Part shown: piece after piece, positions 1 through 64,000 of the stretch
Layout: each line of letters starts with the position of its first letter
Position numbering within the stretch: position 1 is the stretch's first letter
Origin: Candidatus Nanopelagicus hibericus
GTDB taxonomy: Bacteria; Actinomycetota; Actinomycetes; Nanopelagicales; Nanopelagicaceae
Direction of reading: 5' to 3'
Length of the DNA stretch: 64,000 nucleotides
Assembly: GCF_002288005.1 (NCBI RefSeq)
Contig: NZ_CP016771.1
Coordinates: forward strand, 434,001-498,000
The notes under the pieces: generated by a model
The model's database searches: none
What the model saw: the letters and a program-made list of their open reading frames with translations, nothing else
What the model was told of the DNA's origin: nothing
Position numbers and translations under genes: made by a program

Positions 1-1944
1 CTCATGCATTGCTTATGGGAAATTATTGATAACGCTGTTGATGAAGCTCTGGCTGGGCATTGTAAAAAGATTGATATTAATTTAGAGGCAGATGGTTCAG
101 TTGAGGTTCATGATGATGGTCGTGGTATTCCAGTAGATAAAGAGCCCAAGACAGGTCTGACTGGTGTGGAAGTTGTAATGACAAAACTACATGCTGGTGG
201 AAAGTTTGGTGGTGGCTCTTACGCAGCCTCCGGTGGTTTACACGGAGTAGGTGCTTCAGTTGTTAACGCACTTGCCTCCCGGCTTGATGTTGAGGTTGAT
301 CGCGATGGAAAGATTTATTGGATGTCATTTAAACGAGGGCATGCTGGCATATTTGACGGTGATGGGCCAAATGCAAGTTTTAATGAAAAGTCAGGATTGA
401 GAGTAATTGGAAAAGTTTCTGCCAAAGTAACTGGCACCAGAATTAAATGGTGGTTTGATAAGCAAATCTTCTTAAAGGAAGCATCCTTGGCAATTGAAGA
501 TGTTTATGCCAGAGCCAGACAAACTTCATATTTAGTACCTGGATTAACTCTAATTGTTAATGACAACAGGGGTAAAACTAAGACAAGTGAAACCTTTTTC
601 CACAAAGGCGGCATCTCAGAGTTTTGTGCATTTTTGCGGCCCGATGATCCAGTAGGTGAGGTAATTCGAATATCAGGAGGTGGTGCCTATACCGAGAATG
701 TTCCAATCTTGGATGAGAAGGGGCACATGACGCCAACTGAGGTGGATCGCGAGATGGGTGTAGATATTGCGATGCAATGGGGCAATGGTTATGAAGCAAC
801 TATCTCATCATTTGTAAATATTATTTCTACTCCAAAGGGTGGCACTCATGTCGCTGGCTTTGAACGAGCAATTACCAAAGCGGTAAATGATGCATTACGG
901 GCGACTAAAACTTTAAAGAATAATGAGGCGGATGTTATTAAGGATGATGTGCAGGAGGGATTAACTGCGGTTGTCACAGTCCGGATGTCAGAGCCGCAAT
1001 TTGAGGGGCAGACTAAGGAGGTTTTGGGAACAGCTGCTGCTACCAAAATAGTTGGTCAGGTAGTTGCAGATGAGATGAAGGCATTTTTTAATACCGGTAA
1101 GAGAATTGATAAGGCAACTGGAAGATTAATCCTGGAAAAGATTGCAAACGCCTCTAGAACAAGAATTTCAGCTAGAACCCATAAGGATTTACAGCGTAGG
1201 AAAAATGCATTAGAGAGCTCATCACTGCCTACAAAATTATCTGATTGCAGATCAGATGAGGCTGAGCGGACTGAGTTATTTATTGTTGAGGGTGACTCTG
1301 CATTAGGAACCACAAAGGCTGCTAGAAACTCCGAGTTTCAAGCGATCTTGCCGATTCGAGGCAAGATTTTAAATGTTCAAAAAGCATCTTTGTCACAGAT
1401 GTTGGAAAATAATGAGTGTGCATCAATCATTCAAGTAATTGGTGCTGGTAGTGGAAAATCCTTTGATATTAATGATGCTAGGTATGGCCGGGTAATTTTG
1501 ATGTCTGATGCTGATGTTGATGGTGCCCACATCCGCTGCTTATTGTTAACACTTTTTAACTCTTATATGAAACCGTTAGTTGAGGCGGGCCGAGTATTTG
1601 CAGCGATTCCACCGCTACATCGAATTGATGTAATTGGTGGCAAAAAAGGAGAGGTTCACTACACCTACTCCGATGATGAGATGAAAAAGGTTATTACGCA
1701 GTTGAAAAAGGATGGTAAGCGATGGAAAGAACCAATTCAGCGCTATAAGGGATTAGGTGAAATGGATGCTGATCAACTGCGAGAGACCACAATGGATCCA
1801 GCCCATAGAACATTGCGCAGAATTACGATGAAAGATGTTACTAAAGCTGAGGCGATGTTTGAATTGTTAATGGGCAATGAGGTTGCACCTCGTAAAGAGT
1901 TTATTTCCAGTGCAGATATTGATCGGGAGCGGATTGACGCTTAA
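1..1944 (+). CDS. parE: DNA topoisomerase IV subunit B (partial, 5' end outside window)
   Basis: ATPase and TOPRIM subunit of a type IIA topoisomerase that decatenates or relaxes DNA with an A subunit. The reading frame is open to the first base, so the N-terminus is cut by the window edge. Visible: GHKL ATPase motifs EIIDNAVDEALAG, DDGRGIP and GLHGVGASVVNAL; TOPRIM motifs EGDSALG and DADVDGAHI; PIRGKILNV; the C-terminal QRYKGLGEMD block. Its stop shares the palindrome TTAA (1941-1944) with the stop of the convergent ABC-F gene. A matching A subunit lies at 3546-5045. GyrB and ParE are close paralogues; parE is preferred because the A partner is ParC-like and no recF/dnaN neighbourhood is visible. 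Confidence 0.85.
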   Translation, partial: LMHCLWEIIDNAVDEALAGHCKKIDINLEADGSVEVHDDGRGIPVDKEPKTGLTGVEVVMTKLHAGGKFGGGSYAASGGLHGVGASVVNALASRLDVEVDRDGKIYWMSFKRGHAGIFDGDGPNASFNEKSGLRVIGKVSAKVTGTRIKWWFDKQIFLKEASLAIEDVYARARQTSYLVPGLTLIVNDNRGKTKTSETFFHKGGISEFCAFLRPDDPVGEVIRISGGGAYTENVPILDEKGHMTPTEVDREMGVDIAMQWGNGYEATISSFVNIISTPKGGTHVAGFERAITKAVNDALRATKTLKNNEADVIKDDVQEGLTAVVTVRMSEPQFEGQTKEVLGTAAATKIVGQVVADEMKAFFNTGKRIDKATGRLILEKIANASRTRISARTHKDLQRRKNALESSSLPTKLSDCRSDEAERTELFIVEGDSALGTTKAARNSEFQAILPIRGKILNVQKASLSQMLENNECASIIQVIGAGSGKSFDINDARYGRVILMSDADVDGAHIRCLLLTLFNSYMKPLVEAGRVFAAIPPLHRIDVIGGKKGEVHYTYSDDEMKKVITQLKKDGKRWKEPIQRYKGLGEMDADQLRETTMDPAHRTLRRITMKDVTKAEAMFELLMGNEVAPRKEFISSADIDRERIDA

Positions 1945-3539
1945 TCAATCGTAACAAGATCGAAGTACTCCTCTTTCCACAAATCCTCATCACCATCTGG
2001 CAAAAGCAATACCCGTTCTGGTTTTAACGCCTCCACTGCGCCAGCATCGTGGGAAACAAGAATTACCGCCCCTTGATACTCAGCAAGTGCACCAAGAATT
2101 TCCTCCCTGGATGCTGGGTCTAAGTTATTTGTTGGCTCATCAAGTAATAAAACATTGGCAGCACTAACAACTAAGAGTGCCAGAGCTAGCCGAGTTCGCT
2201 CACCACCGCTTAATACCTTCACTGGTTTATGAACATCATCTCCAGTAAATAGGAATGAGCCCAAAACATTTCTTGCCTCTGGCTCTCTAATATCTTTGGT
2301 GGCGCTAAGCATGTTCTCTAAAACTGAACGCTCATAATCTAAGGTCTCGTGCTCTTGGGCGTAGTAACCAATCTTTAGACCATGACCTGCCTCTACATGA
2401 CCAGTGTCTGGATCTAAATCTCCAGCAAGGATTCGAAGTAATGTTGTTTTACCGGCACCATTTAATCCCAAAATAACTACTCTGGAGCCTTTATCAATTG
2501 CTAACTCAACATCGGTGAAGATTTCAAGTGAGCCGTAGGATTTAGATAGTTCAGCAGCAGTAATTGGAGTTTTGCCACAAGGTGAGGGAGTGGGAAAGCG
2601 GAGTTTTGCAACTCGGTCATTCTTTCGTACAGCCTCTAAACCGGATAGAAGTTGATCTGCTCTTCTAAACATAGCTCTTGCTGATGCCGCTTTATCCTTT
2701 TTTGCACGAAACTTTTCAGCTTGCTTTTGTAGTATCTCTGCCTTCTTCTCAGCAATAGCACGCTCTTTCTTCCTTCTGTGCTCATCCGCTTCGCGTTGCT
2801 GAAGGTAGTTTTTCCAAGTCATGTTGTAAACATCGATAACGTTGCGGTTAGCATCAAGGTAGAAAACCTTATTAACAACAGTTTCGATTAAATTAACATC
2901 GTGGGAGATGATTACTAAGCCACCTGGGTATTTAAGTAGAAATTCACGCAACCAAACGATTGAATCAGCATCTAAATGGTTGGTTGGCTCATCCAAAATA
3001 AGTGTTTGCGCACCTGAAAAAAGTATTCTGGCTAATTCAATTCTTCGGCGCTGACCACCAGATAGAGCGCTTAATTGCTGATCAAATAAATTATTTGGCA
3101 CACCAAGGGATGATGCAATTGCCTCTGCCTCAGCTGCTGCGGCATAGCCACCTGCGGTTGAAAACTCATGTTCAACTCTGGTGTACCTCTCCATCGCTTT
3201 TTCTAACTCCACACCTTGTGAGCTTGCCATCTCCTCTTCAACAGCGCGCATACGCTTTGAGATTAGATCTAACTCTCTAACGGAGAGAATTCGATCAATC
3301 ACACTGCCTTGATCCTCACCAGTTCTAGGATCTTGTGGCAGATAACCAATTTTCCCAGTCCGATTAACCGCACCACCTGCCGGCATAGTTTCACCAGCTA
3401 ATACTTTTGCGAGCGTGGATTTACCTGCGCCATTTCGACCCACAAAGCCAATTCGATCTCCGTGATTAATGCGAACTGATACATCCTTAACTAGAAGCCT
3501 TGCGGCAGCGCGAAGTTCGAGGGCGTTGGTTGAAATCAA
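1941..3539 (-). CDS. ABC-F family ATP-binding protein
   Basis: Soluble tandem-ATPase of the ABC-F family; such proteins act on the ribosome (translation factors or antibiotic-resistance proteins) and are not transporters. Two nucleotide-binding domains are seen: Walker A GRNGAGKST near residue 34 with signature LSGGQRRR, and GLNGAGKTT with signature LSGGERTRL in the second half. Between them is a Lys/Arg/Glu-rich helical linker (roughly residues 240-310), the usual P-site-tRNA-interaction region. No membrane segment. TTG start at 3539, 6 bases after the parC stop, so the two are probably co-transcribed. The subfamily (Uup-, EttA- or YdiF-like) cannot be fixed from sequence alone. Confidence 0.88.
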   Translation of the reverse strand: MISTNALELRAAARLLVKDVSVRINHGDRIGFVGRNGAGKSTLAKVLAGETMPAGGAVNRTGKIGYLPQDPRTGEDQGSVIDRILSVRELDLISKRMRAVEEEMASSQGVELEKAMERYTRVEHEFSTAGGYAAAAEAEAIASSLGVPNNLFDQQLSALSGGQRRRIELARILFSGAQTLILDEPTNHLDADSIVWLREFLLKYPGGLVIISHDVNLIETVVNKVFYLDANRNVIDVYNMTWKNYLQQREADEHRRKKERAIAEKKAEILQKQAEKFRAKKDKAASARAMFRRADQLLSGLEAVRKNDRVAKLRFPTPSPCGKTPITAAELSKSYGSLEIFTDVELAIDKGSRVVILGLNGAGKTTLLRILAGDLDPDTGHVEAGHGLKIGYYAQEHETLDYERSVLENMLSATKDIREPEARNVLGSFLFTGDDVHKPVKVLSGGERTRLALALLVVSAANVLLLDEPTNNLDPASREEILGALAEYQGAVILVSHDAGAVEALKPERVLLLPDGDEDLWKEEYFDLVTID

Positions 3540-3545
3540 AGTTGC

Positions 3546-5045
3546 TTAGGCAACAAGGCGGGTGCGGCGAGGGGAGGCGTATTTCTTTTCAACTTCAGAC
3601 AACTCCTCAGACACTTTAGCTTTGATGCTCTCCTCAGTTTTTAGGATTGCAGTTAAGGAGGAAATTGTAGCCTTTAATTCTTTGGCTTCATTTTCTAGTT
3701 CGATTTTGCTCATCTTGGTCAATCTGCGCAGCGGCATATCCAATATATATGTTGCTTGTTCATCACTTAACTTAAATGTTTTGATTAAACCAGTTTTTGC
3801 AACAGTTGCATCCTCACTTGCTCTGATCAATTTAATTACCTTATCAATATCAACAATTGCTTTGAGCAGGCCATCTACTAGATTTAATCGTGCCTGCGCT
3901 TTAGCTTTACGGAAGATAGATCTGCGCTTGACCACCTCAATTCGGTGATCAATAAAGACTTGCAGCAGATCCTTTAAGCCCAAAGTCAACGGCTTTCCAT
4001 TTACTAGCGCCACTGCGTTGATGGAAAAGGCATCTTCCATCGGAGTAAGGCGATAGAGATTTTCTAGAACTTCAGCTGGTTCGTAACCATTTTTGATCTC
4101 AACAACTACTTTGGTGCCAGATTGACCATCAGATAGATCAACAATATCTGAGATACCTTGGATTTTTTTTGCCTTAACTAAGTCGGCAATCTTTTCAACA
4201 ATTTTTTCAGGTCCAATGTTGTATGGCATCTCTGTTATTACTAATCCTTGCTTGCGGGCTGAGACCTTTTCAATAACCGCAGTTGCCCGTACCTTAAAGG
4301 AGCCACGACCACTGGCGTACGCCTCAGCAATACCTTCGGTGGCGGTTAAGTAACCACCTGTTGGAAAGTCTGGCGCTGGCACAAACTTCATTAATTGTTT
4401 TAATGTGGCTTTTGGATTTTCCATTAAATGCTTGGCAGCTGCAATTACTTCACCTAAATTGTGAGGAGCCATATTTGTGGCCATACCAACAGCGATGCCA
4501 GTTGCACCATTTACTAATAAATTAGGAAATGCTGCAGGCAATACCTGGGGCTCCATAATTTGACCATCATAATTTGCGCCAAAATTAACGGTGTCCTCAT
4601 CGGATTCATCCACCATCAACATCGCCGATAGTGCAAGCCGTGATTCGGTGTAGCGCATGGCCGCTGGGCCAGAATCTAATGAACCAAAATTTCCATGACC
4701 ATCGATTAGTGGCAGACGCATTGAAAATGATTGCGCCATACGAACCATCGCGTCATATATCGCACCATCACCATGTGGGTGCAGCTTTCCCATTACATCT
4801 CCAACAACTCGAGCAGATTTCACATGACCTTTATCAGGCCTGAGTCCCATGGCATTCATTTGATGCAAGATGCGGCGTTGTACTGGCTTTAAACCATCGC
4901 GGGCGTCGGGCAAAGCGCGGGAGTAAATTACCGAGTAGGCGTACTCTAAAAATGATTCAGACATTTCAGAGGCAACATCAATATCAATGATTCGGCCGGG
5001 ATTCACACCAGCTTTAGGTGCTACTACTTTTGGTGTTTTTGCCAT
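3546..5045 (-). CDS. parC: DNA topoisomerase IV subunit A lacking the C-terminal domain
   Basis: Breakage-reunion subunit partnering ParE. Contains the winged-helix/tower core: [20 protein letters not shown], the [12 protein letters not shown] motif, and the catalytic tyrosine in AAMRYTE (about residue 132), then the long coiled coil. The protein stops at RRTRLVA at about 499 residues, where family members (about 750-820 residues in other actinobacteria) continue into the beta-pinwheel DNA-wrapping domain. The ABC-F start follows 6 bases later, so there is no remnant of the missing part. I chose ATG 5045 because the residues before it lack family similarity; an upstream in-frame ATG at 5096 would add 17 residues. 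Confidence 0.85.
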
Positions 5046-5120
5046 ACGCCGTATCTTGCCAATATTTCTCCATTTTCTTGTTCGCGACAAGCCCATTACT
5101 TAGTAAATTCTTGAGATAGG

Positions 5121-5126
5121 TATCCT
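5121..5126 (+). promoter_or_regulatory. -10 element TATCCT of leaderless promoter
   Basis: TATCCT followed by 6 bases and then the ATG of the alkaline phosphatase-family gene at 5133. The spacing places the transcription start on the start codon, and no ribosome binding site is present. Confidence 0.5.
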
Positions 5127-5132
5127 TGCGCT

Positions 5133-6239
5133 ATGAATACTGGGAAATCAATTGATCACTTTGGTTTATCCCACCTAATTAACTCAGTATTTTCAACATT
5201 AAATCTTGATGGTACAACTGATTATTTGTCCCTTGGCCAAGGACAGATGCGAGAGTGTTTGGTATTAATAGATGGCATGGGACAGGATGCAATTAATAAG
5301 TTTTCAGAACAATTTCCAATATTTGAAGATATTAAACAGGTAAAAACTATCTATACCGATTTTCCATCAACTACCGCTACGAGTATCTCAACGCTCGGCA
5401 CCGGTGTGCTGCCTGGTATGCATGGCATGCTGGGCTACACAGTCAGGGTTCCTAGAAGTGATAATCGGTTACTTAATGCCCTCAAGTGGGATGAGCGGGT
5501 AGATCCAGTTATTTGGCAAAAAGTACCAACTATGTTTGAGCGGGCAGCGATTGCTGGAATTGCTGTTACTCATGTTGCTGCCAAAAGATATGAGGGCAGT
5601 GGATTTACGCAAGCGGCATTACGTGGCGCCAAGTATGTTGGCGCAAATAGTATTCAAGAGATGGTCACCGCGGTTCATCTTGCTCTGCAGCCACAACCAT
5701 CTTTTGTCTATACCTATTTAAACAACTTAGATTCTGCCGGACATAGCGATGGGGTTGGATCTGATAAGTGGCTTACCGCATTTGAATATGTCGCTGAATT
5801 TATCGCCAAGCTAAAGCAATCAGCTCCTGCCGGAACACGGTTTTGGATTACCTCAGATCATGGAATGGTAAATAGCACCGAGCAAATAATTTTAGGACAG
5901 GATAACCAGCTGTTAGATAATGTGACTTTAATTGGCGGTGAACCCAGGGCACGGCATATTTATATTAAGCCAGGTGCTGTGGCAGAAACCATTACCCAAT
6001 GGCAGGAGTTTTTTGCTCAGAAGGTGAAGATATTGAGTAGGCAAGATGCAATATCAAGTGGATTATTTGGACCGGTAGTCACCGAGGATTCATCCGATCG
6101 CATGGGTGATTTAATTGCGATCGCTAACAAAGATCTAATTTTGGTTGATCCTGCGCGAATCAAGGAGGAGACATCTATGGTTGGACACCATGGGGGAGTA
6201 ACAGATACTGAGGTTGCGATTCCGCTGTTACTTACTTAG
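5133..6239 (+). CDS. Alkaline phosphatase family protein / nucleotide pyrophosphatase-phosphodiesterase
   Basis: Metal-dependent phospho-/phosphodiesterase of the alkaline phosphatase superfamily (type I phosphodiesterase/NPP fold). Metal and nucleophile motifs in order: LIDGMGQDA (first Asp), the FPSTTATS nucleophile threonine, DSAGHSDG, SDHGM, and MVGHHGG near the C-terminus. No signal peptide or membrane segment, so probably cytosolic. The neighbour sepH is convergent and the two stops share the bases TTAG (6236-6239); the association of this phosphodiesterase with sepH is common in actinobacteria. Start ATG lies 6 bases after a TATCCT hexamer. Natural substrate is unknown. Confidence 0.82.
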   Translation: MNTGKSIDHFGLSHLINSVFSTLNLDGTTDYLSLGQGQMRECLVLIDGMGQDAINKFSEQFPIFEDIKQVKTIYTDFPSTTATSISTLGTGVLPGMHGMLGYTVRVPRSDNRLLNALKWDERVDPVIWQKVPTMFERAAIAGIAVTHVAAKRYEGSGFTQAALRGAKYVGANSIQEMVTAVHLALQPQPSFVYTYLNNLDSAGHSDGVGSDKWLTAFEYVAEFIAKLKQSAPAGTRFWITSDHGMVNSTEQIILGQDNQLLDNVTLIGGEPRARHIYIKPGAVAETITQWQEFFAQKVKILSRQDAISSGLFGPVVTEDSSDRMGDLIAIANKDLILVDPARIKEETSMVGHHGGVTDTEVAIPLLLT

Positions 6240-7048
6240 TCAGTATCTTTCTTACCAAACATAATGTCATCCCAAGATGGGATCTTAATTCTTTTAGTTA
6301 CACCATCGCGCTGCGCCTCTTCATCAGCCTGCTCACTCTCAAGACTTTCATCAACTATTACTAATCTAGTTGGGGCATAAGGAGTTACATCTTCTCTGAT
6401 CGAGACCAATCTTGGTGCTTCTGTTACTGGAACATTTCCGTAAGTTTGAACTGGTGTTTTTTGCTTAACCTCACCACCAATCCACCTTGCACCATCATCT
6501 TCAGCAGATAAGGCTCTTCGTCCTAAATTAAATAACCAAACTGCTTCACCTTTAGCATCTTCCGGTGAGCCATCACGAAGTGGGTAGTAAAGAGTTAGTC
6601 GCCAATTTCCATCAGGTGCGCGGTATGTGTTCCATTCGATGGTATTCATATCAACACCGCGGGGTGCAAGTTGATTAGAAACTGCGGTCTCAAGATATGG
6701 CGCATGAGGCTCTCGACGAATTTGAGTAGCAAGTGCCTGCGAAATAATAAAGGCTCGCTCTTGCAAGATGGGTCCGGCATAATTTTCTATTTTTTCAATT
6801 GACCAATCGGTGGTCCGGGAAATTGAATCCATAGATTCACCAGCTCGCAACCTTGCCTGCACCTCTTTTACCGTGGTGGTTAAATTTTCTTGAAGATCTG
6901 AGACAGCTGCAAGCCGAGGTTGATTAACAGTTGCCCGTAAACCATCACTTATTCGCAGGTGGTATTGATTTCCATTCTGATCGACCAACTCAAGATTGGC
7001 ACCATCGGCAGATTTGCCAGTTAATCGCAGATCAGTTGGCTCGTTCAT
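6236..7048 (-). CDS. sepH: Septation protein SepH (DUF3071)
   Basis: Actinobacterial cell-division regulator that binds and stabilises FtsZ filaments. About 270 residues. The N-terminal DUF3071 domain contains a helix-turn-helix-like segment (VQARLRAGESMDSISRTT, roughly residues 65-85), followed by a variable middle and the hallmark C-terminal motif RIKIPSWDDIMFG, which matches the conserved FtsZ-related tail of the family. Shorter than streptomycete SepH (about 340 residues) because the linker is reduced. I chose ATG 7048 (MNEPTDLRL); an upstream codon at 7066 is also open. Divergent from the inositol monophosphatase gene. Confidence 0.88.
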   Translation of the reverse strand: MNEPTDLRLTGKSADGANLELVDQNGNQYHLRISDGLRATVNQPRLAAVSDLQENLTTTVKEVQARLRAGESMDSISRTTDWSIEKIENYAGPILQERAFIISQALATQIRREPHAPYLETAVSNQLAPRGVDMNTIEWNTYRAPDGNWRLTLYYPLRDGSPEDAKGEAVWLFNLGRRALSAEDDGARWIGGEVKQKTPVQTYGNVPVTEAPRLVSIREDVTPYAPTRLVIVDESLESEQADEEAQRDGVTKRIKIPSWDDIMFGKKDTD

Positions 7049-7118
7049 GAGAGTAGATTGCCACAATTTAACGGGGGGATAAATAAGCCACTCACGGAGT
7101 GCGGCATCTTTTCATGCT

Positions 7119-7124
7119 TAGATA
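7119..7124 (+). promoter_or_regulatory. -10 element TAGATA deciding the start of the IMPase-family gene
   Basis: TAGATA lies 5 bases before GTG 7130. No ribosome binding site is visible before that GTG, which fits a leaderless transcript and supports GTG 7130 as the start rather than upstream in-frame codons. Confidence 0.4.
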
Positions 7125-7129
7125 ACCCG

Positions 7130-7888
7130 GTGAGGGCAGAATTACTTAAGATTGCGGAATCGGCGGCACATTTAGCAGGATCGCATTTGATGAAGCGACC
7201 AGCTGCCTTTACTTTTACGGAGAAAAGTTCTGCTGTCGATTTTGCAACACAGATGGATCAGCAGGCAGAGGCGCTAATTGTCAAGCAAATTCTAAACCTT
7301 CGGCCAGATGACGGGATTATTGCCGAAGAGGGTAGTACGAAAGAAAGTAAATCTGGAATAACTTGGGTGATTGATCCATTAGATGGCACCGTTAATTACC
7401 TTTACAACCTTCCGGGCTGGAATGTTTCAATTGCAGCCAAGGATAAAGATGGCGTAATTGTCGGCGTGGTTTTCGCCCCTAGTGTTGATGGATTTTGGAG
7501 CGCGGTTAGGGGTGAGGGTGCTACCTATAACGGTGTGAAGATTAAATGCAATGAACCGGTATCACTTGATAAAGCTTTATTAGCAACCGGCTTTGCTTAC
7601 GATTTAAATTTGCGAATTAGCCAAGGTGAGGCGATGGCTAAGTTATTGCCAAAGATAAGAGATCTACGGAGAAATGGCGCAGCAGCGGTTGATCTTTGTT
7701 ATGTTGCGATGGGCGCACTAGATGGATATTTTGAAGCATCCTTAAAAGAGTGGGACCATGCAGCTGGTGGATTAATTGCAGTTGAGGCGGGTGCGGTTAT
7801 CTCTGGCAGAGGTGGTGGAGCACCAAACTCTGATTTGGTGGTCTGCGCTGGACCCGCCCTGCATGCTCAGCTTTTGCCGCTGATTTGA
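7130..7888 (+). CDS. Inositol monophosphatase family protein
   Basis: Mg2+-dependent phosphatase of the inositol monophosphatase/FBPase/histidinol-phosphatase superfamily. Signature motifs: EEG (metal), WVIDPLDGTVNYLY (the DPLDGT core), and EWDHAAGGLIAVEAGA near the C-terminus. About 252 residues, the normal family length. Start GTG 7130 is chosen because it gives the usual N-terminus (RAELLKIAESAAHLAG) and sits after a TAGATA hexamer. The substrate may be inositol-1-phosphate (an ino1 gene is at 38 kb) but histidinol phosphate or other sugar phosphates are possible. Upstream of the rplS cluster, with a 92-base gap. Confidence 0.85.
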   Translation: MRAELLKIAESAAHLAGSHLMKRPAAFTFTEKSSAVDFATQMDQQAEALIVKQILNLRPDDGIIAEEGSTKESKSGITWVIDPLDGTVNYLYNLPGWNVSIAAKDKDGVIVGVVFAPSVDGFWSAVRGEGATYNGVKIKCNEPVSLDKALLATGFAYDLNLRISQGEAMAKLLPKIRDLRRNGAAAVDLCYVAMGALDGYFEASLKEWDHAAGGLIAVEAGAVISGRGGGAPNSDLVVCAGPALHAQLLPLI

Positions 7889-7946
7889 TCTCAAATTGAT
7901 CTAATCACCCCTGCTGTGGCAGGATACGCACTTAGTAAAAAAAATC

Positions 7947-7975
7947 TTGATACCGATAAATTTAATGACTAGGAC
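7947..7975 (+). promoter_or_regulatory. Candidate promoter of rplS-khpA-rimM-trmD
   Basis: TTGATA (7947-7952), a 17-base spacer and TAGGAC (7970-7975) precede the rplS ATG at 7981 by 5 bases. AGGAC could instead serve as a ribosome binding site, so whether the transcript is leaderless is ambiguous. Confidence 0.4.
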
Positions 7976-7980
7976 AAATT

Positions 7981-8508
7981 ATGAACGTGTTAGATGCTGT
8001 AGATGCCGCCTCATTGCGCAAGGACATCCCATCTTTTCGTCCTGGAGATGAATTAAAAGTACATGTAAGGGTTATTGAAGGAGCGAAAAGTCGTATTCAG
8101 GTTTTCCAAGGTGTAGTTATTGCACGATCTGGTTCTGGAATTCGTGAGTCATTTACTATCCGTAAAATCTCATACGGTGTTGGAGTTGAAAGAACTTTTC
8201 CAGTACATACCCCAGTAATTGAAAGAATTGAAATTATTCGTCACGGATCAGCCCGCAGAGCCAAGCTTTACTACCTACGTAATCTTCGTGGCAAGGCAAC
8301 AAAAATTAAAGAGCGTCGTGGTGCTGATGGTGAAATTATTATTGAGCCAGAGTATGTGCCACCAGTAGTTTCCAAGAAAGTTTCAGTTCCAGAGGTTGGC
8401 GAGGCGGTAGCAGTTGTTGCCGCAGCTTCCGCAGTTGCTGAAGAGGTAGCACAAGCACCAGAGGTAACAACTGATGCGCCAGCTGCCGACGCCACAGCAA
8501 GCGAGTAA
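7981..8508 (+). CDS. rplS: 50S ribosomal protein L19 with long C-terminal extension
   Basis: Large-subunit protein at the 30S-50S interface. Residues 1 to about 115 are classic L19: [60 protein letters not shown] and [12 protein letters not shown]. The following 60 residues are a low-complexity Ala/Val/Glu tail that ordinary L19 does not have; such tails are more typical of actinobacterial S16. The gene occupies the position directly before khpA-rimM-trmD, where rpsP is the rule, while the usual rplS slot after trmD is empty. First gene of the cluster; khpA starts 2 bases after its stop. Confidence 0.95.
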
Positions 8509-8510
8509 AA

Positions 8511-8750
8511 ATGATTGACGAAGCATTAGAGCATTTAGTAAAAGGGATTGTTGATAATCCAGCTGAGGTTGTAATCACCGAAAAGAATAATCGTGGCGGA
8601 ACAACTCTTGAAGTACGGGTTCATCCAGATGATATTGGCAAGGTAATTGGTCGAAATGGGCGAACTGCTAAGGCACTTCGAACCGTAATTAGTGCACTCG
8701 CCGGCCGATCAGTTCGAGTTGATTTAATCGAGGCAGACGAGGTTCGTTAA
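8511..8750 (+). CDS. khpA: KH-domain RNA-binding protein KhpA
   Basis: Small KH-domain RNA-binding protein (79 residues), usually a partner of KhpB/Jag in binding small and messenger RNAs. The GxxG loop is visible in KVIGRNGRTAKALRTV, and the surrounding alpha-beta pattern fits a single type II KH domain. Encoded between rplS and rimM with only 2 and 1 bases separating it from its neighbours, implying one transcript and translational coupling. In most bacteria the same gene sits between rpsP and rimM, which makes its family assignment firm. Confidence 0.9.
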   Translation: MIDEALEHLVKGIVDNPAEVVITEKNNRGGTTLEVRVHPDDIGKVIGRNGRTAKALRTVISALAGRSVRVDLIEADEVR

Positions 8751-8751
8751 T

Positions 8752-9252
8752 TTGCAACTTGTCGTAGGTCGCATTGGCCGCGCACATGGTGTCCTTGGTG
8801 AAGCAACAATTCAGGTTCAAACTGATGATCCAGATGTGCGGTTTAAGGTCGGAAATAAACTTAACTTAGATAGTGGCAAAGAGTTAACAATTCGATCAGC
8901 CCGTTGGCACAATCAAATACTTCTTCTAGCCTTTGATGGCGTAGTTGATCGAAACCAAATTGAGGAGCTCAGGGATCAAATGATTTCTGCAGAGGTTGAT
9001 ATCACCTCACTCGCACCAGGTGAGTATCACTATCAGCAATTATTGGGTTGTCAGGTATTCCTTCAGAGCAATGCATTAATTGGTGAGGTTGATGAGATAG
9101 TGAAATTACCAGGTCAAGATCTATTATCAGTAGATAGAAATGGCAAAAAAGTGTTAATCCCAATGGTAAAAAAGATTATTATTTCAATTGATGTGTTAAC
9201 TAAAAAAATTGTGGTAGATCCACCGGAGGGGTTATTAGATGTTACAAATTGA
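8752..9252 (+). CDS. rimM: Ribosome maturation factor RimM
   Basis: Assembly factor needed for maturation of the 30S head domain, working with S19. N-terminal RimM barrel shows LVVGRIGRAHGVLGEATIQ; the C-terminal PRC-barrel contains GQDLLSVDRNGKKVLIPMV. About 166 residues, normal for the family. Start is TTG 8752, one base after the khpA stop. Its last 14 bases overlap the start of trmD, a common arrangement that couples their translation. Confidence 0.92.
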   Translation: MQLVVGRIGRAHGVLGEATIQVQTDDPDVRFKVGNKLNLDSGKELTIRSARWHNQILLLAFDGVVDRNQIEELRDQMISAEVDITSLAPGEYHYQQLLGCQVFLQSNALIGEVDEIVKLPGQDLLSVDRNGKKVLIPMVKKIIISIDVLTKKIVVDPPEGLLDVTN

Positions 9253-9940
9253 TCTAATCTCTATCTTTCCAGAGTACTTAGCCCCCTTGAAATTATCTTT
9301 ATTGGGCAAGGCGGCTGATAAGGGTTTGCTGCAAATAAATATACATGACCTACGTGCTCAAACTACGGATGTTCATCATTCAGTGGATGACACTCCATAC
9401 GGCGGTGGTGCAGGGATGGTTATGTCGGCTGAGCCTTGGGGCAGCGCCATTGATCAAATGACTAATGACCAGGATCAGGTTGATTTAATAATTTTGACTC
9501 CAGCTGGCAAAAAATTTGATCAGAAAATGGCGGGAGAGTTTGCCATAAAGAAGCATTTGATATTTGCCTGCGGTAGGTATGAAGGAATTGATGCCAGAGT
9601 CGGTGAATATTATGGGGCTAAAAAGAATTTCACTCTCCACGAAGTTTCCATTGGTGATTATGTCTTAGGTGGTGGTGAGGTTGCAGCCATGGTGATTATT
9701 GAGGCAACTGCAAGATTGATTGCCGGTGTGATTGGAAATCCAGATTCCTTAAAGGAGGAATCACATTCAATTTCTGGAAATAATCAAGAGTTATTAGTTG
9801 AGTATCCAAATTACACAAAGCCAGCAATGTGGCGTGGACTTTCGGTTCCAGAAATTTTGCTCTCCGGAAACCATGGGCAGATAGCTAAATGGCGTAAAGC
9901 ACAGGCTGAGCGTCGGACACAGCAATTAAAAGAGGAATAA
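9239..9940 (+). CDS. trmD: tRNA (guanine-37-N1)-methyltransferase TrmD
   Basis: SPOUT-class methyltransferase that makes m1G37 in tRNAs reading CNN codons, preventing frameshifts. Motifs: IDLISIFPEYL, HHSVDDTPYGGGAGMVM, LIFACGRYEGIDARV (SAM-binding knot) and SIGDYVLGGGE. 233 residues. Overlaps rimM by 14 bases. Last gene of the ribosomal cluster: the downstream rplS that normally follows is not there, and 128 bases without a gene follow, containing only a short GAGTA/TACTC inverted repeat (about 10003-10017). Confidence 0.95.
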   Translation: MLQIDLISIFPEYLAPLKLSLLGKAADKGLLQINIHDLRAQTTDVHHSVDDTPYGGGAGMVMSAEPWGSAIDQMTNDQDQVDLIILTPAGKKFDQKMAGEFAIKKHLIFACGRYEGIDARVGEYYGAKKNFTLHEVSIGDYVLGGGEVAAMVIIEATARLIAGVIGNPDSLKEESHSISGNNQELLVEYPNYTKPAMWRGLSVPEILLSGNHGQIAKWRKAQAERRTQQLKEE

Positions 9941-10068
9941 TCCCGACACACCCAGCGTTGATTAGGCACATGCATCTCTTATAGGGGATTATCCGCCCAG
10001 TTGGAGTAATAGCTACTCTAAAGAAAAATGAATTAGTTTTACCTGTTTTAGGTAGAGGGAGGTGAGCG

Positions 10069-10365
10069 ATGGCAACTGATTACGATACCCCCAGAAAAAC
10101 CGATGAAGAGTTACATGAAGAATCACTTGAAGAGTTAAAAGCTAGAAGAGCTGACGCACAATCTGGCCAAGTTGATATTGATGAGGCTGAAGCTGCTGAA
10201 AATCTTGAGTTACCAGGTGCAGATTTGTCAGGTGAAGAGTTAACGGTAAAGGTAGTACCAAAACAAGAGGACGAATTCACCTGCTCTCGCTGTTTCTTGG
10301 TGAAACATATTAATCAAAAAGCCCGTGGTGAGGGTTTGAAAGCAGTATGCAGAGATTGCGATTAA
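10069..10365 (+). CDS. DUF4193 zinc-ribbon-like protein
   Basis: Small acidic actinobacterial protein of unknown function (98 residues). The C-terminal third has a CxxC pair (FTCSRCFLVKH) and a second pair (VCRDCD), a probable zinc site; the N-terminal part is Glu/Asp rich and likely extended. It is preceded by a strong ribosome binding site (GGGAGGTGAG), unlike most neighbours. Its stop overlaps the stop of the convergent DUF3093 gene in the shared bases TTAA. In other actinobacteria DUF4193 also sits near dut. Confidence 0.85.
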   Translation: MATDYDTPRKTDEELHEESLEELKARRADAQSGQVDIDEAEAAENLELPGADLSGEELTVKVVPKQEDEFTCSRCFLVKHINQKARGEGLKAVCRDCD

Positions 10366-10811
10366 TTTAGTTTAGCTGCAAGTAACCTTGCTTTTTTGCT
10401 GGAAACCAACCAATAAGGGGTTGGGTCATTTTTATCATTTAATTCAATCTTAACTCCGGTAGTAATCCAAAATCTTGTGGCATTAAATGCTGCTGGATCA
10501 GAGTCTGGCCCGCGTATTTTAATAAATTGCTTCTTATCTAGCACACTTACTTTTTTTATGTATTTGCATTGAATTTTGGCGTCCCCGATATATAGCCACT
10601 CATTGATCAAAACGATTTCAAGAGCCGTTTTTTTAGCAGTATAAATTAATGAGATAAAAATTAGTAGTGAGATAATTGTGGCGCTTAGATGTCCAAATGG
10701 CGCCCAGATAGTTAGATACATTGAGCCAACCATCACCGCTAAAAAAGCCCAAAGCCAACTTGGCCAATTAATTCGCTCGGCAAATTCAGATTTTGAATTA
10801 GATCTAGCCAT
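10362..10811 (-). CDS. DUF3093 membrane protein
   Basis: Small integral membrane protein of unknown function, conserved next to dut and DUF4193 in actinobacteria. Two hydrophobic helices near the N-terminus (WLWAFLAVMVGSMYLTIWA and an ISLLIFISLIY stretch) are followed by a soluble beta-rich domain ending YWLVSSKKARLLAAKL. I chose ATG 10811 (149 residues) because a TATCCT hexamer lies 7 bases upstream and earlier residues look unrelated; the open frame extends to 10928 but overlaps the divergent thioesterase gene. Confidence 0.78.
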   Translation of the reverse strand: MARSNSKSEFAERINWPSWLWAFLAVMVGSMYLTIWAPFGHLSATIISLLIFISLIYTAKKTALEIVLINEWLYIGDAKIQCKYIKKVSVLDKKQFIKIRGPDSDPAAFNATRFWITTGVKIELNDKNDPTPYWLVSSKKARLLAAKLN

Positions 10812-10818
10812 AGGATTA

Positions 10819-10828
10819 AGGATACGCT
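10819..10828. promoter_or_regulatory. Overlapping divergent -10 elements (bidirectional promoter)
   Basis: On the minus strand TATCCT (10819-10824) precedes ATG 10811 by 7 bases; on the plus strand TACGCT (10823-10828) precedes ATG 10835 by 6 bases. The two hexamers share the bases TA at 10823-10824, so one opened region could serve both genes. The two start codons have only 23 bases between them. Confidence 0.5.
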
Positions 10829-10834
10829 CTGCCA

Positions 10835-11419
10835 ATGAGTCGTATTGCATCCACCACTCCACCTGCTGATGCGGTAATGCCAGTGAGACATTTAAAAGCC
10901 CCTGCGATTGGTTCGCAAATTCCTTCACATTTTGGTCATTGTTTTGGTTGTGGTGAATTACACAAAACTGGTTTACACCTAATTGCGATTGCTGGTGAAT
11001 CTTTAGATTTAACCGCGAAATTTACGGTAACTGAAAATCATCAAGGCGCACCTGGACTTGCGCATGGTGGACTACTTTCACTTGCATTTGATGAAGCACT
11101 TGGTAAATTGATGTGGCTAATAAGGACTCCAGCAGTAACCGGCAGATTAGAAACTGATTTTCTTTTGCCAGTACCTATGGGAAGAACCCTTTACATTGAT
11201 GCCAGAATTACTGGTCAAGCAGGTAGAAAGATTTACACCCAAGCTGAAGGACGCTTGGATTCAACTTCTGGTGAAATCGCGGTGAGAGCCTCGGCATTAT
11301 TTATTGCAGTACCAATGGAGCATTTTATTAAGAATTTAACTGATCAATATAAAGATCACTTAGTTAAGCACCCAGAGCTGATGGCATTTGTTGATCCAGA
11401 TTTTGATATAAATCCATGA
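10835..11419 (+). CDS. PaaI-type hotdog-fold thioesterase
   Basis: Acyl-CoA thioesterase-like hotdog protein of 194 residues. The family core is seen in HFGHCFGCGELHKTGLHL, the QGAPGLAHGGLLSLAFDEALG helix with the conserved HGG, and TGRLETDFLLPVPMGRTLYIDARI. Cytosolic, probable hydrolase of CoA thioesters; the substrate cannot be told. Start ATG 10835 sits 6 bases after TACGCT. Its stop overlaps the dut start (ATGA, 11416-11419), so the two are translated in a coupled way. Confidence 0.82.
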   Translation: MSRIASTTPPADAVMPVRHLKAPAIGSQIPSHFGHCFGCGELHKTGLHLIAIAGESLDLTAKFTVTENHQGAPGLAHGGLLSLAFDEALGKLMWLIRTPAVTGRLETDFLLPVPMGRTLYIDARITGQAGRKIYTQAEGRLDSTSGEIAVRASALFIAVPMEHFIKNLTDQYKDHLVKHPELMAFVDPDFDINP

Positions 11420-11850
11420 CCGAGGTATTAATTAAACGGCTTGATCCCACAATGCCGATGCCTTCATATGCAAAGGGCGGGGATGCTGGAGCAGATCTTG
11501 CTACCCGGATTGATTTCACCATAAATCCAGGGGAGAGACTATTAATTCCGACCGGCATAAGTATTGCTTTACCTAATGGTTTTGTAGCACTAGTGCACCC
11601 AAGATCTGGGTTGGCAGTAAAGCATGGGATTTCAATGGTGAATACTCCTGGCACAGTTGATGCTGGATATCGCGGTGAGCTGCAGGTAATCCTGATCAAC
11701 CATGATTTAACCAACCCGGTTTCATTTAAAAAAGGTGATCGCATTGCGCAATTGGTAATCCAGAAAGTAGAACGAGCTGAATTTGTTGAGGTAGCTCAGT
11801 TACCTGGCTCTGAAAGAGCAACAGGTGGGTTTGGATCAACTGGATCATGA
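11416..11850 (+). CDS. dut: Deoxyuridine 5'-triphosphate nucleotidohydrolase
   Basis: Trimeric dUTPase that converts dUTP to dUMP and pyrophosphate, keeping uracil out of DNA and supplying dTMP synthesis. All five motifs are visible: GDAGADL, PRSGLAVKHG, NTPGTVDAGYRGEL, GDRIAQLVI and the C-terminal RATGGFGSTGS arm. 144 residues, typical. Overlaps the thioesterase gene before it and the DUF3159 gene after it by 4 bases each (ATGA type), forming a three-gene unit. Confidence 0.95.
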   Translation: MTEVLIKRLDPTMPMPSYAKGGDAGADLATRIDFTINPGERLLIPTGISIALPNGFVALVHPRSGLAVKHGISMVNTPGTVDAGYRGELQVILINHDLTNPVSFKKGDRIAQLVIQKVERAEFVEVAQLPGSERATGGFGSTGS

Positions 11851-12470
11851 GCTACCAAGGAGATAGCGAAGATAAGGACAAGGTAATCAATGCCTTGGGC
11901 GGTAAACGTGGCTTAATAGATTCAGGACTTCCTGCTTTGGTTTTTTTAATAGTTTTTAACTTATCAAGTCGAGATATAAATACTGCCATTTATGCTGCCG
12001 TTGGATTATCGATTTTTTTAACTGCAGCGCGCCTGCTAAAACGAGAGACTGTGCAGCATGCATTTTCTGGCTTAATTGGTGTGGCAATTTGTGCAGTAAT
12101 TTCCAAGCGAAGTGGCAGCGCTGCTGATTTTTATTTACCAGGTTTATGGATAAATGCAGGATATGGATTGATGTATACGGTGACTAACTTAATTAAGTGG
12201 CCAATATTGGGCTTAATGCTGGGACCCATTTTGGGAGAGAACTTAATGTGGCGCAAAGATCCAGCTAGATTAAATGCTTATATAAAGGCGGGGTGGTTAT
12301 GGGTTGGTATGTTTGTTGCCAGATTACTTATTCAATACCCGCTCTATCAAAGTGGAAATGTGAACGCACTTGGCACCGCTAGACTGTTTATGGGATATCC
12401 ACTATTTATTTTGACCGCTTGGGGCACTTGGCAAATTCTAAGAAAAACTCCAACAACGAAAATAAACTAA
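11847..12470 (+). CDS. DUF3159 membrane protein
   Basis: Polytopic membrane protein of unknown function, characteristic of actinobacteria and usually found downstream of dut. About five hydrophobic helices: LPALVFLIVFNLS, YAAVGLSIFLTAARLL, AFSGLIGVAICAVIS, a long central segment around GLMYTVTNLIKWPILGLMLGP, and a final YPLFILTAWGTW. 207 residues. The DUF3710 gene that normally lies between dut and DUF3159 is absent here. Its stop shares CTAA (12467-12470) with the convergent TrkA gene. Confidence 0.8.
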   Translation: MSYQGDSEDKDKVINALGGKRGLIDSGLPALVFLIVFNLSSRDINTAIYAAVGLSIFLTAARLLKRETVQHAFSGLIGVAICAVISKRSGSAADFYLPGLWINAGYGLMYTVTNLIKWPILGLMLGPILGENLMWRKDPARLNAYIKAGWLWVGMFVARLLIQYPLYQSGNVNALGTARLFMGYPLFILTAWGTWQILRKTPTTKIN

Positions 12471-13120
12471 ATAAAGCAAGCCTTTAACTGAGCTTCAGCT
12501 TTGGCTGATGCCACAAAAAGTAGTTCATCTCCTGCGGTGAAGACATCATGTTCTTTAGGTGTGAGCACATGACCATCTCTAACAATGGCTGCAATACTGG
12601 CATCCTCTGGAAGTACTACCTCACCGACGGTCTTTCCGCAGCAGGCGGCTGTATCTGGCAAAGTTATCTCTACTAAGTTTGCTTCACCTTTTCTAAATGA
12701 AAATAGCCGGACCACATCGCCGACACTTACTGCTTCCTCCACCAACGCCGAGATAATTCTTGGGGTAGATACAGAAACATCAACACCCCAGGCGGAATCA
12801 AACATCCATTCATTTTTTGGGTGGTTAACTCGAGCCACTACTCTTGGTACGCCATACTCAGTTTTCCCTAAAAGTGAGGCAACAAGGTTGACTTTGTCAT
12901 CACCCGTTGCGGCGACTAAAACTTGGCAACTATCTAGCTTGGCCTGATCTAATGCGGTAATTTCACAGGCATCAGCTAATAACCATTCAGCACTTGGAAC
13001 TGAATCCATTTTTAATGCCTTTGGATCCTTATCTATCAGCAGTACTTGATGACCATTTTCCAGCAACTCTCGTGCGATAGCTCGGCCCACATTTCCTGCC
13101 CCAGCGATTGCAATTCTCAT
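12467..13120 (-). CDS. TrkA-family potassium uptake regulatory protein (second of pair)
   Basis: Peripheral regulatory subunit of a Trk/Ktr K+ transporter. N-terminal NAD(H)-binding RCK fold: MRIAIAGAGNVGRAIARELLENGH (GxGxxG) and an acidic LLIDKD; C-terminal TrkA-C domain ending HDVFTAGDELLFVASAKAEA. 217 residues. It overlaps the preceding TrkA gene by 4 bases (ATGA), the usual tandem arrangement in actinobacteria (ceoB/ceoC in mycobacteria). No membrane channel subunit (TrkH) is in the window. Confidence 0.88.
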   Translation of the reverse strand: MRIAIAGAGNVGRAIARELLENGHQVLLIDKDPKALKMDSVPSAEWLLADACEITALDQAKLDSCQVLVAATGDDKVNLVASLLGKTEYGVPRVVARVNHPKNEWMFDSAWGVDVSVSTPRIISALVEEAVSVGDVVRLFSFRKGEANLVEITLPDTAACCGKTVGEVVLPEDASIAAIVRDGHVLTPKEHDVFTAGDELLFVASAKAEAQLKACFI

Positions 13121-13782
13121 TTATCACCTGCTGGTGATTTAGCTAAAGTTTTTTCAGTATTGGAAATCTGTTTCTCCTCAATAAGTAGATGGACAAGATC
13201 TCCCTCTTGTAGCACCGTGTGTTCATCTGGCAGCAAGGCTTCACCTAATCGGGTTATAAAGGCCACTCTAGCTTTCGTATTTTTCTCAATTAGAAAGACT
13301 GGCTCGCCATACCAATCCTTATGCAGGTTTACCTCAACTAATTGCACACTTCCAGTTGCATCACGCCACTCAGATTTTGTGCCATCAGGGGCAAGTCTTC
13401 GCATAATTTGATCGGTGGTCCAAAGTACGGTGGCTACCGTCGGAATACCAAGTCGTTGATAGATTTCAGCTCGACCTGGATCATAAATACGAGCAACAAC
13501 ATTTTTCACACCGAAATTCTCTCTGGCAACACGCGCAGCTAAAATATTTGAGTTATCGCCATTTGATACTGCCGCAAATGCATCTGCCTTTTCAATCCCA
13601 GCCTCTAATAGTGTGTCTCGATCAAAGCCCACTCCAGCAACTGTGCGACCATTGAAATCAGCTCCCAGCCTTCGGAAAGCTTCGCGATTTTGGTCTATCA
13701 CCGCGACGGTGTGACCAGCCTTTTGTAGATCTACCGCCAAGGTGGAGCCGACTCGGCCACAACCCATAATTACTACGTGCAC
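13117..13782 (-). CDS. TrkA-family potassium uptake regulatory protein (first of pair)
   Basis: RCK-domain protein paired with the gene at 12467. Nucleotide-binding motif VHVVIMGCGRVGSTLAVDLQ and VAVIDQN at the N-terminus; TrkA-C at the C-terminus (LPDEHTVLQEGDLVHLLI). About 221 residues. GTG 13782 is chosen as start because the protein then begins at the first beta strand and TAAGTT lies 7 bases upstream; the TTG at 13791 is an alternative. Divergent from the RNA methyltransferase gene with a 32-base intergenic region. Confidence 0.87.
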   Translation of the reverse strand: MHVVIMGCGRVGSTLAVDLQKAGHTVAVIDQNREAFRRLGADFNGRTVAGVGFDRDTLLEAGIEKADAFAAVSNGDNSNILAARVARENFGVKNVVARIYDPGRAEIYQRLGIPTVATVLWTTDQIMRRLAPDGTKSEWRDATGSVQLVEVNLHKDWYGEPVFLIEKNTKARVAFITRLGEALLPDEHTVLQEGDLVHLLIEEKQISNTEKTLAKSPAGDK

Positions 13783-13789
13783 AAAGTAC

Positions 13790-13807
13790 AACTTACACCC
13801 ATAGGCT
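13790..13807. promoter_or_regulatory. Divergent leaderless promoters TAAGTT (-) and TAGGCT (+)
   Basis: The 32 bases between the TrkA and RNA methyltransferase start codons hold TAAGTT on the minus strand (13790-13795, 7 bases before GTG 13782) and TAGGCT on the plus strand (13802-13807, 7 bases before ATG 13815). Neither gene has a ribosome binding site. Confidence 0.45.
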
Positions 13808-13814
13808 CACTCCT

Positions 13815-15020
13815 ATGGAATTGAACGCTCAGGAGCGGTTAAAAATTGGCCAAATAGTTGAGCTCCAAATTGGTCCGATCGCACATGGTGGACACTTTGT
13901 TGCACGTTATAACGGGCAAGTTATTTTTGTACGACATGGCATTAGTGATGAATTGGTAAAGATAAAAATAACTGCTGTTAGCGCAAAAATTGCGCACGCA
14001 GATGTTGTTGAGGTAGTAACTCCATCACCTGATCGTATTTCACCGCCTTGTGTATATGCCGGAAGGTGTGGAGGTTGCGATTTCCAGCATATTAACATTG
14101 AAAAACAGCGGGATTTAAAAGTAAGTATCGTGAAAGAGCAATTTTTAAGAATCGGGAAAATAGATCTAGATCTGCTTGGGATTGATCTAAAAATGAGTGC
14201 GGTGGAGCCAGTTGATGGACTTCACTGGCGAACTCGTATGGATTTTGCAGTTTCTCCTAATGGCCAAATTGGATTTTTTGGAGCCAGAAGTAATGAAGTA
14301 GTTGAGATTAAAGATTGCCTAATTGCTGATTCCAGAATGGATGTTGCCGGGTTAGCAAATCGTAGTTGGAAATCTGATGCCAGGGTTGAGGTTGCGGTTT
14401 CAAGCACAAATGAGGTTTCAGTGATGAGATCGGGCAGTAGTATTAGTGGACCCACTCAAATTGTTGAACAGGTTGGTGGCAACTCTTTTAAAATCGCACC
14501 TAATGCTTTTTGGCAAAGCCACAAGGCGGCTCCGGTTGAATTAGTTAAAGCTGTGATGGCGTTGCTTGAAATTAAGAAAAATGATCACATATGTGATCTT
14601 TACTCAGGTGTTGGATTATTTGCAGCAGCACTTCTCAAAGAGGTTAGTGATCTAGGTTTTGTTACCTTAATCGAGAGTGATAAAACTGCTGTGGCAGATG
14701 CCAGGCGCATATTTGCCAATAAGCAAAATGTGAAGATTTTGCAGGGCCTGGTCGCACAACAGCTACCAATTGTTAAGCGAGCAGATTTGATCTTGCTAGA
14801 TCCACCAAGAACTGGTGCTGGTGAGGTAGTAGTTAAACAAATGGTTAAATTTGGGCCAAGGAAAATACTTTATGTCGCATGTGACCCTGCCGCGTTGGCT
14901 CGAGATGCTAAGACATTGGCAGAAAGTGGTTATAAGTTGGATCACATCCAAGCTTTTGATCTTTTTCCAATGACTCAGCACATAGAGTGCGTGGCTAGTT
15001 TTTCGCCAGTAACAAGATAG
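13815..15020 (+). CDS. Class I SAM-dependent RNA methyltransferase with TRAM domain (RlmC/RlmD/TrmA family)
   Basis: RNA uracil-5-methyltransferase family enzyme. N-terminal TRAM RNA-binding domain ([19 protein letters not shown]), then an Fe-S-type cysteine cluster [14 protein letters not shown] plus a later Cys in EIKDCLIAD. The C-terminal Rossmann methyltransferase domain has [14 protein letters not shown] (SAM), [10 protein letters not shown], and catalytic Cys in [13 protein letters not shown]. 401 residues. Which U is modified (23S rRNA U747/U1939 or tRNA U54) cannot be read from the sequence. Promoter hexamer TAGGCT lies 7 bases before ATG. Confidence 0.87.
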
Positions 15021-15057
15021 GATTAGCGTAGAAATAGGTGAAAAGGGGTTTCAGGCG

Positions 15058-17718
15058 TTGAGTAAGAACTCATTTAAGGCCAAAACCACACTAGAAGCAG
15101 CCGGAAAGCTTTATGAAATATTTGATATTACAGCTTTTGCGGAGGCGAAGGACTTACCGTTTAGTTTAAAAATACTTCTTGAGAATTTACTTCGCACCGA
15201 AGATGGTGCAAACATCACTGTTGAGCAGATAAAAAAACTTGCGAATTGGGATCCAGCAGCTGAGCCTGATACCGAAATCCAATTCACGCCAGCTCGGGTG
15301 ATAATGCAGGATTTCACAGGTGTGCCTTGCATCGTAGATCTGGCAACCATGCGGGAGGCAATAGCAGATTTAGGTGGCGATCCAGCAAAGGTGAATCCAC
15401 TATCACCGGCAGAGTTGGTTATAGACCATTCGGTAATCGCAGATCTCTTTGGCACCAAAGATGCATTTGAGCAGAATGTTGATATTGAATACCAGCGAAA
15501 TAAAGAGCGATATCGCTTCTTGCGGTGGGGACAAAGTGCTTTTGATGAATTTAAAGTAGTTCCGCCTGGAACTGGAATTGTTCACCAAGTAAATATTGAG
15601 TATTTAGCTAGGGTAGTAATGAGTAGAGAAGTGGCTGGAAAATTGCGAGCATACCCAGACACAGTGGTCGGCACCGACTCTCACACCACCATGGTTAATG
15701 GCTTGGGGGTTTTAGGTTGGGGTGTTGGTGGCATCGAAGCAGAGGCGGCATTACTTGGCCAGCCAGTATCTATGCTAATTCCAAAAGTAGTTGGCTTTAA
15801 ATTAAATGGGAAACTGCCAACTGGGACTACCGCGACCGATCTAGTTTTAACAATTACCCAAATGCTTCGAAAGCATGGCGTGGTTGGAAAATTTGTTGAG
15901 TTTTACGGTCCAGGAGTTTCGGCTTTGCCAATGGCGAATCGCGCAACTATTGGAAATATGTCGCCAGAGTATGGATCAACTTGTGCAATATTTCCAATTG
16001 ATGAGGAGACAATTCGCTATTTGAAACTAACTGGGCGCAGTGCAGATCAATTAGAGTTAGTGGAGAAGTATGCAACGGTTAATGGACTTTGGCATGATCC
16101 AGCTGCCACACCAAGATACTCTGAAAAGCTTGAATTAGATCTAGGCACTGTTGTGCCATCAATCGCGGGTCCAAAGCGACCACAAGATCGAATCTCACTT
16201 CAAGATGCAAAGAGTGCGTATCAAAGTGTGCTACCCACATATTTCACTGATAAAACTAACAAAAATAAGATTGATGTGAAGGTTAATGGCAAATCTACGA
16301 CGGTAGCTAATGGCGATGTGGTGATTGCGTCAATTACCTCTTGCACCAATACCTCAAATCCATCGGTAATGATTGGTGCAGCTTTGCTTGCTAAAAAAGC
16401 GGTTGAAAAAGGTTTAAGTAGTAAGCCATGGGTTAAGACAACTTTAGCTCCCGGTTCAAAGGTGGTCACTGATTATTACGATCGAGCAGGTCTAACCCCC
16501 TATATGGAAAAGCTAGGTTTTAATTTAGTTGGATATGGTTGTGTGACCTGTATTGGAAACTCAGGTCCGCTGCCAGTAGATATCAGTAAGGCAATAAATG
16601 AAAATGATTTAGCGGTTTCGGCGGTACTTTCTGGCAATCGAAATTTTGAGGGAAGAATTTCACCCGATGTAAAGATGAATTACCTTGCCTCCCCACCATT
16701 GGTAGTTGCCTATGCATTGACCGGCTCAATGAATCATGATTTTGAAAAAGATCCGATTGGCAATGGCAGTGATGGCAAACCGGTATTTCTTAAAGATATT
16801 TGGCCAACAACAGCTGAGATAGATGAGGTGGTGGGATCATCAATTTCATCAGAGATGTTTAAAAAGGATTACGCCTCAGTTTTTGAAGGTGATAAAAGAT
16901 GGAAATCACTAGATACTCCAACTGGGAAAACTTTTGAGTGGGATGCCAAATCAACTTATGTGCGAAAGCCACCCTACTTTGATGATATGCCAGCAAAACC
17001 AAAGCCGGTAGCAAATATTGCAGGTGCTCGAGTTTTAGCTGTACTTGGTGATTCAGTAACCACCGACCATATTTCACCTGCTGGAAATATCAAGGTCGAC
17101 TCACCAGCTGGAAAATACTTGGCTGAGAATGGAATTGATCGAGCAGATTTCAACTCTTACGGATCAAGGCGTGGAAATCATGAGGTAATGATCCGGGGTA
17201 CCTTTGCCAATATTCGCCTTAAGAATCTACTGCTTAATGGAGTTGAAGGTGGTTTTACAAAAAACTTTATATCCAATGGTGTGCAAACAACTATTTATGA
17301 TGCATCTCGTGCTTACATAAATGCCAATGTACCTCTGGTGATATTAGCCGGAAAAGAGTACGGCTCTGGCTCATCCCGAGATTGGGCAGCAAAGGGAACT
17401 GCATTGCTTGGAGTGCGAGCAGTAATTGCGGAATCTTTTGAAAGAATTCATAGATCTAATTTAATTGGTATGGGAGTGCTGCCATTGCAATTCTTAGATG
17501 GACAAAGCACCACCACTCTTGGATTAGATGGCAGTGAGGTATTTACTATCACCGGTGTCGATCAATTAAATAATGGTCAAACCCCGAAAGAGGTTGAGGT
17601 AATAGCTGGGGAGAAGAAATTTAAGGCAAAATTGCGGATTGATACACCAGGTGAGGCAGATTACTATCGCCACGGCGGGATTATGCAGTACGTATTACGC
17701 TCGTTACTAAGCAAGTAG
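15058..17718 (+). CDS. acnA: Aconitate hydratase AcnA
   Basis: TCA-cycle enzyme interconverting citrate and isocitrate, also the iron-responsive protein-type aconitase. [4Fe-4S] ligands are visible as Cys in [15 protein letters not shown] and the pair in [13 protein letters not shown]. Other landmarks: [27 protein letters not shown], the C-terminal swivel with [17 protein letters not shown] and [16 protein letters not shown]. 886 residues, normal for the AcnA class. Start is TTG 15058, preceded by AAAAGGGG as ribosome binding site, and matches the family N-terminus ([11 protein letters not shown]). Same strand as dxs, 37 bases apart. Confidence 0.96.
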
Positions 17719-17743
17719 ATCGTAAAAATAAGTAAGTACCCTT

Positions 17744-17749
17744 TAAACT
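17744..17749 (+). promoter_or_regulatory. -10 element TAAACT of leaderless promoter for dxs
   Basis: TAAACT, 6 bases (ATACCC), then the dxs ATG at 17756. No ribosome binding site in the 37-base gap after acnA. Confidence 0.45.
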
Positions 17750-17755
17750 ATACCC

Positions 17756-19690
17756 ATGTTGGAACAGATTAAATCCCCAGATGATCTAAAAGGGCTTTCA
17801 GCTGAGCAATTAACTCAATTATCCTCAGAAATACGCTCCTTTCTAATTGAACAAGTTTCAAAGACTGGTGGGCACCTTGGACCAAATCTTGGCGTGGTGG
17901 AGTTAACAATTGCAATTCACCGAGTATTTAAATCACCAAAGGATGTAATTGTTTTTGATACTGGCCATCAAAGTTATGTTCATAAATTGCTAACTGGTCG
18001 TATGGCTAGTTTTAGCAAACTTCGTCAGCGAGGTGGCGCAGCTGGTTATCCAAATAGAGGCGAGAGTGAGCATGATGTAGTGGAAAACTCTCACGCCTCA
18101 ACAGCACTGTCTTGGAGTGATGGAATCGCCAAAGGTTTTTCATTAACAAATCAAAATGATAGAACTGTAGTTTGTGTAGTTGGTGACGGTGCATTAACTG
18201 GCGGTATGAGCTGGGAGGCGTTAAATAATATTGCAACAAATGAAAAGGAAAAATTAGTAATTATTGTCAATGACAATGAACGATCTTACTCACCAACAAT
18301 TGGTGGATTGGCAACATATTTATCCACCCTTCGAACCACAAGTGGCTATGAGAAGTTTTTGGATTGGGGCAAAGGGGTGTTGGAGAAGACACCAGTTGTG
18401 GGAGGTCCGATATATGAAACTTTGCATGGTGTGAAAAAAGGTATTAAGGATATTGTCGCCCCCCAAGGAATGTTTGAGGATTTAGGTCTTAAATACTTTG
18501 GCCCAGTTGATGGTCATGATATTGGCGCAATCGAAAAAGCTTTAAGGATTGCTAAAGATTTTGGTAGACCAGTTTTAGTTCATGTGATCACCGAAAAAGG
18601 ACGCGGACATGCACCTGCAATAAATGATGAGGCAGAGAAGTTTCATGCCGTTGGGGTGGTTGATGCTGAGACTGGGCAGCCATTGAGTAAAGCAGGTAAG
18701 AGTTGGACCAGTGTATTTTCTGAGGAGTTAGTAAAGATTGGCGGTGAAAGAACAGATGTTGTTGCGATTACCGCAGCCATGATGGGACCAACCGGATTAG
18801 ATAAATTTGAGAAGGCGTACCCAGATAGAACCTTTGATGTGGGAATTGCCGAGCAACATGCGGCTACCTCCGCGGCTGGTATGGCATTTGCTGGTCTTCA
18901 TCCAGTGGTTGCGGTTTACTCCACATTTTTAAACCGAGCATTTGATCAATTATTACTTGATGTTGCACTCCATAAGGCTGGTGTTACTTTTGTTTTAGAT
19001 CGAGCAGGTGTTACCGGTGATGATGGGCCATCACATAATGGAATGTGGGATTTAGCCCTAACTGGCATAGTGCCAACTTTGCATGTTGCTGCCCCGCGCG
19101 ATGGCCAGCGAGTTAAAGAGACATTACGCGAAGCACTTGATATCAAAGATGCCCCTTCGCTCATTCGTTTTCCAAAGGGTGCAGTAAATCCAGATATTCC
19201 AGCTTTTGAAAGACGTGATGGCATTGATGTTTTATACCGTGGTGAGAGTGCCGATGTCCTGTTGGTCAGCGTAGGTGCTTTTGCCGCAATTGCGGTAGAG
19301 GCTGCAGCGCAGACTTATCGTGAAGGGGTAGGTGTGACGGTAATTGATCCAAGATGGGTTAAGCCATTGCCAAAATCCTTAATCACTATGGCCCAGCGAT
19401 ATAAAAATGTAGTTGTGTTAGAGGATGGAATCAAGCATGGTGGTATTGCCAGCACCATTTCAGAGATGTTTAGAGATGCACAATTAAATGTTCCGGTTCA
19501 CTCAATTGGCTTACCACTTGAATTTTTGGAGCACGCCAAGCGAGCTGAGATTCTAGAAGATCTTGGAATAACCGTTCAAAGTATTGCGCGCTCGCTAGTA
19601 GCCTGGCACAGCAGCGCAGTATCAAGTGATGTTAAGGAAGAGATGCAACTGCCGGAGGGTGAAAACGAGAGCCGCAAACCGCTTCGCTAA
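17756..19690 (+). CDS. dxs: 1-deoxy-D-xylulose-5-phosphate synthase
   Basis: Thiamine-diphosphate enzyme condensing pyruvate and glyceraldehyde-3-phosphate, first step of the MEP isoprenoid pathway. Motifs: [21 protein letters not shown], the [18 protein letters not shown] ThDP/Mg site ending in [20 protein letters not shown] in the pyrimidine domain, and [20 protein letters not shown]. 644 residues. Its last 59 bases overlap the 3' end of the convergent fadB gene in antisense. The C-terminal tail after RSLVAWH (about 25 residues) is charged and not part of the conserved fold. Confidence 0.95.
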
Positions 19691-21734
19691 TTCCTTCACG
19701 ATCCAAATACGGCAAGATCCCACCTAAATGCATAGGCCAGCCTGAGCCAAGTAACATACAAATATCAATCTCTTGTGGAGTTGCAACAACTTTTTCATCT
19801 AGCATCATCTTTGCTTCAAGGGCTAAAGCTTCAAGGGCTCGCCTTCTAACCTGATCTGAGGTCGATGGTGAATTACCTTTTTCAAGTAGTGCTAAGGCAG
19901 CAGGATTGACAGTGTTCGCGCCATTTGCATCCTTAATATAGAAAGTTTTGACACTCTCTTTTACAAATCTTTGCATGGTAGGTGAGACCTTATATCTCGG
20001 TCCTAGATTCTTATTTAAAGTTTGCGCAACATGCAAAGCAACGCCAGGGCCTACTAAGCCAAGTAATTCAAGTGAGGACATAGGAAAACCAAGGGGAGCC
20101 ATTGCAGCATCCGCTACCTCGTACGGAGTCCCCTCATCAATTGCATCGGTTACCTCACCCATAAATCTAGTCAATAAGCGATTTACGACAAATGCTGGCG
20201 CATCTTTTACGATAACCATTGTCTTCTTCAGCTCTTTGCCGACATTAATTGCAGTAGCGGTGGTGGCATCATCAGTCTTACTAGTTCTTGCCACTTCTAA
20301 TAGTGGCATCACCGCCACTGGATTAAAGAAGTGAAATCCCACTACCCGTTCTGGATGTTTTAATCCTTCACTCATTGCCTCAACTGATAAAGATGAGGTA
20401 TTAGTTGCTAAAACACACTCTGGCGTAATGATTAATTCAAGATCTTTAAATAATTTCTGTTTAAGTGATAGCTCCTCGAAAATTGCCTCAATCACAAAAT
20501 CAGCATTGGCAAATACCTTTTGGTCAACTGAACCAGAGATATTTGAGAGCAATCTGGCAGCACCTTCAGGTGAATCTCGTTTTTTATCAACTAATTTTTG
20601 AATTTCATTTTTAATCCAGCTCAAACCCTTATCCACTCGCTCTTGATCTAAGTCGGTAATTACCACTGGAACCTTAAGATTACGAAGCATTAACAACGCC
20701 AACTGTGCGGCCATAAGCCCCGCGCCCACAACACCAACCTTGGAAACCTTTCTTGCCACCGCAGGCTTCGGTGCTCCTTCAACCTTTTTGCGCTTTTTCT
20801 GAATTAAATTAAAAGCATATAAGGATGCACGAAGTGAATCACTCATTACCAGATCTGCTAAAACTTTAGTCTCTGCTGCAAACCCATCCCTTACTGAGTT
20901 GCTTTGAGCAGATTTAATTAATTCAAGTGCTGCAAGTGGTGATGGAATTTGGGCGCCACTATATTTTTTTGCAACCGCTGCTTTGCCGATGGAGACAGCT
21001 TTTTCAAAACCAGCAGAATCCTTGCTGTAATCCTTACGTTCAATTTTTTTCGTTCCATTTAAAATATCAGCCACAAACTTAACTGAATTTTCTAAGAAAT
21101 CTACCGGCTGGTAAACCGCATCTACCACGCCCAGTGATAAAGCATCCTTTGCTTTCATCATGGTGTTGTTGTTTAATGCATTGACAATTATTACTTGCAC
21201 CGCATTTTCAGGACCAATCAACTTTGGTAGCAATGTTGCCCCGCCCCATCCTGGAACCAATCCTAAAAAGCATTCAGGTAATGCAGTAAATGCAGTAGAA
21301 GAGAGTGTGCGATAGTGGCAATTCAAGCCCACCTCTAAGCCCCCACCCAAAGCTAAACCATTTATAAATGCAAAGGTTGGTTTCTTACTTTCATACAATT
21401 TTAAAAACACTTCATGTCCAAGATCACCGATGGCAATTGCTTGGGATTTATCCTTCAAAAAAGACATTGCAGATAGATCAGCACCTGCTGCAAAAATAAA
21501 TGGTTTACCAGTCACTGCAATCGCAACCGCTTCAGATTTTTGCGCCTCATCTATCGCGGATGCAAGTGATGCTAGGGAGGCTGCGCCAAAGGTATTAGGG
21601 CGGTTGTAATCAAGACCATTATCTAAAGTAATCAATGCTAATTTGCCGCTATTTCCAAATGGTTGAAGTGATACTAATTGCAAAATCGCTTTGGTTACAA
21701 CCTCATCAGGAGCACCAGCTAAAACTTCAGCCAC
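19632..21734 (-). CDS. fadB: Trifunctional fatty-acid oxidation protein alpha subunit (enoyl-CoA hydratase / 3-hydroxyacyl-CoA dehydrogenase)
   Basis: Beta-oxidation enzyme joining a crotonase domain and an NAD-dependent dehydrogenase. Crotonase part (residues about 30-250): [12 protein letters not shown] oxyanion-hole motif, [33 protein letters not shown]. Dehydrogenase part (about 330-620): [17 protein letters not shown] Rossmann motif and [16 protein letters not shown]. 700 residues. GTG start overlaps the fadA stop by one base (TAGTG), so they form a translationally coupled fadA-fadB operon. The C-terminal residues after LDREGISE are encoded in the overlap with dxs and probably not conserved. 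Confidence 0.93.
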
Positions 21735-22939
21735 TACTTATCGCCTTTGTAGTTTGGATTCTCCCAAATAACAGTCCCGCCCATGCCCAGACCTATACAC
21801 ATGGTAGTAATTCCATACTTTACTTCGGGGCGTTCTTTAAAACCATTTGCCAAATTGAGAATTAATCTCACTCCGGAAGATGCTAGTGGGTGTCCAACTG
21901 CAATTGCGCCACCATAAATATTCACTCGGTTGTCATCATCGGCAATGCCAAAGTGATCTAGAAATGAGAGTACTTGAATTGCAAAAGCTTCATTTACTTC
22001 AAATAAACCAATATCACCAATATCTAAGCCAGCTTTTTTCAACGCTTTAATGGTGCTAGGTACCGGTCCATATCCCATAATCTCTGGTTCAACACCTGCA
22101 AATGCAAATGAGATCATTTTTGCTTTGATCGGCAGATTTAAATCCCTCGCCTTACTTTCTGAAGCCAAGATTGCAGCTGTGGCACCATCATTTAGTCCGG
22201 CTGCATTTCCAGCAGTGACGCGGCCAGCTGGCCGAAATGGTGTTTTAAGAGCTGCTAGCGCCTCCAATGTTGTTTGTGGCCGAGGTGGTTCATCAACTGT
22301 TGCCATTCCCCAACCAAGTTCAATACTACGGGTGGCAACTGGAATTAAATCAGGTTGAATTTTATTTGCTGCATACGCTGCAGCAGTCTTTTGTTGCGAA
22401 GCAAGTGCATATTTATCAGCTCGTTCTTTTGTGAGATGAGGAAATTTGTCATGTAATCGCTCAGCGGTTGCACCCATCTGCAAAGCATCGGTATCAACTA
22501 TTTTTTCAGCTAAGTATCTAGGATTTGGATCCATGCCATCACCCATTGGATGATTTCCCATATGTTCAACTCCGCCGGCAATTGCTAGATCATAAGCACC
22601 CATATTTATGCCACCAGCGATAGTGGTCACTGCGGTCAGAGCGCCGGCGCACCATCGGTCAATTGAGTAACCAGGAACTGTATTTGGAATGCCCGCTAAT
22701 ATTGAAACTGAGCGGCCGATATTCATTCCCTGATCACCGGTTTGAGTTGCAGCGGCAATTGCTACATCATCAATTTGATCAATTGGTAGATTTGGATTGC
22801 GCTCAAGTAGGCCACGAATGCAGCGGACCATAATGTCATCTGCTCTGGTTTGAGAGTATAAGGAGCCAGCTTTACCAAACGGAGTTCTAACTGCATCAAC
22901 TAAAACCACATTAGTTTTTGCGGTGGCAGTTTTACTCAT
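21734..22939 (-). CDS. fadA: Acetyl-CoA C-acyltransferase (3-ketoacyl-CoA thiolase)
   Basis: Thiolase of the beta-oxidation complex, cleaving 3-ketoacyl-CoA to acetyl-CoA. Active-site Cys in SIDRWCAGALTAV (near residue 90), GHPLASSGVRL with the catalytic His, and C-terminal TTMCIGLGMGG with the second Cys. 401 residues. Start ATG 22939 follows TAACCT by 6 bases (leaderless). First gene of the fadA-fadB unit. Direction of use (oxidation rather than biosynthesis) is inferred from the fadB partner. Confidence 0.94.
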   Translation of the reverse strand: MSKTATAKTNVVLVDAVRTPFGKAGSLYSQTRADDIMVRCIRGLLERNPNLPIDQIDDVAIAAATQTGDQGMNIGRSVSILAGIPNTVPGYSIDRWCAGALTAVTTIAGGINMGAYDLAIAGGVEHMGNHPMGDGMDPNPRYLAEKIVDTDALQMGATAERLHDKFPHLTKERADKYALASQQKTAAAYAANKIQPDLIPVATRSIELGWGMATVDEPPRPQTTLEALAALKTPFRPAGRVTAGNAAGLNDGATAAILASESKARDLNLPIKAKMISFAFAGVEPEIMGYGPVPSTIKALKKAGLDIGDIGLFEVNEAFAIQVLSFLDHFGIADDDNRVNIYGGAIAVGHPLASSGVRLILNLANGFKERPEVKYGITTMCIGLGMGGTVIWENPNYKGDK

Positions 22940-22945
22940 AGGGCT

Positions 22946-22951
22946 AGGTTA
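22946..22951 (-). promoter_or_regulatory. -10 element TAACCT of leaderless promoter for fadA-fadB
   Basis: TAACCT on the minus strand, 6 bases (AGCCCT), then ATG 22939. No ribosome binding site. Confidence 0.5.
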
Positions 22952-22991
22952 CTCGCCAGTAGAGTAAATGGGTAGTGGGGCAACCCCCTAC

Positions 22992-23804
22992 TTAGACCAG
23001 TGTCTTTGCCTTTGCTGGCTTTGTATAAAGGCGAAGCACAATCGATAGATAAGCCGCCCAAAAGAAAAGCTGAATCCAAGAGGTATTTACATCAAAACCA
23101 ATAGTGCCAGCAAGTACTGAGCCAGCTATTGAATCCTTCGCCATTACAGATGAGATATCCCAAGCGTAAGAGCCATCACCTGGAATCCAACCAAGCTCTT
23201 GATACTCATGCACTCCATAGGAGAGAACTCCTGCTGCCACAACAATCAGTGCAACACCAGTGATAGTAAAAAACTTACTTAGATTAAGTTGAATAGCTCG
23301 GTTATAGATTAAATACCCCAAAACTACCGCCAGAGTTAAACCTAAAACTAATCCAACAGATGCTGAGGATGTTGCAGCAACTGTCTTGAAGTTTGTATAA
23401 ACAAATAGCGCAGTCTCTAATCCTTCACGGGCAACTGCAAAAAAGGCTGCAGCTGCAAGTGCTAATGGACCAGCAGAAAGGGCGTTATCGACCTTGCCAT
23501 GCAACTCATCTCTTAAAGTTCTTGCTGCCCGCTTCATCCAAAAAACCATCCAGGTAACTAGGGCCACTGCCAAAAATGATGTCGTGCCAGCAAAGAATTG
23601 CTCACCGCGCTCACTTAACTCAGCTGAGGTGAAGGATAAAAAGCCGCCCAATGCAAAGCTGGCAGCAAGTGCCAACGCCACACCACTCCAAATTGGAGCA
23701 AGTAAGTTTCTACGATCTGTCTTGACCACATATGCAACTAAAATTCCCACAATTAATGCAGCCTCGAGCCCCTCACGAAGGGCGATTAGAAATGTACTTA
23801 ACAT
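22992..23804 (-). CDS. efeU: Ftr1/EfeU-type iron permease
   Basis: Integral membrane permease of the oxidase-dependent iron transporter family, moving ferric iron inward. Two REGLE iron-binding motifs are visible at residues 10-14 and 126-130, each inside a hydrophobic helix (LREGLEAALIVGILVAYV and VAREGLETALFVYTNF), with about seven membrane segments overall. 270 residues, typical. The usual partners EfeO (cupredoxin) and EfeB (dye-decolorising peroxidase) are not adjacent. Leaderless start: TATGCT then 6 bases then ATG 23804. A TTAGGTT-containing sequence just upstream weakly resembles half a DtxR/IdeR site. Confidence 0.88.
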   Translation of the reverse strand: MLSTFLIALREGLEAALIVGILVAYVVKTDRRNLLAPIWSGVALALAASFALGGFLSFTSAELSERGEQFFAGTTSFLAVALVTWMVFWMKRAARTLRDELHGKVDNALSAGPLALAAAAFFAVAREGLETALFVYTNFKTVAATSSASVGLVLGLTLAVVLGYLIYNRAIQLNLSKFFTITGVALIVVAAGVLSYGVHEYQELGWIPGDGSYAWDISSVMAKDSIAGSVLAGTIGFDVNTSWIQLFFWAAYLSIVLRLYTKPAKAKTLV

Positions 23805-23810
23805 GGGATT

Positions 23811-23816
23811 AGCATA
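23811..23816 (-). promoter_or_regulatory. -10 element TATGCT of leaderless promoter for the iron permease
   Basis: TATGCT on the minus strand, 6 bases (AATCCC), then ATG 23804. Confidence 0.45.
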
Positions 23817-23829
23817 AACCTAAGAAATT

Positions 23830-23859
23830 GAATTACGCAACTTAAGTGTTGCGTAATTC
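23830..23859 (-). terminator. Perfect 12-bp hairpin between the RNase D-like gene and the iron permease gene
   Basis: Arms GAATTACGCAAC and GTTGCGTAATTC pair perfectly around a 6-base loop, beginning about 9 bases after the RNase D-like stop codon (23868). It lies upstream of the iron permease promoter, so it belongs to the upstream transcript. No strong U-tract follows, so it may be a weak terminator, a 3'-end stabiliser, or a double-stranded operator. Confidence 0.55.
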
Positions 23860-23867
23860 CTATCACA

Positions 23868-25154
23868 TTACGGCCCCGCTACCTCAGGCTCAGATTCACT
23901 CTCTACCGGCTCTGGAATTAACACCGGCTCAATCTCAGATAGACATGCGGCGATAATTGATGTCACCTGTTCAATCTGCCAGGGGCGTGCGCCCATTTTT
24001 TCCAATTCACCTTTTACAAATCCTTCATACTCACTGCTTTCACTTGGTGGATTTTGCCAACAGATACGTTTTACCAGTTCTGGTGTAATTAAATTTTCAA
24101 CTGGAATTTGCAAAGTTCCAGACAAGGTTGCTAATTGCAACCGAGCATGGGTCAATCTGGCATAACCAAGTGGATTCTTTTCCTTCCAAATTTTTATTGG
24201 CGGCAAGGTTGCAGATGGCACACGAAACTCAGGTTGGGCATCAATTGGGGTGTTAAGCGCAGTGGTTAATACCGATAACCAGCGATTAAATGGTGGTGCC
24301 TCTAATCTGGTGCGCCAACCAATAACCTTTGCTACCGCCTCTGAATTATCTGGCAGCTTAGTTGCCAGCTCTACTATCGCCGCATCACCTAATACTCTGC
24401 CTGGGGCGATATCTAATTGCCGAGCCAATTCATCACGTGAAAACCAAAGATCTCGAACTACCGTCATAGTTAATCTATCCCGCACCTTATGCATGCCAGA
24501 GGTTCTACGCCAACGATCTGGCTTAGGAGTATCTACAACCTGAAAATTTTCATAATTTTTAAGAATGGCTGCAAAATCCTGCTCAGCCCACTTTAATTTT
24601 TTCTGATCAACTAACAGCTCTGCTACTTTATCTCTGATATCCAACAAGATATCAACATCAAGTGCGGCATAAATAATCCACTCAGATTTTAAGGGCCTAA
24701 TTGACCAATCAACTGCAGAGTGCTCCTTGGCTAAACTTAGTTCTAGCAAACTCTCGGCAAGTGGGCCAAGGCCAACCCTAGGGCAACCTGCAATTCTGGC
24801 GCCTAACTCAGTATCAAATAGTTTTTTAGGCTTTAGGCCAATCTCTAATAAGCAGGCGAGATCTTGAGTACTGGCATGGATAACCCATTCATACTCAGAA
24901 AAGTTTTGATTAAATAATTGCCACAACTTTGAATTTTTAAGTGGAATTGGATCAATCAGATGCAGCCCACCACTTTTGCGGTAGATCTGAATTAAATACG
25001 CCCGCTGGCTGTATTTATACCCAGATGCCCGCTCGGCATCAACTGCAATTGGACCATCTCCTTTTGCCAGATCAGTGATTACTTGCGCAAAGCCAGCTTC
25101 ATCATCAACGATTTTAGGAGTGCCATGACGGGGTGCAAGAAGTGGGGTGAGCAT
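23868..25154 (-). CDS. HRDC domain-containing ribonuclease D-like protein
   Basis: DEDD-family 3'-5' exonuclease domain followed by an HRDC domain, as in RNase D; presumed role in RNA 3'-end trimming. Exonuclease motifs: AVDAERASGYKYSQRAYLIQ (first Asp/Glu pair), VIHASTQDLACLLEIG, and AALDVDILLDI (DEDDy-type third motif). HRDC region around FSRDELARQLDIAPGRVLGDAAIVELA. 428 residues, longer than E. coli Rnd (375). 13 bases downstream of DUF3000; this gene pair is conserved in actinobacteria and the two are likely co-transcribed. Confidence 0.88.
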   Translation of the reverse strand: MLTPLLAPRHGTPKIVDDEAGFAQVITDLAKGDGPIAVDAERASGYKYSQRAYLIQIYRKSGGLHLIDPIPLKNSKLWQLFNQNFSEYEWVIHASTQDLACLLEIGLKPKKLFDTELGARIAGCPRVGLGPLAESLLELSLAKEHSAVDWSIRPLKSEWIIYAALDVDILLDIRDKVAELLVDQKKLKWAEQDFAAILKNYENFQVVDTPKPDRWRRTSGMHKVRDRLTMTVVRDLWFSRDELARQLDIAPGRVLGDAAIVELATKLPDNSEAVAKVIGWRTRLEAPPFNRWLSVLTTALNTPIDAQPEFRVPSATLPPIKIWKEKNPLGYARLTHARLQLATLSGTLQIPVENLITPELVKRICWQNPPSESSEYEGFVKGELEKMGARPWQIEQVTSIIAACLSEIEPVLIPEPVESESEPEVAGP

Positions 25155-25167
25155 TAATTAAAAACTT

Positions 25168-25707
25168 CTATTTTTTGCCAGCGATTGAGGTAACACCTTG
25201 TGGAATTGGTTCTAACCCAGCGCTGATTGCCAACAACTCTAGCCACGCATTTACATGATCAATTAAATTATCTTCATTAGTAGGTGACCAAGATGCGCGT
25301 ATTTCAATCTCAGAGTTTTCATCTTTATCCTCTAATTCACCAAAGGATTGGCTAGCAACTCTGGTAACGGTGCCACTGGGGGCGGTGAAATCACACCCTT
25401 GCTTTTTTAATGATTCAGTTAACCAAGCCCAACCAACCTCTGGCAATAATGGATCAGATGCCATCTCTAGATCAATTGCTGCCCGCGCAAATGTGACACA
25501 TCGCCATTGCCCGCCCCAACCCTCTTGGCCGGCAGGGTCATGTAGTAATACAAAGCGACCAGTTGCAGCATCCTCTAAAACGTCGGCAGTCATTGCTAAA
25601 GAATGGGGCGCAAGTTTTTGCGGCGCTGGCACAGTTTCTAACATGATCTCACCACGCGGTTTTAGCGCCAATATAGGTGCGGTTACTTGGTCAAAAGTTT
25701 TTTTCAC
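25168..25707 (-). CDS. DUF3000 protein
   Basis: Conserved actinobacterial protein of unknown function, about 179 residues, normally next to the RNase D-like/HRDC gene as here. Recognisable block: LAPHSLAMTADVLEDAATGRFVLLHDP, followed by EGWGGQWRCVTFARA and LPEVGWAWLTESL. No membrane segment or signal peptide. Start taken as GTG 25707 because TATCCT lies exactly 6 bases upstream and the protein then begins at the family N-terminus (KKTFDQVTAPI); the open frame continues to 25779. Confidence 0.82.
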   Translation of the reverse strand: MKKTFDQVTAPILALKPRGEIMLETVPAPQKLAPHSLAMTADVLEDAATGRFVLLHDPAGQEGWGGQWRCVTFARAAIDLEMASDPLLPEVGWAWLTESLKKQGCDFTAPSGTVTRVASQSFGELEDKDENSEIEIRASWSPTNEDNLIDHVNAWLELLAISAGLEPIPQGVTSIAGKK

Positions 25708-25713
25708 TGTCCA

Positions 25714-25719
25714 AGGATA
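25714..25719 (-). promoter_or_regulatory. -10 element TATCCT deciding the start of the DUF3000 gene
   Basis: TATCCT on the minus strand, 6 bases (TGGACA), then GTG 25707. This supports the internal GTG over the longer open frame. Confidence 0.45.
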
Positions 25720-25812
25720 AATTATAAGTGGATTAAGCAAGACTAGGCACGAGCAATCCTTGATGAGATATTGCTGCAAATCTATCCTATTTGACCATAG
25801 TAGGCTTCTTTA

Positions 25813-26652
25813 ATGGCTGCATTATTAGCATTGCTTAGTTCAGTTCTTTGGGGAGCGGCAGATTTCTTTGGTGGCAATTTAGCCAAGCGATATCAAGCAC
25901 TAGCTGTTACTGCCGTCTCACAAGCTTTTGGTTTATTAATTGGTATTTCAATAATTCTTATCAGCTCCTCTTGGACCAAACCCTCATTAAGTTGGGATAA
26001 TTACTTCTTGTCCGGAGTTTTTGCCGGATCACTTGGCTTTATTGGGTTAGTCGCTTTTTATACTGGACTTGCAACTGGACGAATGGGAGTCGTCTCACCA
26101 ATCGCAGCACTTAGTGTTTTAATCCCGCTAACAATTGCTTTTATTAACGGTGAAAAACCAAACTCAACCCAGTTAACTGGCATGAGTATTGCCTTACTCG
26201 GTGCATTCTGTGCAAGTGGTCCTGAGATAAAAGGTGGCATAAGTATTAAGCCGCTGATCTATGCAGTCATTGCAGCATTTGGCTTTGGTGGAGCGGTGGC
26301 TTTTATTGCTCAGGGCTCCGCCTCAAGTGCGATTATGACAATGACCACCATGCGCTTTACTACATTTATCATTGCTTTATTTTTATTTGCAAAATATCGA
26401 ACATTTGGTGGCTTCACCCGGAAAGATTTGCCGCTTTTAATTGCAATTGGAGGTGCTGATTTCATTGCCAATTTATTGCTGGGTGTTGCAACTACAAAAG
26501 GCTTGGTATCTCTTGCTGTCGTGCTTGGTTCATTATTTCCAATTGTTACCGCACTTCTTGCTTTTAAGATTTTGCATGAGCGATTACATAAAGTTCAATA
26601 TATTGGTATTGGACTTGCTATCGCTGGTATTGCCTTAATCTCAGTTGGCTAG
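25813..26652 (+). CDS. EamA/DMT-family transporter
   Basis: Ten-helix drug/metabolite transporter made of two EamA repeats, each five helices; substrate unknown (amino acids, nucleobases or sugars in relatives). The first repeat begins ALLALLSSVLWGAADFFGGNLA and the second IYAVIAAFGFGGAVAFIAQGSAS; the protein ends IGIGLAIAGIALISVG. 279 residues. Leaderless start: TAGGCT (25801-25806), 6 bases, ATG 25813. Its last 12 bases overlap the convergent RibD-like gene. Confidence 0.85.
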   Translation: MAALLALLSSVLWGAADFFGGNLAKRYQALAVTAVSQAFGLLIGISIILISSSWTKPSLSWDNYFLSGVFAGSLGFIGLVAFYTGLATGRMGVVSPIAALSVLIPLTIAFINGEKPNSTQLTGMSIALLGAFCASGPEIKGGISIKPLIYAVIAAFGFGGAVAFIAQGSASSAIMTMTTMRFTTFIIALFLFAKYRTFGGFTRKDLPLLIAIGGADFIANLLLGVATTKGLVSLAVVLGSLFPIVTALLAFKILHERLHKVQYIGIGLAIAGIALISVG

Positions 26653-27171
26653 TCTTTGGTAATACCTAAACTCACAAGCTGATATCACTTCAGTAGAGAT
26701 TAATTTAAAAGTTGAGGTCAGTTCCTCAATTGATATCTGATTATCACCAGTTTTTTCAAGATTAATACTTAAATAAAGCTGATCAATTAACGAATCATTG
26801 ATCATCTGTTGCAGCAGCTTTGGACCTGCTTCAACTAACAACTTGATGCCAGCTTTACTATCTTGGGGCGGAAAGTTATTACTTATTTCATTGATCATCT
26901 GTGTGGAGGTCATGGAGAATTGTTTAGCTAACTGGTTTTTGGGCGCCAGCCTTACCTTGGTGTGAGTGAGAATATATAGAGGGATTGGGGTTCGCTTATA
27001 TGGCTCACGCCTTGCAGTATTGCCACCAATTAGGATCAAATCTGAGTTGGTGCGCAGTTGATGAAAGCGCCTTCTGTCCTCATCAGTTGAAAGGGGAGTT
27101 GATGAGCCAGCAACTGTGGTTGAGCCATCTTTGCCAACAATCAGGTTGGCAGTTGCGATCACAGATCTCAT
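26641..27171 (-). CDS. RibD C-terminal domain-containing reductase
   Basis: Dihydrofolate-reductase-fold protein related to the RibD C-terminal reductase (riboflavin pathway pyrimidine reductase). N-terminal VIATANLIVGKDGSTT, RRRFHQLRTNSDLILIGGNTARREPY (NADPH and substrate region), LLVEAGPKLLQQMI (GGP-type loop with Glu). 176 residues, shorter than full RibD because the deaminase domain is absent. No other riboflavin genes nearby, so a riboflavin role is only possible. TAACCT lies 8 bases before ATG 27171. Confidence 0.75.
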   Translation of the reverse strand: MRSVIATANLIVGKDGSTTVAGSSTPLSTDEDRRRFHQLRTNSDLILIGGNTARREPYKRTPIPLYILTHTKVRLAPKNQLAKQFSMTSTQMINEISNNFPPQDSKAGIKLLVEAGPKLLQQMINDSLIDQLYLSINLEKTGDNQISIEELTSTFKLISTEVISACEFRYYQRLAN

Positions 27172-27206
27172 AAAGATGAAGGTTACTGGCTGTCAGTGGC
27201 CTCTTC

Positions 27207-27212
27207 TAATCT
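27207..27212 (+). promoter_or_regulatory. -10 element TAATCT of leaderless promoter
   Basis: TAATCT, 6 bases (TGAGCC), then ATG 27219 of the small four-cysteine protein gene. Confidence 0.45.
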
Positions 27213-27218
27213 TGAGCC

Positions 27219-27428
27219 ATGATCATCGATTGTGAAAGTTGTGTAATGCGCGATATCGCCTGCGGCGATTGTGTTGTTTCAGTGTTGCTGGAGATAAAGC
27301 CAACCGCTGGAAAAAATGCTGAACTTAGCAGCAATGAGAACTTAGCTATCAATAACCTAGCCAAGCTTGGACTTGTGCCTCCGTTGCGATTTGATACTGG
27401 CGGCAAACAAAGCAGTGCAAGCGGGTGA
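27219..27428 (+). CDS. Small conserved actinobacterial four-cysteine protein
   Basis: 69-residue protein of unknown function. The N-terminal half has two CxxC pairs (Cys5/Cys8 and Cys15/Cys18 in DCESCVMRDIACGDCVV), which could bind zinc or an Fe-S cluster; the C-terminal half ends with NNLAKLGLVPPLRFD. Similar short proteins precede NlpC/P60 hydrolase genes in other actinobacteria, from memory of that gene order. Here the hydrolase gene follows after 105 bases with its own promoter hexamer. No signal peptide. Confidence 0.75.
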   Translation: MIIDCESCVMRDIACGDCVVSVLLEIKPTAGKNAELSSNENLAINNLAKLGLVPPLRFDTGGKQSSASG

Positions 27429-27521
27429 TCCCAGGCATAAAACTGTGTAAATCTGGTAAAAAATAGATAATTCTCAGCACTTTAGGCTTAAGTCAGGTTG
27501 AGTTAATCAGGTTTTGGTGGC

Positions 27522-27527
27522 TAACCT
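27522..27527 (+). promoter_or_regulatory. -10 element TAACCT of leaderless promoter
   Basis: TAACCT, 6 bases (TTCTAA), then ATG 27534 of the NlpC/P60 gene. Confidence 0.45.
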
Positions 27528-27533
27528 TTCTAA

Positions 27534-28535
27534 ATGAAATTTTCCCTTCGGGTGATTTTCAGCCTTGTGATCATAACTGGGCTTCTTGCACCCTCACCAG
27601 CAAGTGCTGCGCCAAACCTAATTGAGATACAAGCTCGGGTGCAAGATTTGGAGACACAGGCAACAACAGCAGCTGAAGGTGCGCAAGAGGCGAAGGTGCA
27701 ATTGGCAAGGCTTAAAAAAACCTTGGACTCAGTTCAACAACAAGCGAGCCAACAAGGAGCATCAGTAGCAGAGTTAAATAAGAGTATCGGCGCAATTGCG
27801 GCTGAGCAATACAAGTCTGGACCCCTAAGTAAATCTTTAGAACTATTGTTTTCATCAGATCCAGCTCAATATTTATCAACTGCTGGCTCACTTGAAGCAG
27901 TGACTAGGCAAAAAACCATTGACTTAAAGAAGTTTTCAGTTGCCACTCAACGTTTAAATGCCACCTCATTAACCTTGTCCGATAAGTTGGCATTGGTAAA
28001 GGCGGCAGAGGCTAGGTTTAAAAAGCAACAAGATATAGCAAACGCTAAGTTAGCAGAGGCAGAGGCGCTGCTAAAAAAATTAACGGCAGCAGAGCGAGAG
28101 CGGTTAGCAAAGTTAAATGAGGATGAAGAAAATGCTGACCAGCAAAGATCCTTGGCTGATGCGGGTAAGTACTCCGGTCTATCTGGGCGTGGGGGAGTTG
28201 CAATTAAGTATGCACTGGAACAAATTGGTGATAAGTATGTCTTTGGCGCAGATGGGATGACCACTTGGGATTGTTCAGGCTTGACCATGCGTGCTTTTCG
28301 CACAGCAGGTGTTTCACTCCCACACTCCTCAAGGGCGCAGTACGGATACGGTAAAGCGGTAGCAAAGAAGGATTTGCAGCCGGGTGATCTAGTATTTTTT
28401 GGAAAACCAATCTCACATGTTGCAATTTACCTAGGACCAGATCGAATGTTGCATGCACCAAGAAAAGGCAGCCAAGTAAAGATTGCCAATATGAATATGG
28501 GTAAAAAACCTTATATCGGAGCCCGACGTTTATAA
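27534..28535 (+). CDS. NlpC/P60 peptidoglycan endopeptidase (RipA-like)
   Basis: Secreted cell-wall hydrolase that cleaves peptidoglycan stem peptides, acting in cell separation. Signal peptide at residues 1-25 (VIFSLVIITGLLAPSPASA). A long coiled coil (about 30-210, rich in Gln/Ala/Glu/Lys) resembles the autoinhibitory region of RipA. C-terminal NlpC/P60 domain: catalytic Cys in TWDCSGLTMRAF, His in PISHVAIYLG, third residue His in RMLHAPRKGS. 333 residues. The 3' end overlaps the open frame of the following glycosyltransferase. Confidence 0.92.
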   Translation: MKFSLRVIFSLVIITGLLAPSPASAAPNLIEIQARVQDLETQATTAAEGAQEAKVQLARLKKTLDSVQQQASQQGASVAELNKSIGAIAAEQYKSGPLSKSLELLFSSDPAQYLSTAGSLEAVTRQKTIDLKKFSVATQRLNATSLTLSDKLALVKAAEARFKKQQDIANAKLAEAEALLKKLTAAERERLAKLNEDEENADQQRSLADAGKYSGLSGRGGVAIKYALEQIGDKYVFGADGMTTWDCSGLTMRAFRTAGVSLPHSSRAQYGYGKAVAKKDLQPGDLVFFGKPISHVAIYLGPDRMLHAPRKGSQVKIANMNMGKKPYIGARRL

Positions 28536-29685
28536 AGATAAAAAGGTACTCCTTGTAACTAATGATCTTGGACCCCGTGCGGGTGGGATTGAAACCTTCA
28601 TTCTGGGTTTAATTGCAGGATTGCCAAAAAATTGCCTAATTATCTACACCTCATCCCAAAAGGGGAGTGAAAGTTTTGACGCGCAATTATTAGAAAAGTA
28701 TGGCGCAGTAGTAATTAGAGATCGGGCGAAAATTCTGCTGCCAACCCCCAGAATCAACTCCCGAGCAGTGAAGATCATGGCTCAGTACCAAATCAAAAAT
28801 GTATGGTTTGGCGCAGCTGCACCGCTTGCTTTAATGGCTGGAAAGCTTCGCAAGGAAGGTGCCAGCAATATTGTGGCGCTAAGCCATGGCCATGAGATTT
28901 GGTGGGCAAGAGTGCCATTATTAAAAATTGCATTTCAGAAGATCGTTAAAAGTATTGATTACTTGGGATATCTGGGTGAATTTACTAAAAATGAAATTTT
29001 AAATAGTTCAATTAAGATAAAAAGACAATCAGAAAAGTTTATTCAAATCGCTCCAGGTATTGATACAAATCACTTCACTCCTAAGCCAAATAATAATGAG
29101 TTACTGGCCAAATATCAGTTGCAGGGCAGGCGGGTAATAGTTTGTGTAGGCAGATTGGTTCATCGAAAAGGACAAGACCAATTAATAAAAGCTCTTCCCA
29201 AAATCTTAGAACAATTTCCAGATGCAATTCTTTTATTAGTTGGTGAAGGCCCAACTAAACAAATGTTGTTTAATACTGCTAAGCAGGCGGGAGTGCTGGC
29301 AAAGGTAATATTTGCTGGAAAAGTTTCACACTCAGCTCTGCCAGATTACATCTGCTTAGGGGAGGTATTTGCGATGCCAGTTAGATCACGGTTCGCCGGG
29401 CTTGAGGTTGAAGGGTTGGGAATTGTGTATCTTGAGGCAAGTGCCTGTGGCCTACCAGTTGTAGTTGGTAACTCTGGCGGAGCAGTTGATGCCGTGCTTG
29501 ATCAAATAACTGGTGTGTTAATTGACAGCAGCAACGTTGACCAAATTGCAGCTGCTATCTCTAATCTGTTAGCAAAGCCTGATGCGGCAAAGCAAATGGG
29601 GCAGGCAGGTCGAGGTTGGGTGATTGATAATTGGCAACTTAATTCTTGGTCAAAGAAATTTAATAAAATACTAATTGGTGATTAA
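28495..29685 (+). CDS. GT4 family glycosyltransferase, PimB'-like (start unresolved)
   Basis: Retaining GT4 glycosyltransferase resembling PimB', which adds mannose to phosphatidylinositol mannoside at the membrane surface. N-terminal KVLLVTNDLGPRAGGIETFI and C-terminal FAGLEVEGLGIVYLEASACGLPVVVGNSGGA are characteristic. The frame is open from 28495, just after an in-frame TGA, but the stretch encoding the conserved N-terminus has no ATG, GTG or TTG; the first is TTG 28621, which would delete the first beta strand and the GGIE loop. Start coordinate given is the limit of the open frame. A non-canonical start, a frameshift or a sequencing error are all possible. Overlaps the convergent response-regulator gene by 15 bases. 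Confidence 0.8.
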   Translation: MWVKNLISEPDVYKDKKVLLVTNDLGPRAGGIETFILGLIAGLPKNCLIIYTSSQKGSESFDAQLLEKYGAVVIRDRAKILLPTPRINSRAVKIMAQYQIKNVWFGAAAPLALMAGKLRKEGASNIVALSHGHEIWWARVPLLKIAFQKIVKSIDYLGYLGEFTKNEILNSSIKIKRQSEKFIQIAPGIDTNHFTPKPNNNELLAKYQLQGRRVIVCVGRLVHRKGQDQLIKALPKILEQFPDAILLLVGEGPTKQMLFNTAKQAGVLAKVIFAGKVSHSALPDYICLGEVFAMPVRSRFAGLEVEGLGIVYLEASACGLPVVVGNSGGAVDAVLDQITGVLIDSSNVDQIAAAISNLLAKPDAAKQMGQAGRGWVIDNWQLNSWSKKFNKILIGD

Positions 29686-30279
29686 CTTATTTTCTAAGGC
29701 GATACTCACTGCCTGAGCACGATTTGCTGCTCCCAATTTGCGATAAATACTTGCCAGGTGGGTTTTAATTGTTGCCTCAGTTAAGAATAAGAGACCACCA
29801 ATTGCGGTGGCGGTAGCCCCAGTTGGTAGAAAGCTTAAAACCTCACTCTCCCGCCTACTTAATGCAAAATCCTTTTTGATAGGACTTACTTTTATCTCTC
29901 CTACTTTCATAAACTTATTCACACCATCTGCCACAGCATTAAGGAGTTGGATCACCTGTTCAATTGGTGATCCTTTAGTGATAAATGCTGAGGCACCAGC
30001 TGATTTGACCTGCTCCAGCATCTGCTCATCATCATGCATCGTGAGAACTACAAATTTACAAGTAGCACCAGATTTAATTGCTGCTTTAATCAGATCAATG
30101 CCAGTTGCTGATCCCAGATTTATATCAACCAAAGCAATATCGGGATTATGAGTATTTATCATCGCCAGCGCCTCATTAACCGAGGAGGCCTGAGCCACTA
30201 CCTCAAATCTACTGCCCACAAGAGCTGAAATCATCGCCGCCCTGATTAGGGCATGATCATCAATTAAGATAATTTTCAT
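29671..30279 (-). CDS. LuxR/NarL-type response regulator
   Basis: Transcriptional regulator of a two-component system. Receiver domain residues 1-120: acidic pair D7/D8, phospho-acceptor D52 (ALVDINLG), conserved Lys in FITKGS. Output GerE helix-turn-helix at about 140-200: LSRRESEVLSFL and TEATIKTHLASIYRKLG. 202 residues. Directly downstream of the histidine kinase gene with 2 bases between, so they are a cognate pair. Target genes are unknown. Confidence 0.92.
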   Translation of the reverse strand: MKIILIDDHALIRAAMISALVGSRFEVVAQASSVNEALAMINTHNPDIALVDINLGSATGIDLIKAAIKSGATCKFVVLTMHDDEQMLEQVKSAGASAFITKGSPIEQVIQLLNAVADGVNKFMKVGEIKVSPIKKDFALSRRESEVLSFLPTGATATAIGGLLFLTEATIKTHLASIYRKLGAANRAQAVSIALENKLITN

Positions 30280-30281
30280 AT

Positions 30282-30851
30282 TTAGAACTTAATTTGAATC
30301 GTGGTTCCACCTTGATTGGACTCTATTTTTAATTCAGCATGAATTAAACCAAGCCGTTCAATAACACCAGTAATTCCAAATGAGTGCTCCTTCTTTTCAA
30401 ATCCACCAACACCATCATCTGAAATGGTTATCACTTTTTCAGCAAGGCTTATAGTTATATTGTCACAGTTTGAGTGGTATCTAGCATTTAAAACCAATTC
30501 ACGAATAGCGCGTAATAATTCAAATTTGATGGCAGAATCAACTTCAATATCGCCAGATATCTGATAATTGATTTCACTTGCAGATAATAAAGATGCCATC
30601 TGATCATCTAGCTGTTGGGAAAATGCCTTTAAGTTTTCATTTCGTAGTTCATAAATTTCATCTCTTACTTGGTTAATAATCCCACTTAGTGAAAACCTTA
30701 ACTGCCTTAATAACCCTCGGTTTTTGTTGTCTAACTTGTGATCACCAATTACTTGATCGAGTTGATAGCCAAAGGCGCTTAGTTCTTGAGCCAACCCATC
30801 GTGGAGCTCTCGAGCAAGTCGAGTACGTTCTGATTTAGGCGAAGAGTTCAT
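30282..30851 (-). CDS. Sensor-less NarL-family histidine kinase
   Basis: Short kinase (about 189 residues) made only of a HisKA_3 dimerisation domain and HATPase. Phospho-acceptor H17 in RLARELHDGLAQELS; N-box ELVLNARYHS; G1 box ISDDGVGGF; G2 box FGITGVIERLGL. No sensor, HAMP or membrane segment, so it is cytosolic and must receive its input from another protein or a small ligand. ATG 30851 lies inside the acyl-CoA ligase gene, overlapping its last 17 bases, so the two are translationally coupled. Phosphorylates the regulator at 29671. Confidence 0.9.
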   Translation of the reverse strand: MNSSPKSERTRLARELHDGLAQELSAFGYQLDQVIGDHKLDNKNRGLLRQLRFSLSGIINQVRDEIYELRNENLKAFSQQLDDQMASLLSASEINYQISGDIEVDSAIKFELLRAIRELVLNARYHSNCDNITISLAEKVITISDDGVGGFEKKEHSFGITGVIERLGLIHAELKIESNQGGTTIQIKF

Positions 30852-32619
30852 CAATTTCGCGAGCAAATTGCTGCGAAACTACATGCCGCTTCACTGATAA
30901 CTTGGCGGTTAATTGTCCACCAGGTATTGTGAAATCAACTGGCAAGATTATGAACTTTCGAATCGATTCCGCGCGGCTGACCGCTTTATTGGTTTCATCA
31001 ACTGCAGTTTGAATAACAGATTGTAAGGTTGGATCCTTTGCTAAATCAGCAATGGATTTACCTTCTTTTTTGTTCGCAACTGCCCAGGGTTTAAATGCAT
31101 CTGGATCAATAGTAATTAAAGCGGCAATAAATGGTTTGTTGTCGCCAACCACCATGCACTGGCTGATCAACGGATGGGAACGAAGGCGATCTTCTAGAAC
31201 AGCTGGTGCAACATTTTTTCCACCCGCGGTAACAATCAACTCTTTCTTGCGTCCAGTGATTGATAAGTAACCTTGTTCATCAATCATGCCGATATCACCG
31301 GATTTAAAGTAGCCATCTGCTGTAAAGGTCTCTTTGTTTGCGGCATCATTTTGCCAATAACCTTGCATCACAATTGGTCCTTTGATTAATACTTCACCAT
31401 CTTCAGCAATCTTTATTGTGGTTCCTGGAATAGGTTTGCCAACGGTGCCAACTTTGTGAGCAGATGTTAAATTAAGTGTGGCGCCAGCTGTGGTTTCGGT
31501 TAATCCATAGCCTTCAAGTACTCGAACGCCAGCACCGCGATAGAAGTGGCCAAGCCGCTCACCCAGCGGAGCACCGCCTGAAATTGCAGCCTCAACTCGG
31601 CCGCCCAGGCCATGGCGAATCTTGGAGTAAACCAATTTATCAAATAAGCCATGTTGTAATTTAAGTAGCGGAGCGATTTTATTTGTGTCGGTTGCTCGAC
31701 TATAGGCAATTGCTACCTCTGCAGCCTTACGGAAAATCTTTCCCTTGCCGCCCGCTTCAGCTTTTGCCTCTGCGCCGTTGTAAATTTTCTCAAAGATTCG
31801 AGGTACAGCTAGTACAAAAGTTGGTTTAAATGATGCAAGATCTTTTGGTAATTTAGTCAGATCACTGCAATGGGCAAGGTGTAATCCTGCGGTAATTGAA
31901 CCAATTTGAACCATTCGGCCAAATACGTGTGCAACTGGCAAAAACAATAGTGTTGATCCACCAGGTTTTAAGAACAGATCACTGGCACCGTTTACAACAT
32001 TTCCACACTCAGATAGGAAATTTCCATGAGTTAATTGCACACCCTTTGGCTTACCAGTAGTGCCGGATGTGTAAATTAAAGTTGCCAAAGTTTCAGGCTT
32101 CAATCCAGCCCTGCGTTTGGTTATCTCCTCTTCACTTACATCTTTTCCTTCATGAGATAAAGTAGCAAGTGCGTTGTAGGTAATGTTCCAAATCTTCTTA
32201 CAACTAGATGGCATTACTGGCGTCACCAGTTCAACAAGAGCTGGTGTTTCAACAATTATTGCCACCGCGCTTGAGTCAGTTAAAATCCACTCCACTTGTT
32301 CGGCACTTGAGGTCTCATAAATTGGCACTGAAACCGCACCTGCATACCAAATTGCAAAATCTAAAACAGTCCACTCATAACGAGTCTTTGCCATGATCGC
32401 AACCCGATCACCAAATGAAATACCGGCCGCGATTAAACCCTTAGCAACTGATTTAATCTCCTCTTCATACTCTTTAGCGGTAACCGCTTGCCAACCATCG
32501 CCCATTGGGCGAGAGACAAGTACGCGCTCTGGTTCAAACCAAGCGCGTTCGGAGATCAAATTAGTTAGATTGCCATCAACTGCGGCTGGGACCAGGGCTG
32601 GAATACTTATTTGGTTCAT
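30835..32619 (-). CDS. Long-chain fatty-acid--CoA ligase (AMP-binding)
   Basis: Adenylate-forming enzyme that activates fatty acids to acyl-CoA. AMP-binding signature TLIYTSGTTGKPKGVQLTHGN, A5 motif EGYGLTETTAG, A7/A8 TFTADGYFKSGDIGMIDEQGYLSITGRKKELIVTAGGKNV, and A10 Lys near GGQLTAKLSVKRHVV. 594 residues, typical for the FACL15-like actinobacterial group. Supplies substrate to FadA/FadB. First gene of a ligase-kinase-regulator unit; its stop lies within the kinase gene. Confidence 0.92.
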   Translation of the reverse strand: MNQISIPALVPAAVDGNLTNLISERAWFEPERVLVSRPMGDGWQAVTAKEYEEEIKSVAKGLIAAGISFGDRVAIMAKTRYEWTVLDFAIWYAGAVSVPIYETSSAEQVEWILTDSSAVAIIVETPALVELVTPVMPSSCKKIWNITYNALATLSHEGKDVSEEEITKRRAGLKPETLATLIYTSGTTGKPKGVQLTHGNFLSECGNVVNGASDLFLKPGGSTLLFLPVAHVFGRMVQIGSITAGLHLAHCSDLTKLPKDLASFKPTFVLAVPRIFEKIYNGAEAKAEAGGKGKIFRKAAEVAIAYSRATDTNKIAPLLKLQHGLFDKLVYSKIRHGLGGRVEAAISGGAPLGERLGHFYRGAGVRVLEGYGLTETTAGATLNLTSAHKVGTVGKPIPGTTIKIAEDGEVLIKGPIVMQGYWQNDAANKETFTADGYFKSGDIGMIDEQGYLSITGRKKELIVTAGGKNVAPAVLEDRLRSHPLISQCMVVGDNKPFIAALITIDPDAFKPWAVANKKEGKSIADLAKDPTLQSVIQTAVDETNKAVSRAESIRKFIILPVDFTIPGGQLTAKLSVKRHVVSQQFAREIDELFA

Positions 32620-32705
32620 GCTCCCACGCTACTAGGAAGGAGGGGGATTAGGCTAGGAAAAGCTGATATTTATTAAGTTATGTGAGAGGTAGTACTACTT
32701 CGGGG

Positions 32706-32711
32706 TAGCCT
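32706..32711 (+). promoter_or_regulatory. -10 element TAGCCT of leaderless promoter
   Basis: TAGCCT, 6 bases (AATCCC), then ATG 32718 of the SRPBCC-ROK gene pair. Confidence 0.5.
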
Positions 32712-32717
32712 AATCCC

Positions 32718-33152
32718 ATGTCTGAGACATCCACCTCCACCATCGCAATCTCCGCCTCTGCCGATGAGGTAAGAGCTGTCTTGTTTGATATAGCCAATTA
32801 CCCCTCATGGTCAACCTCATTTAAAGCGGCAAATGTGTTAGTCAGTGATGGTCAGGGCAGACCAACCCAGGTGAATCTCACTGTAGATGCCGGGGCATTG
32901 AAAGATAAACCAACTTTAAATTACGACTGGTCTGCATATCCAGATCGTGTTGATTTTTCGCTAGAGGATGCAGATCTGCTTACTGAAATGAGTGGGGCTT
33001 ATATTGTTAAAGATAATGGCGATGAAACTGAAGTCACCTTTGAATTAACTGTGGCACTTTCAATGCCAGTGCCGCCAACTATGCGGATAAAAGCTGAGAA
33101 ATCCACCATTGATCTAGCTTTGAAACAGTTAAAGGAAAAACTGGAAAACTAA
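32718..33152 (+). CDS. SRPBCC family protein (polyketide cyclase/dehydrase-like)
   Basis: Small START/Bet v1-like protein (144 residues) with a hydrophobic ligand-binding cavity. N-terminal STIAISASADEVRAVLFDIANYPSWS is the family opening; C-terminal PPTMRIKAEKSTIDLALKQLKEKLE is the long helix. Ligand unknown; lipids are common in this fold. The stop is immediately followed by the TTG start of the ROK kinase gene, so they are co-translated. Divergent from the acyl-CoA ligase, an arrangement seen in other actinobacteria. Confidence 0.8.
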   Translation: MSETSTSTIAISASADEVRAVLFDIANYPSWSTSFKAANVLVSDGQGRPTQVNLTVDAGALKDKPTLNYDWSAYPDRVDFSLEDADLLTEMSGAYIVKDNGDETEVTFELTVALSMPVPPTMRIKAEKSTIDLALKQLKEKLEN

Positions 33153-34115
33153 TTGAGCATAAAGATAGCATCATCAGCGCTAACAATTGGGATTGATATC
33201 GGTGGCACCAAAGTATTAGGTGGTGTTGTTGATGGCAGTGGCAAAATTATTGATTCTGCGCGTAGAGTAACTCCAGCTGCTGGTGGAAAAGAACTTATTG
33301 CCACCATTGTTGAATTAATCAAAGAGTTAAGCGTCAAACATGAAATTGCTGGAATTGGTATTTGCGTAGCTGCATTAATCTCTGCAGATCAAGGAACAAT
33401 TGTTGGAGCGCCAAATATTGCCAATTTAAGTGAATTAAACTTTGTAGCTGAGATCAAAAAAGTATTTGATCTACCGGTGATTGCTGAAAATGATGCCAAC
33501 GCAGCGATGTGGGCTGAGTATAAGTTTGGTAATGCTAAAGGTTTTAATCCAGTTATGTTTTTCATTATCGGCACTGGCATGGGTGGCGGTCTGGTGATTG
33601 ATGGCAAATTATTTAGGGGAGCAAATGGAATTGGCGCAGAGTTTGGCCACATGATTGTGCAGCCAAAAGGTATTTTGTGTGGTTGTGGCGCATACGGTTG
33701 TATTGAGCAGTACGCCTCAGGTAGCGCTTTAATGAGATATGCAAAAGATGCGATTGCATCTGATCCAGTTGCTGGCAAAGCCTTGCTAGATGCAGCTGGT
33801 GTGATTAATAATTTAACCGGTGAGATTCTGACTCAAGCTGCAAAAAATGGCGACCAGTTGGCAATTTCAGCCTTTAATAAACAAGCAGATTGGTTGGGAA
33901 GTGCCTGCGCTTCCTACACATTACTGCTTGATCCGCAAGCAATTGTGGTTGGCGGAGGGGTAGTGCAGGCTGGTGAATTATTTTTAGCACCAGTGCGAGC
34001 TGCAATGGAAAAATACATGCCATTTGCCGGAACTCATTTGTTACCAAAAGTAATTGCCGCCAAGTTTGGTAATGATGCTGGTGTAATTGGCGCAGCTGAT
34101 TTAGTTAGAGGCTAG
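33153..34115 (+). CDS. ROK-family sugar kinase (probable glucokinase)
   Basis: Phosphorylates glucose or a related sugar using ATP (or polyphosphate in some relatives). Motifs: phosphate loop IGIDIGGTKVLGG, substrate Asp in AENDANAAMW, FIIGTGMGGGLVIDG, and the ROK zinc site HMIVQPKGILCGCGAYGCIEQYASG with His plus CxCx4C. 320 residues. Start TTG 33153 directly abuts the SRPBCC stop. Overlaps the convergent hydrolase by 11 bases. No repressor-type DNA-binding domain, so it is an enzyme and not a ROK regulator. Confidence 0.9.
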   Translation: MSIKIASSALTIGIDIGGTKVLGGVVDGSGKIIDSARRVTPAAGGKELIATIVELIKELSVKHEIAGIGICVAALISADQGTIVGAPNIANLSELNFVAEIKKVFDLPVIAENDANAAMWAEYKFGNAKGFNPVMFFIIGTGMGGGLVIDGKLFRGANGIGAEFGHMIVQPKGILCGCGAYGCIEQYASGSALMRYAKDAIASDPVAGKALLDAAGVINNLTGEILTQAAKNGDQLAISAFNKQADWLGSACASYTLLLDPQAIVVGGGVVQAGELFLAPVRAAMEKYMPFAGTHLLPKVIAAKFGNDAGVIGAADLVRG

Positions 34116-35214
34116 CCCCGTCTTCAAAATCATCATCACGCCTTGCTGTGCGCCAGATTATTGTGGCAACGCAGGTGAGATATCCCAGAATGGCCGGCCA
34201 AGGACCAAAGATTTCAAAATCAGTAAAGCCAAATAAAAGAAGATAAACGCTGCTTCCAACAAATAAAGCGGCAGCTATTCGCTGTATCTGATCTAGGACA
34301 ATCTTTTTAGGGTTGGGTGGTCTAAACCGCTCTGATTCTTCAATTCTGGATAATTCATCTAGATAGGTGGTCGGTGCTGATTGATCAAGTGATAGGCCAG
34401 AGATGATTGAATCAAATTGAGCATCGACGATATCTGACTCATTAAAATCACTTCCCCGCTTTAATTTTCCAGCTAGTACATCTTCGATAAATAATTTACT
34501 TTCGATATTTAACTGCTGTGAATCAAAATCAATTGAGACGTTGTGATAAGAATTTTCAAATACCACCTCTTGGATATCAACTGAAAAAATATTATCAACT
34601 ATGGTTTGAGAATTAGCTGGATCAACTGCATGGTCATTAGTTGAATAGGCGACCATAATTGGTAAATCAATCAGATATAAATCTCGCTCAACAACTCGCC
34701 AAAGTTGGCGCAGGGAATCAAATGCTTTTAGCGGGGTGCGACCATACGCGTGTTTTGGTGGATTAGGAGCGGCAACATCTGTTGGACCTTTTTTAATTGA
34801 AGGAATTAAATATTTTGCCAACGGAACTAACTTCATAAACCATCTGCGATCATGAATTGGGGTATTAAGCAGCATCAGCCCTTCAATCTGATTGCCATGA
34901 ATCTGACACAACCTAAGTGCTAAGGTGCCGCCCATTGAGAAGCCAGCGATAAATACTCGCTCACACTTACCTTTTAACTCATTAAATGAAGCTTCAACTG
35001 CGGCATACCAATCCTGCCAACTCATTTCATTTAGCTCCTGCCAATTGCTGCCATGGCCTGGAAGTAATGGCGCACTGACGGTAAAGCCTTGTTGGTTAAA
35101 AAAATCTGCCCAGGGTTTTATCGCAACCGGTGTGCTGGTAAATCCATGCAAGACTAAAACGCCGATTTTCCCCCCAGAAAGGGTGAATCCTGCAGCATTT
35201 GGAATTGAATTCAC
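34105..35214 (-). CDS. Alpha/beta hydrolase with C-terminal membrane tail
   Basis: Serine hydrolase of the carboxylesterase/monoacylglycerol lipase type (residues about 1-245): oxyanion motif LHGFTSTP, nucleophile Ser in AGFSMGGTLALRL, Asp in STNDHAVDP, His in YHNVSIDFD. An extra 120 residues follow: an acidic linker, then two hydrophobic helices (IAAALFVGSSVYLLLFGF and WPAILGYLTCVATIIW) ending in a charged tail. The tail would anchor the enzyme to the membrane, unusual for this family. Divergent from the plsC-like gene. Substrate probably a lipid ester, by context. Confidence 0.83.
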   Translation of the reverse strand: MNSIPNAAGFTLSGGKIGVLVLHGFTSTPVAIKPWADFFNQQGFTVSAPLLPGHGSNWQELNEMSWQDWYAAVEASFNELKGKCERVFIAGFSMGGTLALRLCQIHGNQIEGLMLLNTPIHDRRWFMKLVPLAKYLIPSIKKGPTDVAAPNPPKHAYGRTPLKAFDSLRQLWRVVERDLYLIDLPIMVAYSTNDHAVDPANSQTIVDNIFSVDIQEVVFENSYHNVSIDFDSQQLNIESKLFIEDVLAGKLKRGSDFNESDIVDAQFDSIISGLSLDQSAPTTYLDELSRIEESERFRPPNPKKIVLDQIQRIAAALFVGSSVYLLLFGFTDFEIFGPWPAILGYLTCVATIIWRTARRDDDFEDGASL

Positions 35215-35246
35215 GCTCAGATGGTGTCATAGATTCCCTTTGCCAG

Positions 35247-35252
35247 TAAATT
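35247..35252 (+). promoter_or_regulatory. -10 element TAAATT upstream of the acyltransferase gene
   Basis: TAAATT, 7 bases, then ATG 35260. The intervening AGGGGA could also act as a ribosome binding site but sits very close to the start codon. Confidence 0.35.
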
Positions 35253-35259
35253 AGGGGAT

Positions 35260-35970
35260 ATGGCATACCGGCTGTTGAAATCTTTTTTGATTCCACTTTT
35301 GATGTTGCTCTTTAGGCCAAAGGTTACCGGTCTTCGAAATGTGCCGACCAACGGTGCGGCAATCATCGCCTCTAACCACCTCTCTTTTAGTGACTCAATC
35401 TTTATGCCGGTAGTAGTCCCGCGTAATGTCACCTTTCTGGCTAAGAGTGAGTACTTCACCTCACCAGGCTTAGCTGGCTTTATAAAGAAATTAACCTTTA
35501 TCGCACTTGGTCAAGTGCCGATTGATCGCTCTGGTGGCAAGCGAAGTGAGGCGGCTTTATTAACTGGTCTGCGATTATTAAAAGAGGGTCGCTGCATTGG
35601 AATTTATCCAGAAGGAACAAGATCACCAGATGGTCGGCTTTATAAGGGACGCACCGGTATTGCTCGGTTGGCGATTGAATCTGGGGCGCCAATAATTCCA
35701 GTTGCGATGTTTAATACCGCTGAGATTCAACCAACTGGTCAGGTGGTGCCAAAGGTAAGACGAGTTGAGATGGTATTTGGTGAGGCTATTTACCTTGATG
35801 GTGATTCAACTGATCAAGTGTTACTTAGAACTTTGACTAATCAACTAATGGAAAAAATCGCCCAGTTATCCAAGCAGGAGTATGTACCTCACACCTACGC
35901 ATCTGATGCAAAAGATGCGATCAAAAAAAGTAAGACAGATAACACTGAGTTTGATGAGGATGATGCCTAG
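35260..35970 (+). CDS. 1-acyl-sn-glycerol-3-phosphate acyltransferase (PlsC-like)
   Basis: Lysophosphatidic acid acyltransferase family enzyme making phosphatidic acid at the cytoplasmic membrane. HxxxxD catalytic motif in SNHLSFSDSIF, substrate motif FALGQVPIDRSGG region, and EGTRSPDGRLYKGRTG (EGTR). Hydrophobic N-terminus (LLKSFLIPLLMLLF) for membrane association. 236 residues. It follows a lipid-type hydrolase and a ROK kinase gene, a lipid-metabolism neighbourhood conserved in actinobacteria. Ends 8 bases before the stop of the convergent nuclease gene. Confidence 0.88.
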   Translation: MAYRLLKSFLIPLLMLLFRPKVTGLRNVPTNGAAIIASNHLSFSDSIFMPVVVPRNVTFLAKSEYFTSPGLAGFIKKLTFIALGQVPIDRSGGKRSEAALLTGLRLLKEGRCIGIYPEGTRSPDGRLYKGRTGIARLAIESGAPIIPVAMFNTAEIQPTGQVVPKVRRVEMVFGEAIYLDGDSTDQVLLRTLTNQLMEKIAQLSKQEYVPHTYASDAKDAIKKSKTDNTEFDEDDA

Positions 35971-35978
35971 ATCTACCG

Positions 35979-36671
35979 CTACTTTGCGCCAATAAAATCT
36001 CGGCGCTGCGTTAAGTAATTACACATATCGCAATTATCTTTTGCCACTGGCATCTCACCGGTGACCACCGTAATAAAATCTGTCAGCCTAGTTGAAAGCG
36101 CCGCTGGGTTTCGAGTAATTGGCCGCCAACTATGTTTTAGCTTTAAGCCAAATCCTTTGTTGACATCACCAGCGGGTGCTAATAAGGACCAGACTAATAA
36201 ACCAATCAACGAAACTGGTTTTGGCTCACCAGTTGCTGGATTCTCTAGCGCAAATGCATACGCCTCAAGTTGGGGCTGATAAAGATCAGTTTTATCTGAA
36301 TCCTTTGCCTGAAACTTGCAATCAATCACTCCGTAAGTTCCATCTGCAAATTCAATCAAAAGATCATACTTGCCACGGATTGCAAATTTGGAGTTGCTGC
36401 CATTAACTGGAATCAGAGCAGATTTAACCCAACCACCTAAGGAGGCTACTTTGCCAGCTGGTAAAACTGGTGCGATATCTGCAGTGGTTTTGGATGCAAA
36501 GTAATTCTCTTGCATATTTGCTAGATCTCCCACTAATGGCATAAATCCGGGTGTGCGCAGACCATGGTTGTAATTAAGCCAGAGGCAGCGATGACATCCG
36601 CCCCAAGAAAATGTTAAATCTGATGGTGAAATAAATTCACGCGCACTGCCAACTGCATTAGATGATGCCAT
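35979..36671 (-). CDS. PD-(D/E)XK nuclease with four-cysteine cluster (Cas4/RecB-like)
   Basis: Predicted DNA nuclease of 230 residues. RecB-family motifs: GKYDLLIEF (motif II Asp), VIDCKFQ (Asp-x-Lys, motif III) and the hallmark QxxxY in QPQLEAYAF (motif IV). Cysteines flank the domain, two near the N-terminus (GGCHRCLWLN) and two near the C-terminus (DNCDMCNYL), the arrangement used in Cas4 and AddB to hold a [4Fe-4S] cluster. No CRISPR array, cas gene or helicase is nearby. Role probably DNA repair or end processing; unproven. Upstream gap of 113 bases to lysE. Confidence 0.78.
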   Translation of the reverse strand: MASSNAVGSAREFISPSDLTFSWGGCHRCLWLNYNHGLRTPGFMPLVGDLANMQENYFASKTTADIAPVLPAGKVASLGGWVKSALIPVNGSNSKFAIRGKYDLLIEFADGTYGVIDCKFQAKDSDKTDLYQPQLEAYAFALENPATGEPKPVSLIGLLVWSLLAPAGDVNKGFGLKLKHSWRPITRNPAALSTRLTDFITVVTGEMPVAKDNCDMCNYLTQRRDFIGAK

Positions 36672-36692
36672 TATTCAACTCGTTTCTCGTCG

Positions 36693-36706
36693 CACAGCTT
36701 GCTGTG
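36693..36706. repeat. Short perfect inverted repeat CACAGC-tt-GCTGTG
   Basis: Six-base arms with a 2-base loop in the 113-base gap between the LysE stop and the nuclease start (both minus strand). No T-tract follows, so it is not an obvious terminator; it could be a small operator or chance. Confidence 0.35.
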
Positions 36707-36784
36707 ACTAATTTAGTTTTACTGCTGATAAGTCTGCCCCCGAGAACTGACATAGGGCAATATCGCCACGAGAAATTTGAGCAG

Positions 36785-37441
36785 CTAGCCAAGTATTACC
36801 GCTGAGGCGATGGTGAAGATGCCTAGAGCGATCATCACCACACCACCAAAGCGGCGCATAAAGATCAGCCTGCGCATATCTCCGGCAAGCCAGGCACGGA
36901 TGGTGCCGGCTAAAATACCGTAGGTACCATCTGAGATCAGTGCGACAAGAGCGAAGATTGAACCTAAAAAAAGCAATTGCGCAGTTAGATTCTCTTTACC
37001 TTGATCAACAAACTGCGGCAAGATCGCTGCGAAAAAGACTATTGATTTTGGATTTAATACCCCTACCCAAAAACCATTTTTAACTGATGTGAGAAAATTA
37101 GGTTTTAATCCTTCAGCAGATTGCATCCCCTGGGCATCAATTGCACTCGCTTTGATTGCCACATACCCCAGATAGATTAGATAGCCACCACCAGCCCATT
37201 GAATTCCGTGATATAAAACTGTGGAGTTTTGAATTACCGGACCCAACCCCACCGCCACTAAAACAGAGACTAGAAACATGCCAAAGGCGTTGCCAATCAC
37301 GGTGGCAATAGCTGCCATTCTGCCCCAGGAGATTGCCCTGGCGATGGTGAAAAGCACCGATGGACCTGGGGCCAAAATGATCAGAATTGTGGCTATTAGG
37401 AACTCCCAGAACCTGCTGGGGATGGCCTCGGAGATAAACAC
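36785..37441 (-). CDS. LysE/RhtB-family amino-acid exporter
   Basis: Membrane exporter of the LysE superfamily, six hydrophobic segments, 218 residues. Family features: N-terminal FLIATILIILAPGPSVLFTIARAIS (the APGP motif), AGGGYLIYLGYVAIK, GFWVGVLNPKSIVFFAAILPQFV. Probable substrates are amino acids such as lysine, threonine or homoserine. GTG start 37441 is preceded by TACAAT (37448-37453) at 6 bases. Divergent from the padR-ino1 pair; the shared 88-base region contains a palindrome that may regulate both. Confidence 0.87.
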   Translation of the reverse strand: MFISEAIPSRFWEFLIATILIILAPGPSVLFTIARAISWGRMAAIATVIGNAFGMFLVSVLVAVGLGPVIQNSTVLYHGIQWAGGGYLIYLGYVAIKASAIDAQGMQSAEGLKPNFLTSVKNGFWVGVLNPKSIVFFAAILPQFVDQGKENLTAQLLFLGSIFALVALISDGTYGILAGTIRAWLAGDMRRLIFMRRFGGVVMIALGIFTIASAVILG

Positions 37442-37447
37442 GCCCTG

Positions 37448-37453
37448 ATTGTA
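37448..37453 (-). promoter_or_regulatory. -10 element TACAAT of leaderless promoter for the LysE gene
   Basis: TACAAT on the minus strand, 6 bases (CAGGGC), then GTG 37441. Confidence 0.5.
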
Positions 37454-37483
37454 TGGGTTGCAGATATTGAGCTTTTCGGCTTA

Positions 37484-37499
37484 GATACTCGATAGTATC
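37484..37499. promoter_or_regulatory. 16-bp palindrome, candidate PadR operator
   Basis: GATACT-CGAT-AGTATC is a perfect inverted repeat in the divergent lysE/padR intergenic region, 31 bases before the padR GTG. PadR proteins usually repress their own promoter by binding such palindromes. It lies where it could block the promoters of both divergent genes. Confidence 0.5.
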
Positions 37500-37529
37500 G
37501 ATTCGATATATCTAGTAGATAGGAAACCT

Positions 37530-38072
37530 GTGCGCTCGCGTTCTGAGTCCTTGGAGTTCGCACTCCTTGGCCTGCTATCCCAGGGGCCCTTACATGGGTA
37601 TGAGTTGCGTAAGCGAATGGCGACGATCTATGGACCCTTTAGGGCTCTAAGTTTTTCAGTTTTATACCCACAACTGCGCAAAATGTTGTTGGCAAAGTTA
37701 ATTGAAGAGACATTTACCAGTGCTGGCGGATTATCTCGCAGGTCACGGATTGTTTATGAATTGACCAAGACAGGGCGTGAAAAATTAGATTCATTAATGC
37801 AAAGTGTTAGCCCCGATACCTTTGAAGATGAGGGGTTTGAGGTCCGGTTCGCATTTTTTGGACCAACTCCAAGAAATAATCGAGTAAAAATTCTGGAGGG
37901 CCGCCATCGTAAGTTGGTAGAGAAGGCGGAGATTGTTAGAAAAGATTTAGCAAAAATTCCTGAGGGTATTGATACCTATTTAGTTGAGTGGCGTCGTCAC
38001 TCATTGGAGTCAGCTGAGCGAGAGATCACCTGGCTTGAAAAAATGATAAAAAGTGAGAGGAAGAGCCTGTGA
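37530..38072 (+). CDS. PadR-family transcriptional regulator
   Basis: Winged-helix repressor of 180 residues: N-terminal PadR domain ([23 protein letters not shown], then the recognition helix and the wing [20 protein letters not shown]) and a C-terminal helical dimerisation region. Ribosome binding site AGGAAA precedes GTG 37530. Its stop overlaps the ino1 start (GTGA, 38069-38072), so the regulator and inositol-phosphate synthase are translated together; this pairing occurs in other actinobacteria, suggesting control of inositol synthesis, although the effector is unknown. Confidence 0.9.
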
Positions 38073-39163
38073 GCATAGAGAATAAAGGAGAGATCCGAGT
38101 TGCCATTGTGGGGGTTGGAAACTGTGCCAACTCATTGGTACAAGGAATTACCTATTACAAAGATGCCACCAACGATAGTGAGATTCCTGGATTGATGCAC
38201 CCAGTCCTAGGTGGCTATCACATTAAAAATATTAACTTTGTCTTAGCTCTAGATGTTGATGCTAAAAAAGTGGGCATCGATCTTGCCGATGCAATTTGGG
38301 CGAGTGAGAACAACACCATCAAATTTGCCACAGTTGCTAAAACTGGAGTTACGGTAAAGCGCGGAAAAACTCTTGATGGTTTGGGTCGTTATTACAAAGA
38401 GACGATTAACGAGTCAGATACAGCTGCAGTTGATGTAGTGGCAGAGTTGAAATCAGCCAAAGTCGATGTGCTTATCTGCTATCTGCCAGTTGGTTCAGAG
38501 GAGGCAGCAAAGTTTTACGCCCAATGCGCAATTGATGCTGGGTGTGCCTTTGTTAATGCCCTTCCTGTCTTTATTGCATCTGATCCAGTGTGGGCTGATA
38601 AGTTCAAAAAAGCTGGACTGCCAATTGTTGGCGATGATATTAAATCCCAAGTTGGCGCCACCATCACTCACCGAATTATGGCCAAGCTATTCCAAGATCG
38701 TGGTGTCCACCTTGACCGCACCTACCAATTAAATGTGGGTGGAAATATGGATTTTAAAAACATGTTAGAGCGGGATCGTCTTGAATCTAAGAAGATTTCT
38801 AAGACCCAATCAGTGACCTCGCAATTAGATTATGACCTGGGTGCTAAGAATGTACACATTGGCCCATCTGATTACATTCCATGGCTTGATGATCGCAAGT
38901 GGGCCTATGTTCGCCTTGAAGGAAGAGCCTTTGGCGATGTGCCATTAAATCTGGAGTACAAGCTTGAGGTTTGGGATTCACCAAACTCAGCTGGGGTAAT
39001 TATCGATGCGCTTCGTTGCGCCAAGATTGCCCTAGATCGCAAGATTGGTGGACCACTTCTTTCACCATCTAGTTACTTTATGAAATCACCACCAGAGCAG
39101 TACACCGATGAACAGGCATTTGCCAAAGTTGAGCAATTTATCGAAGGCAGTATTGAACGTTAA
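38069..39163 (+). CDS. ino1: Inositol-3-phosphate synthase
   Basis: Converts glucose-6-phosphate to inositol-3-phosphate using NAD; supplies inositol for phosphatidylinositol, phosphatidylinositol mannosides and mycothiol-type thiols. N-terminal Rossmann motif [18 protein letters not shown]; catalytic region [29 protein letters not shown]-terminal [13 protein letters not shown]. 364 residues, typical of the actinobacterial form. GTG start overlaps padR. Works with the IMPase-family enzyme at 7130 and the PimB'-like transferase at 28.5 kb if those assignments hold. Confidence 0.95.
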
Positions 39164-39228
39164 AAAAGGCTACGAGGGTGTCGCTTGTTGAAAATTCTAA
39201 GATTTACTTTTAAGGAGTTAAGAACTAC

Positions 39229-39555
39229 TTAATGACAATGCTGCAAACAATGTCTGCTGCCATCAGGAAGGGTCTGCAAATGTTTGCAGGCAATATTTAA
39301 TTTATCAAAAGCAAGATCACCAAAATGGGTTCGATAGGCAAGTGCTAGCAACACCCTCAAATTAATCTCTGTATTTGACCGCAAGGTAAAAGCTTGAGCC
39401 ACCCGGGAGACGGTATTTTCGATCACCTTTTCGGTATGAGCAGTTGCCTGGGCGATTGCTGCGTTTGTAAGGCCATCACATAAGTGCTCACAAACTAATT
39501 GCTCAAATGGTGTCAGTGGGCGCACAATCAGATTTACTTGCAAGTGCATCTCCAT
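39229..39555 (-). CDS. LuxR-type HTH protein with Cys/His-rich C-terminus
   Basis: 108-residue protein with a GerE helix-turn-helix (LTPFEQLVCEHLCDGLTNAAIAQ, then KVIENTVSRVAQAF) but no receiver or sensor domain. The last 20 residues contain CKHLQTLPDGSRHCLQHCH, three Cys and three His, which could bind a metal. Helix sequence is divergent from the response regulator at 29671. Stands alone between ino1 and the enoyl-CoA hydratase gene; regulatory target unknown. Confidence 0.7.
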   Translation of the reverse strand: MEMHLQVNLIVRPLTPFEQLVCEHLCDGLTNAAIAQATAHTEKVIENTVSRVAQAFTLRSNTEINLRVLLALAYRTHFGDLAFDKLNIACKHLQTLPDGSRHCLQHCH

Positions 39556-39619
39556 TCTTATGCCCTCAATCTAGCCCTATATTCAAGTAAATTTTGATCT
39601 ATTGCTGATTTATCTTGAG

Positions 39620-39625
39620 TATTAT
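39620..39625 (+). promoter_or_regulatory. -10 element TATTAT deciding the start of the enoyl-CoA hydratase gene
   Basis: TATTAT, 6 bases (TACACC), then ATG 39632. Supports this ATG over the TTG-initiated frame beginning at 39602. Confidence 0.5.
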
Positions 39626-39631
39626 TACACC

Positions 39632-40381
39632 ATGAGTTTTATAAAAGCGGAGCAAATCGGCCCAGTGCTAGCACTCACCTTAAATAGGCCAGAGAAGAAA
39701 AATGCAATCACACAGGAGATGTATCAAACTTTATCTACCAAGATCAATGAGGCAGCAGCAGATTTTTCAATCAGAGTAGTTGTGATCAACTCCAACGGGG
39801 ACTCATTTACCGCGGGCAATGACATCAATGATTTTGCAAATAACCCAGCAATGGGTGAGGGATCTCCAGTATTTAACTTTCTATTTGCTATCCACAATTT
39901 TCCTAAGCCATTAATCGCTGCGGTCAAAGGACGAGCAGTTGGTATTGGCACCACCATGCTGATGCACTGCGATTTAGTTACGGCAAATCCAGATACTAAG
40001 TTTTCCATGCCCTTTGTCTCACTGGGCTTGGTGGCAGAAGGTGGCTCTAGTTACCTATTTCCCAGATTAGTAGGACATGCCAAGGCGGCAGAAATATTCC
40101 TTACCGGTCGAACATTTTCCGCCGATGAGGCATTAAGCATGGGTTTGATTAATCAGATTTCAGAAGATGAGTTAGCTGCTGCGATGGCATTTGCCAATGA
40201 GATTGCCGAGCAACCACCTGCGGCTGTTATAAACACTAAGGCGCTGCTAAAAAGTGGTTCACATGAAGCACTAAATCAGGTGATGCGAGCAGAGGGTGAA
40301 TTATTCAGAATGGCCACTGAATCTGATGAAGCTCAGCAAGCCTTTATGAATTTCTTAGCAAAGAAAAGTAAGGTTAAATAA
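39632..40381 (+). CDS. Enoyl-CoA hydratase/isomerase family protein
   Basis: Crotonase-fold enzyme of about 249 residues. Oxyanion-hole motifs: SFTAGNDINDF and VKGRAVGIGTTMLMHCDLV; substrate helix FVSLGLVAEGGSSYLFPRLVG; C-terminal NTKALLKSG. The residue pattern resembles delta3-delta2-enoyl-CoA isomerase-like members as much as hydratases, so the exact reaction is open. Its TAA stop overlaps the ATG of the SDR gene by one base (TAATG), so the two form a coupled pair in lipid or acyl-CoA metabolism. Confidence 0.85.
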   Translation: MSFIKAEQIGPVLALTLNRPEKKNAITQEMYQTLSTKINEAAADFSIRVVVINSNGDSFTAGNDINDFANNPAMGEGSPVFNFLFAIHNFPKPLIAAVKGRAVGIGTTMLMHCDLVTANPDTKFSMPFVSLGLVAEGGSSYLFPRLVGHAKAAEIFLTGRTFSADEALSMGLINQISEDELAAAMAFANEIAEQPPAAVINTKALLKSGSHEALNQVMRAEGELFRMATESDEAQQAFMNFLAKKSKVK

Positions 40382-41211
40382 TGAGTTTAGCCGGCAAGCG
40401 AATATTTGTTACCGGTGGTTCACGGGGCATTGGCCTGGCCATCGCTCTTCGGGCGGCCAAAGATGGTGCTTTGATTGCAATCGCAGCTAAAACTACTGAG
40501 CCACATCCAAAGCTTCCCGGAACTATTTTTACTGCGTCAAAAGATATTGAAGCTGCTGGGGGCAAAGCGCTAGCAATAGCATGTGATATTCGAGATGAAA
40601 ATCAAATCACAGCAGCGGTGGAACAAGCGGCTAAAGCATTTGGCGGAATTGATATTCTGATTAATAACGCATCTGCAATTAATTTGACCAATACTGAGAG
40701 TACTCCTGCTAAAAGATTTGATTTAATGATGGGCGTTAATACCCGTGGCACATTCTTAACCTCACAAGCATGTCTTCCTTACTTAAAGAAGAGTGCTCAG
40801 GAAGGACGTAATCCACACATCTTGATGCTCTCACCACCGCTTTCCATGAAGGGCAAATGGTTTAAGCCCCATCTGGCTTACACAATGGCAAAGTATGGAA
40901 TGAGTATGTGTGTATTGGGATTAGCAGATGAGTTAAAGCGAGATGGCATTGGCGTAAATGCATTATGGCCCCGCACAGCGATTAATACCGCCGCCCTTGC
41001 GATGATTCCAGGCGTAGATACTGACTTTTGCCGTACACCTGAGATCATCTCTGACTCGGCCTACATAATCTTAAATCGGCCAGGCAAAGAGTGCAGCGGG
41101 AATTTCTTTATTGATGATGTGGTGTTAGCTGGTGAAGGAATTGTTGATTTAGATAAGTATGCAGTTGTTCCTGGAACGAAAGAGTTTATAAACGATCTAT
41201 ACGTTGATTAA
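40381..41211 (+). CDS. SDR-family oxidoreductase (HSDL2-like)
   Basis: NAD(P)-dependent short-chain dehydrogenase of 276 residues. Cofactor motif GGSRGIGLAIALRAAKDG; NNASAINL; catalytic YTMAKYG (YxxxK) with Ser upstream in LMLSPPLSM. The region KTTEPHPKLPGTIFTAS and NALWPRTAINTAA is characteristic of hydroxysteroid-dehydrogenase-like 2 proteins, which act on lipids in other organisms. Translationally coupled to the preceding enoyl-CoA hydratase gene. Its stop shares TTAA (41208-41211) with the convergent metal transporter. Confidence 0.87.
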   Translation: MSLAGKRIFVTGGSRGIGLAIALRAAKDGALIAIAAKTTEPHPKLPGTIFTASKDIEAAGGKALAIACDIRDENQITAAVEQAAKAFGGIDILINNASAINLTNTESTPAKRFDLMMGVNTRGTFLTSQACLPYLKKSAQEGRNPHILMLSPPLSMKGKWFKPHLAYTMAKYGMSMCVLGLADELKRDGIGVNALWPRTAINTAALAMIPGVDTDFCRTPEIISDSAYIILNRPGKECSGNFFIDDVVLAGEGIVDLDKYAVVPGTKEFINDLYVD

Positions 41212-42347
41212 AGCTTAAATTCTTTGTGCTCGTGCTCAGTTTCAGCAATTCCTGAGGAGTAACGCTCTTCATAACGGCCAACTCTCCAGATTAAAACTGA
41301 GAGCAACCAAGCGCCCACAAAAGAGGCAACAATAAAGAAGCCGACGCGATTTAAATCCAGCCCGGCAATAAAGGTAAATGGTTGGTAATTATCAATATTG
41401 GTTTTATCTGATAACACTCCAACAAATTGTATTGTCCCGATCACAAATGCCACAAAGATAGATAAACCGGTGGTGGTGATGTTGTAGTAAATCTTGCGAA
41501 GTGGTGAGGTAAAGGCCCAGGCATAAGCTTTTGTCATAAATATTCCATCAAGAGAATCCATAAGCGTCATTCCAGCAGCAAAAATTAGAGGTAAGGCAAT
41601 AATCGCAAGGGGTGGCAAAAAGCCGCCAACGGTACCGACTGCTGCTGTTGCTGATAGGGCAAGTAGTGCCACCTCAGTTGCGGTATCAAAACCTAATCCA
41701 AATAAAACTCCAACTGGGTATAACTGCCATGAGTGATCAAAACCCTTTTTAAAGGCTCCTCTAAAAATACGTCGCATTAAGCTGCGCTCATTTAGAAGTT
41801 GAGTTAGGTGATCATGGGAGAATTTGCCACTTTTAGCTTGTTTCCATACTTTGATTATTCCAACCAAAATAACTAAATTTAAAATGCCAACTAGATATAG
41901 GAAAAAAGTTGAAACCGAGGCTCCTATTATTCCACCTGTCTCAGCAAAATCTTTTTGGAATTTAGCTGCTTGGCGAGCAGCAAATGCAACACCCACGCAA
42001 AGTGCCATCACAATTGTTGAGTGACCAAGTGAGAAAAATAAGCCAAGTGCCAATGGATTCTTACCTTTTGCGAGCATTAATCTGGTGGTGTCATCAATTG
42101 CGGCAATATGGTCGGCATCAAATGCGTGCCTTAACCCAAAAGAGTAGGCAAGTGCGCCAGCGCCGGCGTAAACAAGCGCGCCAGTTGAATCAGTCAAAGA
42201 GCTATAAGCCGGATTTGAATTGAAATGAATAAACAAGCCCCAGCCTGCAATATGCAGAAATGCCACAACTGAAAAAACCCCAATTAATGATGGCAACTCC
42301 TGCCGGGTGAATCGTAGATGTTGGCGAAGTTGGGTCTTTTTACTCAT
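41208..42347 (-). CDS. HoxN/NixA-family nickel/cobalt transporter
   Basis: NiCoT secondary transporter with about eight membrane segments. Signature RHAFDADHIAAIDDTTR (the HX4DH motif) in helix II, LGHSTIVMALCVG, LGFDTATEVALLAL and LIFAAGMTLMDSLDGIFM. About 379 residues using ATG 42347 (MSKKTQ), chosen because 32 extra N-terminal residues of the longer frame are unlike the family and would overlap the operator. Metal preference (Ni, Co or both) is not visible. Possible users in the cell are urease, hydrogenase or cobamide-dependent enzymes, none in the window. Confidence 0.9.
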   Translation of the reverse strand: MSKKTQLRQHLRFTRQELPSLIGVFSVVAFLHIAGWGLFIHFNSNPAYSSLTDSTGALVYAGAGALAYSFGLRHAFDADHIAAIDDTTRLMLAKGKNPLALGLFFSLGHSTIVMALCVGVAFAARQAAKFQKDFAETGGIIGASVSTFFLYLVGILNLVILVGIIKVWKQAKSGKFSHDHLTQLLNERSLMRRIFRGAFKKGFDHSWQLYPVGVLFGLGFDTATEVALLALSATAAVGTVGGFLPPLAIIALPLIFAAGMTLMDSLDGIFMTKAYAWAFTSPLRKIYYNITTTGLSIFVAFVIGTIQFVGVLSDKTNIDNYQPFTFIAGLDLNRVGFFIVASFVGAWLLSVLIWRVGRYEERYSSGIAETEHEHKEFKL

Positions 42348-42352
42348 AGTAT

Positions 42353-42358
42353 ATGTTA
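42353..42358 (-). promoter_or_regulatory. -10 element TAACAT of leaderless promoter for the Ni/Co transporter
   Basis: TAACAT on the minus strand, 5 bases (ATACT), then ATG 42347. The palindrome at 42359-42375 abuts it directly on the upstream side. Confidence 0.4.
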
Positions 42359-42375
42359 ATGCAAACGATTTGCAT
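42359..42375. promoter_or_regulatory. 17-bp palindrome ATGCAAA-cga-TTTGCAT, candidate metalloregulator operator
   Basis: Perfect 7-base inverted repeat with a 3-base centre, located between the -10 hexamer (42353-42358) and the expected -35 of the Ni/Co transporter. Fur-family (Zur, Nur) and NikR-type repressors bind such AT-rich palindromes. Position predicts repression by metal. The divergent copC start is 38 bases away on the other side. Confidence 0.6.
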
Positions 42376-42401
42376 CTACAAAATGCCAGCACCACTCTGG
42401 C

Positions 42402-42407
42402 TAAGGT
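42402..42407 (+). promoter_or_regulatory. -10 element TAAGGT of leaderless promoter for the CopC-domain gene
   Basis: TAAGGT, 6 bases (ATTGCT), then ATG 42414. Confidence 0.45.
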
Positions 42408-42413
42408 ATTGCT

Positions 42414-42944
42414 ATGAGATCTAGCACAGCAGGTAGATCCCAAGTATTTACTGCACTGCTTGCCTTAATACTTGTTTTTATTCCAGCCAATTTGGCATCT
42501 GCTCACACCAAACTTATTTCAGCATCACCAGCAATTGATGCTGAGGTTGAAAGTTGGCCCGATCAATTGACTTTAGAGTTTGATGAAGTTCTAATCAACC
42601 TAGATGGTGAGAAAACTAATTTTGTGGTGGTCAATAATGCAGTTGGTGATCAGGTCAGTGAGCCTGATGAGGTGGTAATTGGAAATAGTATTTCTGTAAC
42701 TCTTTCGCCCAATGAAGTTAAGGGGCCAGTACTTGTTTACTATCGTGTGGTTTCAGCAGATGGCCACCCAGTTGAGGGGGAGTATAAATTCACATACGGA
42801 ATTGGTGAGGTAACTGCCCAAGGGGTAGAGCCTGAAGATGAAGGCGGGGAATTTCCAATCGGAATATATCTAACCTCTGCCATATTTATTATTTCTGGCT
42901 TGTTCTTTGCTATTTATTCATATCGCAGAAGAAGCGCGAGTTAA
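42414..42944 (+). CDS. CopC-domain copper-resistance-like membrane-anchored protein
   Basis: Exported protein with a CopC-type beta-barrel. Signal peptide at residues 1-29 (VFTALLALILVFIPANLASA), first mature residue His in HTKLISASP (the histidine brace start), typical RVVSADGHPVEGEYKFTYG with the second His, then an acidic stretch, a C-terminal membrane helix (IGIYLTSAIFIISGLFFAIYSY) and basic tail. 176 residues. Usually copper binding; CopD partner is absent. Divergent from the Ni/Co transporter with a palindrome between, so it may be part of a common metal response. Confidence 0.85.
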   Translation: MRSSTAGRSQVFTALLALILVFIPANLASAHTKLISASPAIDAEVESWPDQLTLEFDEVLINLDGEKTNFVVVNNAVGDQVSEPDEVVIGNSISVTLSPNEVKGPVLVYYRVVSADGHPVEGEYKFTYGIGEVTAQGVEPEDEGGEFPIGIYLTSAIFIISGLFFAIYSYRRRSAS

Positions 42945-42946
42945 AT

Positions 42947-42980
42947 AAAAAACGCCCCAGAATTTATCTGAGGCGTTTTC
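42947..42980. terminator. Bidirectional rho-independent terminator between copC and glnA
   Basis: AAAAACGCC paired with GGCGTTTTC around a short stem-loop, with A-rich and T-rich flanks usable from both strands. It sits between the convergent stops of copC (42944) and glnA (42989). It is the only clear intrinsic terminator in the window. Confidence 0.8.
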
Positions 42981-42988
42981 TTCAAAGA

Positions 42989-44419
42989 TTAGAGATCGTA
43001 GTAAAGTTCAAACTCAGCTGGGTGTGGACGCAATCTGACATAATCCACCTCTTGCTTGCGCTTGAAATCAATCCAAGTATCAATTAGATCCTTCGTGAAT
43101 ACGCCACCACGAGTTAAGAACTCATTATCGCGTTCTAAGTTATCAAGTACGGCATCAAGGGATCCAGGAACTTGTGGAATAGCTGCAGCCTCAGCTCCCT
43201 CTAATTCATACAGATCCTTATCAACCGGCTTTGGCGGTTCAATCTTGTTTTGGATGCCATCAATACCAGCCATCAACATCGCAGCGAATGCTAGATATGG
43301 ATTAGATGATGGATCTGGGCAACGGAACTCAATTCGCTTTGCCTTTGGGTTAGAACCAGTAATTGGAATACGAATACAAGCTGATCGGTTTCTTGCTGAA
43401 TAGACCAAATTAACTGGCGCCTCATACCCTGGTACTAAGCGCTTATATGAGTTAACTGTTGGGTTGGTAAATGCTAGAAGTGATGGTGCGTGCTTTAACA
43501 GACCACCGATATACCAACGGGCCATATCTGAAAGATTTGCATAACCATCTCCCCAAAACAATGGCTTGCCATCTTTCCAAAGTGATTGGTGAACATGCAT
43601 GCCGCTACCGTTATCGCCAAATAATGGTTTTGGCATAAAGGTTGCAGTCTTACCTGCAGCCCATGCGGTGTTCTTGATTATGTATTTAAATTTCATTAAC
43701 TCGTCCCCTGCAGTCAATATGTCGCTGAAGCGGTAATTAATCTCCATTTGCCCCGCAGTTCCCACCTCATGGTGAGCACGTTCGACAAGTAATCCCACTT
43801 TGCCAAGATTCATCACCATTTCATCGCGAAGATCGGCAAATTGATCGGTTGGTGAAACTGGGAAGTAACCACCTTTAATTCTGGTGCGGTAGCCACGATT
43901 AGGTGTGCCATCAGCATCCTCTTCAATGCCTGTGTTCCAAGCACCTTCATATGAATCAATGTGATGGAAAGCCTGATTCATTCCAGTTAAAAATCTAATG
44001 CGATCAAATACATAAAACTCTGCCTCAGGTGCAAAAAATGCAGTATCTGCAATTCCAGTACTTCGCATGAAATCAACCGCTTTGGCAACTATGCCACGAG
44101 GATCTCTTGAGTAGGCGGTGTTGTCATCTGGATTATGAACTGAGAAAAGAATTATTAAAGTTTTTTCTTTGCGGAATGGATCCAGGTATGCCGAGGATGG
44201 AATCGGCAGTAACTTCATATCAGACTCATGTATTGATTGGAAACCACGAATCGATGAACCATCAAACATCAAGCCATCTTTAAATACCGCTTCATCAAAT
44301 GATTCAACCGGTACATTAAAGTGATGTTGTATGCCTGGTAAATCAATAAATCTAACATCGATCAACTTCACATCATTCTTCTTGATGTAATCGAAGATCT
44401 CAGATGAGTTCTTAAACAT
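42989..44419 (-). CDS. glnA: Glutamine synthetase type I
   Basis: Makes glutamine from glutamate, ammonia and ATP; central nitrogen assimilation. Landmarks: [17 protein letters not shown] (N-terminal metal site), [61 protein letters not shown]. The adenylylation tyrosine is plausible in KDLYELEGA. 476 residues, GSI-beta type. Strong ribosome binding site AGGAGAG before ATG 44419. The lipB-lipA-DUF4191-RDD-glnA order matches other actinobacteria. Two GlnR-like boxes lie upstream (44469-44484, 44522-44537). Confidence 0.96.
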
Positions 44420-44468
44420 TTACTCTCCTATGGATTTAATCCTGCTGATTTTGATGCGACTTTGCACC

Positions 44469-44484
44469 GTTTCAGATAGGTAAA
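44469..44484 (-). promoter_or_regulatory. Candidate GlnR box upstream of glnA
   Basis: On the minus strand: TTTAC-CTATCT-GAAAC, close to the actinobacterial GlnR motif (gTnAc-n6-GaAAc). A second match, GAAAC-ATGGAT-GTAAC, is at 44522-44537. Both lie 50-120 bases before the glnA ATG, the usual range. GlnR itself is not in the window. Confidence 0.35.
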
Positions 44485-44567
44485 ACCTAGTAGAAAATAG
44501 TGAAAAAGTAGTAAAGGACTTGTTACATCCATGTTTCAAGGCATCAGCTACCGCTAAGGTTGCCCGC

Positions 44568-44945
44568 ATGAATTGGGATATTGGGCCAAATATGCTGCCA
44601 GCCGCCTCGCTGGGTCGACGATTTATTGCCTTAGCACTGGATTGGATAATGTGCCGACTGATCGCTGGTTTGCTGACACCAACTGTCTTTGAGGGTAATA
44701 CATTTACGACATTAATAATCTTCTATTTTGAAGTTACATTTTTTACCATTGCATTCCAAGCATCAGCTGGCCAACGTTTAATGGCGATCAAGGTGGTGGG
44801 TTATCCAGAACAGCAACGAATAGGTCCCAGCAAGGTTGCACTCAGAACCTTATTGATTTGTTTGGTATTACCTGCGGTTTTCACCAATAATCAGCGCCCA
44901 CTGCATGATCACTTTACGCAGAGTATGACGGTGCGAGAGATCTAA
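44568..44945 (+). CDS. RDD-family membrane protein
   Basis: Small RDD protein with two or three hydrophobic helices (FIALALDWIMCRLIAG with the Arg/Asp-type motif, FYFEVTFFTIAFQ, LRTLLICLVLPAVF). 125 residues. Function unknown; relatives have been proposed to act in transport. Start ATG 44568 (MNWDIGPNML) with TAAGGT (44555-44560) at 7 bases; a longer frame from 44520 has no family similarity. Divergent from glnA and convergent with DUF4191; this pairing is conserved in mycobacteria (Rv2219A next to glnA1). Confidence 0.82.
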   Translation: MNWDIGPNMLPAASLGRRFIALALDWIMCRLIAGLLTPTVFEGNTFTTLIIFYFEVTFFTIAFQASAGQRLMAIKVVGYPEQQRIGPSKVALRTLLICLVLPAVFTNNQRPLHDHFTQSMTVREI

Positions 44946-44948
44946 GTA

Positions 44949-45653
44949 TTACCGCCTTGGCATTCTTACATTTGTTGGCATTGGACCTTTAGGCATTGGC
45001 AGGTTTAGGCCACCTACCGAGCGCACTCTGGCCCGTACCTCGCGCAGTTGAACTGTACTTAACTTCTTTGGCAGCTTCTTTAAATGTTTTTGTAATTTAC
45101 GAATTGAAACCTGGCCTTGATTATCACCGACGATCACCTCAGTGACTGGTACTCCTGATAGGAATCGTTCCATTTTGCGTCGCTCATCTTGCATTAATGA
45201 TTTAACGCCATAGCCACCTTCACCAACTAGAATAATTCCAGCCTTTGAAGAAACTCGGTGCACCATATCTTGATCGCGATTTACATTAACCGCTGGGGTA
45301 GTGACAAAGCCTCTGCGGATTGACATCAACACACTTGCACCAGCTCCCACTTGTCCTTCAATTGATGCAAAAGCTGCAGTATTGGCAAAGCGAGTAAACA
45401 AAAAGAAACCAGCTAGAAATGCCAGTGGCAACGACAAGAAACCAGCGTATATCGGGTGGCCTAGATTATTTCCGATGATTATGCCAAAAACTAAAATCAG
45501 GGTGAAGACTAGAAGACACCAAAGGATGGCAAGCGGGGAATCTTTCTTAACTAATTTATAAGCATCTTTAACAACTGCTAACTGAGATTGTTTTTTCTCC
45601 GGCGTTCCACCTTTAGCTGCTGCTTCTTGCTGCTTCTTTTTTCGACCAAACAT
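44949..45653 (-). CDS. DUF4191 membrane protein
   Basis: Actinobacterial membrane protein of unknown function, 234 residues, always close to lipA/glnA. Basic Lys/Gln-rich N-terminus, two hydrophobic helices (LAILWCLLVFTLILVFGIIIG and GFLSLPLAFLAGFFLFT), then a soluble domain with GILVGEGGYGVKSLMQDERRKMERFL and a basic C-terminus. Starts 9 bases after lipA with a clear ribosome binding site (GGGAGAAAG). Ends 3 bases from the convergent RDD gene. Confidence 0.85.
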   Translation of the reverse strand: MFGRKKKQQEAAAKGGTPEKKQSQLAVVKDAYKLVKKDSPLAILWCLLVFTLILVFGIIIGNNLGHPIYAGFLSLPLAFLAGFFLFTRFANTAAFASIEGQVGAGASVLMSIRRGFVTTPAVNVNRDQDMVHRVSSKAGIILVGEGGYGVKSLMQDERRKMERFLSGVPVTEVIVGDNQGQVSIRKLQKHLKKLPKKLSTVQLREVRARVRSVGGLNLPMPKGPMPTNVRMPRR

Positions 45654-45662
45654 CTTTCTCCC

Positions 45663-46592
45663 TTATCTGATAGCTCTGGCAGCCATTGCCTGGTTGTAAA
45701 GCCTGCCTGCCCTATAGCTAGAACGTACCAATGGACCACTCATAACGCCAAGAAATCCTATTTCTTGCGCTTCTTTGCTCAACTCCACAAACTCATTTGG
45801 CTTAACCCAGCGGTTTACCGGATGGTGCTTGTTTGTGGGGCGAAGGTACTGAGTGATCGTAATTAAATCACAACCTGCATTTCTTAAATCTTGCAATGCC
45901 TGAGAAACCTCTTCGCGAGTTTCTCCCATTCCTAAGATTAAGTTTGATTTGGTTATTAAGCCAAAATCTCGTGCTTGCGTAATTACATTAAGAGATCTTT
46001 CATAGGTGAAGGCGGGCCTTATTTGTTTAAAGATCCTGGGGACTGTCTCAAGATTGTGGGCAAACACTTCAGGGCGAGCTTGAAATACCTGATTCAATAG
46101 CTGAGCATTCCCACTGAAATCAGGTGCCAACATCTCAACTCCAACACCAGGATTAACTGCGTGGACCTGCAAAATACTCTCGGCGTATAACCAGGCGCCT
46201 TCATCATCTAGATCATCTCTGGCAACTCCAGTAATAGTTGCATACTTTAAATTCATAGCTTTTACAGATTGGGCGACTCTTCTAGGTTCATCCCTATCTA
46301 ATGGATCTGGCTTTCCAGTATCAATATTACAAAAGTCGCATCTTCGGGTGCAGGCGGAGCCACCAATTAAAAATGTTGCCTCACGATCCTCCCAACACTC
46401 AAAAATGTTGGGACATGCTGCTTCCTGACAAACTGTGTGCAAACCTTCCTTGGCTACAAGTGAGCGAAGTTTTGTGTACTCCGGCCCCATGTGGGCGCGG
46501 GTTTTAATCCATTCAGGTTTTTTCTCAATTGGCGTTTGCGCATTCCTCGCTTCTATTCGAAGCAGCTTGCGACCATTGGGGTCAATGCTCAT
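45663..46592 (-). CDS. lipA: Lipoyl synthase
   Basis: Radical-SAM enzyme that inserts two sulfurs into the octanoyl group on E2 and GcvH, giving lipoyl. First Fe-S cluster in [16 protein letters not shown], radical-SAM CxxxCxxC in [19 protein letters not shown]-terminal [11 protein letters not shown]. About 309 residues from ATG 46592 (MSIDPNGRK), which overlaps the lipB stop as ATGA. Uses octanoyl-E2 made by LipB; acts on the sucB product encoded nearby. Confidence 0.96.
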
Positions 46593-47242
46593 TGGGCCAA
46601 GCTCTCTAGGGCAGGGCAAATATATTTTTGTAGTACTGGCATTACTTGATTTGTAGTGATTTGTTCGCTTAATTCAGCAGCAAGTGATGTGACTTTCGCA
46701 TCTGGAATTCCACATGGAATTATTTTTGAGTACGCCGATAAATCTGGATTAACATTTAATGCAAAACCATGCATGGTCACACCTTTTGCAACCCTCAGTC
46801 CGATGGCCGCAATCTTTCGATCACCTGCTTCATCTCGCACCCAAACTCCGCTGCGCTCACAGTATCTTTGCGCCAAAACTCCAAACTCTGCGCAAACTTG
46901 AATCAACGCATTCTCTAGCTCCCTCACAAAGCCAACTACATCAGTTGGGTTCTTTAATTTAACAATTGGATACCCGACAATTTGGCCAATCCCATGCCAA
47001 GTGATTTTTCCACCGCGGTCAACATCTATTACCGGTGTGTTATCTAGCGGTCGATCAGATAGTTCAGTCCTTCTTCCTGCGGTGTAAACCGAAGGATGCT
47101 GTAATAGCAATAAAGTGTTTTCTAATTTGCCAGAGATTACATCCTCTGCAATCTGTTTTTGCATTTGCCAAGCGGATAAATACTCAACCTCACCCAGCAC
47201 TTCTACTTTGAGAAGTTTTTGCATCAGTATGGTTGAACTCAC
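46589..47242 (-). CDS. lipB: Octanoyl-ACP:protein N-octanoyltransferase
   Basis: Transfers octanoyl from acyl carrier protein to lipoyl domains. Motifs: [36 protein letters not shown] (RGGxxTxHGPGQ-like, here with I in place of P), [22 protein letters not shown] with the catalytic Lys, and [13 protein letters not shown] with the catalytic Cys. 217 residues. Leaderless start at GTG 47242 after TAGGCT (47249-47254) and 6 bases; ATG 47224 is an alternative. First of lipB-lipA-DUF4191. Confidence 0.95.
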
Positions 47243-47248
47243 ACGCTT

Positions 47249-47254
47249 AGCCTA
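47249..47254 (-). promoter_or_regulatory. -10 element TAGGCT of leaderless promoter for lipB-lipA-DUF4191
   Basis: TAGGCT on the minus strand, 6 bases (AAGCGT), then GTG 47242. Upstream, 128 bases separate it from the divergent MMPL gene. Confidence 0.5.
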
Positions 47255-47370
47255 ATTGTTAGCTTAAAGTTTGGCGAAAGATTGGTGATATCGCCCTGCC
47301 AGAGTGTGATCAAAGTAGCATCGCTGGTAGATTTCCCACCTTGTAACTGGATTGAAAGGCTGTTTTTATC

Positions 47371-49551
47371 ATGTCCGCTAAAAGCAAATCATCAAGTGCT
47401 GTAATGGGTCGCAAGCCGTTGTGGATTGCAATTGTGGCAATTATCGCCTGGCTTGGCATAACCTCAATCGCAGGGCCTACTTTTGGCAAGCTTTCAACGG
47501 TGCAAGAAAATGATAACGCCGCCTTTTTACCAGATAACGCTGAATCAACTCTTGCCAGCAAGGTGACGCTTAAGTTTTCAGATAGCTCTAACGATCAAAT
47601 CCCAACCCTCTTGGTTTTCTTAGGTGATGTTGATCCAAAAAATAATCCAGCCAAAATGGCGGCGATCCAAAAGTACTTAGATGGCTTGGGCGATGAGATT
47701 CTGCCCGAATCTGGTAAACCAATGAGTACATATTTTGTACCAGGATTTCCCATCCAGGCCTTTCCATCTGAGGATGGCAAGGCGGCCCTAGTAAATATTG
47801 CTCTGAGCTCAGATGTTGCGCAGGATCGAATTGAAGAAAAACCAGCGCTGACATTGATAGTTGATTTCTTGCGTGAAGATTTAAAGAAGAATTTTGAGTC
47901 CCAAGCGTTGACCACACATGTAACCGGCTTTGGTGGAATCTTTGCAGATCTATTTGGCGCATTTGGTTCGATTGACTCAACATTACTCACGACCACATTA
48001 TTAGTTGTTTCACTCATTTTAATTGTTGTTTACAGATCTCCACTGCTTTGGATATTGCCGCTTTTCACCGCTGTTACTGCTTTGTCCCTTGCCGGCACAG
48101 TTGTTTACTACCTAGCAAAGGCTGGCACAATCGATTTGAATGGTCAGTCGCAGGGAATTCTCTCGGTGTTGGTGCTGGGCGCTGCAACTGATTACGCACT
48201 CTTATTAATTGCCCGTTACCGGGAGGAGTTACATCATCACGAGTCCCGATTTGAATCGATGCGGATTGCATTAAGGGGAGTAGTTGAGCCAATTATTGCC
48301 TCTGGCTCTACCGTAATTGCTGGCTTATTGGTCTTACTGCTCAGTCAATTATCTGGTAACCGCGGACTTGGGCCAGTTGGTGCGATTGGAATTGCATCGG
48401 CAATGGTCACAGTATTAACACTGCTTCCAGCATTATTAGTTGTATTTGGTAGATGGATATTTTGGCCAAAGGTTCCAAAATTTGATGATGTTGATGAGCA
48501 GTTAAGTGGAACTTGGGCGAAGATTGGTGCAGCTGTGGAAAAGAATCCAAAGCGAATTTGGATATCAACTGCGGTAATTTTGACCATCTTTGCTGGTTTT
48601 TCATTCACCTTAAAAGCTGATGGCTTAGCAAATACTGAAGCATTTACCGCCCGAACTGATTCAGTGATTGGCTTAGAGGAGTTGGGTAAGCATTTTCCAA
48701 GCGGTGAAGGCTCACCAGTTGAAATAGTTATTAAAGAGAATGATCTTGTTGCCGTCACTAATGCGCTTGGTGGTATCGCAAATGTAGCGTTTGTTGAGCC
48801 AGTGGTTGATGGTCAAAAAATACCAGGAGCACCAACTCCACCAATTAAAGTAGTAGAGGGCAAAGTCTTGTTAAATGCCACTCTTAAAGTGGCGCCAGAC
48901 TCAGTTGAGGCTCGTAACACCATTCCAACAATTCGTGAAGCGGTGCACAAGATTGATAACGAAATTCTGGTAGGTGGCGGTACTGCAGTTCAATATGACA
49001 CCGATGTAGCCTCACGTGCTGATAATCGATTGATTATTCCAATTGTGCTATTAATTATCGGTTTAATTCTAGGTTTATTGCTTCGCAGTATTGCAGCAGC
49101 TGCATTGCTGCTACTTACTGTGGTTTTATCCTTCATGGCCACATTAGGAGTTTGCCAATTGGTTTTTGAACATGTATTTGGTTTTGCTGGCGCGGATGCC
49201 TCATTCCCACTATTCGCTTTTATTTTCTTAGTGGCATTGGGAATTGATTACAACATATTCTTGATGACAAGAGTGCGGGAAGAGGCGCTAAAGATTGGTA
49301 CCCGTAAAGGTGTAATTAAGGGCTTAACGGTTACTGGCGGTGTTATTACCTCAGCCGGAATTGTTTTAGCCGCAACCTTTGCGGTGTTAGGTGTTCTGCC
49401 TTTAGTGTTTTTAGCAGAGCTTGGCTTTGCAGTTGCCTTTGGAGTTTTACTTGACACCGTAATTGTTCGCTCCTTACTTGTGCCAGCACTTGTGCATGTA
49501 ATTGGGCCAAAAATTTGGTGGCCCTCAAAGTTGCAACATGAAAAGGTGTAG
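47371..49551 (+). CDS. MMPL-family membrane transporter
   Basis: RND-superfamily lipid/hydrophobe exporter of 726 residues and about 12 membrane helices in two halves. Each half has the sequence helix, periplasmic loop, then a helix bundle: LLTTTLLVVSLILIVVYRSP with LVLGAATDYALLLIARYREEL in the first, and LLLLTVVLSFMATLGV with FIFLVALGIDYNIFLMTRVREE in the second; the GxxxDY(A/N)xFLxxR motifs carry the proton-relay Asp-Tyr pairs. Substrate unknown. A weak ribosome binding site (GAAAGG) precedes ATG. Interrupts the gene order otherwise conserved around lipB. Confidence 0.9.
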   Translation: MSAKSKSSSAVMGRKPLWIAIVAIIAWLGITSIAGPTFGKLSTVQENDNAAFLPDNAESTLASKVTLKFSDSSNDQIPTLLVFLGDVDPKNNPAKMAAIQKYLDGLGDEILPESGKPMSTYFVPGFPIQAFPSEDGKAALVNIALSSDVAQDRIEEKPALTLIVDFLREDLKKNFESQALTTHVTGFGGIFADLFGAFGSIDSTLLTTTLLVVSLILIVVYRSPLLWILPLFTAVTALSLAGTVVYYLAKAGTIDLNGQSQGILSVLVLGAATDYALLLIARYREELHHHESRFESMRIALRGVVEPIIASGSTVIAGLLVLLLSQLSGNRGLGPVGAIGIASAMVTVLTLLPALLVVFGRWIFWPKVPKFDDVDEQLSGTWAKIGAAVEKNPKRIWISTAVILTIFAGFSFTLKADGLANTEAFTARTDSVIGLEELGKHFPSGEGSPVEIVIKENDLVAVTNALGGIANVAFVEPVVDGQKIPGAPTPPIKVVEGKVLLNATLKVAPDSVEARNTIPTIREAVHKIDNEILVGGGTAVQYDTDVASRADNRLIIPIVLLIIGLILGLLLRSIAAAALLLLTVVLSFMATLGVCQLVFEHVFGFAGADASFPLFAFIFLVALGIDYNIFLMTRVREEALKIGTRKGVIKGLTVTGGVITSAGIVLAATFAVLGVLPLVFLAELGFAVAFGVLLDTVIVRSLLVPALVHVIGPKIWWPSKLQHEKV

Positions 49552-49557
49552 TACCCT
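49552..49557 (+). promoter_or_regulatory. -10 element TACCCT of leaderless promoter
   Basis: TACCCT, 6 bases (TTCAGA), then ATG 49564 of the Gfo/Idh gene. The hexamer begins directly after the MMPL stop codon. Confidence 0.45.
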
Positions 49558-49563
49558 TTCAGA

Positions 49564-50574
49564 ATGTCACCTCGCGTAGGTATCGCAGGGTTTGGTCTCG
49601 CCGGTCGTTACTTTCACGCACCGCTGCTAATAGGCGCAGGCTTTGAAATCGCTGCGATCCTTACAAAAAATCCAGAGCGCATAAAAAATGCGGCTATTGA
49701 TTTTCCAGCTGCAAAAATTGTCGCAAGTATTGATCAGTTACTTAGTGATAATCTAGATTTATTTGTAGTTGCATCAACTAATGATTCTCATGCCGCCTTG
49801 GCGATTGCGGCTTTAAATGCAGGAGTACCGGTGGTGGTTGATAAGCCAATGGGGCGGACATTAAAAGAGACACAAGAGATTATTGATGTATCAAAACAAA
49901 CCAAAGTAGCAGTAACAACCTACTTTAATCGCAAGTGGGATAGCGATAGCTTGACTATCAAACAGATAATCAGCGAAGGAGTACTGGGAAATATTTTCAG
50001 GTTGGATTCAAGGTTTGAGCGGTTTAATCCAAAGTTAAAAGAAGATTCCTGGCGTGAAAAACAATCAGCGGCGCAAGGGGGAGGCAACTTACTTGATTTA
50101 CAACCACACCTTGTTTCAACAGCATTGGATTGGTTTGGGCCTGCAAAATTAGTAACCTCATCAGTTAGATCAATTCGAGGCGCAGCAGATGATGACATAA
50201 CTTTGGTGCTTAAACACGATAGTGGTGTTGATTCTTATTTGTCTGCAAGTGCAATCATTGGTGGTGGTGGACCAAGAATTAGATTAAGTGGTGACAACGG
50301 AACACTTTTGATTCAAGATTTAGATCCACAAGAGATGTTGCTTAAAAGTGGGGCTAAGCCAGTGGATGGTAAGTGGGGGCAAAGCACAAAGAGCAAAGCA
50401 TTTATTCACCGCGGTGATGAGATTACTGAGTATGGCGGTGTTGATGGGAATTACACCGAGTTTTACACTCAAGTAAGGCTGGCTTTGCAAGGTGGCAAAT
50501 GGCCGGTCAGTACCGATGAGGCATTGGCAGTGGCAACAATTATTGATCAAGCCAGAGAAGTGTCCTTTAGATAA
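49564..50574 (+). CDS. Gfo/Idh/MocA-family oxidoreductase
   Basis: NAD(P)-dependent sugar or cyclitol dehydrogenase of the Gfo/Idh/MocA family, 336 residues. N-terminal Rossmann motif VGIAGFGLAGRYFHAPLL; catalytic VVDKPMGRTLKE (EKP-like, here DKP); WREKQSAAQGGGNLLDLQPHLV. The H/Lys dyad and C-terminal domain fit E. coli YdgJ-like members. Substrate unknown. No signal peptide. Ends 4 bases before the convergent epimerase gene. Confidence 0.88.
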   Translation: MSPRVGIAGFGLAGRYFHAPLLIGAGFEIAAILTKNPERIKNAAIDFPAAKIVASIDQLLSDNLDLFVVASTNDSHAALAIAALNAGVPVVVDKPMGRTLKETQEIIDVSKQTKVAVTTYFNRKWDSDSLTIKQIISEGVLGNIFRLDSRFERFNPKLKEDSWREKQSAAQGGGNLLDLQPHLVSTALDWFGPAKLVTSSVRSIRGAADDDITLVLKHDSGVDSYLSASAIIGGGGPRIRLSGDNGTLLIQDLDPQEMLLKSGAKPVDGKWGQSTKSKAFIHRGDEITEYGGVDGNYTEFYTQVRLALQGGKWPVSTDEALAVATIIDQAREVSFR

Positions 50575-50578
50575 AAAA

Positions 50579-51466
50579 TTACTCCACTAATGCGGTAAGA
50601 GCGTTTGAAACAAAGGGATAATCAAATTCAAAACCATTATCAAGTAAAACTTTCGGCAAAATCTTCTTAGAACCTAAAATCTCTGATGAAAAGCCGCCCA
50701 GGGATGCGCGTAGCGCAAATGCAGGTGCTGGGAAGAAAGCAGGTCTTTTTAGTGCATGGGCAAGTGCGGCAGTGAACTCCTTATTTGTCACCGGATTTGG
50801 TGTGGCAATATTTACCGCGCCCTCAATTTGTGAGTTCATCAAAAAAATCATTGCTCTAATCTGATCATGTAAGGTAATCCAAGACCACCATTGCTTACCG
50901 GAACCCAACTTTCCACCAAGTCCAAATTTGAATAATGGAATCATTCGTCCCAATGCACCTCCAGTTGGATCCAATACCAAACCAGTTCGCAGTTTTATAG
51001 TTCTAACACTTGGTGCCAAATTTGCTACCGCCTCCCACTCTCGGCAAACGATGGATAGAAAATCATCCCCACCCCGGTCTACCTCAGCAACTTCACGATT
51101 GCCAGTCTCACCGTAATATCCAATCGCACTGGCGGAGATAAAAACTTCTGGCTGCAACTGTTCACAAGCATTTGCAATTGTGGTGGTGCCTAACAGCCTT
51201 GAGTTAAGAATCTCGGATCTGTAAGCAGCTGTCCACCGCTTATCACCAACCCCGGCACCAGCTAAATGAAATACCGCATCAACATCCTCGAGAGATTTAA
51301 GATCAATCTCACCCTTGATTGGATCCCAGCTGACCTCATCAGCAGAACGGGGTGGTCTTCTGACTAGTTTTAAAACTTGATAACCATCACTTCGAAGTTG
51401 TGCGACTAACGCAGTACCAATTAATCCAGTTGATCCAGTGACAGCTACTTTTTTAATTCTTGGCAA
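50579..51466 (-). CDS. TIGR01777-family epimerase (DUF1731)
   Basis: NAD-dependent epimerase-fold protein of 295 residues with a C-terminal DUF1731 domain; reaction unknown. Motifs: VAVTGSTGLIGTALVAQLRSDGYQV, VFHLAGAGVGDKRW, SASAIGYYG (YxxxK-like region altered) and KLRTGLVLDPTGGALGRMI; C-terminal LLDNGFEFDYP is the DUF1731 signature. TTG start 51466, just after the sucB stop, so co-translated. Same gene order (dlaT then this epimerase then lipB) is seen in mycobacteria. Confidence 0.88.
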   Translation of the reverse strand: MPRIKKVAVTGSTGLIGTALVAQLRSDGYQVLKLVRRPPRSADEVSWDPIKGEIDLKSLEDVDAVFHLAGAGVGDKRWTAAYRSEILNSRLLGTTTIANACEQLQPEVFISASAIGYYGETGNREVAEVDRGGDDFLSIVCREWEAVANLAPSVRTIKLRTGLVLDPTGGALGRMIPLFKFGLGGKLGSGKQWWSWITLHDQIRAMIFLMNSQIEGAVNIATPNPVTNKEFTAALAHALKRPAFFPAPAFALRASLGGFSSEILGSKKILPKVLLDNGFEFDYPFVSNALTALVE

Positions 51467-51467
51467 T

Positions 51468-52826
51468 TTATAAACCTAGATCAGATTCGAAACGGCCCTC
51501 TTCTAATCTTTCTTTTAAGGTGACTAAAAAGCGTGCCGCATCTGCGCCATCAACTACCCGGTGATCATAAGAAAGGGCTAGATACACCATGGAGCGGATT
51601 GCCATAGTCTCACCACCATCAGCACCCTTCACCACCATTGGCCGCTTAACAACTGCGCCAAGACCAAGTATTGCTACCTGTGGTTGATTAATAATTGGGG
51701 TATCAAATAAAGCGCCTCTGGAGCCAGTATTTGTCAGGGTGAATGTGCCACCACCTAACTCATCTGGAGTTATTTTGTTCTCTCTGGTGCGAGCTGCAAC
51801 ATCTGAAATTTTTCTGGCAATTCCACCCATGTTTAAATCACCAGCATCTTTTACAACTGGCACTAATAATCCACGTTCAGTATCGACTGCTACCCCAAGG
51901 TGTTCAGCTGCGTGATAGGTAATTTGATCACCTTCAACTGAGGAGTTTAAAACAGGGTGTTGTTTTAGTGCTTCACATACTGCAACTGCAAAAAATGGCA
52001 GAAATGTTAATTTCACTCCTTCACGCGCTTCAAATGATGCTTTAGCTGCATTACGCAGGCGATCTATTTTGGTGACATCAACCTCAACTACTGTGGTTAA
52101 TTGCGCAGAGATCTTTAAAGATTCAACCATTCGATCCGCAATTACTTTGCGTAACCTCGACATGGTTACGGTTGTGCCTCGAAGTGGTGATGCTGAAACT
52201 GCAGTAGTAGCCACTGGCTTGCTACCAGACATTGCTACCGCAGTTGGGGCAGTAGCAGCAGCTGGCACCGCTGCCAAAATATCTTCTTTGCGAATTCGCC
52301 CGCCAACACCAGTGCCATTAATTGTTGCAAGATTAACCCCTGCTTCAGTGGCAAGTTTTCTAACAATCGGAGTTACGTAAGCATCATCTGCTCTAATTGC
52401 AGTGGAAATTGCACTCATTGTTTTTGCAGCAACTGGTGCCGGGGTGAAAGTTTGAATTGGCGCAGGTGCAACTGGTGCGGGTGGTGGTGGCGGTGCTTGC
52501 ACAACAACTGGTGGCGCTGGCGGAGGAGGTGGAGGAGGTGGTGTAACTGGCGCAGTCGCTGTAGGTGTAGCAGCCTTAGCTGCTGCCCCTGACTCTTGGA
52601 TAACTGCAAGTTGTGTGCCAACAGCAACAGTTGAATCTACCTGCACAATTATTTTTTCTAATACACCAGCAACTGGTGATGGAATTTCTGTATCTACCTT
52701 GTCAGTTGAAACTTCAAGTAATGGCTCATCAACTGCAATTCGATCGCCCTCTTTTTTAAGCCAACGAGTAACTGTTCCTTCGGTTACTGATTCACCAAGT
52801 GCTGGCATGGTCACTGAAAATGACAT
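51468..52826 (-). CDS. sucB: Dihydrolipoamide acyltransferase E2 of a 2-oxoacid dehydrogenase complex
   Basis: E2 core enzyme. One lipoyl domain (lipoyl Lys in [17 protein letters not shown]), a Pro/Ala linker at residues about 90-140 with a run of eight prolines, an E3-binding domain ([15 protein letters not shown] and [11 protein letters not shown]), and the CAT domain with catalytic [17 protein letters not shown]. 452 residues, one lipoyl domain fewer than many actinobacterial E2s. Whether the complex is 2-oxoglutarate, pyruvate or branched-chain is not fixed by this sequence; the lpd-sucB context suggests 2-oxoglutarate/pyruvate. Ribosome binding site TAGGAGAT. Confidence 0.92.
52430..52560 (-). 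repeat. Low-complexity Pro/Ala/Val linker within sucB
   Basis: GGT/GGC/GCA/TGG-rich tract on the plus strand encodes the E2 interdomain linker on the minus strand, including eight consecutive prolines and a second run of five. Such linkers are flexible; translation of the proline run normally needs EF-P. Confidence 0.6.
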
Positions 52827-52839
52827 TTAAATAAATCTC

Positions 52840-54207
52840 CTAACCATGAGCATGAAGTGGCTTACCCGCCAGGGCTAAGTGTGCCTCACCCATCGCCTCA
52901 GACAAGGTTGGATGAGCATGAATGTGTTGGGCAACATCAGTTGCATCTGCTTCCCAGTTGAAAATTAACTGCGCCTCTGCCAAAAGTTCACCTACGCGAG
53001 AGCCAACCATATGTATTCCCAAAATTGGTCCATTCTTCTTAGCAACTAACTTTACTGATCCTGCAGTCTTTAAAATATTTGCCTTGCCATTTCCAGCCAA
53101 ATCATAATTTAACTCCACTACCTCATGGCCAGCAGCTTTTGCCGCTGCGGTGGTAATACCAACTGAGGCTACCTCAGGTTCGGAGTAGGTAACACGGGGA
53201 ACACCATCATAATTTATCGCTCTGGGGTTAAGTCCTGCTATTTCTTCAGCAACCATAATTCCTTCTGCAAAACCAACATGGGCTAATTGCAGGGTTGGAA
53301 TTAAGTCTCCCACCGCCCAAATACCAGCTACGTTGGTACGGCATTTGTCGTCAACTAAAACATAGCCTCGATCCATTTTAATTCCAGCCTCTTCATACCC
53401 AAGGCCGGTGGAGACTGGTCCACGTCCAACCGCAACTAGCAGGATTTCAGCTGAAAACTCCTTGCCATCTTCTAGCGTGACTCTAACCTCTTTCTTCTTA
53501 AGCTCTGCAGATTTAAATTTCACACCTAACCCAAAATTTATTCCGCGCTTTCTAAATGCTCGCTCTAATAATTTACTTGAGGATTCATCCTCAAGTGCCA
53601 CTAGATGTGGTAAGCCCTCAATGATTGTTACCTCAGAACCAAATGATTTCCAGACCGATGCAAACTCACAGCCAATCACACCACCACCTAAGACAATTAC
53701 CGACTTTGGCACATAATCAAGTTTTATTGCCTGCTCGCTGGTAATTACTTGCTTACCATCGATTGCAAGGCCAGGAAGAGTTTTTGGATAGGAGCCAGTT
53801 GCCAAAATAATATTTTTGCCAGTGTATTTTTCACCATTTACTTCCACTGTATTTTTTGAAATTAATTTACCAGCACCCTGCACATATGTAACATTTCTAG
53901 ATTTAACCAGACCTTCTAATCCTTTATGTAATTTTGAAACCACGCCATCTTTATAAGAGTTAACCGCATCCATATCCATCGAGTGAAAATCTGCTTTCAC
54001 CCCAAAATCACCAGCATGGCGGGTGTTATCTGCTATTTCACCAGCATGTAGCAGTGCTTTGGTGGGGATGCACCCTTTATGTAGGCAGGTGCCGCCAAGT
54101 TTGTCTTTTTCAATTAAAACCACTTTTTGACCTAATTGGGATGCTCTTAACGCTGCTGCGTAACCGCCACTGCCGCCACCGAGAATTACCAGATCAAAAT
54201 CGGCCAT
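52840..54207 (-). CDS. lpd: Dihydrolipoyl dehydrogenase E3
   Basis: FAD enzyme reoxidising dihydrolipoamide in 2-oxoacid dehydrogenase and glycine-cleavage complexes. Motifs: VILGGGSGGYAAALRASQLG, redox disulfide GGTCLHKGCIPTKALLH, NAD site VIVLGGGVIGCEFASVW, and C-terminal active-site HAHPTLSEAMGEAHLA. 455 residues. Upstream of sucB by 13 bases in the pepA-lpd-sucB-epimerase run. A ribosome binding site (AGGATTACC) precedes ATG 54207. Confidence 0.96.
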   Translation of the reverse strand: MADFDLVILGGGSGGYAAALRASQLGQKVVLIEKDKLGGTCLHKGCIPTKALLHAGEIADNTRHAGDFGVKADFHSMDMDAVNSYKDGVVSKLHKGLEGLVKSRNVTYVQGAGKLISKNTVEVNGEKYTGKNIILATGSYPKTLPGLAIDGKQVITSEQAIKLDYVPKSVIVLGGGVIGCEFASVWKSFGSEVTIIEGLPHLVALEDESSSKLLERAFRKRGINFGLGVKFKSAELKKKEVRVTLEDGKEFSAEILLVAVGRGPVSTGLGYEEAGIKMDRGYVLVDDKCRTNVAGIWAVGDLIPTLQLAHVGFAEGIMVAEEIAGLNPRAINYDGVPRVTYSEPEVASVGITTAAAKAAGHEVVELNYDLAGNGKANILKTAGSVKLVAKKNGPILGIHMVGSRVGELLAEAQLIFNWEADATDVAQHIHAHPTLSEAMGEAHLALAGKPLHAHG

Positions 54208-54264
54208 GAGGTAATCCTGCCACGAAATTAGGCTTTGCTAGAACTGTGTGATTCATCGCCACTT

Positions 54265-55746
54265 TCAGTGTGATGAAGCCAACTCAGCGAGGCAAATTAA
54301 TGAGCGCAACGCAACTCCGGTGCCACCAACTGGTGTGTAGCCAAATGCCGTTTTTTCATTGTATGCCGGAAAGGCAATATCTAAATGCAGCCAAGGAGTT
54401 TGTGGATCTATAAACTCTTTTAGAAATAATCCAGCAACTAACATGCCACCCATACGATCGCCAATATTTGCAAGATCTGCAATTGGTGAGTCAAGTGATG
54501 CTCGCAGCTCCTCCGGTAATGGCATGGGCCAAAATGCTTCACCAGAGATCTCAGTTGCCCTTAAAAATTGATTACTAAACTCCTCATTATTTGTCATGAC
54601 CGCCGAGGTTCTACTGCCAAGTGCCACACCTTGCGCACCGGTTAAAGTGGCAACATCAATAATTCCATCCAAGCCGCCAGCCTTTTTGCCAACCTCAGCC
54701 GCTTTGACCAAGGCATCTGCAAGTACCAGTCTTCCTTCAGCATCTGGATTTAATACCTCAACAGTTTTGCCACCATAAATACTGATTACATCACTTGGTC
54801 TAGTTGCAGTGTCACTGACCATATTCTCTGCAAGCGGTGCCCAGCCATCTACGGCAATTGGAAGTTTTAATTGTGCGATGGCAAATATTGCTGCGATTAC
54901 CGCAGCTGCACCTGACATATCAGATTTCATTGCTTCCATACCGGCCGCAGGTTTTAATGCCAAGCCACCAGTGTCAAAAGTAATTCCCTTGCCCACAAAT
55001 GCGTATCGCTTTTTGGCTTTACTTGGTGAGTAGGTAACATGTAAAAGTCGTGGCGGATTTGCCGAGCCTTGGCCAACACCAATAATTCCACCATAGCCAC
55101 CTTTTTTTAGCGCAGCTTCATTTAATATCTCCGCCTTTACGCCATATTTACCAGCAAGTTTTTTCATACGCTGGGAGAAAGAATCTGGGGTTAAATGACT
55201 TGGTGGTGTGTTAATTAGATCTCGAACTAAGAAGGTCTGTTCGGCAATGATCTCCGCTCGTTTTGCTGCCGTTTTTGCTTGTGCAGTATCGGAGAACTTT
55301 GAAAGGATATTTACTAAACCAAGTGGACTCTTCTGCTCTCCTTTGCTGCTACCTAGAAATTCGGTAAAAGTATAGGAACCAAGTGCGGCACCCTCTGCTA
55401 TCGCCGATAATTCAACAACAGATTTATGCGGCAGTGCAAAGGTGGCGGACTTGTTTCCGGATAATGCCCTGGCAGCCGCACCAGCTGCCCGGCGCAGAGT
55501 TTCAGGTGAAAAGTTAGAATCAGATTGGCCAAGGCCTGTAAATACAATTAATTTGTTGCTCTTGCTTGGCAATTTAATTACCTCATCAGCCTTACCAGTT
55601 GCTCCCATTGTTTCTAGGGTCACCAGCAAAGTGGTGGTATCAATTTGGGAGTGGCTAGATAAGATTTGCAGTCGCTTATTTACAGTTACTAATCCAACTA
55701 CTAGCAAATCATTATCTGCTTTGGTGGTTAATTTAACCTTTACCAT
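54265..55746 (-). CDS. pepA: Leucyl aminopeptidase
   Basis: Di-metal M17 aminopeptidase that releases N-terminal residues from peptides. Motifs: KGITFDTGGLALKP, metal residues in MKSDMSGAAAVIAAI, and NPDAEGRLVLADALVKAA. 493 residues. Strong ribosome binding site CAGGAGTG. Neighbour to lpd (58 bases) and divergent from gcvT; this pepA-gcvT neighbourhood also exists in mycobacteria. In some bacteria PepA is also a DNA-binding regulator; nothing here shows that. Confidence 0.94.
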   Translation of the reverse strand: MVKVKLTTKADNDLLVVGLVTVNKRLQILSSHSQIDTTTLLVTLETMGATGKADEVIKLPSKSNKLIVFTGLGQSDSNFSPETLRRAAGAAARALSGNKSATFALPHKSVVELSAIAEGAALGSYTFTEFLGSSKGEQKSPLGLVNILSKFSDTAQAKTAAKRAEIIAEQTFLVRDLINTPPSHLTPDSFSQRMKKLAGKYGVKAEILNEAALKKGGYGGIIGVGQGSANPPRLLHVTYSPSKAKKRYAFVGKGITFDTGGLALKPAAGMEAMKSDMSGAAAVIAAIFAIAQLKLPIAVDGWAPLAENMVSDTATRPSDVISIYGGKTVEVLNPDAEGRLVLADALVKAAEVGKKAGGLDGIIDVATLTGAQGVALGSRTSAVMTNNEEFSNQFLRATEISGEAFWPMPLPEELRASLDSPIADLANIGDRMGGMLVAGLFLKEFIDPQTPWLHLDIAFPAYNEKTAFGYTPVGGTGVALRSLICLAELASSH

Positions 55747-55870
55747 TTCACTCCTGTAATTATGGGGATCTAAAGTTTGCTGCTGATTATGGGGTAAGCC
55801 TAAGGGATACTTTTAAAAGTTGATAATTACAACAAATATCAGCCTTCCAGCATCTTTATTCAGGGGAGTG

Positions 55871-55876
55871 TAGGTT
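55871..55876 (+). promoter_or_regulatory. -10 element TAGGTT of leaderless promoter for gcvT
   Basis: TAGGTT, 6 bases (TAGTCA), then ATG 55883. The 136-base gap after pepA also contains a palindrome ACTTTTAAAAGT at about 55810-55821. No glycine riboswitch is recognisable. Confidence 0.45.
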
Positions 55877-55882
55877 TAGTCA

Positions 55883-56971
55883 ATGAACAATTCACCACTA
55901 GCAGCGCGACATACGCAGGCATCTGCAAAAATGGCAGATTTTGGCGGCTGGTTGATGCCAATTGAGTATGCAGCAACTGGCGTAATTGCGGAGTATCAAG
56001 CGGTTCGAAATAATGTTGGATTATTTGATGTCTCGCACCTGGGAAAGATCTCAGTGATCGGTGTTGGCGCAGTTGAATATTTGAACCAAATGGTCAGTAA
56101 TGATTTAGCAAAAATTCAAGCAGGTCAGGCTCAGTACACACTGCTTTGTAATGAGGATGGTGGAGTAGTCGATGATCTCATTGTTTATCGAAACTCAGAT
56201 GCTGATCTTTTCTTGATTCCTAACGCTGCAAATACAAGTTCAGTCTTTGAGATTCTAAAGGCGCAGGCACCTGCTGCGATTGAGGTAAAGAATTTGCATC
56301 GGCAGTATGGGGTAATTGCGTTACAAGGGCCAAACTCGGTAGCGGCGCTAAAGGAGATTGGTATCGAAAGCAATATGGATTACATGCAGTTTGTAAATAC
56401 TTCAATTGATAATTGCCCAGTTATTTTATGTAGAACTGGATACACCGGAGAGTTAGGCTTTGAAATTATTCCAGCTTGGCAGGATGCGCAAAAGGTTTGG
56501 GATAAATTGATCGCAGTTGTTGAAAAGTTAAATGGTTGTGCATGTGGATTAGGCGCAAGAGATGTTCTGCGTACTGAGATGGGATATCCGCTACACGGCC
56601 ATGAACTCTCACTACAGATTTCACCGGTGCAGGCGGGTGCTAGCTGGGCGGTGGGTTGGAGCAAACCAACATTTAGGGGCAAAAGAGTTCTAACTGAGCA
56701 AAAGGAACAGGGAAGTAAATTGAAATTAAAGGCGATCTTGGCGAAGGATCGTGGCATCCCGCGTAAAGAGATGCAGGTGAAGGATCAATCTGGAAAGGTA
56801 ATTGGTGTAGTTACAAGTGGAACCTTCTCGCCCGCACTAAAGAAGGGAATTGGCCTGGCGTTAATTAACTCCGAGGTCAGTAAGGGCGATCAAGTCCTAA
56901 TCGATATTCGTGGCGCAGATTCACCCTTTGTGGTGGTCTCACTACCGTTTGTGGAATCTAAGGTTCGTTAA
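55883..56971 (+). CDS. gcvT: Glycine cleavage system aminomethyltransferase (T protein)
   Basis: Transfers the aminomethyl carbon from GcvH to tetrahydrofolate, releasing ammonia. Motifs: NSPLAARHTQASAKMADFGGWLMPIEY, GLFDVSHLGKISVIG, GVVDDLIVYR, GYTGELGFEIIPAW, and GLGARDVLRTEMGYPLHGHEL. 362 residues. GcvH and GcvP genes are not adjacent. Lpd from the neighbouring operon serves the same complex. Ends 7 bases from the convergent small membrane protein gene. Confidence 0.95.
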   Translation: MNNSPLAARHTQASAKMADFGGWLMPIEYAATGVIAEYQAVRNNVGLFDVSHLGKISVIGVGAVEYLNQMVSNDLAKIQAGQAQYTLLCNEDGGVVDDLIVYRNSDADLFLIPNAANTSSVFEILKAQAPAAIEVKNLHRQYGVIALQGPNSVAALKEIGIESNMDYMQFVNTSIDNCPVILCRTGYTGELGFEIIPAWQDAQKVWDKLIAVVEKLNGCACGLGARDVLRTEMGYPLHGHELSLQISPVQAGASWAVGWSKPTFRGKRVLTEQKEQGSKLKLKAILAKDRGIPRKEMQVKDQSGKVIGVVTSGTFSPALKKGIGLALINSEVSKGDQVLIDIRGADSPFVVVSLPFVESKVR

Positions 56972-56978
56972 CTAAAGC

Positions 56979-57149
56979 TTAGTAATGTCCACCCCAGTAG
57001 CGCCAGGCATAAGCTGCAATTTCAGTTCCCACGAAAAGAATTGAAAAATGAAGTGCAACTGCCAGGAATTTAGAGAGCAGCGATTTAACTTTCGAGGTAG
57101 TACTTACCTCAACAATAATCGGTGCGTTCGCAACTGTGTTAGTGAACAT
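56979..57149 (-). CDS. Small single-pass membrane protein in the B12-riboswitch operon
   Basis: 56-residue protein. Translated start MFTNTVANAPIIVEVSTTSK, then one hydrophobic helix (FLAVALHFSILFVGTEIAAYAW) and a short tail ending RYWGGHY with a terminal His. The gene starts 8 bases after the DUF4430 stop with a GGGAAT ribosome binding site, so both are on one transcript controlled by the cobalamin riboswitch. It resembles small cobalt-transport subunits (CbtB) in size and setting only; it lacks their His-rich C-terminal motif. No function can be assigned. Confidence 0.7.
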   Translation of the reverse strand: MFTNTVANAPIIVEVSTTSKVKSLLSKFLAVALHFSILFVGTEIAAYAWRYWGGHY

Positions 57150-57157
57150 AAATTCCC

Positions 57158-57685
57158 CTACTCCGGAAACTTAACATTACCATTATCAGCAAAGACAAAG
57201 GCAAGTGAATCACCAGGCTTTAATGCCAGATCTGCAACGCCAACTTGAGCCCACGCCCACTTCGCATTTAAATCAGCTGGATTTGGTACCGGCTGCTTAC
57301 GTTTTTCCAGCACCGCCCAGTAGGCAAACTCAGCTGGCATATCCTTACAGGTTTCAATGTAATCCTCATGGCCCTTAATGCCGATTGGCTCATTTGGCTT
57401 AGGTAAATTATTAATTCGACAAACTATATTGTTGCCGTATTTATCAGTTCCCTCTAATTTGAAGTTGGCGCTGTTCATTAAATCCAGCGCAGTTACCGCA
57501 CCATCTGCAGTAAGGCACTTCTCATAAGGCGCACTTTGTGGATCTAAAACTCCGTAATCAATAAGTACTGTGACGCAGTTTTTGTTTGATTGCGCTGAGT
57601 AGAAGGAGATGCCCCCAATAATCAGGGCTGCTACCAGTGTTGCCGGAAGAAACTTCTTCCCATTATTTACGATGTTACTTAACAT
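57158..57685 (-). CDS. DUF4430 (transcobalamin-like) membrane-anchored exported protein
   Basis: 175 residues. Positions 10-30 form a signal peptide or membrane anchor (FLPATLVAALIIGGISFYSA); the rest is a DUF4430 domain, the fold of the beta domain of animal transcobalamin and intrinsic factor. Domain features: CVTVLIDYGVLD, DGAVTALDLMNSANFKLE, YWAVLEKRKQ, and WAWAQVGVADLALKPGDSLAFVF. Four cysteines (37, 57, 89, 113) could form disulfides. Directly downstream of a cobalamin riboswitch, so probably a B12- or cobamide-binding surface protein for uptake. That role is inference. Confidence 0.8.
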   Translation of the reverse strand: MLSNIVNNGKKFLPATLVAALIIGGISFYSAQSNKNCVTVLIDYGVLDPQSAPYEKCLTADGAVTALDLMNSANFKLEGTDKYGNNIVCRINNLPKPNEPIGIKGHEDYIETCKDMPAEFAYWAVLEKRKQPVPNPADLNAKWAWAQVGVADLALKPGDSLAFVFADNGNVKFPE

Positions 57686-57872
57686 GTGTTGCCTCTCAAG
57701 TAGAGAGTTTCACGTAAGCGAAAAAACTCAACTAGGTGAGATTTCCCGCCCCGCAATCCTCGACGGGTGGTTAATAAATCAAATGTGTTGGGTAATCCGA
57801 CTTGAAATACTAGATTTCTCACGGTTGCGGGACAGCGTCGGAGTTGCACCGACTTCCCCCAGTCACACTTTT
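57686..57872 (-). promoter_or_regulatory. Cobalamin (AdoCbl-type) riboswitch with ribosome-binding-site sequestering hairpin
   Basis: Minus strand. The aptamer core (about 57872-57781) has the diagnostic GGGAAGTCGGTGCAACTCCG, ACGCTGTCCCGCAACCGTGA and AAGTCGGATTACCC blocks, and its ends can pair (AAAGTGT with ACACATTT, one bulge). Downstream, just before the ATG at 57685, CTCTC pairs with GAGAG around a 5-base loop, covering the ribosome binding site (AGAGG), so repression is probably translational. TAATAT at 57882-57887 is a possible -10 for the transcript. It controls the DUF4430 gene and the small membrane protein. Confidence 0.92.
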
Positions 57873-57964
57873 TAAACTTCAATATTAAGTTGTAGGCGGA
57901 TTCTGCTTACTTTTCTTTATTTGCGCAACTCACCACGCCAATTGCCGAAGTTGGCTGGGGCGGT

Positions 57965-57970
57965 TAAGGT
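57965..57970 (+). promoter_or_regulatory. -10 element TAAGGT of leaderless promoter for the aldo/keto reductase gene
   Basis: TAAGGT, 6 bases (TGGTAA), then ATG 57977. Lies about 90 bases from the riboswitch start, divergent. Confidence 0.45.
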
Positions 57971-57976
57971 TGGTAA

Positions 57977-58978
57977 ATGGAGTACAGGCGCCTTGGCAGT
58001 ACTGGAATGTATGTTTCAGAGATTACTTATGGAAACTGGATAACCCACGGCTCACAAGTTGAGGCTGAAGCTGCCAATAAATGCGTCAGGGCTGCTCTTG
58101 AGCTAGGCATTACTACCTTAGACACCGCCGATGTTTATGCAGGCACCAGGGCTGAGAGTGTTTTAGGAAAAGCATTAAAAGGTGTCAAGCGTGAGTCATA
58201 TGAGTTATTCACTAAAGTTTATTGGCCAACTGGTACCGGCAAGAATGATCGTGGACTTTCTCGCAAACATATTATGGAGTCTTGCAACGCATCCCTTAAG
58301 CGATTAAAAACTGATTATGTTGATCTCTATCAAGCTCATCGCTTTGATTTTGAAACTCCACTTGAGGAAACCTTAGGCGCATTTGATGACCTGATTAGAA
58401 GTGGAAAGGTTTTATACATTGGCTTCTCAGAGTGGAATGCCGAGCAAATTGCCCAAGCCTTAAAGATTCAGGATGAAAAGGGGTATTACCGATTTATCTC
58501 CAGCCAACCCCAGTACTCGATGCTTTGGCGGGTGATTGAATCCCAGGTTGTGCCACTTTCTGAAAAAGAGGGAATAGGTCAAATAGTTTGGTCTCCGATT
58601 GCTCAAGGTGTCTTAACTGGAAAGTATCTGCCAGGTAAAAAAGCACCGGCTGGATCTCGCGCAACCGATAAAAAAGGTGGTGCAAATATGATCTCTGGCT
58701 TTATGAAAGATGAGATTTTAGAGAAGGTACAAAAGTTAATTCCTATCGCAGCTAAGGTTGATTTAAGCCCAGCTCAACTGGCAATTGCTTGGGTTCTTCA
58801 AAATCCAAATGTATCTAGTGCAATTATTGGAGCAACTAAACCTTCTCAAATTAAAGAGAATGTGAAGGCATCGGGCGTTAAATTAGATAAATCCATAATG
58901 GATGAAATTGATGGCGTATTAACGGGTGTGGTTACTACTGATCCAAGTAAGACAGTTAGCCCTAAGCCAAGAGCCTAG
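57977..58978 (+). CDS. Aldo/keto reductase (Kv-beta-like)
   Basis: NADPH-dependent reductase of the AKR superfamily, 333 residues. Motifs: MEYRRLGSTGMYVSEITYGNW, catalytic Asp/Tyr in LDTADVYAGTRAESVLGKAL, Lys in ELFTKVYWP, His in DLYQAHRFD, and SSAIIGATKPSQIKENVKAS. Closest in pattern to AKR6/AKR-like voltage-gated channel beta-subunit proteins of bacteria. Physiological substrate unknown. Leaderless TAAGGT promoter at 57965; divergent from the B12-riboswitch operon. Confidence 0.88.
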   Translation: MEYRRLGSTGMYVSEITYGNWITHGSQVEAEAANKCVRAALELGITTLDTADVYAGTRAESVLGKALKGVKRESYELFTKVYWPTGTGKNDRGLSRKHIMESCNASLKRLKTDYVDLYQAHRFDFETPLEETLGAFDDLIRSGKVLYIGFSEWNAEQIAQALKIQDEKGYYRFISSQPQYSMLWRVIESQVVPLSEKEGIGQIVWSPIAQGVLTGKYLPGKKAPAGSRATDKKGGANMISGFMKDEILEKVQKLIPIAAKVDLSPAQLAIAWVLQNPNVSSAIIGATKPSQIKENVKASGVKLDKSIMDEIDGVLTGVVTTDPSKTVSPKPRA

Positions 58979-59040
58979 CCAGAACCGGGAGTACCTCTGA
59001 AATTAGTGGAATCTCTCTTGTATTTGCCTTTAGTCAGGCG

Positions 59041-59046
59041 TAGATT
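59041..59046 (+). promoter_or_regulatory. -10 element TAGATT of leaderless promoter
   Basis: TAGATT, 6 bases (GGTGGC), then ATG 59053 of the secreted BNR-like protein gene. Confidence 0.45.
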
Positions 59047-59052
59047 GGTGGC

Positions 59053-60192
59053 ATGCTTTTAATTAAGCGAAGTAAATGGCTAACCCTTTCGTTGGTAATT
59101 GTATTAACTTCACTCTCTGTTCCTACTGCGGCCGCTGATCCATCAGATCAATTTCCATCTGGCCCATACAACGCAACATTAATTTCAGACAAAATTCTTT
59201 ATCCAAGTCTTTTTGGAGTATCAGCCGGACTTCCAGTTGCGGATGTATCGGGTGTGCAATTGAGCAACGGCACTATCAGGGCGTATGTATTTGCCCAAAA
59301 TCAGGGAATTGTGATTGCAGAATCAACAGATGGAAAAATCTTTACCAAAGTGGGAAATGCATTTGGTGGTGATAAAGGTCAAGGTATGCCTCGGGTCGTC
59401 AAATTAAGTGATGGCAAATTCAGAATGTATAACATGTCTTCTGGCGGGATTTCGTGTTCAATTTCATCAGATGGTTTGAACTTTACCGTTGAGAAAGCGG
59501 ATTGTATTTCAAGCTCTCCATATGCTGGAGCTTCAAATGGGCTAACTGGTGCTGGCATTGTTAAATTGGCAAATGGAACTTATCGAGCCTATTTCTCAGA
59601 TATGGTTAAAGCTGGAACTGGTCCTGACCCACATCAGGTTTACTCCGCTACATCTACCGATGGCTTAACTTGGAGTGCAGATTCGGGCATACGAGTCGGC
59701 CCTGGTACAACTTCAATTACTCGAAGCGCCGAGCATCCAGCCGCAGTTGTGCATGCCGATGGTTCAGTTACTTTATTTTATTTTGATAATGAAGCGCGCC
59801 CAGGAAAAGATTCTTCTGGCAGGCAAAATATGGCAATGGGTCAAATGGGACTTTGGTATTCAACCAGTACTGACGGTGGCCTAACTTTTTCAACTGAAAA
59901 TAAAATAAATTTTCCAGCGCCGTTATCTAATAGTTTTGGAAACGATCCTGATGTTTTTCTTGATAAAGATGGATCAATGATTTTATGGGCTGGCGGATTT
60001 GAAAATTCATTGGGTGGGTATATCGGAGCGGTTAAGTTAACTAAAGGCTCTGCTAGTTCGGCCGCAAGCACAGCTCCAAAACCTGCGCCTAAGAATTCAA
60101 AAAATGTAAAATTCACCTGTATAAAAGGTAAGCAGAAAGTCACTAAAACCGGGGTACCCGTTTGCCCAACTGGTTGGAAATTACTTAAGTAA
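59053..60192 (+). CDS. Secreted BNR/sialidase-like beta-propeller protein with C-terminal two-cysteine tag
   Basis: 379 residues. Signal peptide at 1-27 (LTLSLVIVLTSLSVPTAAA). The body has repeated Asp-box (BNR) motifs of the type S-x-D-G-x-x-W/F (AESTDGKIF, SSDGLNFTVE, STDGLTWSAD, STDGGLTFSTE), typical of sialidase/glycosidase-like six-bladed propellers. After a Ser/Ala/Pro/Lys linker, the end reads KFTCIKGKQKVTKTGVPVCPTGWKLLK, a two-cysteine basic motif. Catalytic residues for a glycosidase are not obvious. Likely cell-surface or extracellular; role unknown. Confidence 0.78.
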   Translation: MLLIKRSKWLTLSLVIVLTSLSVPTAAADPSDQFPSGPYNATLISDKILYPSLFGVSAGLPVADVSGVQLSNGTIRAYVFAQNQGIVIAESTDGKIFTKVGNAFGGDKGQGMPRVVKLSDGKFRMYNMSSGGISCSISSDGLNFTVEKADCISSSPYAGASNGLTGAGIVKLANGTYRAYFSDMVKAGTGPDPHQVYSATSTDGLTWSADSGIRVGPGTTSITRSAEHPAAVVHADGSVTLFYFDNEARPGKDSSGRQNMAMGQMGLWYSTSTDGGLTFSTENKINFPAPLSNSFGNDPDVFLDKDGSMILWAGGFENSLGGYIGAVKLTKGSASSAASTAPKPAPKNSKNVKFTCIKGKQKVTKTGVPVCPTGWKLLK

Positions 60193-60718
60193 TTATTTTT
60201 CGATTTCGCTTTTGAATTACGGTTTGTGGCGCTGGTGCCCGTAATCTGCGTAGTTGAGTAGCCCGCATCCAGCCATACATTCCAATACCTCTGGTTGGCT
60301 CACTCGGAAACTTCTCTTTAACCATTTTCTTGATGCGTCTGGATAACAAAATTCCATCCAAGGTTATAAAAATCATGGATGAGTACATAACTGCAACCGC
60401 AGCTAGTTGAACCGCTGGAATTGGAATGATGGTCAAAATTAATACCACCATGATGATAATTAAGAAGTACTCGGTAACTGATTTTCGCTCATCAACATAA
60501 TTTCTAACAAATCTTCTTGCCTCACCGCGATCTCTAATTGGCAGTGCACTTTCTTCTCCGCGCATATATGCCGCTCTTGCTTCTAGGCGACGTTGGCGGG
60601 TTTGCTCTTTTAAAACTTTTTTTGTTGCTTTACTGGCATTTGGTGAAAGTGGGGAAAGCTTTAATTTAGCTTCGCTCTCTTTACGCTTTGGTGTTGGCTT
60701 GCCTTTTTTTTCGCTCAT
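60185..60718 (-). CDS. DUF3043 membrane protein
   Basis: Actinobacterial protein of unknown function, 177 residues. Basic Lys-rich N-terminus (KKGKPTPKRKESEAKLK), the conserved LIRDRGEARRFVRNYVDER-like block (here LPIRDRGEARRFVRNYVD), two hydrophobic helices (FLIIIMVVLILTIIPIPA and LAAVAVMYSSMIFITLDGILL), and C-terminal YGWMRATQLRRLRAP. Four bases downstream of nadA, so the same transcript; this adjacency occurs in other actinobacteria. Overlaps the convergent secreted-protein gene by 8 bases. Confidence 0.85.
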   Translation of the reverse strand: MSEKKGKPTPKRKESEAKLKLSPLSPNASKATKKVLKEQTRQRRLEARAAYMRGEESALPIRDRGEARRFVRNYVDERKSVTEYFLIIIMVVLILTIIPIPAVQLAAVAVMYSSMIFITLDGILLSRRIKKMVKEKFPSEPTRGIGMYGWMRATQLRRLRAPAPQTVIQKRNRKIIT

Positions 60719-60722
60719 GAGA

Positions 60723-61865
60723 TTAAGGTAGGGCTAACATTTGGTCTAATGCAACTTTTGCATACTTTGCAATATCAGGCTTAACCTTTATCTGATTTAC
60801 CAACTGCCCACCCACCAGTGATTCCATCGCCCAAACTAGATGCGGCAGATCGATTCGATTCATGGTGGAGCAGTAGCACAGGGTCTTATCTAAGAAGACC
60901 ACCTCTTTATCGGGGTTCTCATTAGCCAACCTTTGCACCAGATTTAGCTCTGTTCCCACCGCCCACTTGGAGCCAGCAGCAGACTCTTTGACGGTTTTAA
61001 TAATCATCTCAGTACTTCCCACCACATCAGCATTTGAAACCACATCATGCTGGCACTCAGGATGGACTAGGACCTTAACGCCGGGGATTTTTTGGCGAAC
61101 ATCCGCAATATTTTGCAAAGAGAAGCGACCATGGACTGAACAATGTCCTCGCCATAAGATTACTTTGGAATTTTTAATTTGATCATCGGTTAATCCACCA
61201 TTTGGTTTCCATGGATTGTATAAAACACAATCTGACAGTTTTAGTCCAAGTGATAGGACCGCAGTGTTTCTTCCTAGATGTTGGTCAGGAAGAAACAGTA
61301 CTTTTTCACCCTTTTCAAACGCCCATTTCATCGCCCTGGCGGCATTAGATGAGGTGCAAACCGCGCCATTATTTTTGCCAGTAAAAGCTTTGATTGCTGC
61401 GGAGGAGTTCATGTAGGTAATTGGAATTGTTTTTCCAGCGACGCCAATTTTATTTAACACCTGCCAACAATCCGCTACTTGGGAGGCGGTTGCCATATCT
61501 GCCATCGAACAACCCGCTGCCAAATCTGGCAGAATAACTTTTTGATTATCAGCGGTTAATATGTCCGCACTCTCAGCCATAAAGTGCACACCACAGAAAA
61601 ATATAAACTCCGCTTGCTTGTTCTCTGCAGCCGCCTGAGCCAATTTAAATGAATCACCACGAATATCGGCAAAAGCGATTACCTCATCGCGTTGATAATG
61701 ATGTCCTAACACCATCGCCTTGCTACCCAAGGCCTTCTTTGCAGCCATCGCCCGATCAACTAATGATTTGTCACTGGCAGCAGGAAGTTGCCCCTCACAG
61801 GAGACGCCCCGCTCACTATTTGGATCCGCGGCGGCTCCCAGCACCATTAATTCGGTTATTCCCAT
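60723..61865 (-). CDS. nadA: Quinolinate synthase A
   Basis: [4Fe-4S] enzyme condensing iminoaspartate and dihydroxyacetone phosphate to quinolinate, second step of NAD synthesis. Cluster cysteines fit AAGCSMADM, RGHCSVHGRF and LCYCSTMNRIDLPHLVW; substrate motifs GHHYQRDEVI, ITYMNSSAAIKAF and HPECQHDVV are present. 380 residues. Leaderless-type start: TACACT (61873-61878) then 7 bases then ATG 61865. The usual partners nadB and nadC are not adjacent. Followed by DUF3043 in the same operon. Confidence 0.95.
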   Translation of the reverse strand: MGITELMVLGAAADPNSERGVSCEGQLPAASDKSLVDRAMAAKKALGSKAMVLGHHYQRDEVIAFADIRGDSFKLAQAAAENKQAEFIFFCGVHFMAESADILTADNQKVILPDLAAGCSMADMATASQVADCWQVLNKIGVAGKTIPITYMNSSAAIKAFTGKNNGAVCTSSNAARAMKWAFEKGEKVLFLPDQHLGRNTAVLSLGLKLSDCVLYNPWKPNGGLTDDQIKNSKVILWRGHCSVHGRFSLQNIADVRQKIPGVKVLVHPECQHDVVSNADVVGSTEMIIKTVKESAAGSKWAVGTELNLVQRLANENPDKEVVFLDKTLCYCSTMNRIDLPHLVWAMESLVGGQLVNQIKVKPDIAKYAKVALDQMLALP

Positions 61866-61872
61866 ATTGATA

Positions 61873-61878
61873 AGTGTA
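61873..61878 (-). promoter_or_regulatory. -10 element TACACT upstream of nadA
   Basis: TACACT on the minus strand, 7 bases (TATCAAT), then ATG 61865. No convincing NiaR or NrtR operator was found beside it. Confidence 0.4.
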
Positions 61879-61960
61879 AACGCTCACAGGTTTTGGAGGC
61901 GAAATTTTCTGCTAGAGCGAGTAATCTATGAGCCTAAAGAAGTATTGGAGATAGGTGAGT

Positions 61961-62326
61961 ATGAGCACAGAGACAACAACTCCGGCAATAATTTCTACCG
62001 GCATTGGATTAACCGATGTTGCTGCCGAGAAGGTTTCATCTTTACTAAAGCAAGAGGGCAGAGATGATCTAAGTCTTAGAGTTGCAGTACAACCGGGTGG
62101 TTGTTCTGGACTTCGCTACCAACTCTACTTCGATGATCGCAGCTTGGATGGGGACACTGTTGTTGAGTTTGGTGCTGCCAAGGTGAAGGTTGTTACTGAC
62201 AAGATGAGTACACCTTATTTAATGGGTGCCAAAATTGATTTTGTGGACACTATCGAAAAGCAGGGCTTTACTATCGATAATCCAAACGCTCAGGGTTCAT
62301 GTGCCTGTGGCGATTCATTTAACTAA
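61961..62326 (+). CDS. erpA: Iron-sulfur cluster insertion protein, A-type (ErpA-like)
   Basis: Carrier that receives Fe-S clusters and passes them to target enzymes. The three ligand cysteines are visible: VQPGGCSGLRYQ and the C-terminal SCACGDSF (CxC). About 121 residues. ATG 61961 chosen because GGAGATAGG precedes it at a good distance; GTG 61955 would add two residues. Clients in this window include NadA (divergent neighbour), LipA and aconitase. Followed after 14 bases by the pfkB-family kinase gene. Confidence 0.9.
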   Translation: MSTETTTPAIISTGIGLTDVAAEKVSSLLKQEGRDDLSLRVAVQPGGCSGLRYQLYFDDRSLDGDTVVEFGAAKVKVVTDKMSTPYLMGAKIDFVDTIEKQGFTIDNPNAQGSCACGDSFN

Positions 62327-62340
62327 AGTTTAAATCTCTG

Positions 62341-63330
62341 ATGAAGGTGGCGGTCGCCGGCTCAGTCGGTGGCGACCACATAATGAGTTTCGGTGGCAAG
62401 TTCACCGACTCACTAGTTGCTGGCTCGCTTTCAAAAGTTTCACTCTCATTTTTAGTAGACACCTTGCAGATCAGACGTGGTGGTTGTGGCGCCAATATTT
62501 CATTTGGAATGGGGGCGCTAGGGCTTAATCCAATATTAATTGCTGCAGTTGGAAAAGATTGGGTTGATTATCAAGCTTGGCTAAACCGACATGGCGTTGA
62601 TACCTCACATGTTCTAGTCTCAAAAACCCTGCATACTGCAACATTTATGGTGACAACCGATACTGAGTTAAATCAGATTGCATCTTTCTTCCCAGGGGCA
62701 ATGAGTGAGGCGAGAAATATTGAGTTAGCACCAATTATCGCTAAAACTGGAAAGTTTGATCTGCTAGTTATTTCACCAGATGATCCACAAGCAATGATGG
62801 CTTACTCCCAGATGGCTAGGGATCTGAAAATTCCAGTGGCGGCAGATCCATCACAGCAGTTAGCCCGGATGGATGGCAAAGAGATTGCCCAGTTAATCGA
62901 TGGCGCAAAGTATCTATTCTTAAATGAGTACGAATTAGCACTTGCGATTCAAAAGACTGGCTGGACTGACCGACAATTATTTGATCGCGTGCAGGTGAGA
63001 GTAGTAACGCTGGGATCAAAGGGTGCGCAAATTGAAGAACATGGCAAAGAGACAATTTATGTCGGGGTACCAAAAGAGAAGGCGAAGTTAGATCCCACTG
63101 GCGTCGGTGATAATTTTCGTTCCGGTTTTATTGCTGGCCTTGCTTGGGGTTTATCTCATGAGAGGTGTGGTCAATTAGGTTCCATGCTTGCTACTTACTG
63201 TATTGAAACTACAGGAACGCAGGAGTATCACTTCACCAAGGATGAATTTTTAAGCAGATTTGAGGTTGCTTACGGCAAATCAGGTGCAGATGAGGTTAAG
63301 CCTCATCTCAATGTCAGATTAGTTGGCTAA
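62341..63330 (+). CDS. PfkB-family carbohydrate kinase (adenosine kinase-like)
   Basis: Ribokinase-fold kinase, 329 residues, resembling the mycobacterial adenosine kinase (AdoK/CbhK): VAGSVGGDHIMSFGGKF, FLVDTLQIRRGGCGANISFG, FFPGAMSEARNIELA, DPSQQLARMDGKE, and catalytic loop LDPTGVGDNFRSGFIAG. The catalytic Asp of the GxGD motif is present; the next residue is Asn instead of the common Ala. Predicted substrate adenosine or a related nucleoside/sugar. Lies on the same transcript as erpA; ends 2 bases before the convergent NifS-like gene. Confidence 0.88.
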   Translation: MKVAVAGSVGGDHIMSFGGKFTDSLVAGSLSKVSLSFLVDTLQIRRGGCGANISFGMGALGLNPILIAAVGKDWVDYQAWLNRHGVDTSHVLVSKTLHTATFMVTTDTELNQIASFFPGAMSEARNIELAPIIAKTGKFDLLVISPDDPQAMMAYSQMARDLKIPVAADPSQQLARMDGKEIAQLIDGAKYLFLNEYELALAIQKTGWTDRQLFDRVQVRVVTLGSKGAQIEEHGKETIYVGVPKEKAKLDPTGVGDNFRSGFIAGLAWGLSHERCGQLGSMLATYCIETTGTQEYHFTKDEFLSRFEVAYGKSGADEVKPHLNVRLVG

Positions 63331-63332
63331 TT

Positions 63333-64000
63333 TCATCGAAGCTTTGCAACAGTAATTTTTAATGCCTGACAAAATTCCTTCACCATTTTCTCACTGATAT
63401 CTTTATGAATAGTCAATCGTAAGTTACCGGCGATTGGCCGGCCCATGGCGGCGAGTACATGACTAGGTTGCATATCTGCAGACTTACAAGCTGAGCCCGA
63501 GTCAACTGCAAAACCTAACTCCTCCAAGGCGAGCAATGCTCGGTCTGCCTCGATACCTTTAATACTAAATGAAACAAACTTGGGCAGGCTTTCTGCAGAT
63601 GATGCAATATCAACATCAGCAATCTCACTTTTGATAAATGCAATGATCTGTTGCTTCAATTGTGATCGGATATCAATTTCTTTTAAGTAATTTTCTAGAG
63701 CAACGGCGCTAGCTAGGGCCAGTGGAATTGAGAATGTGCCTGGAGTGCGGGTTAAATCATTGTGGGGAAGGGGATTGCGCCATTTTTCAGCGGACTTAAT
63801 CACTAACACTCCTAAGCCTGCTGGCCCTTGCCAACTGGCACTATCAAAGAGTGCTGTTTGATATTCAAATTCTGGCAGGTGATCAACGCCGCTTGCGGTG
63901 CAATCCGCGAAGATCAGTGCTTGCTTTTTAATTACTTTTTGAAGGTTACCACTCTCACCATTAGCAACCTGCCAGCAGATCACATCTTGTGGGCCACAGG
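63333..64000 (-). CDS. Class V aminotransferase / cysteine desulfurase-like protein (partial, no PLP lysine)
   Basis: C-terminal two-thirds of a NifS/IscS-fold protein; the N-terminus runs past the window end, with the frame open to base 63998. Landmarks: ALIFADCTASG, FDSASWQGPAGLGVLVIK, GTFSIPLALASAVALENYL, and the small-domain Cys in GSACKSADMQPSHVLAAMG. In true desulfurases the SASWQGP region reads SAHKxxGP with the PLP-binding Lys; here Trp/Gln occupy that site, as in an actinobacterial NifS-like subgroup. The catalytic-loop Cys is kept. Whether it mobilises sulfur is unclear. Confidence 0.8.
   Translation of the reverse strand, partial: CGPQDVICWQVANGESGNLQKVIKKQALIFADCTASGVDHLPEFEYQTALFDSASWQGPAGLGVLVIKSAEKWRNPLPHNDLTRTPGTFSIPLALASAVALENYLKEIDIRSQLKQQIIAFIKSEIADVDIASSAESLPKFVSFSIKGIEADRALLALEELGFAVDSGSACKSADMQPSHVLAAMGRPIAGNLRLTIHKDISEKMVKEFCQALKITVAKLR

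Follow-up and report, generated by a model that had tools for sequence, protein, structure and literature searches.

The locus described here raises the question of what two genes do under the control of a cobalamin riboswitch when no cobalamin importer gene lies beside them. It is located in the window, the whole analysed stretch of 64,000 nucleotides from Candidatus Nanopelagicus hibericus, an abundant freshwater bacterium, and the genome containing the window (G000) is one contig of 1,223,088 bases with 99.9% completeness. On the minus strand at positions 57738-57884, an adenosylcobalamin-type aptamer was matched by the covariance models RF01482 (61.1 bits, E 9e-9, gathering score 50) and RF00174 (35.7 bits, cut 31.5), which places it in the Rfam clan CL00101 (cobalamin riboswitch) and agrees with the original prediction of a cobalamin aptamer and with its proposed RF00174 search by Infernal. 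In the RF00174 search, this aptamer upstream of the first gene, D, was the only cobalamin riboswitch of the 1.22 Mb genome. Between the aptamer and the start codon, single-sequence folding and an alignment of 13 homologues indicated an expression platform consisting of the hairpin CUCUC-UACUU-GAGAG (57692-57707, minus strand), which is predicted to mask the Shine-Dalgarno sequence GAGAGG of D. The stem of this hairpin is kept across the genus, and at one locus (L014) another pairing was preferred by the single-sequence fold. Past the second gene, S, the next gene is gcvT, which is located on the opposite strand and ends at 56971. Since gcvT follows directly after S on the other strand, the riboswitch controls only D and S. 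The hairpin sequestering the ribosome-binding site, the two-gene operon and the lack of an importer gene beside it had all been predicted and were borne out.

Gene D (57158-57685, minus strand) encodes a protein of 175 amino acids, in which a single N-terminal hydrophobic segment at about residues 12-30 forms a membrane anchor and is followed by an extracellular domain with the predicted fold of the transcobalamin beta domain. The protein had been described as a membrane-anchored DUF4430 protein, and the fold in that description was supported by structural comparison, whereas the family assignment from sequence was not. PF14478 (DUF4430) gave no match above its gathering score in D, in 12 host relatives, in 33 host and phage members or anywhere in the G000 genome, and neither D nor S matched any Pfam, NCBIfam or PHROG profile. 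With the 12 close relatives only, AlphaFold returned an unusable model (pLDDT 48), while AlphaFold2 with 33 host and phage sequences returned a model of residues 30-175 with pLDDT 91.2 and pTM 0.86. The top 16 Foldseek matches of this model were all transcobalamin, intrinsic factor or 3u7z (best E 6e-4). As had been suggested, the model was compared with the transcobalamin beta domain, and VIA-align gave Z 10.7 over 95 residues (rmsd 2.8, 18-19% identity); the values for haptocorrin, intrinsic factor and the DUF4430 structure 3u7z were Z 10.0, Z 9.4-10.0 and Z 9.9, respectively, and the next unrelated fold fell to Z 5.5. In the model, H37-43 is followed by E48-51 and E55-62, which correspond to the beta-hairpin after the helix of the beta-grasp fold. 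By its modelled fold, D is confidently predicted to belong to the transcobalamin-beta/SLBB transcobalamin clade. At the level of profiles, D matched the SCO2322 family with P 9e-5, a score not reached in 100 column shuffles, and DUF4430 weakly with P 0.02 (0 of 100 column shuffles reaching the score), while PDB sequence searches with D profiles returned nothing relevant and D was without significant match in BFVD. In the alignment of the 33 host and phage homologues, C37, C57, C89, C113, R90, W123 and G158 are conserved.

Gene S (56979-57149, minus strand) encodes the expected 56-residue one-helix protein, with one hydrophobic transmembrane span, a Lys-rich N-terminal side and the C-terminal sequence WRYWGGHY. 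S adjoins D in 122 of 123 loci, the lone exception being at a contig end. Common to the 67 distinct S sequences are a single span, then Trp-Arg (or Trp-Gln), and, among the last few residues, a His or Cys, which in the two-span S of some phages sits just after the first span instead. The His/Cys motif belonged to the rule by which S was detected, yet it is present at every D locus with downstream sequence. With a first profile made from bacterial S and three phage S, many phage S scored weakly (E 0.03-0.5); phage S itself went into the later profile, so that its matches are not independent evidence. Lys and Arg are richer before the span than after it, suggesting that the C-terminus of S is outside. 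In transcobalamin, cobalt is bound by a His of the alpha domain. It is proposed that S would contribute such a cobalt ligand and D the beta-domain half, and the pair would then resemble a transcobalamin split in two.

Across the order (296 genomes), D was restricted to the genus of the window, where it was found in 13 of 24 relatives in addition to G000. All 13 D loci also carry S, and the cobalamin riboswitch was observed upstream of D in each of the 12 relatives with complete upstream sequence, so that the predicted co-occurrence of D and S under the riboswitch was confirmed. The records with D loci were named Planktophila, Nanopelagicaceae or actinobacteria. Two records (L098 and L104; CAMCVO010000006.1 and CALPKA020000106.1) are titled Bifidobacterium breve and hold Nanopelagicaceae-type loci, and they are probably mislabelled metagenome bins. 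A weak D match in G080 (L016) was rejected as a D copy, because it falls on the initial membrane segment of a cobalt-transport protein of the CbiN/PDGLE-like kind.

In the family as a whole, the cobalamin riboswitch was detected in 137 of 151 genomes, nearly always once per genome, and in the family loci that were fetched it is flanked by the same aldo-keto reductase gene, with the same gcvT on the far side. The content of the slot between these two genes was BtuFCD in other genera of the family (L029, L069 and L073) and SCO2322-EcfT-EcfAA'-EcfS at L063 to L068 and L070, including four genomes of the window's genus, while in the rest of the genus the slot holds D-S or nothing. In the genomes with an empty slot (G071, G076, G078 and G085), gcvT lies directly against the reductase gene (L143, L145, L148 and L156), and no riboswitch was seen. 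For four acI strains, in which no cobalamin synthesis was found, the ECF version of the slot has been described as a putative transporter of cobalamin (PMC5301498); no description of the D-S version was found in the literature.

The content of the slot goes together with the need for B12. G000 encodes MetH (PF02310, in a 1168-residue frame) and class II NrdJ (609 bits), and MetH or NrdJ was present in all 18 scorable genomes with a slot cassette or importer. The four empty-slot genomes encode neither enzyme and have instead a class I type reductase frame, which matches TIGR02504 over part of the model (about 186-233 bits) and was taken for NrdE since in G066 the copy adjoins nrdI; these genomes have apparently escaped from B12 dependence. 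The association between B12 enzymes and a slot cassette or importer gave a Fisher p of 1.4e-4 with the genomes taken as unrelated, with G083 excluded for an ambiguous reductase fragment and with the BtuFCD of G082 located elsewhere than in the slot. Cobalamin riboswitches were also seen at other genes, including a second one in G066 (L049, C1 about 253663-253811) upstream of nrdI/nrdE, where NrdJ is also present, and strong ones (96-103 bits) in G271 (L031/L071) and G277, that of G271 preceding apparent class I reductase genes.

The D-S genomes were searched for the parts of known importers. FecCD/BtuC (PF01032) was found in none of the D-S genomes searched, including the near-complete G000, G066 and G067, and neither SCO2322 nor the EcfS of the relatives' B12 operon was found in these three. 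CbiQ/EcfT was not found in G000 or G067, and the weak match in G066 is in a frame starting like a cell-division/shape permease. The ABC ATPase loci of G000, whose types were read from neighbouring genes, were of the polyamine, branched-chain amino acid, phosphate, BMP, oligopeptide, sugar, export, ABC-F, Suf and FtsE types, and no ECF ATPase was recognised among them by the same reading. By these searches, the set of EcfT, EcfA and S component that makes up an ECF vitamin importer was not recognised in the near-complete D-S genomes (EcfA being looked for among the ABC loci of G000), and the FecCD permease of a BtuFCD importer is absent from all D-S genomes searched. The idea that a solitary EcfS remained in the D-S genomes was dropped, as none was found. 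The original prediction that D-S might feed a transporter encoded elsewhere met with no candidate, given that FecCD/BtuC, SCO2322 and EcfS are missing from the three near-complete D-S genomes.

D-S fills the slot that in relatives is taken by a full BtuFCD or ECF importer, which argues that D-S does the importer's job, and it would do so without a dedicated ABC ATPase. It has a probability not far below even that D-S does no more than capture B12 at the front end and that an unrecognised or multi-purpose permease elsewhere moves B12 across the membrane, since an S with one span and 56 residues is unlikely to act as a channel alone, and G000 retains ABC importers (Pot, Liv, Pst, Bmp, Opp and sugar types) that might be promiscuous. 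This is opposed by the lack of EcfT, EcfS, SCO2322 and FecCD homologues in the near-complete D-S genomes, and also by the phage copies described below, which have no adjoining permease gene and for which docking of the pair to one host permease would be harder to explain. For the membrane path, S itself and a shared permease are rated nearly equal, S being slightly ahead. The replacement in the slot also bears on a quite improbable reading, in which D-S is an outward-facing device for cobalamin processing and not for uptake, for example removing the upper ligand by the His/Cys of S. The terminal His or Cys conserved in S would suit such a role, and in BtuM, a known transporter, a Cys acts on cobalt; but the slot replacement favours uptake, and processing alone would leave the D-S genomes without B12 entry.

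Outside bacteria, D was found on at least 38 IMG/VR viral contigs (six in the scan with D alone, and 38 once phage D was included), while none was found in 50,697 GenBank phage records. On every contig with downstream sequence, phage D is followed by an S of 44 to 81 residues, whose start usually overlaps the D stop, and the typical order is nrdJ-D-S-adenosyltransferase. A cobalamin adenosyltransferase (PF01923, 143-204 bits) directly adjoins D-S in 30 of the 38 contigs, and class II NrdJ (PF17975, PF21995) is present on 24 of the 38: in 20 it lies no more than about 550 nt upstream, and in the other four it is 5.7 kb downstream. In the reverse test, D was located just upstream in 56 of 61 phage adenosyltransferase loci, these being the loci with at least 700 nt of upstream sequence from the 80 closest to the query. 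The linkage with nrdJ and the adenosyltransferase recurs across divergent phages with differing gene orders, and no cobalamin riboswitch was found on the phage D loci tested. Phage hallmarks on the D contigs included portal and head proteins (L185, L198), terminase and DNA polymerase (L197), virion protein and endolysin (L188) and endolysin (L171, L209), and D-S, being carried on contigs with such genes, can be classed as a phage auxiliary gene module.

Several further features were noted on these and related contigs. Natural comparators are phages (L319-L322 and L324) whose adenosyltransferase gene has the neighbourhood seen in L197 but which are without D-S. A tmRNA (L209:12394-12714, 130 bits) together with several tRNAs on a D-S phage contig could help to identify its host, and an apparent small heat-shock protein gene lies near D in two separate phage groups (L171:7015-7434 and L209:15807-16310).

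A well supported branch (99/98) of the D tree separates the bacterial copies, which form a single clade, from the phage copies, those of L176-L180 being their neighbours. This is compatible with a single transfer, in either direction, between a phage and the ancestor of part of the genus, in a tree that has no fixed root and in which long branches meet at this point. Phage accessory regions commonly hold small membrane proteins and exported proteins, and D-S might for this reason be a superinfection-exclusion or host-surface pair whose B12 neighbourhood is incidental. This is considered very improbable, because the bacterial copies have a B12 riboswitch ahead of them in 12 of 12 testable genomes, the modelled fold of D is that of B12 carriers, and the nrdJ/adenosyltransferase linkage is repeated in divergent phages.

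The best explanation, which is regarded as very likely, is that D-S is a minimal cobalamin-acquisition module common to bacteria and freshwater phages. We infer that D binds cobalamin from the riboswitch, the slot replacement and the phage operon. In the proposed mechanism, low intracellular adenosylcobalamin would lead the riboswitch to free the ribosome site and so allow synthesis of D and S. Tethered to the cytoplasmic membrane, D would then bind cobalamin through its predicted transcobalamin-beta-like domain on the outside. The C-terminal His/Cys of S, placed on the outer side as well by the charge distribution, may come into contact with the cobalt once the cobamide is bound to D, and assist in passing the cobamide into the membrane. 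In freshwater phages, where the operon was observed directly, D-S would supply corrinoid to the phage adenosyltransferase and NrdJ during infection.

It is unlikely that the ligand of D-S is another tetrapyrrole or a corrinoid precursor (heme, cobinamide or pseudocobalamin) in place of cobalamin. Heme, too, is typically liganded by a His or Cys such as that at the C-terminus of S, which could also bind another metal, and heme auxotrophy is reported for members of the lineage in work cited in PMC12381374; the adenosylcobalamin riboswitch and the neighbours that use or adenosylate cobalamin point the other way, although the ligand may be a cobamide other than cobalamin. Within the preferred reading of D-S as a cobalamin-acquisition module, a more far-reaching version is put tentatively, with somewhat less than an even chance: D-S would be a self-sufficient, ATPase-free two-protein importer that arose or spread in phages with a portable B12 economy (capture, adenosylation and B12-dependent dNTP synthesis) and then displaced the riboswitch-controlled ABC/ECF importer in freshwater actinobacteria.

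Little B12 is available in plankton, and many phages rely on a B12-dependent ribonucleotide reductase for copying their DNA. D-S points to a previously unrecognised B12 route for bacteria and viruses, and may explain the B12 supply of near-complete genomes with B12 enzymes and no recognisable importer. A transcobalamin-type domain, as predicted from the model, would thereby be placed in phages and streamlined bacteria.

Compared with the beta domains of transcobalamin, intrinsic factor and haptocorrin (2bb6, 5np4, 2pmv, 4kki), D has the same predicted fold (Z 9.4-10.7, rmsd 2.8-3.1, 95-101 residues), and it has beta strands after the helix, where the ligand-binding hairpin of the clade has been placed (PMC1796856). 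Unlike these carriers, to which it is about 17-22% identical, D has no alpha/alpha toroid, is membrane-anchored, bacterial or phage-encoded and paired with S, and its B12 binding is putative. The DUF4430-like bacterial proteins were put in the SLBB transcobalamin clade with predicted B12 binding (PMC1796856), and D shares with DUF4430 proteins (PF14478, 3u7z) the predicted fold (Z 9.9) and, by a weak alignment of profiles, the order of its elements, but it has no PF14478 match and has four conserved Cys in common with phage D. With the SCO2322 family (NF040672) and its ECF module, D-S has in common the slot, the riboswitch and a homologous core, while the SCO2322 operon has EcfT, EcfAA' and EcfS, all of which the D-S genomes are without. 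The SCO2322-family proteins (L063 3741-4460, L064, L066, L067, L068) have a core common to D and DUF4430 with the YW strand at the N-terminus, as if circularly permuted relative to D, and this sequence pattern suggests that in them a circularly permuted transcobalamin-beta fold serves the ECF importer; a rotated SCO2322 profile aligned 110 columns with D, but the score rose only from 32.6 to 32.8. In other genera of the family this riboswitch slot is taken by BtuFCD, the FecCD-type B12 ABC importer, whereas D-S has no permease, ATPase or PBP-fold protein.

Among phage genes, a close parallel is cyanophage PstS, a phage-encoded nutrient-binding protein, as D-S, too, would be a phage's own means of capturing a nutrient that is limiting. 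Phages with class II ribonucleotide reductase need B12, and enhancement of B12 uptake during infection has been suggested for them (PMC10547690); D-S, with its predicted B12-carrier fold and its operon with nrdJ and the adenosyltransferase, provides a concrete candidate gene pair for this enhancement.

Follow-up and report, generated by a model that had tools for sequence, protein, structure and literature searches.

The acI actinobacteria belong to the most numerous bacteria of fresh water. Among the small proteins connected with B12 regulation is CbtB, which has one helix and a terminal histidine. Bacterial transcobalamin-like proteins encoded beside CbiO/CbiQ genes are described as likely B12 scavengers in the part of Burroughs et al. 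2007 (PMC1796856) that treats them, and a section of the work on BtuM (PMC6072759) has that protein holding cobalt by a cysteine. Passages in two further papers (PMC5301498, PMC5574706) report that acI strains do not make B12.

Here we describe a pair of genes in a window of 64,000 nucleotides, the whole stretch of DNA analysed, from Candidatus Nanopelagicus hibericus. On the minus strand of the window lie an AdoCbl (coenzyme B12) riboswitch aptamer (RF01482, 57738..57884, 61.1 bits in Rfam), directly downstream of it a gene for a protein of 175 amino acids (57158..57685), which we call the partner, and then a gene of 171 nt for a membrane protein of 56 amino acids (56979..57149, ATG start, TAA stop). 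A sequence-only reading of the same DNA had already proposed a frame of 56 codons between gcvT and the partner gene, with its own ribosome-binding site and a start 8 bases after the partner stop, and these coordinates hold: the start is 8 bases past the partner stop, the sequence AGGGG (57155..57159, minus strand), read as the ribosome-binding site, stands 5 bases 5' of the ATG and overlaps the stop codon of the partner gene, and 7 bases separate the stop of the small gene from that of the convergent gcvT (55883-56971). The riboswitch was absent from that description of the locus. It is the sole RNA in the whole window at the Rfam threshold and the only AdoCbl riboswitch found in the genome, and it lies 5' of the pair in 13 of the 14 genomes that have the pair, the contig of the remaining one (G003) ending within the partner gene. 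Promoter-like patterns occur at background level only, and each of the terminator-like sites (3, against 1.3 expected) lies on the plus strand. The partner was found in exactly the 14 genus genomes holding the small gene; outside the genus the same search of relatives gave one homologue (G062), and a further weak match (G017, E 6e-4) falls in a frame that looks like CbiN by its neighbours. The two genes look co-transcribed, and this apparent co-transcription, the identical phyletic pattern that the co-occurrence check brought out and the riboswitch all favour the earlier suggestion that the small gene works with the partner in B12 or cobalt chemistry.

Some other features were seen along the way. 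One relative (G001) has a second AdoCbl riboswitch (L068:6659-6799, minus strand) that precedes genes reading as nrdI-nrdE-nrdF, and the same genome also has NrdJ. Another AdoCbl riboswitch is upstream of a gene reading as MetE (G026, locus L022), and a further one stands before a secreted protein with no assigned family that is cut by the contig end (G024, locus L018). In the window itself, positions 59053-60192 (plus strand) encode a secreted-looking protein of 379 amino acids, whose match to the BNR repeat is weak and falls short of the curated cut-off.

The small frame is a conserved gene and more than a chance occurrence. It is encoded in 14 of the 25 genomes of the genus, which are also the only 14 among 100 relatives, and in all 14 it has its full length, no internal stop and the same 8-bp spacing to the partner gene, so that the conservation asked about by the sequence-only reading is found and the premature stops are not. 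When 296 family genomes were searched with a profile, the same 14 came back at E <= 2.4e-26, the next-best match being at E 0.007. The pooled dN/dS is 0.30 over five independent pairs and rises to 0.95 and 1.09 on shifting the frame; the partner gene gives 0.09 in the four of those pairs that allow comparison. At the position of the ribosome-binding site the 12 members listed have AGGAG, AGGGG or AGGGA. Since 6 of the window's 55 ATG frames with 50-100 codons also follow a purine-rich site, this site alone proves little. No family was found for the small protein in Pfam (E <= 1) or NCBIfam (E <= 10), and no relative of it in the viral contigs searched. The earlier remark that the frame is too short for default gene callers is doubtful, since the default minimum length of common gene callers is below 171 nt.

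The partner has a hydrophobic anchor at about residues 12-32 followed by a beta domain (residues 34-175). It matches none of the families in Pfam and NCBIfam, and phmmer against PDB chains gave no match. An AlphaFold2 model built from 45 sequences, in which the partner, like the small protein, was modelled separately as a single chain, reaches a mean pLDDT of more than 90 for most blocks of residues 40-175. In Foldseek the best match of this model is the human transcobalamin beta domain (E 7.7e-4), and VIA-align gives transcobalamin a Z of 10.7, the first unrelated fold having a Z of 5.7. The best fifteen VIA-align rows (Z 9.5-10.7) are all transcobalamin, haptocorrin, intrinsic factor or the bacterial 3u7z, with an rmsd of 2.6-3.4 over 94-99 residues in eleven of them and of 7-9 in four. 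By its predicted fold, then, the partner is a beta domain of the transcobalamin/intrinsic factor type (beta-grasp), and it would be expected to bind cobalamin. The label DUF4430, attached to the partner by the sequence-only reading, is right in kind, as the predicted fold agrees with it, though the Pfam matches of 45 partner homologues do not include DUF4430 and the partner itself has no match. The idea that the small protein anchors the partner loses its ground, since the partner has an N-terminal anchor of its own and such anchoring seems unnecessary. A lipobox-like N-terminus is present at 66 of 69 partner loci of the Microbacteriaceae/Micrococcaceae type and at 0 of 11 freshwater ones, which have a hydrophobic stretch instead.

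There is a B12 need in these bacteria, and the known importers were not found in the genome searched. That genome (99.9% complete, one contig) has a MetH, of which 931 aa of frame were recovered (59% identity to that of G062, which has 1210 aa), and a class II ribonucleotide reductase NrdJ, the single match of its family at 609 bits; MetE gave no match. DNA synthesis and methionine synthesis in the clade with the pair thus appear to rest on B12 enzymes. In searches with HMMs or single proteins the same genome gave no match to EcfT (PF02361), to a cobalamin EcfS (with the EcfS of a cassette as query) or to FecCD (PF01032), which is present in 1 of the 25 genomes of the genus. ABC_membrane_2, the family of permeases to which we take Rv1819c to belong, was not found in this genome or in any other of the 17 of the 25 genus genomes covered, and the SCO2321 alpha toroid (NF053823), sought as the part that would complete a bacterial transcobalamin, was found in 0 of 25. 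A second complete genome (G013) presents the same picture of B12 enzymes and importers. A divergent EcfT could be missed, because PF02361 scores the EcfT subfamily of this genus weakly (E 3e-6 to 3e-5 in G010, G018 and G022), and weak partial EcfT-like matches were seen in G001 and G005; the EcfS search is sensitive, with E around 1e-83 in the same genus.

The need for B12 and the presence of a known or putative uptake system go together in the genus. Evidence of MetH or NrdJ was seen in 13 of the 17 genomes covered by the searches for these two enzymes, although that in G005 is a partial frame only and could also be NrdE, and one of three systems was found in 12 of the 13: the pair in 9, ECF in 2 (G010, G015) and FecCD in 1 (G014, its B12 specificity presumed). 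The thirteenth (G016, 76% complete) has MetH and NrdJ and none of the three. Three genomes (G004, G007, G012) have an NrdE-like reductase only, without MetH, and none of them has any system, and one in which neither enzyme was seen (G011, 63%) was left out of the count. The association gives a Fisher p of 0.007, in a set of related species that are not independent.

Between gcvT and an aldo/keto reductase (AKR) gene lies a slot that holds the pair here and importer cassettes in relatives of the family. The ECF version, in the order AdoCbl riboswitch, SCO2322 protein, EcfT, EcfA-A and EcfS, is found in L062, L065, L072 and L075 and, within the same genus, in L067 and L069; L070, L071 and L076 are ECF-cassette loci cut by contig ends, and L064 has an additional SCO2321 gene. 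The other version, with a riboswitch followed by BtuF, BtuC and BtuD, is found in L063 and L073. The names SCO2322, SCO2321, EcfT, EcfA and S-component were checked on examples, and the Btu names were read from the sequences. In the AKR tree the genus falls into two clades, one with ECF (support 98/93) and one with the pair (96/92), and the outgroups are mainly ECF, so that the pair would most simply have replaced importer genes in a single event in one clade of B12-requiring bacteria. A gcvT tree (window 55883-56971; L069, L241, L242), which has long branches and was left out of the main argument, differs from the AKR tree in placing the pair clade apart from those genomes of the genus that have ECF; gcvT may have been brought in together with the cassette, or it may evolve fast.

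Homologues of the partner outside the freshwater group were also collected (69 loci of 80 kept from 108), in Microbacterium, Agromyces, Arthrobacter, Aquiluna and other hosts of the Microbacteriaceae/Micrococcaceae set. There an ECF module directly follows the partner homologue at 68 of the 69 loci, mostly as one fused T-A-A-S frame, the exception being an Aquiluna locus (L176). EcfS was seen at 65 of the 69 and a convergent MetH at 52, and 0 of the 11 of these loci given to Rfam have a riboswitch at threshold. Two records titled as Bifidobacterium breve MAGs (L135, L141) hold sequence of the Nanopelagicaceae type, and their titles look wrong.

The small protein is 53-56 amino acids long across its members and is modelled as one helix (residues 16-52, mean pLDDT 74). 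From its N-terminus it consists of a basic stretch, the helix with His34, the motif G41xxxA45, W49-R50-x-W52 and a C-terminal GGHY. The sequence-only reading had picked out the histidine inside the membrane helix and a C-terminal RYWGGHY; His34 is conserved in 13 of 14 members and the C-terminal W-R-x-W in all 14. The helix is only modestly hydrophobic (mean of the best 19-residue stretch 1.33-2.17 among members). With 3-4 basic residues on the N-terminal side of the hydrophobic stretch and 1-2 on the C-terminal side, an N-inside, C-outside topology is the likelier one. Conserved positions recur with a period near the helical angle (permutation p 0.0002-0.0008), and K27, H34, L38, G41, A45, W49 and W52, which include the GxxxA motif, share one face of the helix. 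Only His (8 of the 14 members) and Cys (the other 6) occur at the last conserved position, and a hand count on the AKR tree, covering 12 of the 14, needs at least four changes between the two; such a restriction would fit a ligand to metal or cobalt. The small protein and the partner show no homology to each other (hhalign probability 0.4%). Descent from a fragment of an ECF gene was considered and rejected, an HMM scan of 100 loci having given nothing better than E 1.3 outside the family itself.

The reading we favour, and think somewhat more probable than its negation, is that the small protein is the dedicated second, membrane subunit of a stripped-down B12 acquisition operon, in the order AdoCbl riboswitch, protein with the transcobalamin beta domain, 56-aa single-helix protein. 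At low AdoCbl the riboswitch would permit expression of the operon, to judge from the known riboswitch family. The partner, tethered by its own N-terminal helix, would then hold cobalamin on the outside of the membrane, and the helix of the small protein may pack by its conserved face on another copy of itself, on the anchor of the partner or on a permease. The tail of the small protein on the outside, W-R-[YFL]-W-[GA]-[GA]-[His/Cys], might offer a cobalt ligand or a lid for the corrin. Taking the place of the alpha-toroid or ECF partners of the relatives, this tail would allow cobalamin to move from the beta domain into the membrane, and the final crossing would be made either by oligomers of the small-protein helix or by a separate permease. 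In the boldest form, the partner and an oligomer of the small protein would together be a complete, ATP-independent importer that takes cobalamin base-off with the terminal His/Cys as cobalt ligand. We regard this as unlikely; if true, the two-protein importer would be the smallest B12 uptake system known to us.

The pair might also do no more than capture cobalamin and dock on a transporter whose gene lies at another place in the genome, such as a solitary S-component or some other carrier, which we give slightly less than an even chance and which overlaps with the favoured reading wherever the small protein is not the channel. One helix in a protein of 56 aa is very small for the transport of a cofactor as large as B12. 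Solitary carriers of the BioY and PnuC types are already used by acI genomes, according to a passage in PMC5301498, and the relevant section of PMC6072759 has a solitary BtuM importing B12 without an ECF module. Against such a transporter stand the lack of any EcfT, cobalamin EcfS, FecCD or ABC_membrane_2 match in the genome and the finding of just one riboswitch there.

A different origin might be sought in the first gene of the ECF cassette. In hhalign the small protein and SCO2322 align over 11 columns that end in WRYWG on both sides, with a probability of 85.6% and a score of 35.9, above all of 300 + 300 column shuffles (best 23.7), and the shared stretch is the tail of the one and the mature N-terminus of the other. 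Among the weak matches of the small protein outside the genus (E 0.007-0.06), an N-terminus of the SCO2322 type was present at 5 of the 9 loci inspected. The likeness may reflect a corrin-contact motif common to both proteins, a remnant or coincidence. Were the small frame a remnant or echo of a displaced SCO2322, the signal helix and the first YRYWG strand would have been kept. This we hold to be quite improbable: the alignment spans just those 11 columns, the NCBIfam model of SCO2322 (NF040672) does not match the small protein, and a six-frame HMM scan of the cassette loci L061-L080 and of L131-L210 gave nothing better than E 1.3 outside the family. The motif, moreover, is near the start of the soluble domain in SCO2322 and at the end of the modelled helix in the small protein, whose own start, own ribosome-binding site, low dN/dS and conserved His34 argue for a present function. 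As for SCO2322 itself, its local comparison with the partner domain reaches 91.6% over 99 columns in permuted order, 55.7% over 43 in native order and less than 0.4% in cross-half controls, and SCO2322 proteins resemble a transcobalamin beta domain in circularly permuted form (L062:11111-11863, minus strand; L278:1072-1704, minus strand; alignment A5). In L064 a gene for a SCO2321 alpha/alpha toroid lies beside SCO2322 and ECF (4886-5989 and 4263-4886, both minus strand), possibly a bacterial transcobalamin split in two.

The sequence-only reading had compared the small protein with CbtB, and a single helix, a terminal His and a place near B12 regulation do recall a CbtB-like subunit of a cobalt-ion transporter. 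Pfam gives no CbtB match at E <= 1, so membership of that family is not supported. The neighbour has a predicted cobalamin-type binding fold, and the organisms for which Cbt transporters are predicted are essentially B12 makers, as put in an excerpt of PMC2667541, whereas these bacteria are reported auxotrophs; we consider a cobalt-ion transporter very improbable. That the frame is spurious or non-coding, for which the frequency of purine-rich sites before other ATG frames of the window might be cited, is in practice already refuted by its conservation, spacing and codon pattern across 14 genomes, and can be dismissed.

The favoured reading, a B12 acquisition operon with a small membrane subunit, matters because the riboswitch points to the partner and the small gene for B12 acquisition where known importers were not found. 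If it is right, the question how streamlined bacteria of fresh water come by their B12 has a defined answer, a bacterial transcobalamin domain can occur without its ECF module, and an essential pathway gains a family of small proteins that has no Pfam or NCBIfam model. Literature searches, with most subscription journals outside their range, found no paper naming SCO2322 and none on a Nanopelagicus vitamin B12 transporter. By title and abstract nothing on such a pair was found under DUF4430 and cobalamin, and for small single-helix proteins with cobalamin and a riboswitch nothing on this subject came up, the part of PMC4991794 retrieved there having no link to it.

Compared with CbtB, the small protein has no sequence match and is accompanied by a partner with a predicted cobalamin-type binding fold. 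With the SCO2322 family (NF040672), the first gene of the replaced cassette, it has in common the 11 columns ending in WRYWG; SCO2322 is a secreted protein of about 180-250 aa, apparently a permuted transcobalamin beta domain, and its model does not match the small protein. The partner shares the fold of the transcobalamin-like clade of the SLBB superfamily (PMC1796856), and its homologues adjoin ECF genes of the CbiQ/CbiO type, whereas the genomes with the pair have no detected ECF genes or alpha toroid and have a helix protein of 53-56 aa instead. The riboswitch-controlled ECF cobalamin modules of acI, as set out in part of Kang et al. 2017 (PMC5301498), belong to the same order and, in relatives, share the AdoCbl riboswitch and the chromosomal slot; EcfT and a cobalamin EcfS were not found with the pair, which consists of two small genes rather than four to five. 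The solitary BtuM of Thiobacillus denitrificans, as far as the pertinent section of PMC6072759 describes it, combines ECF-independent uptake with a Cys ligand to cobalt and so invites comparison with the terminal Cys/His of the small protein. BtuM is a multi-helix S-component, in contrast to a single modelled helix together with a separate binding domain, and the likeness would be one of working only.
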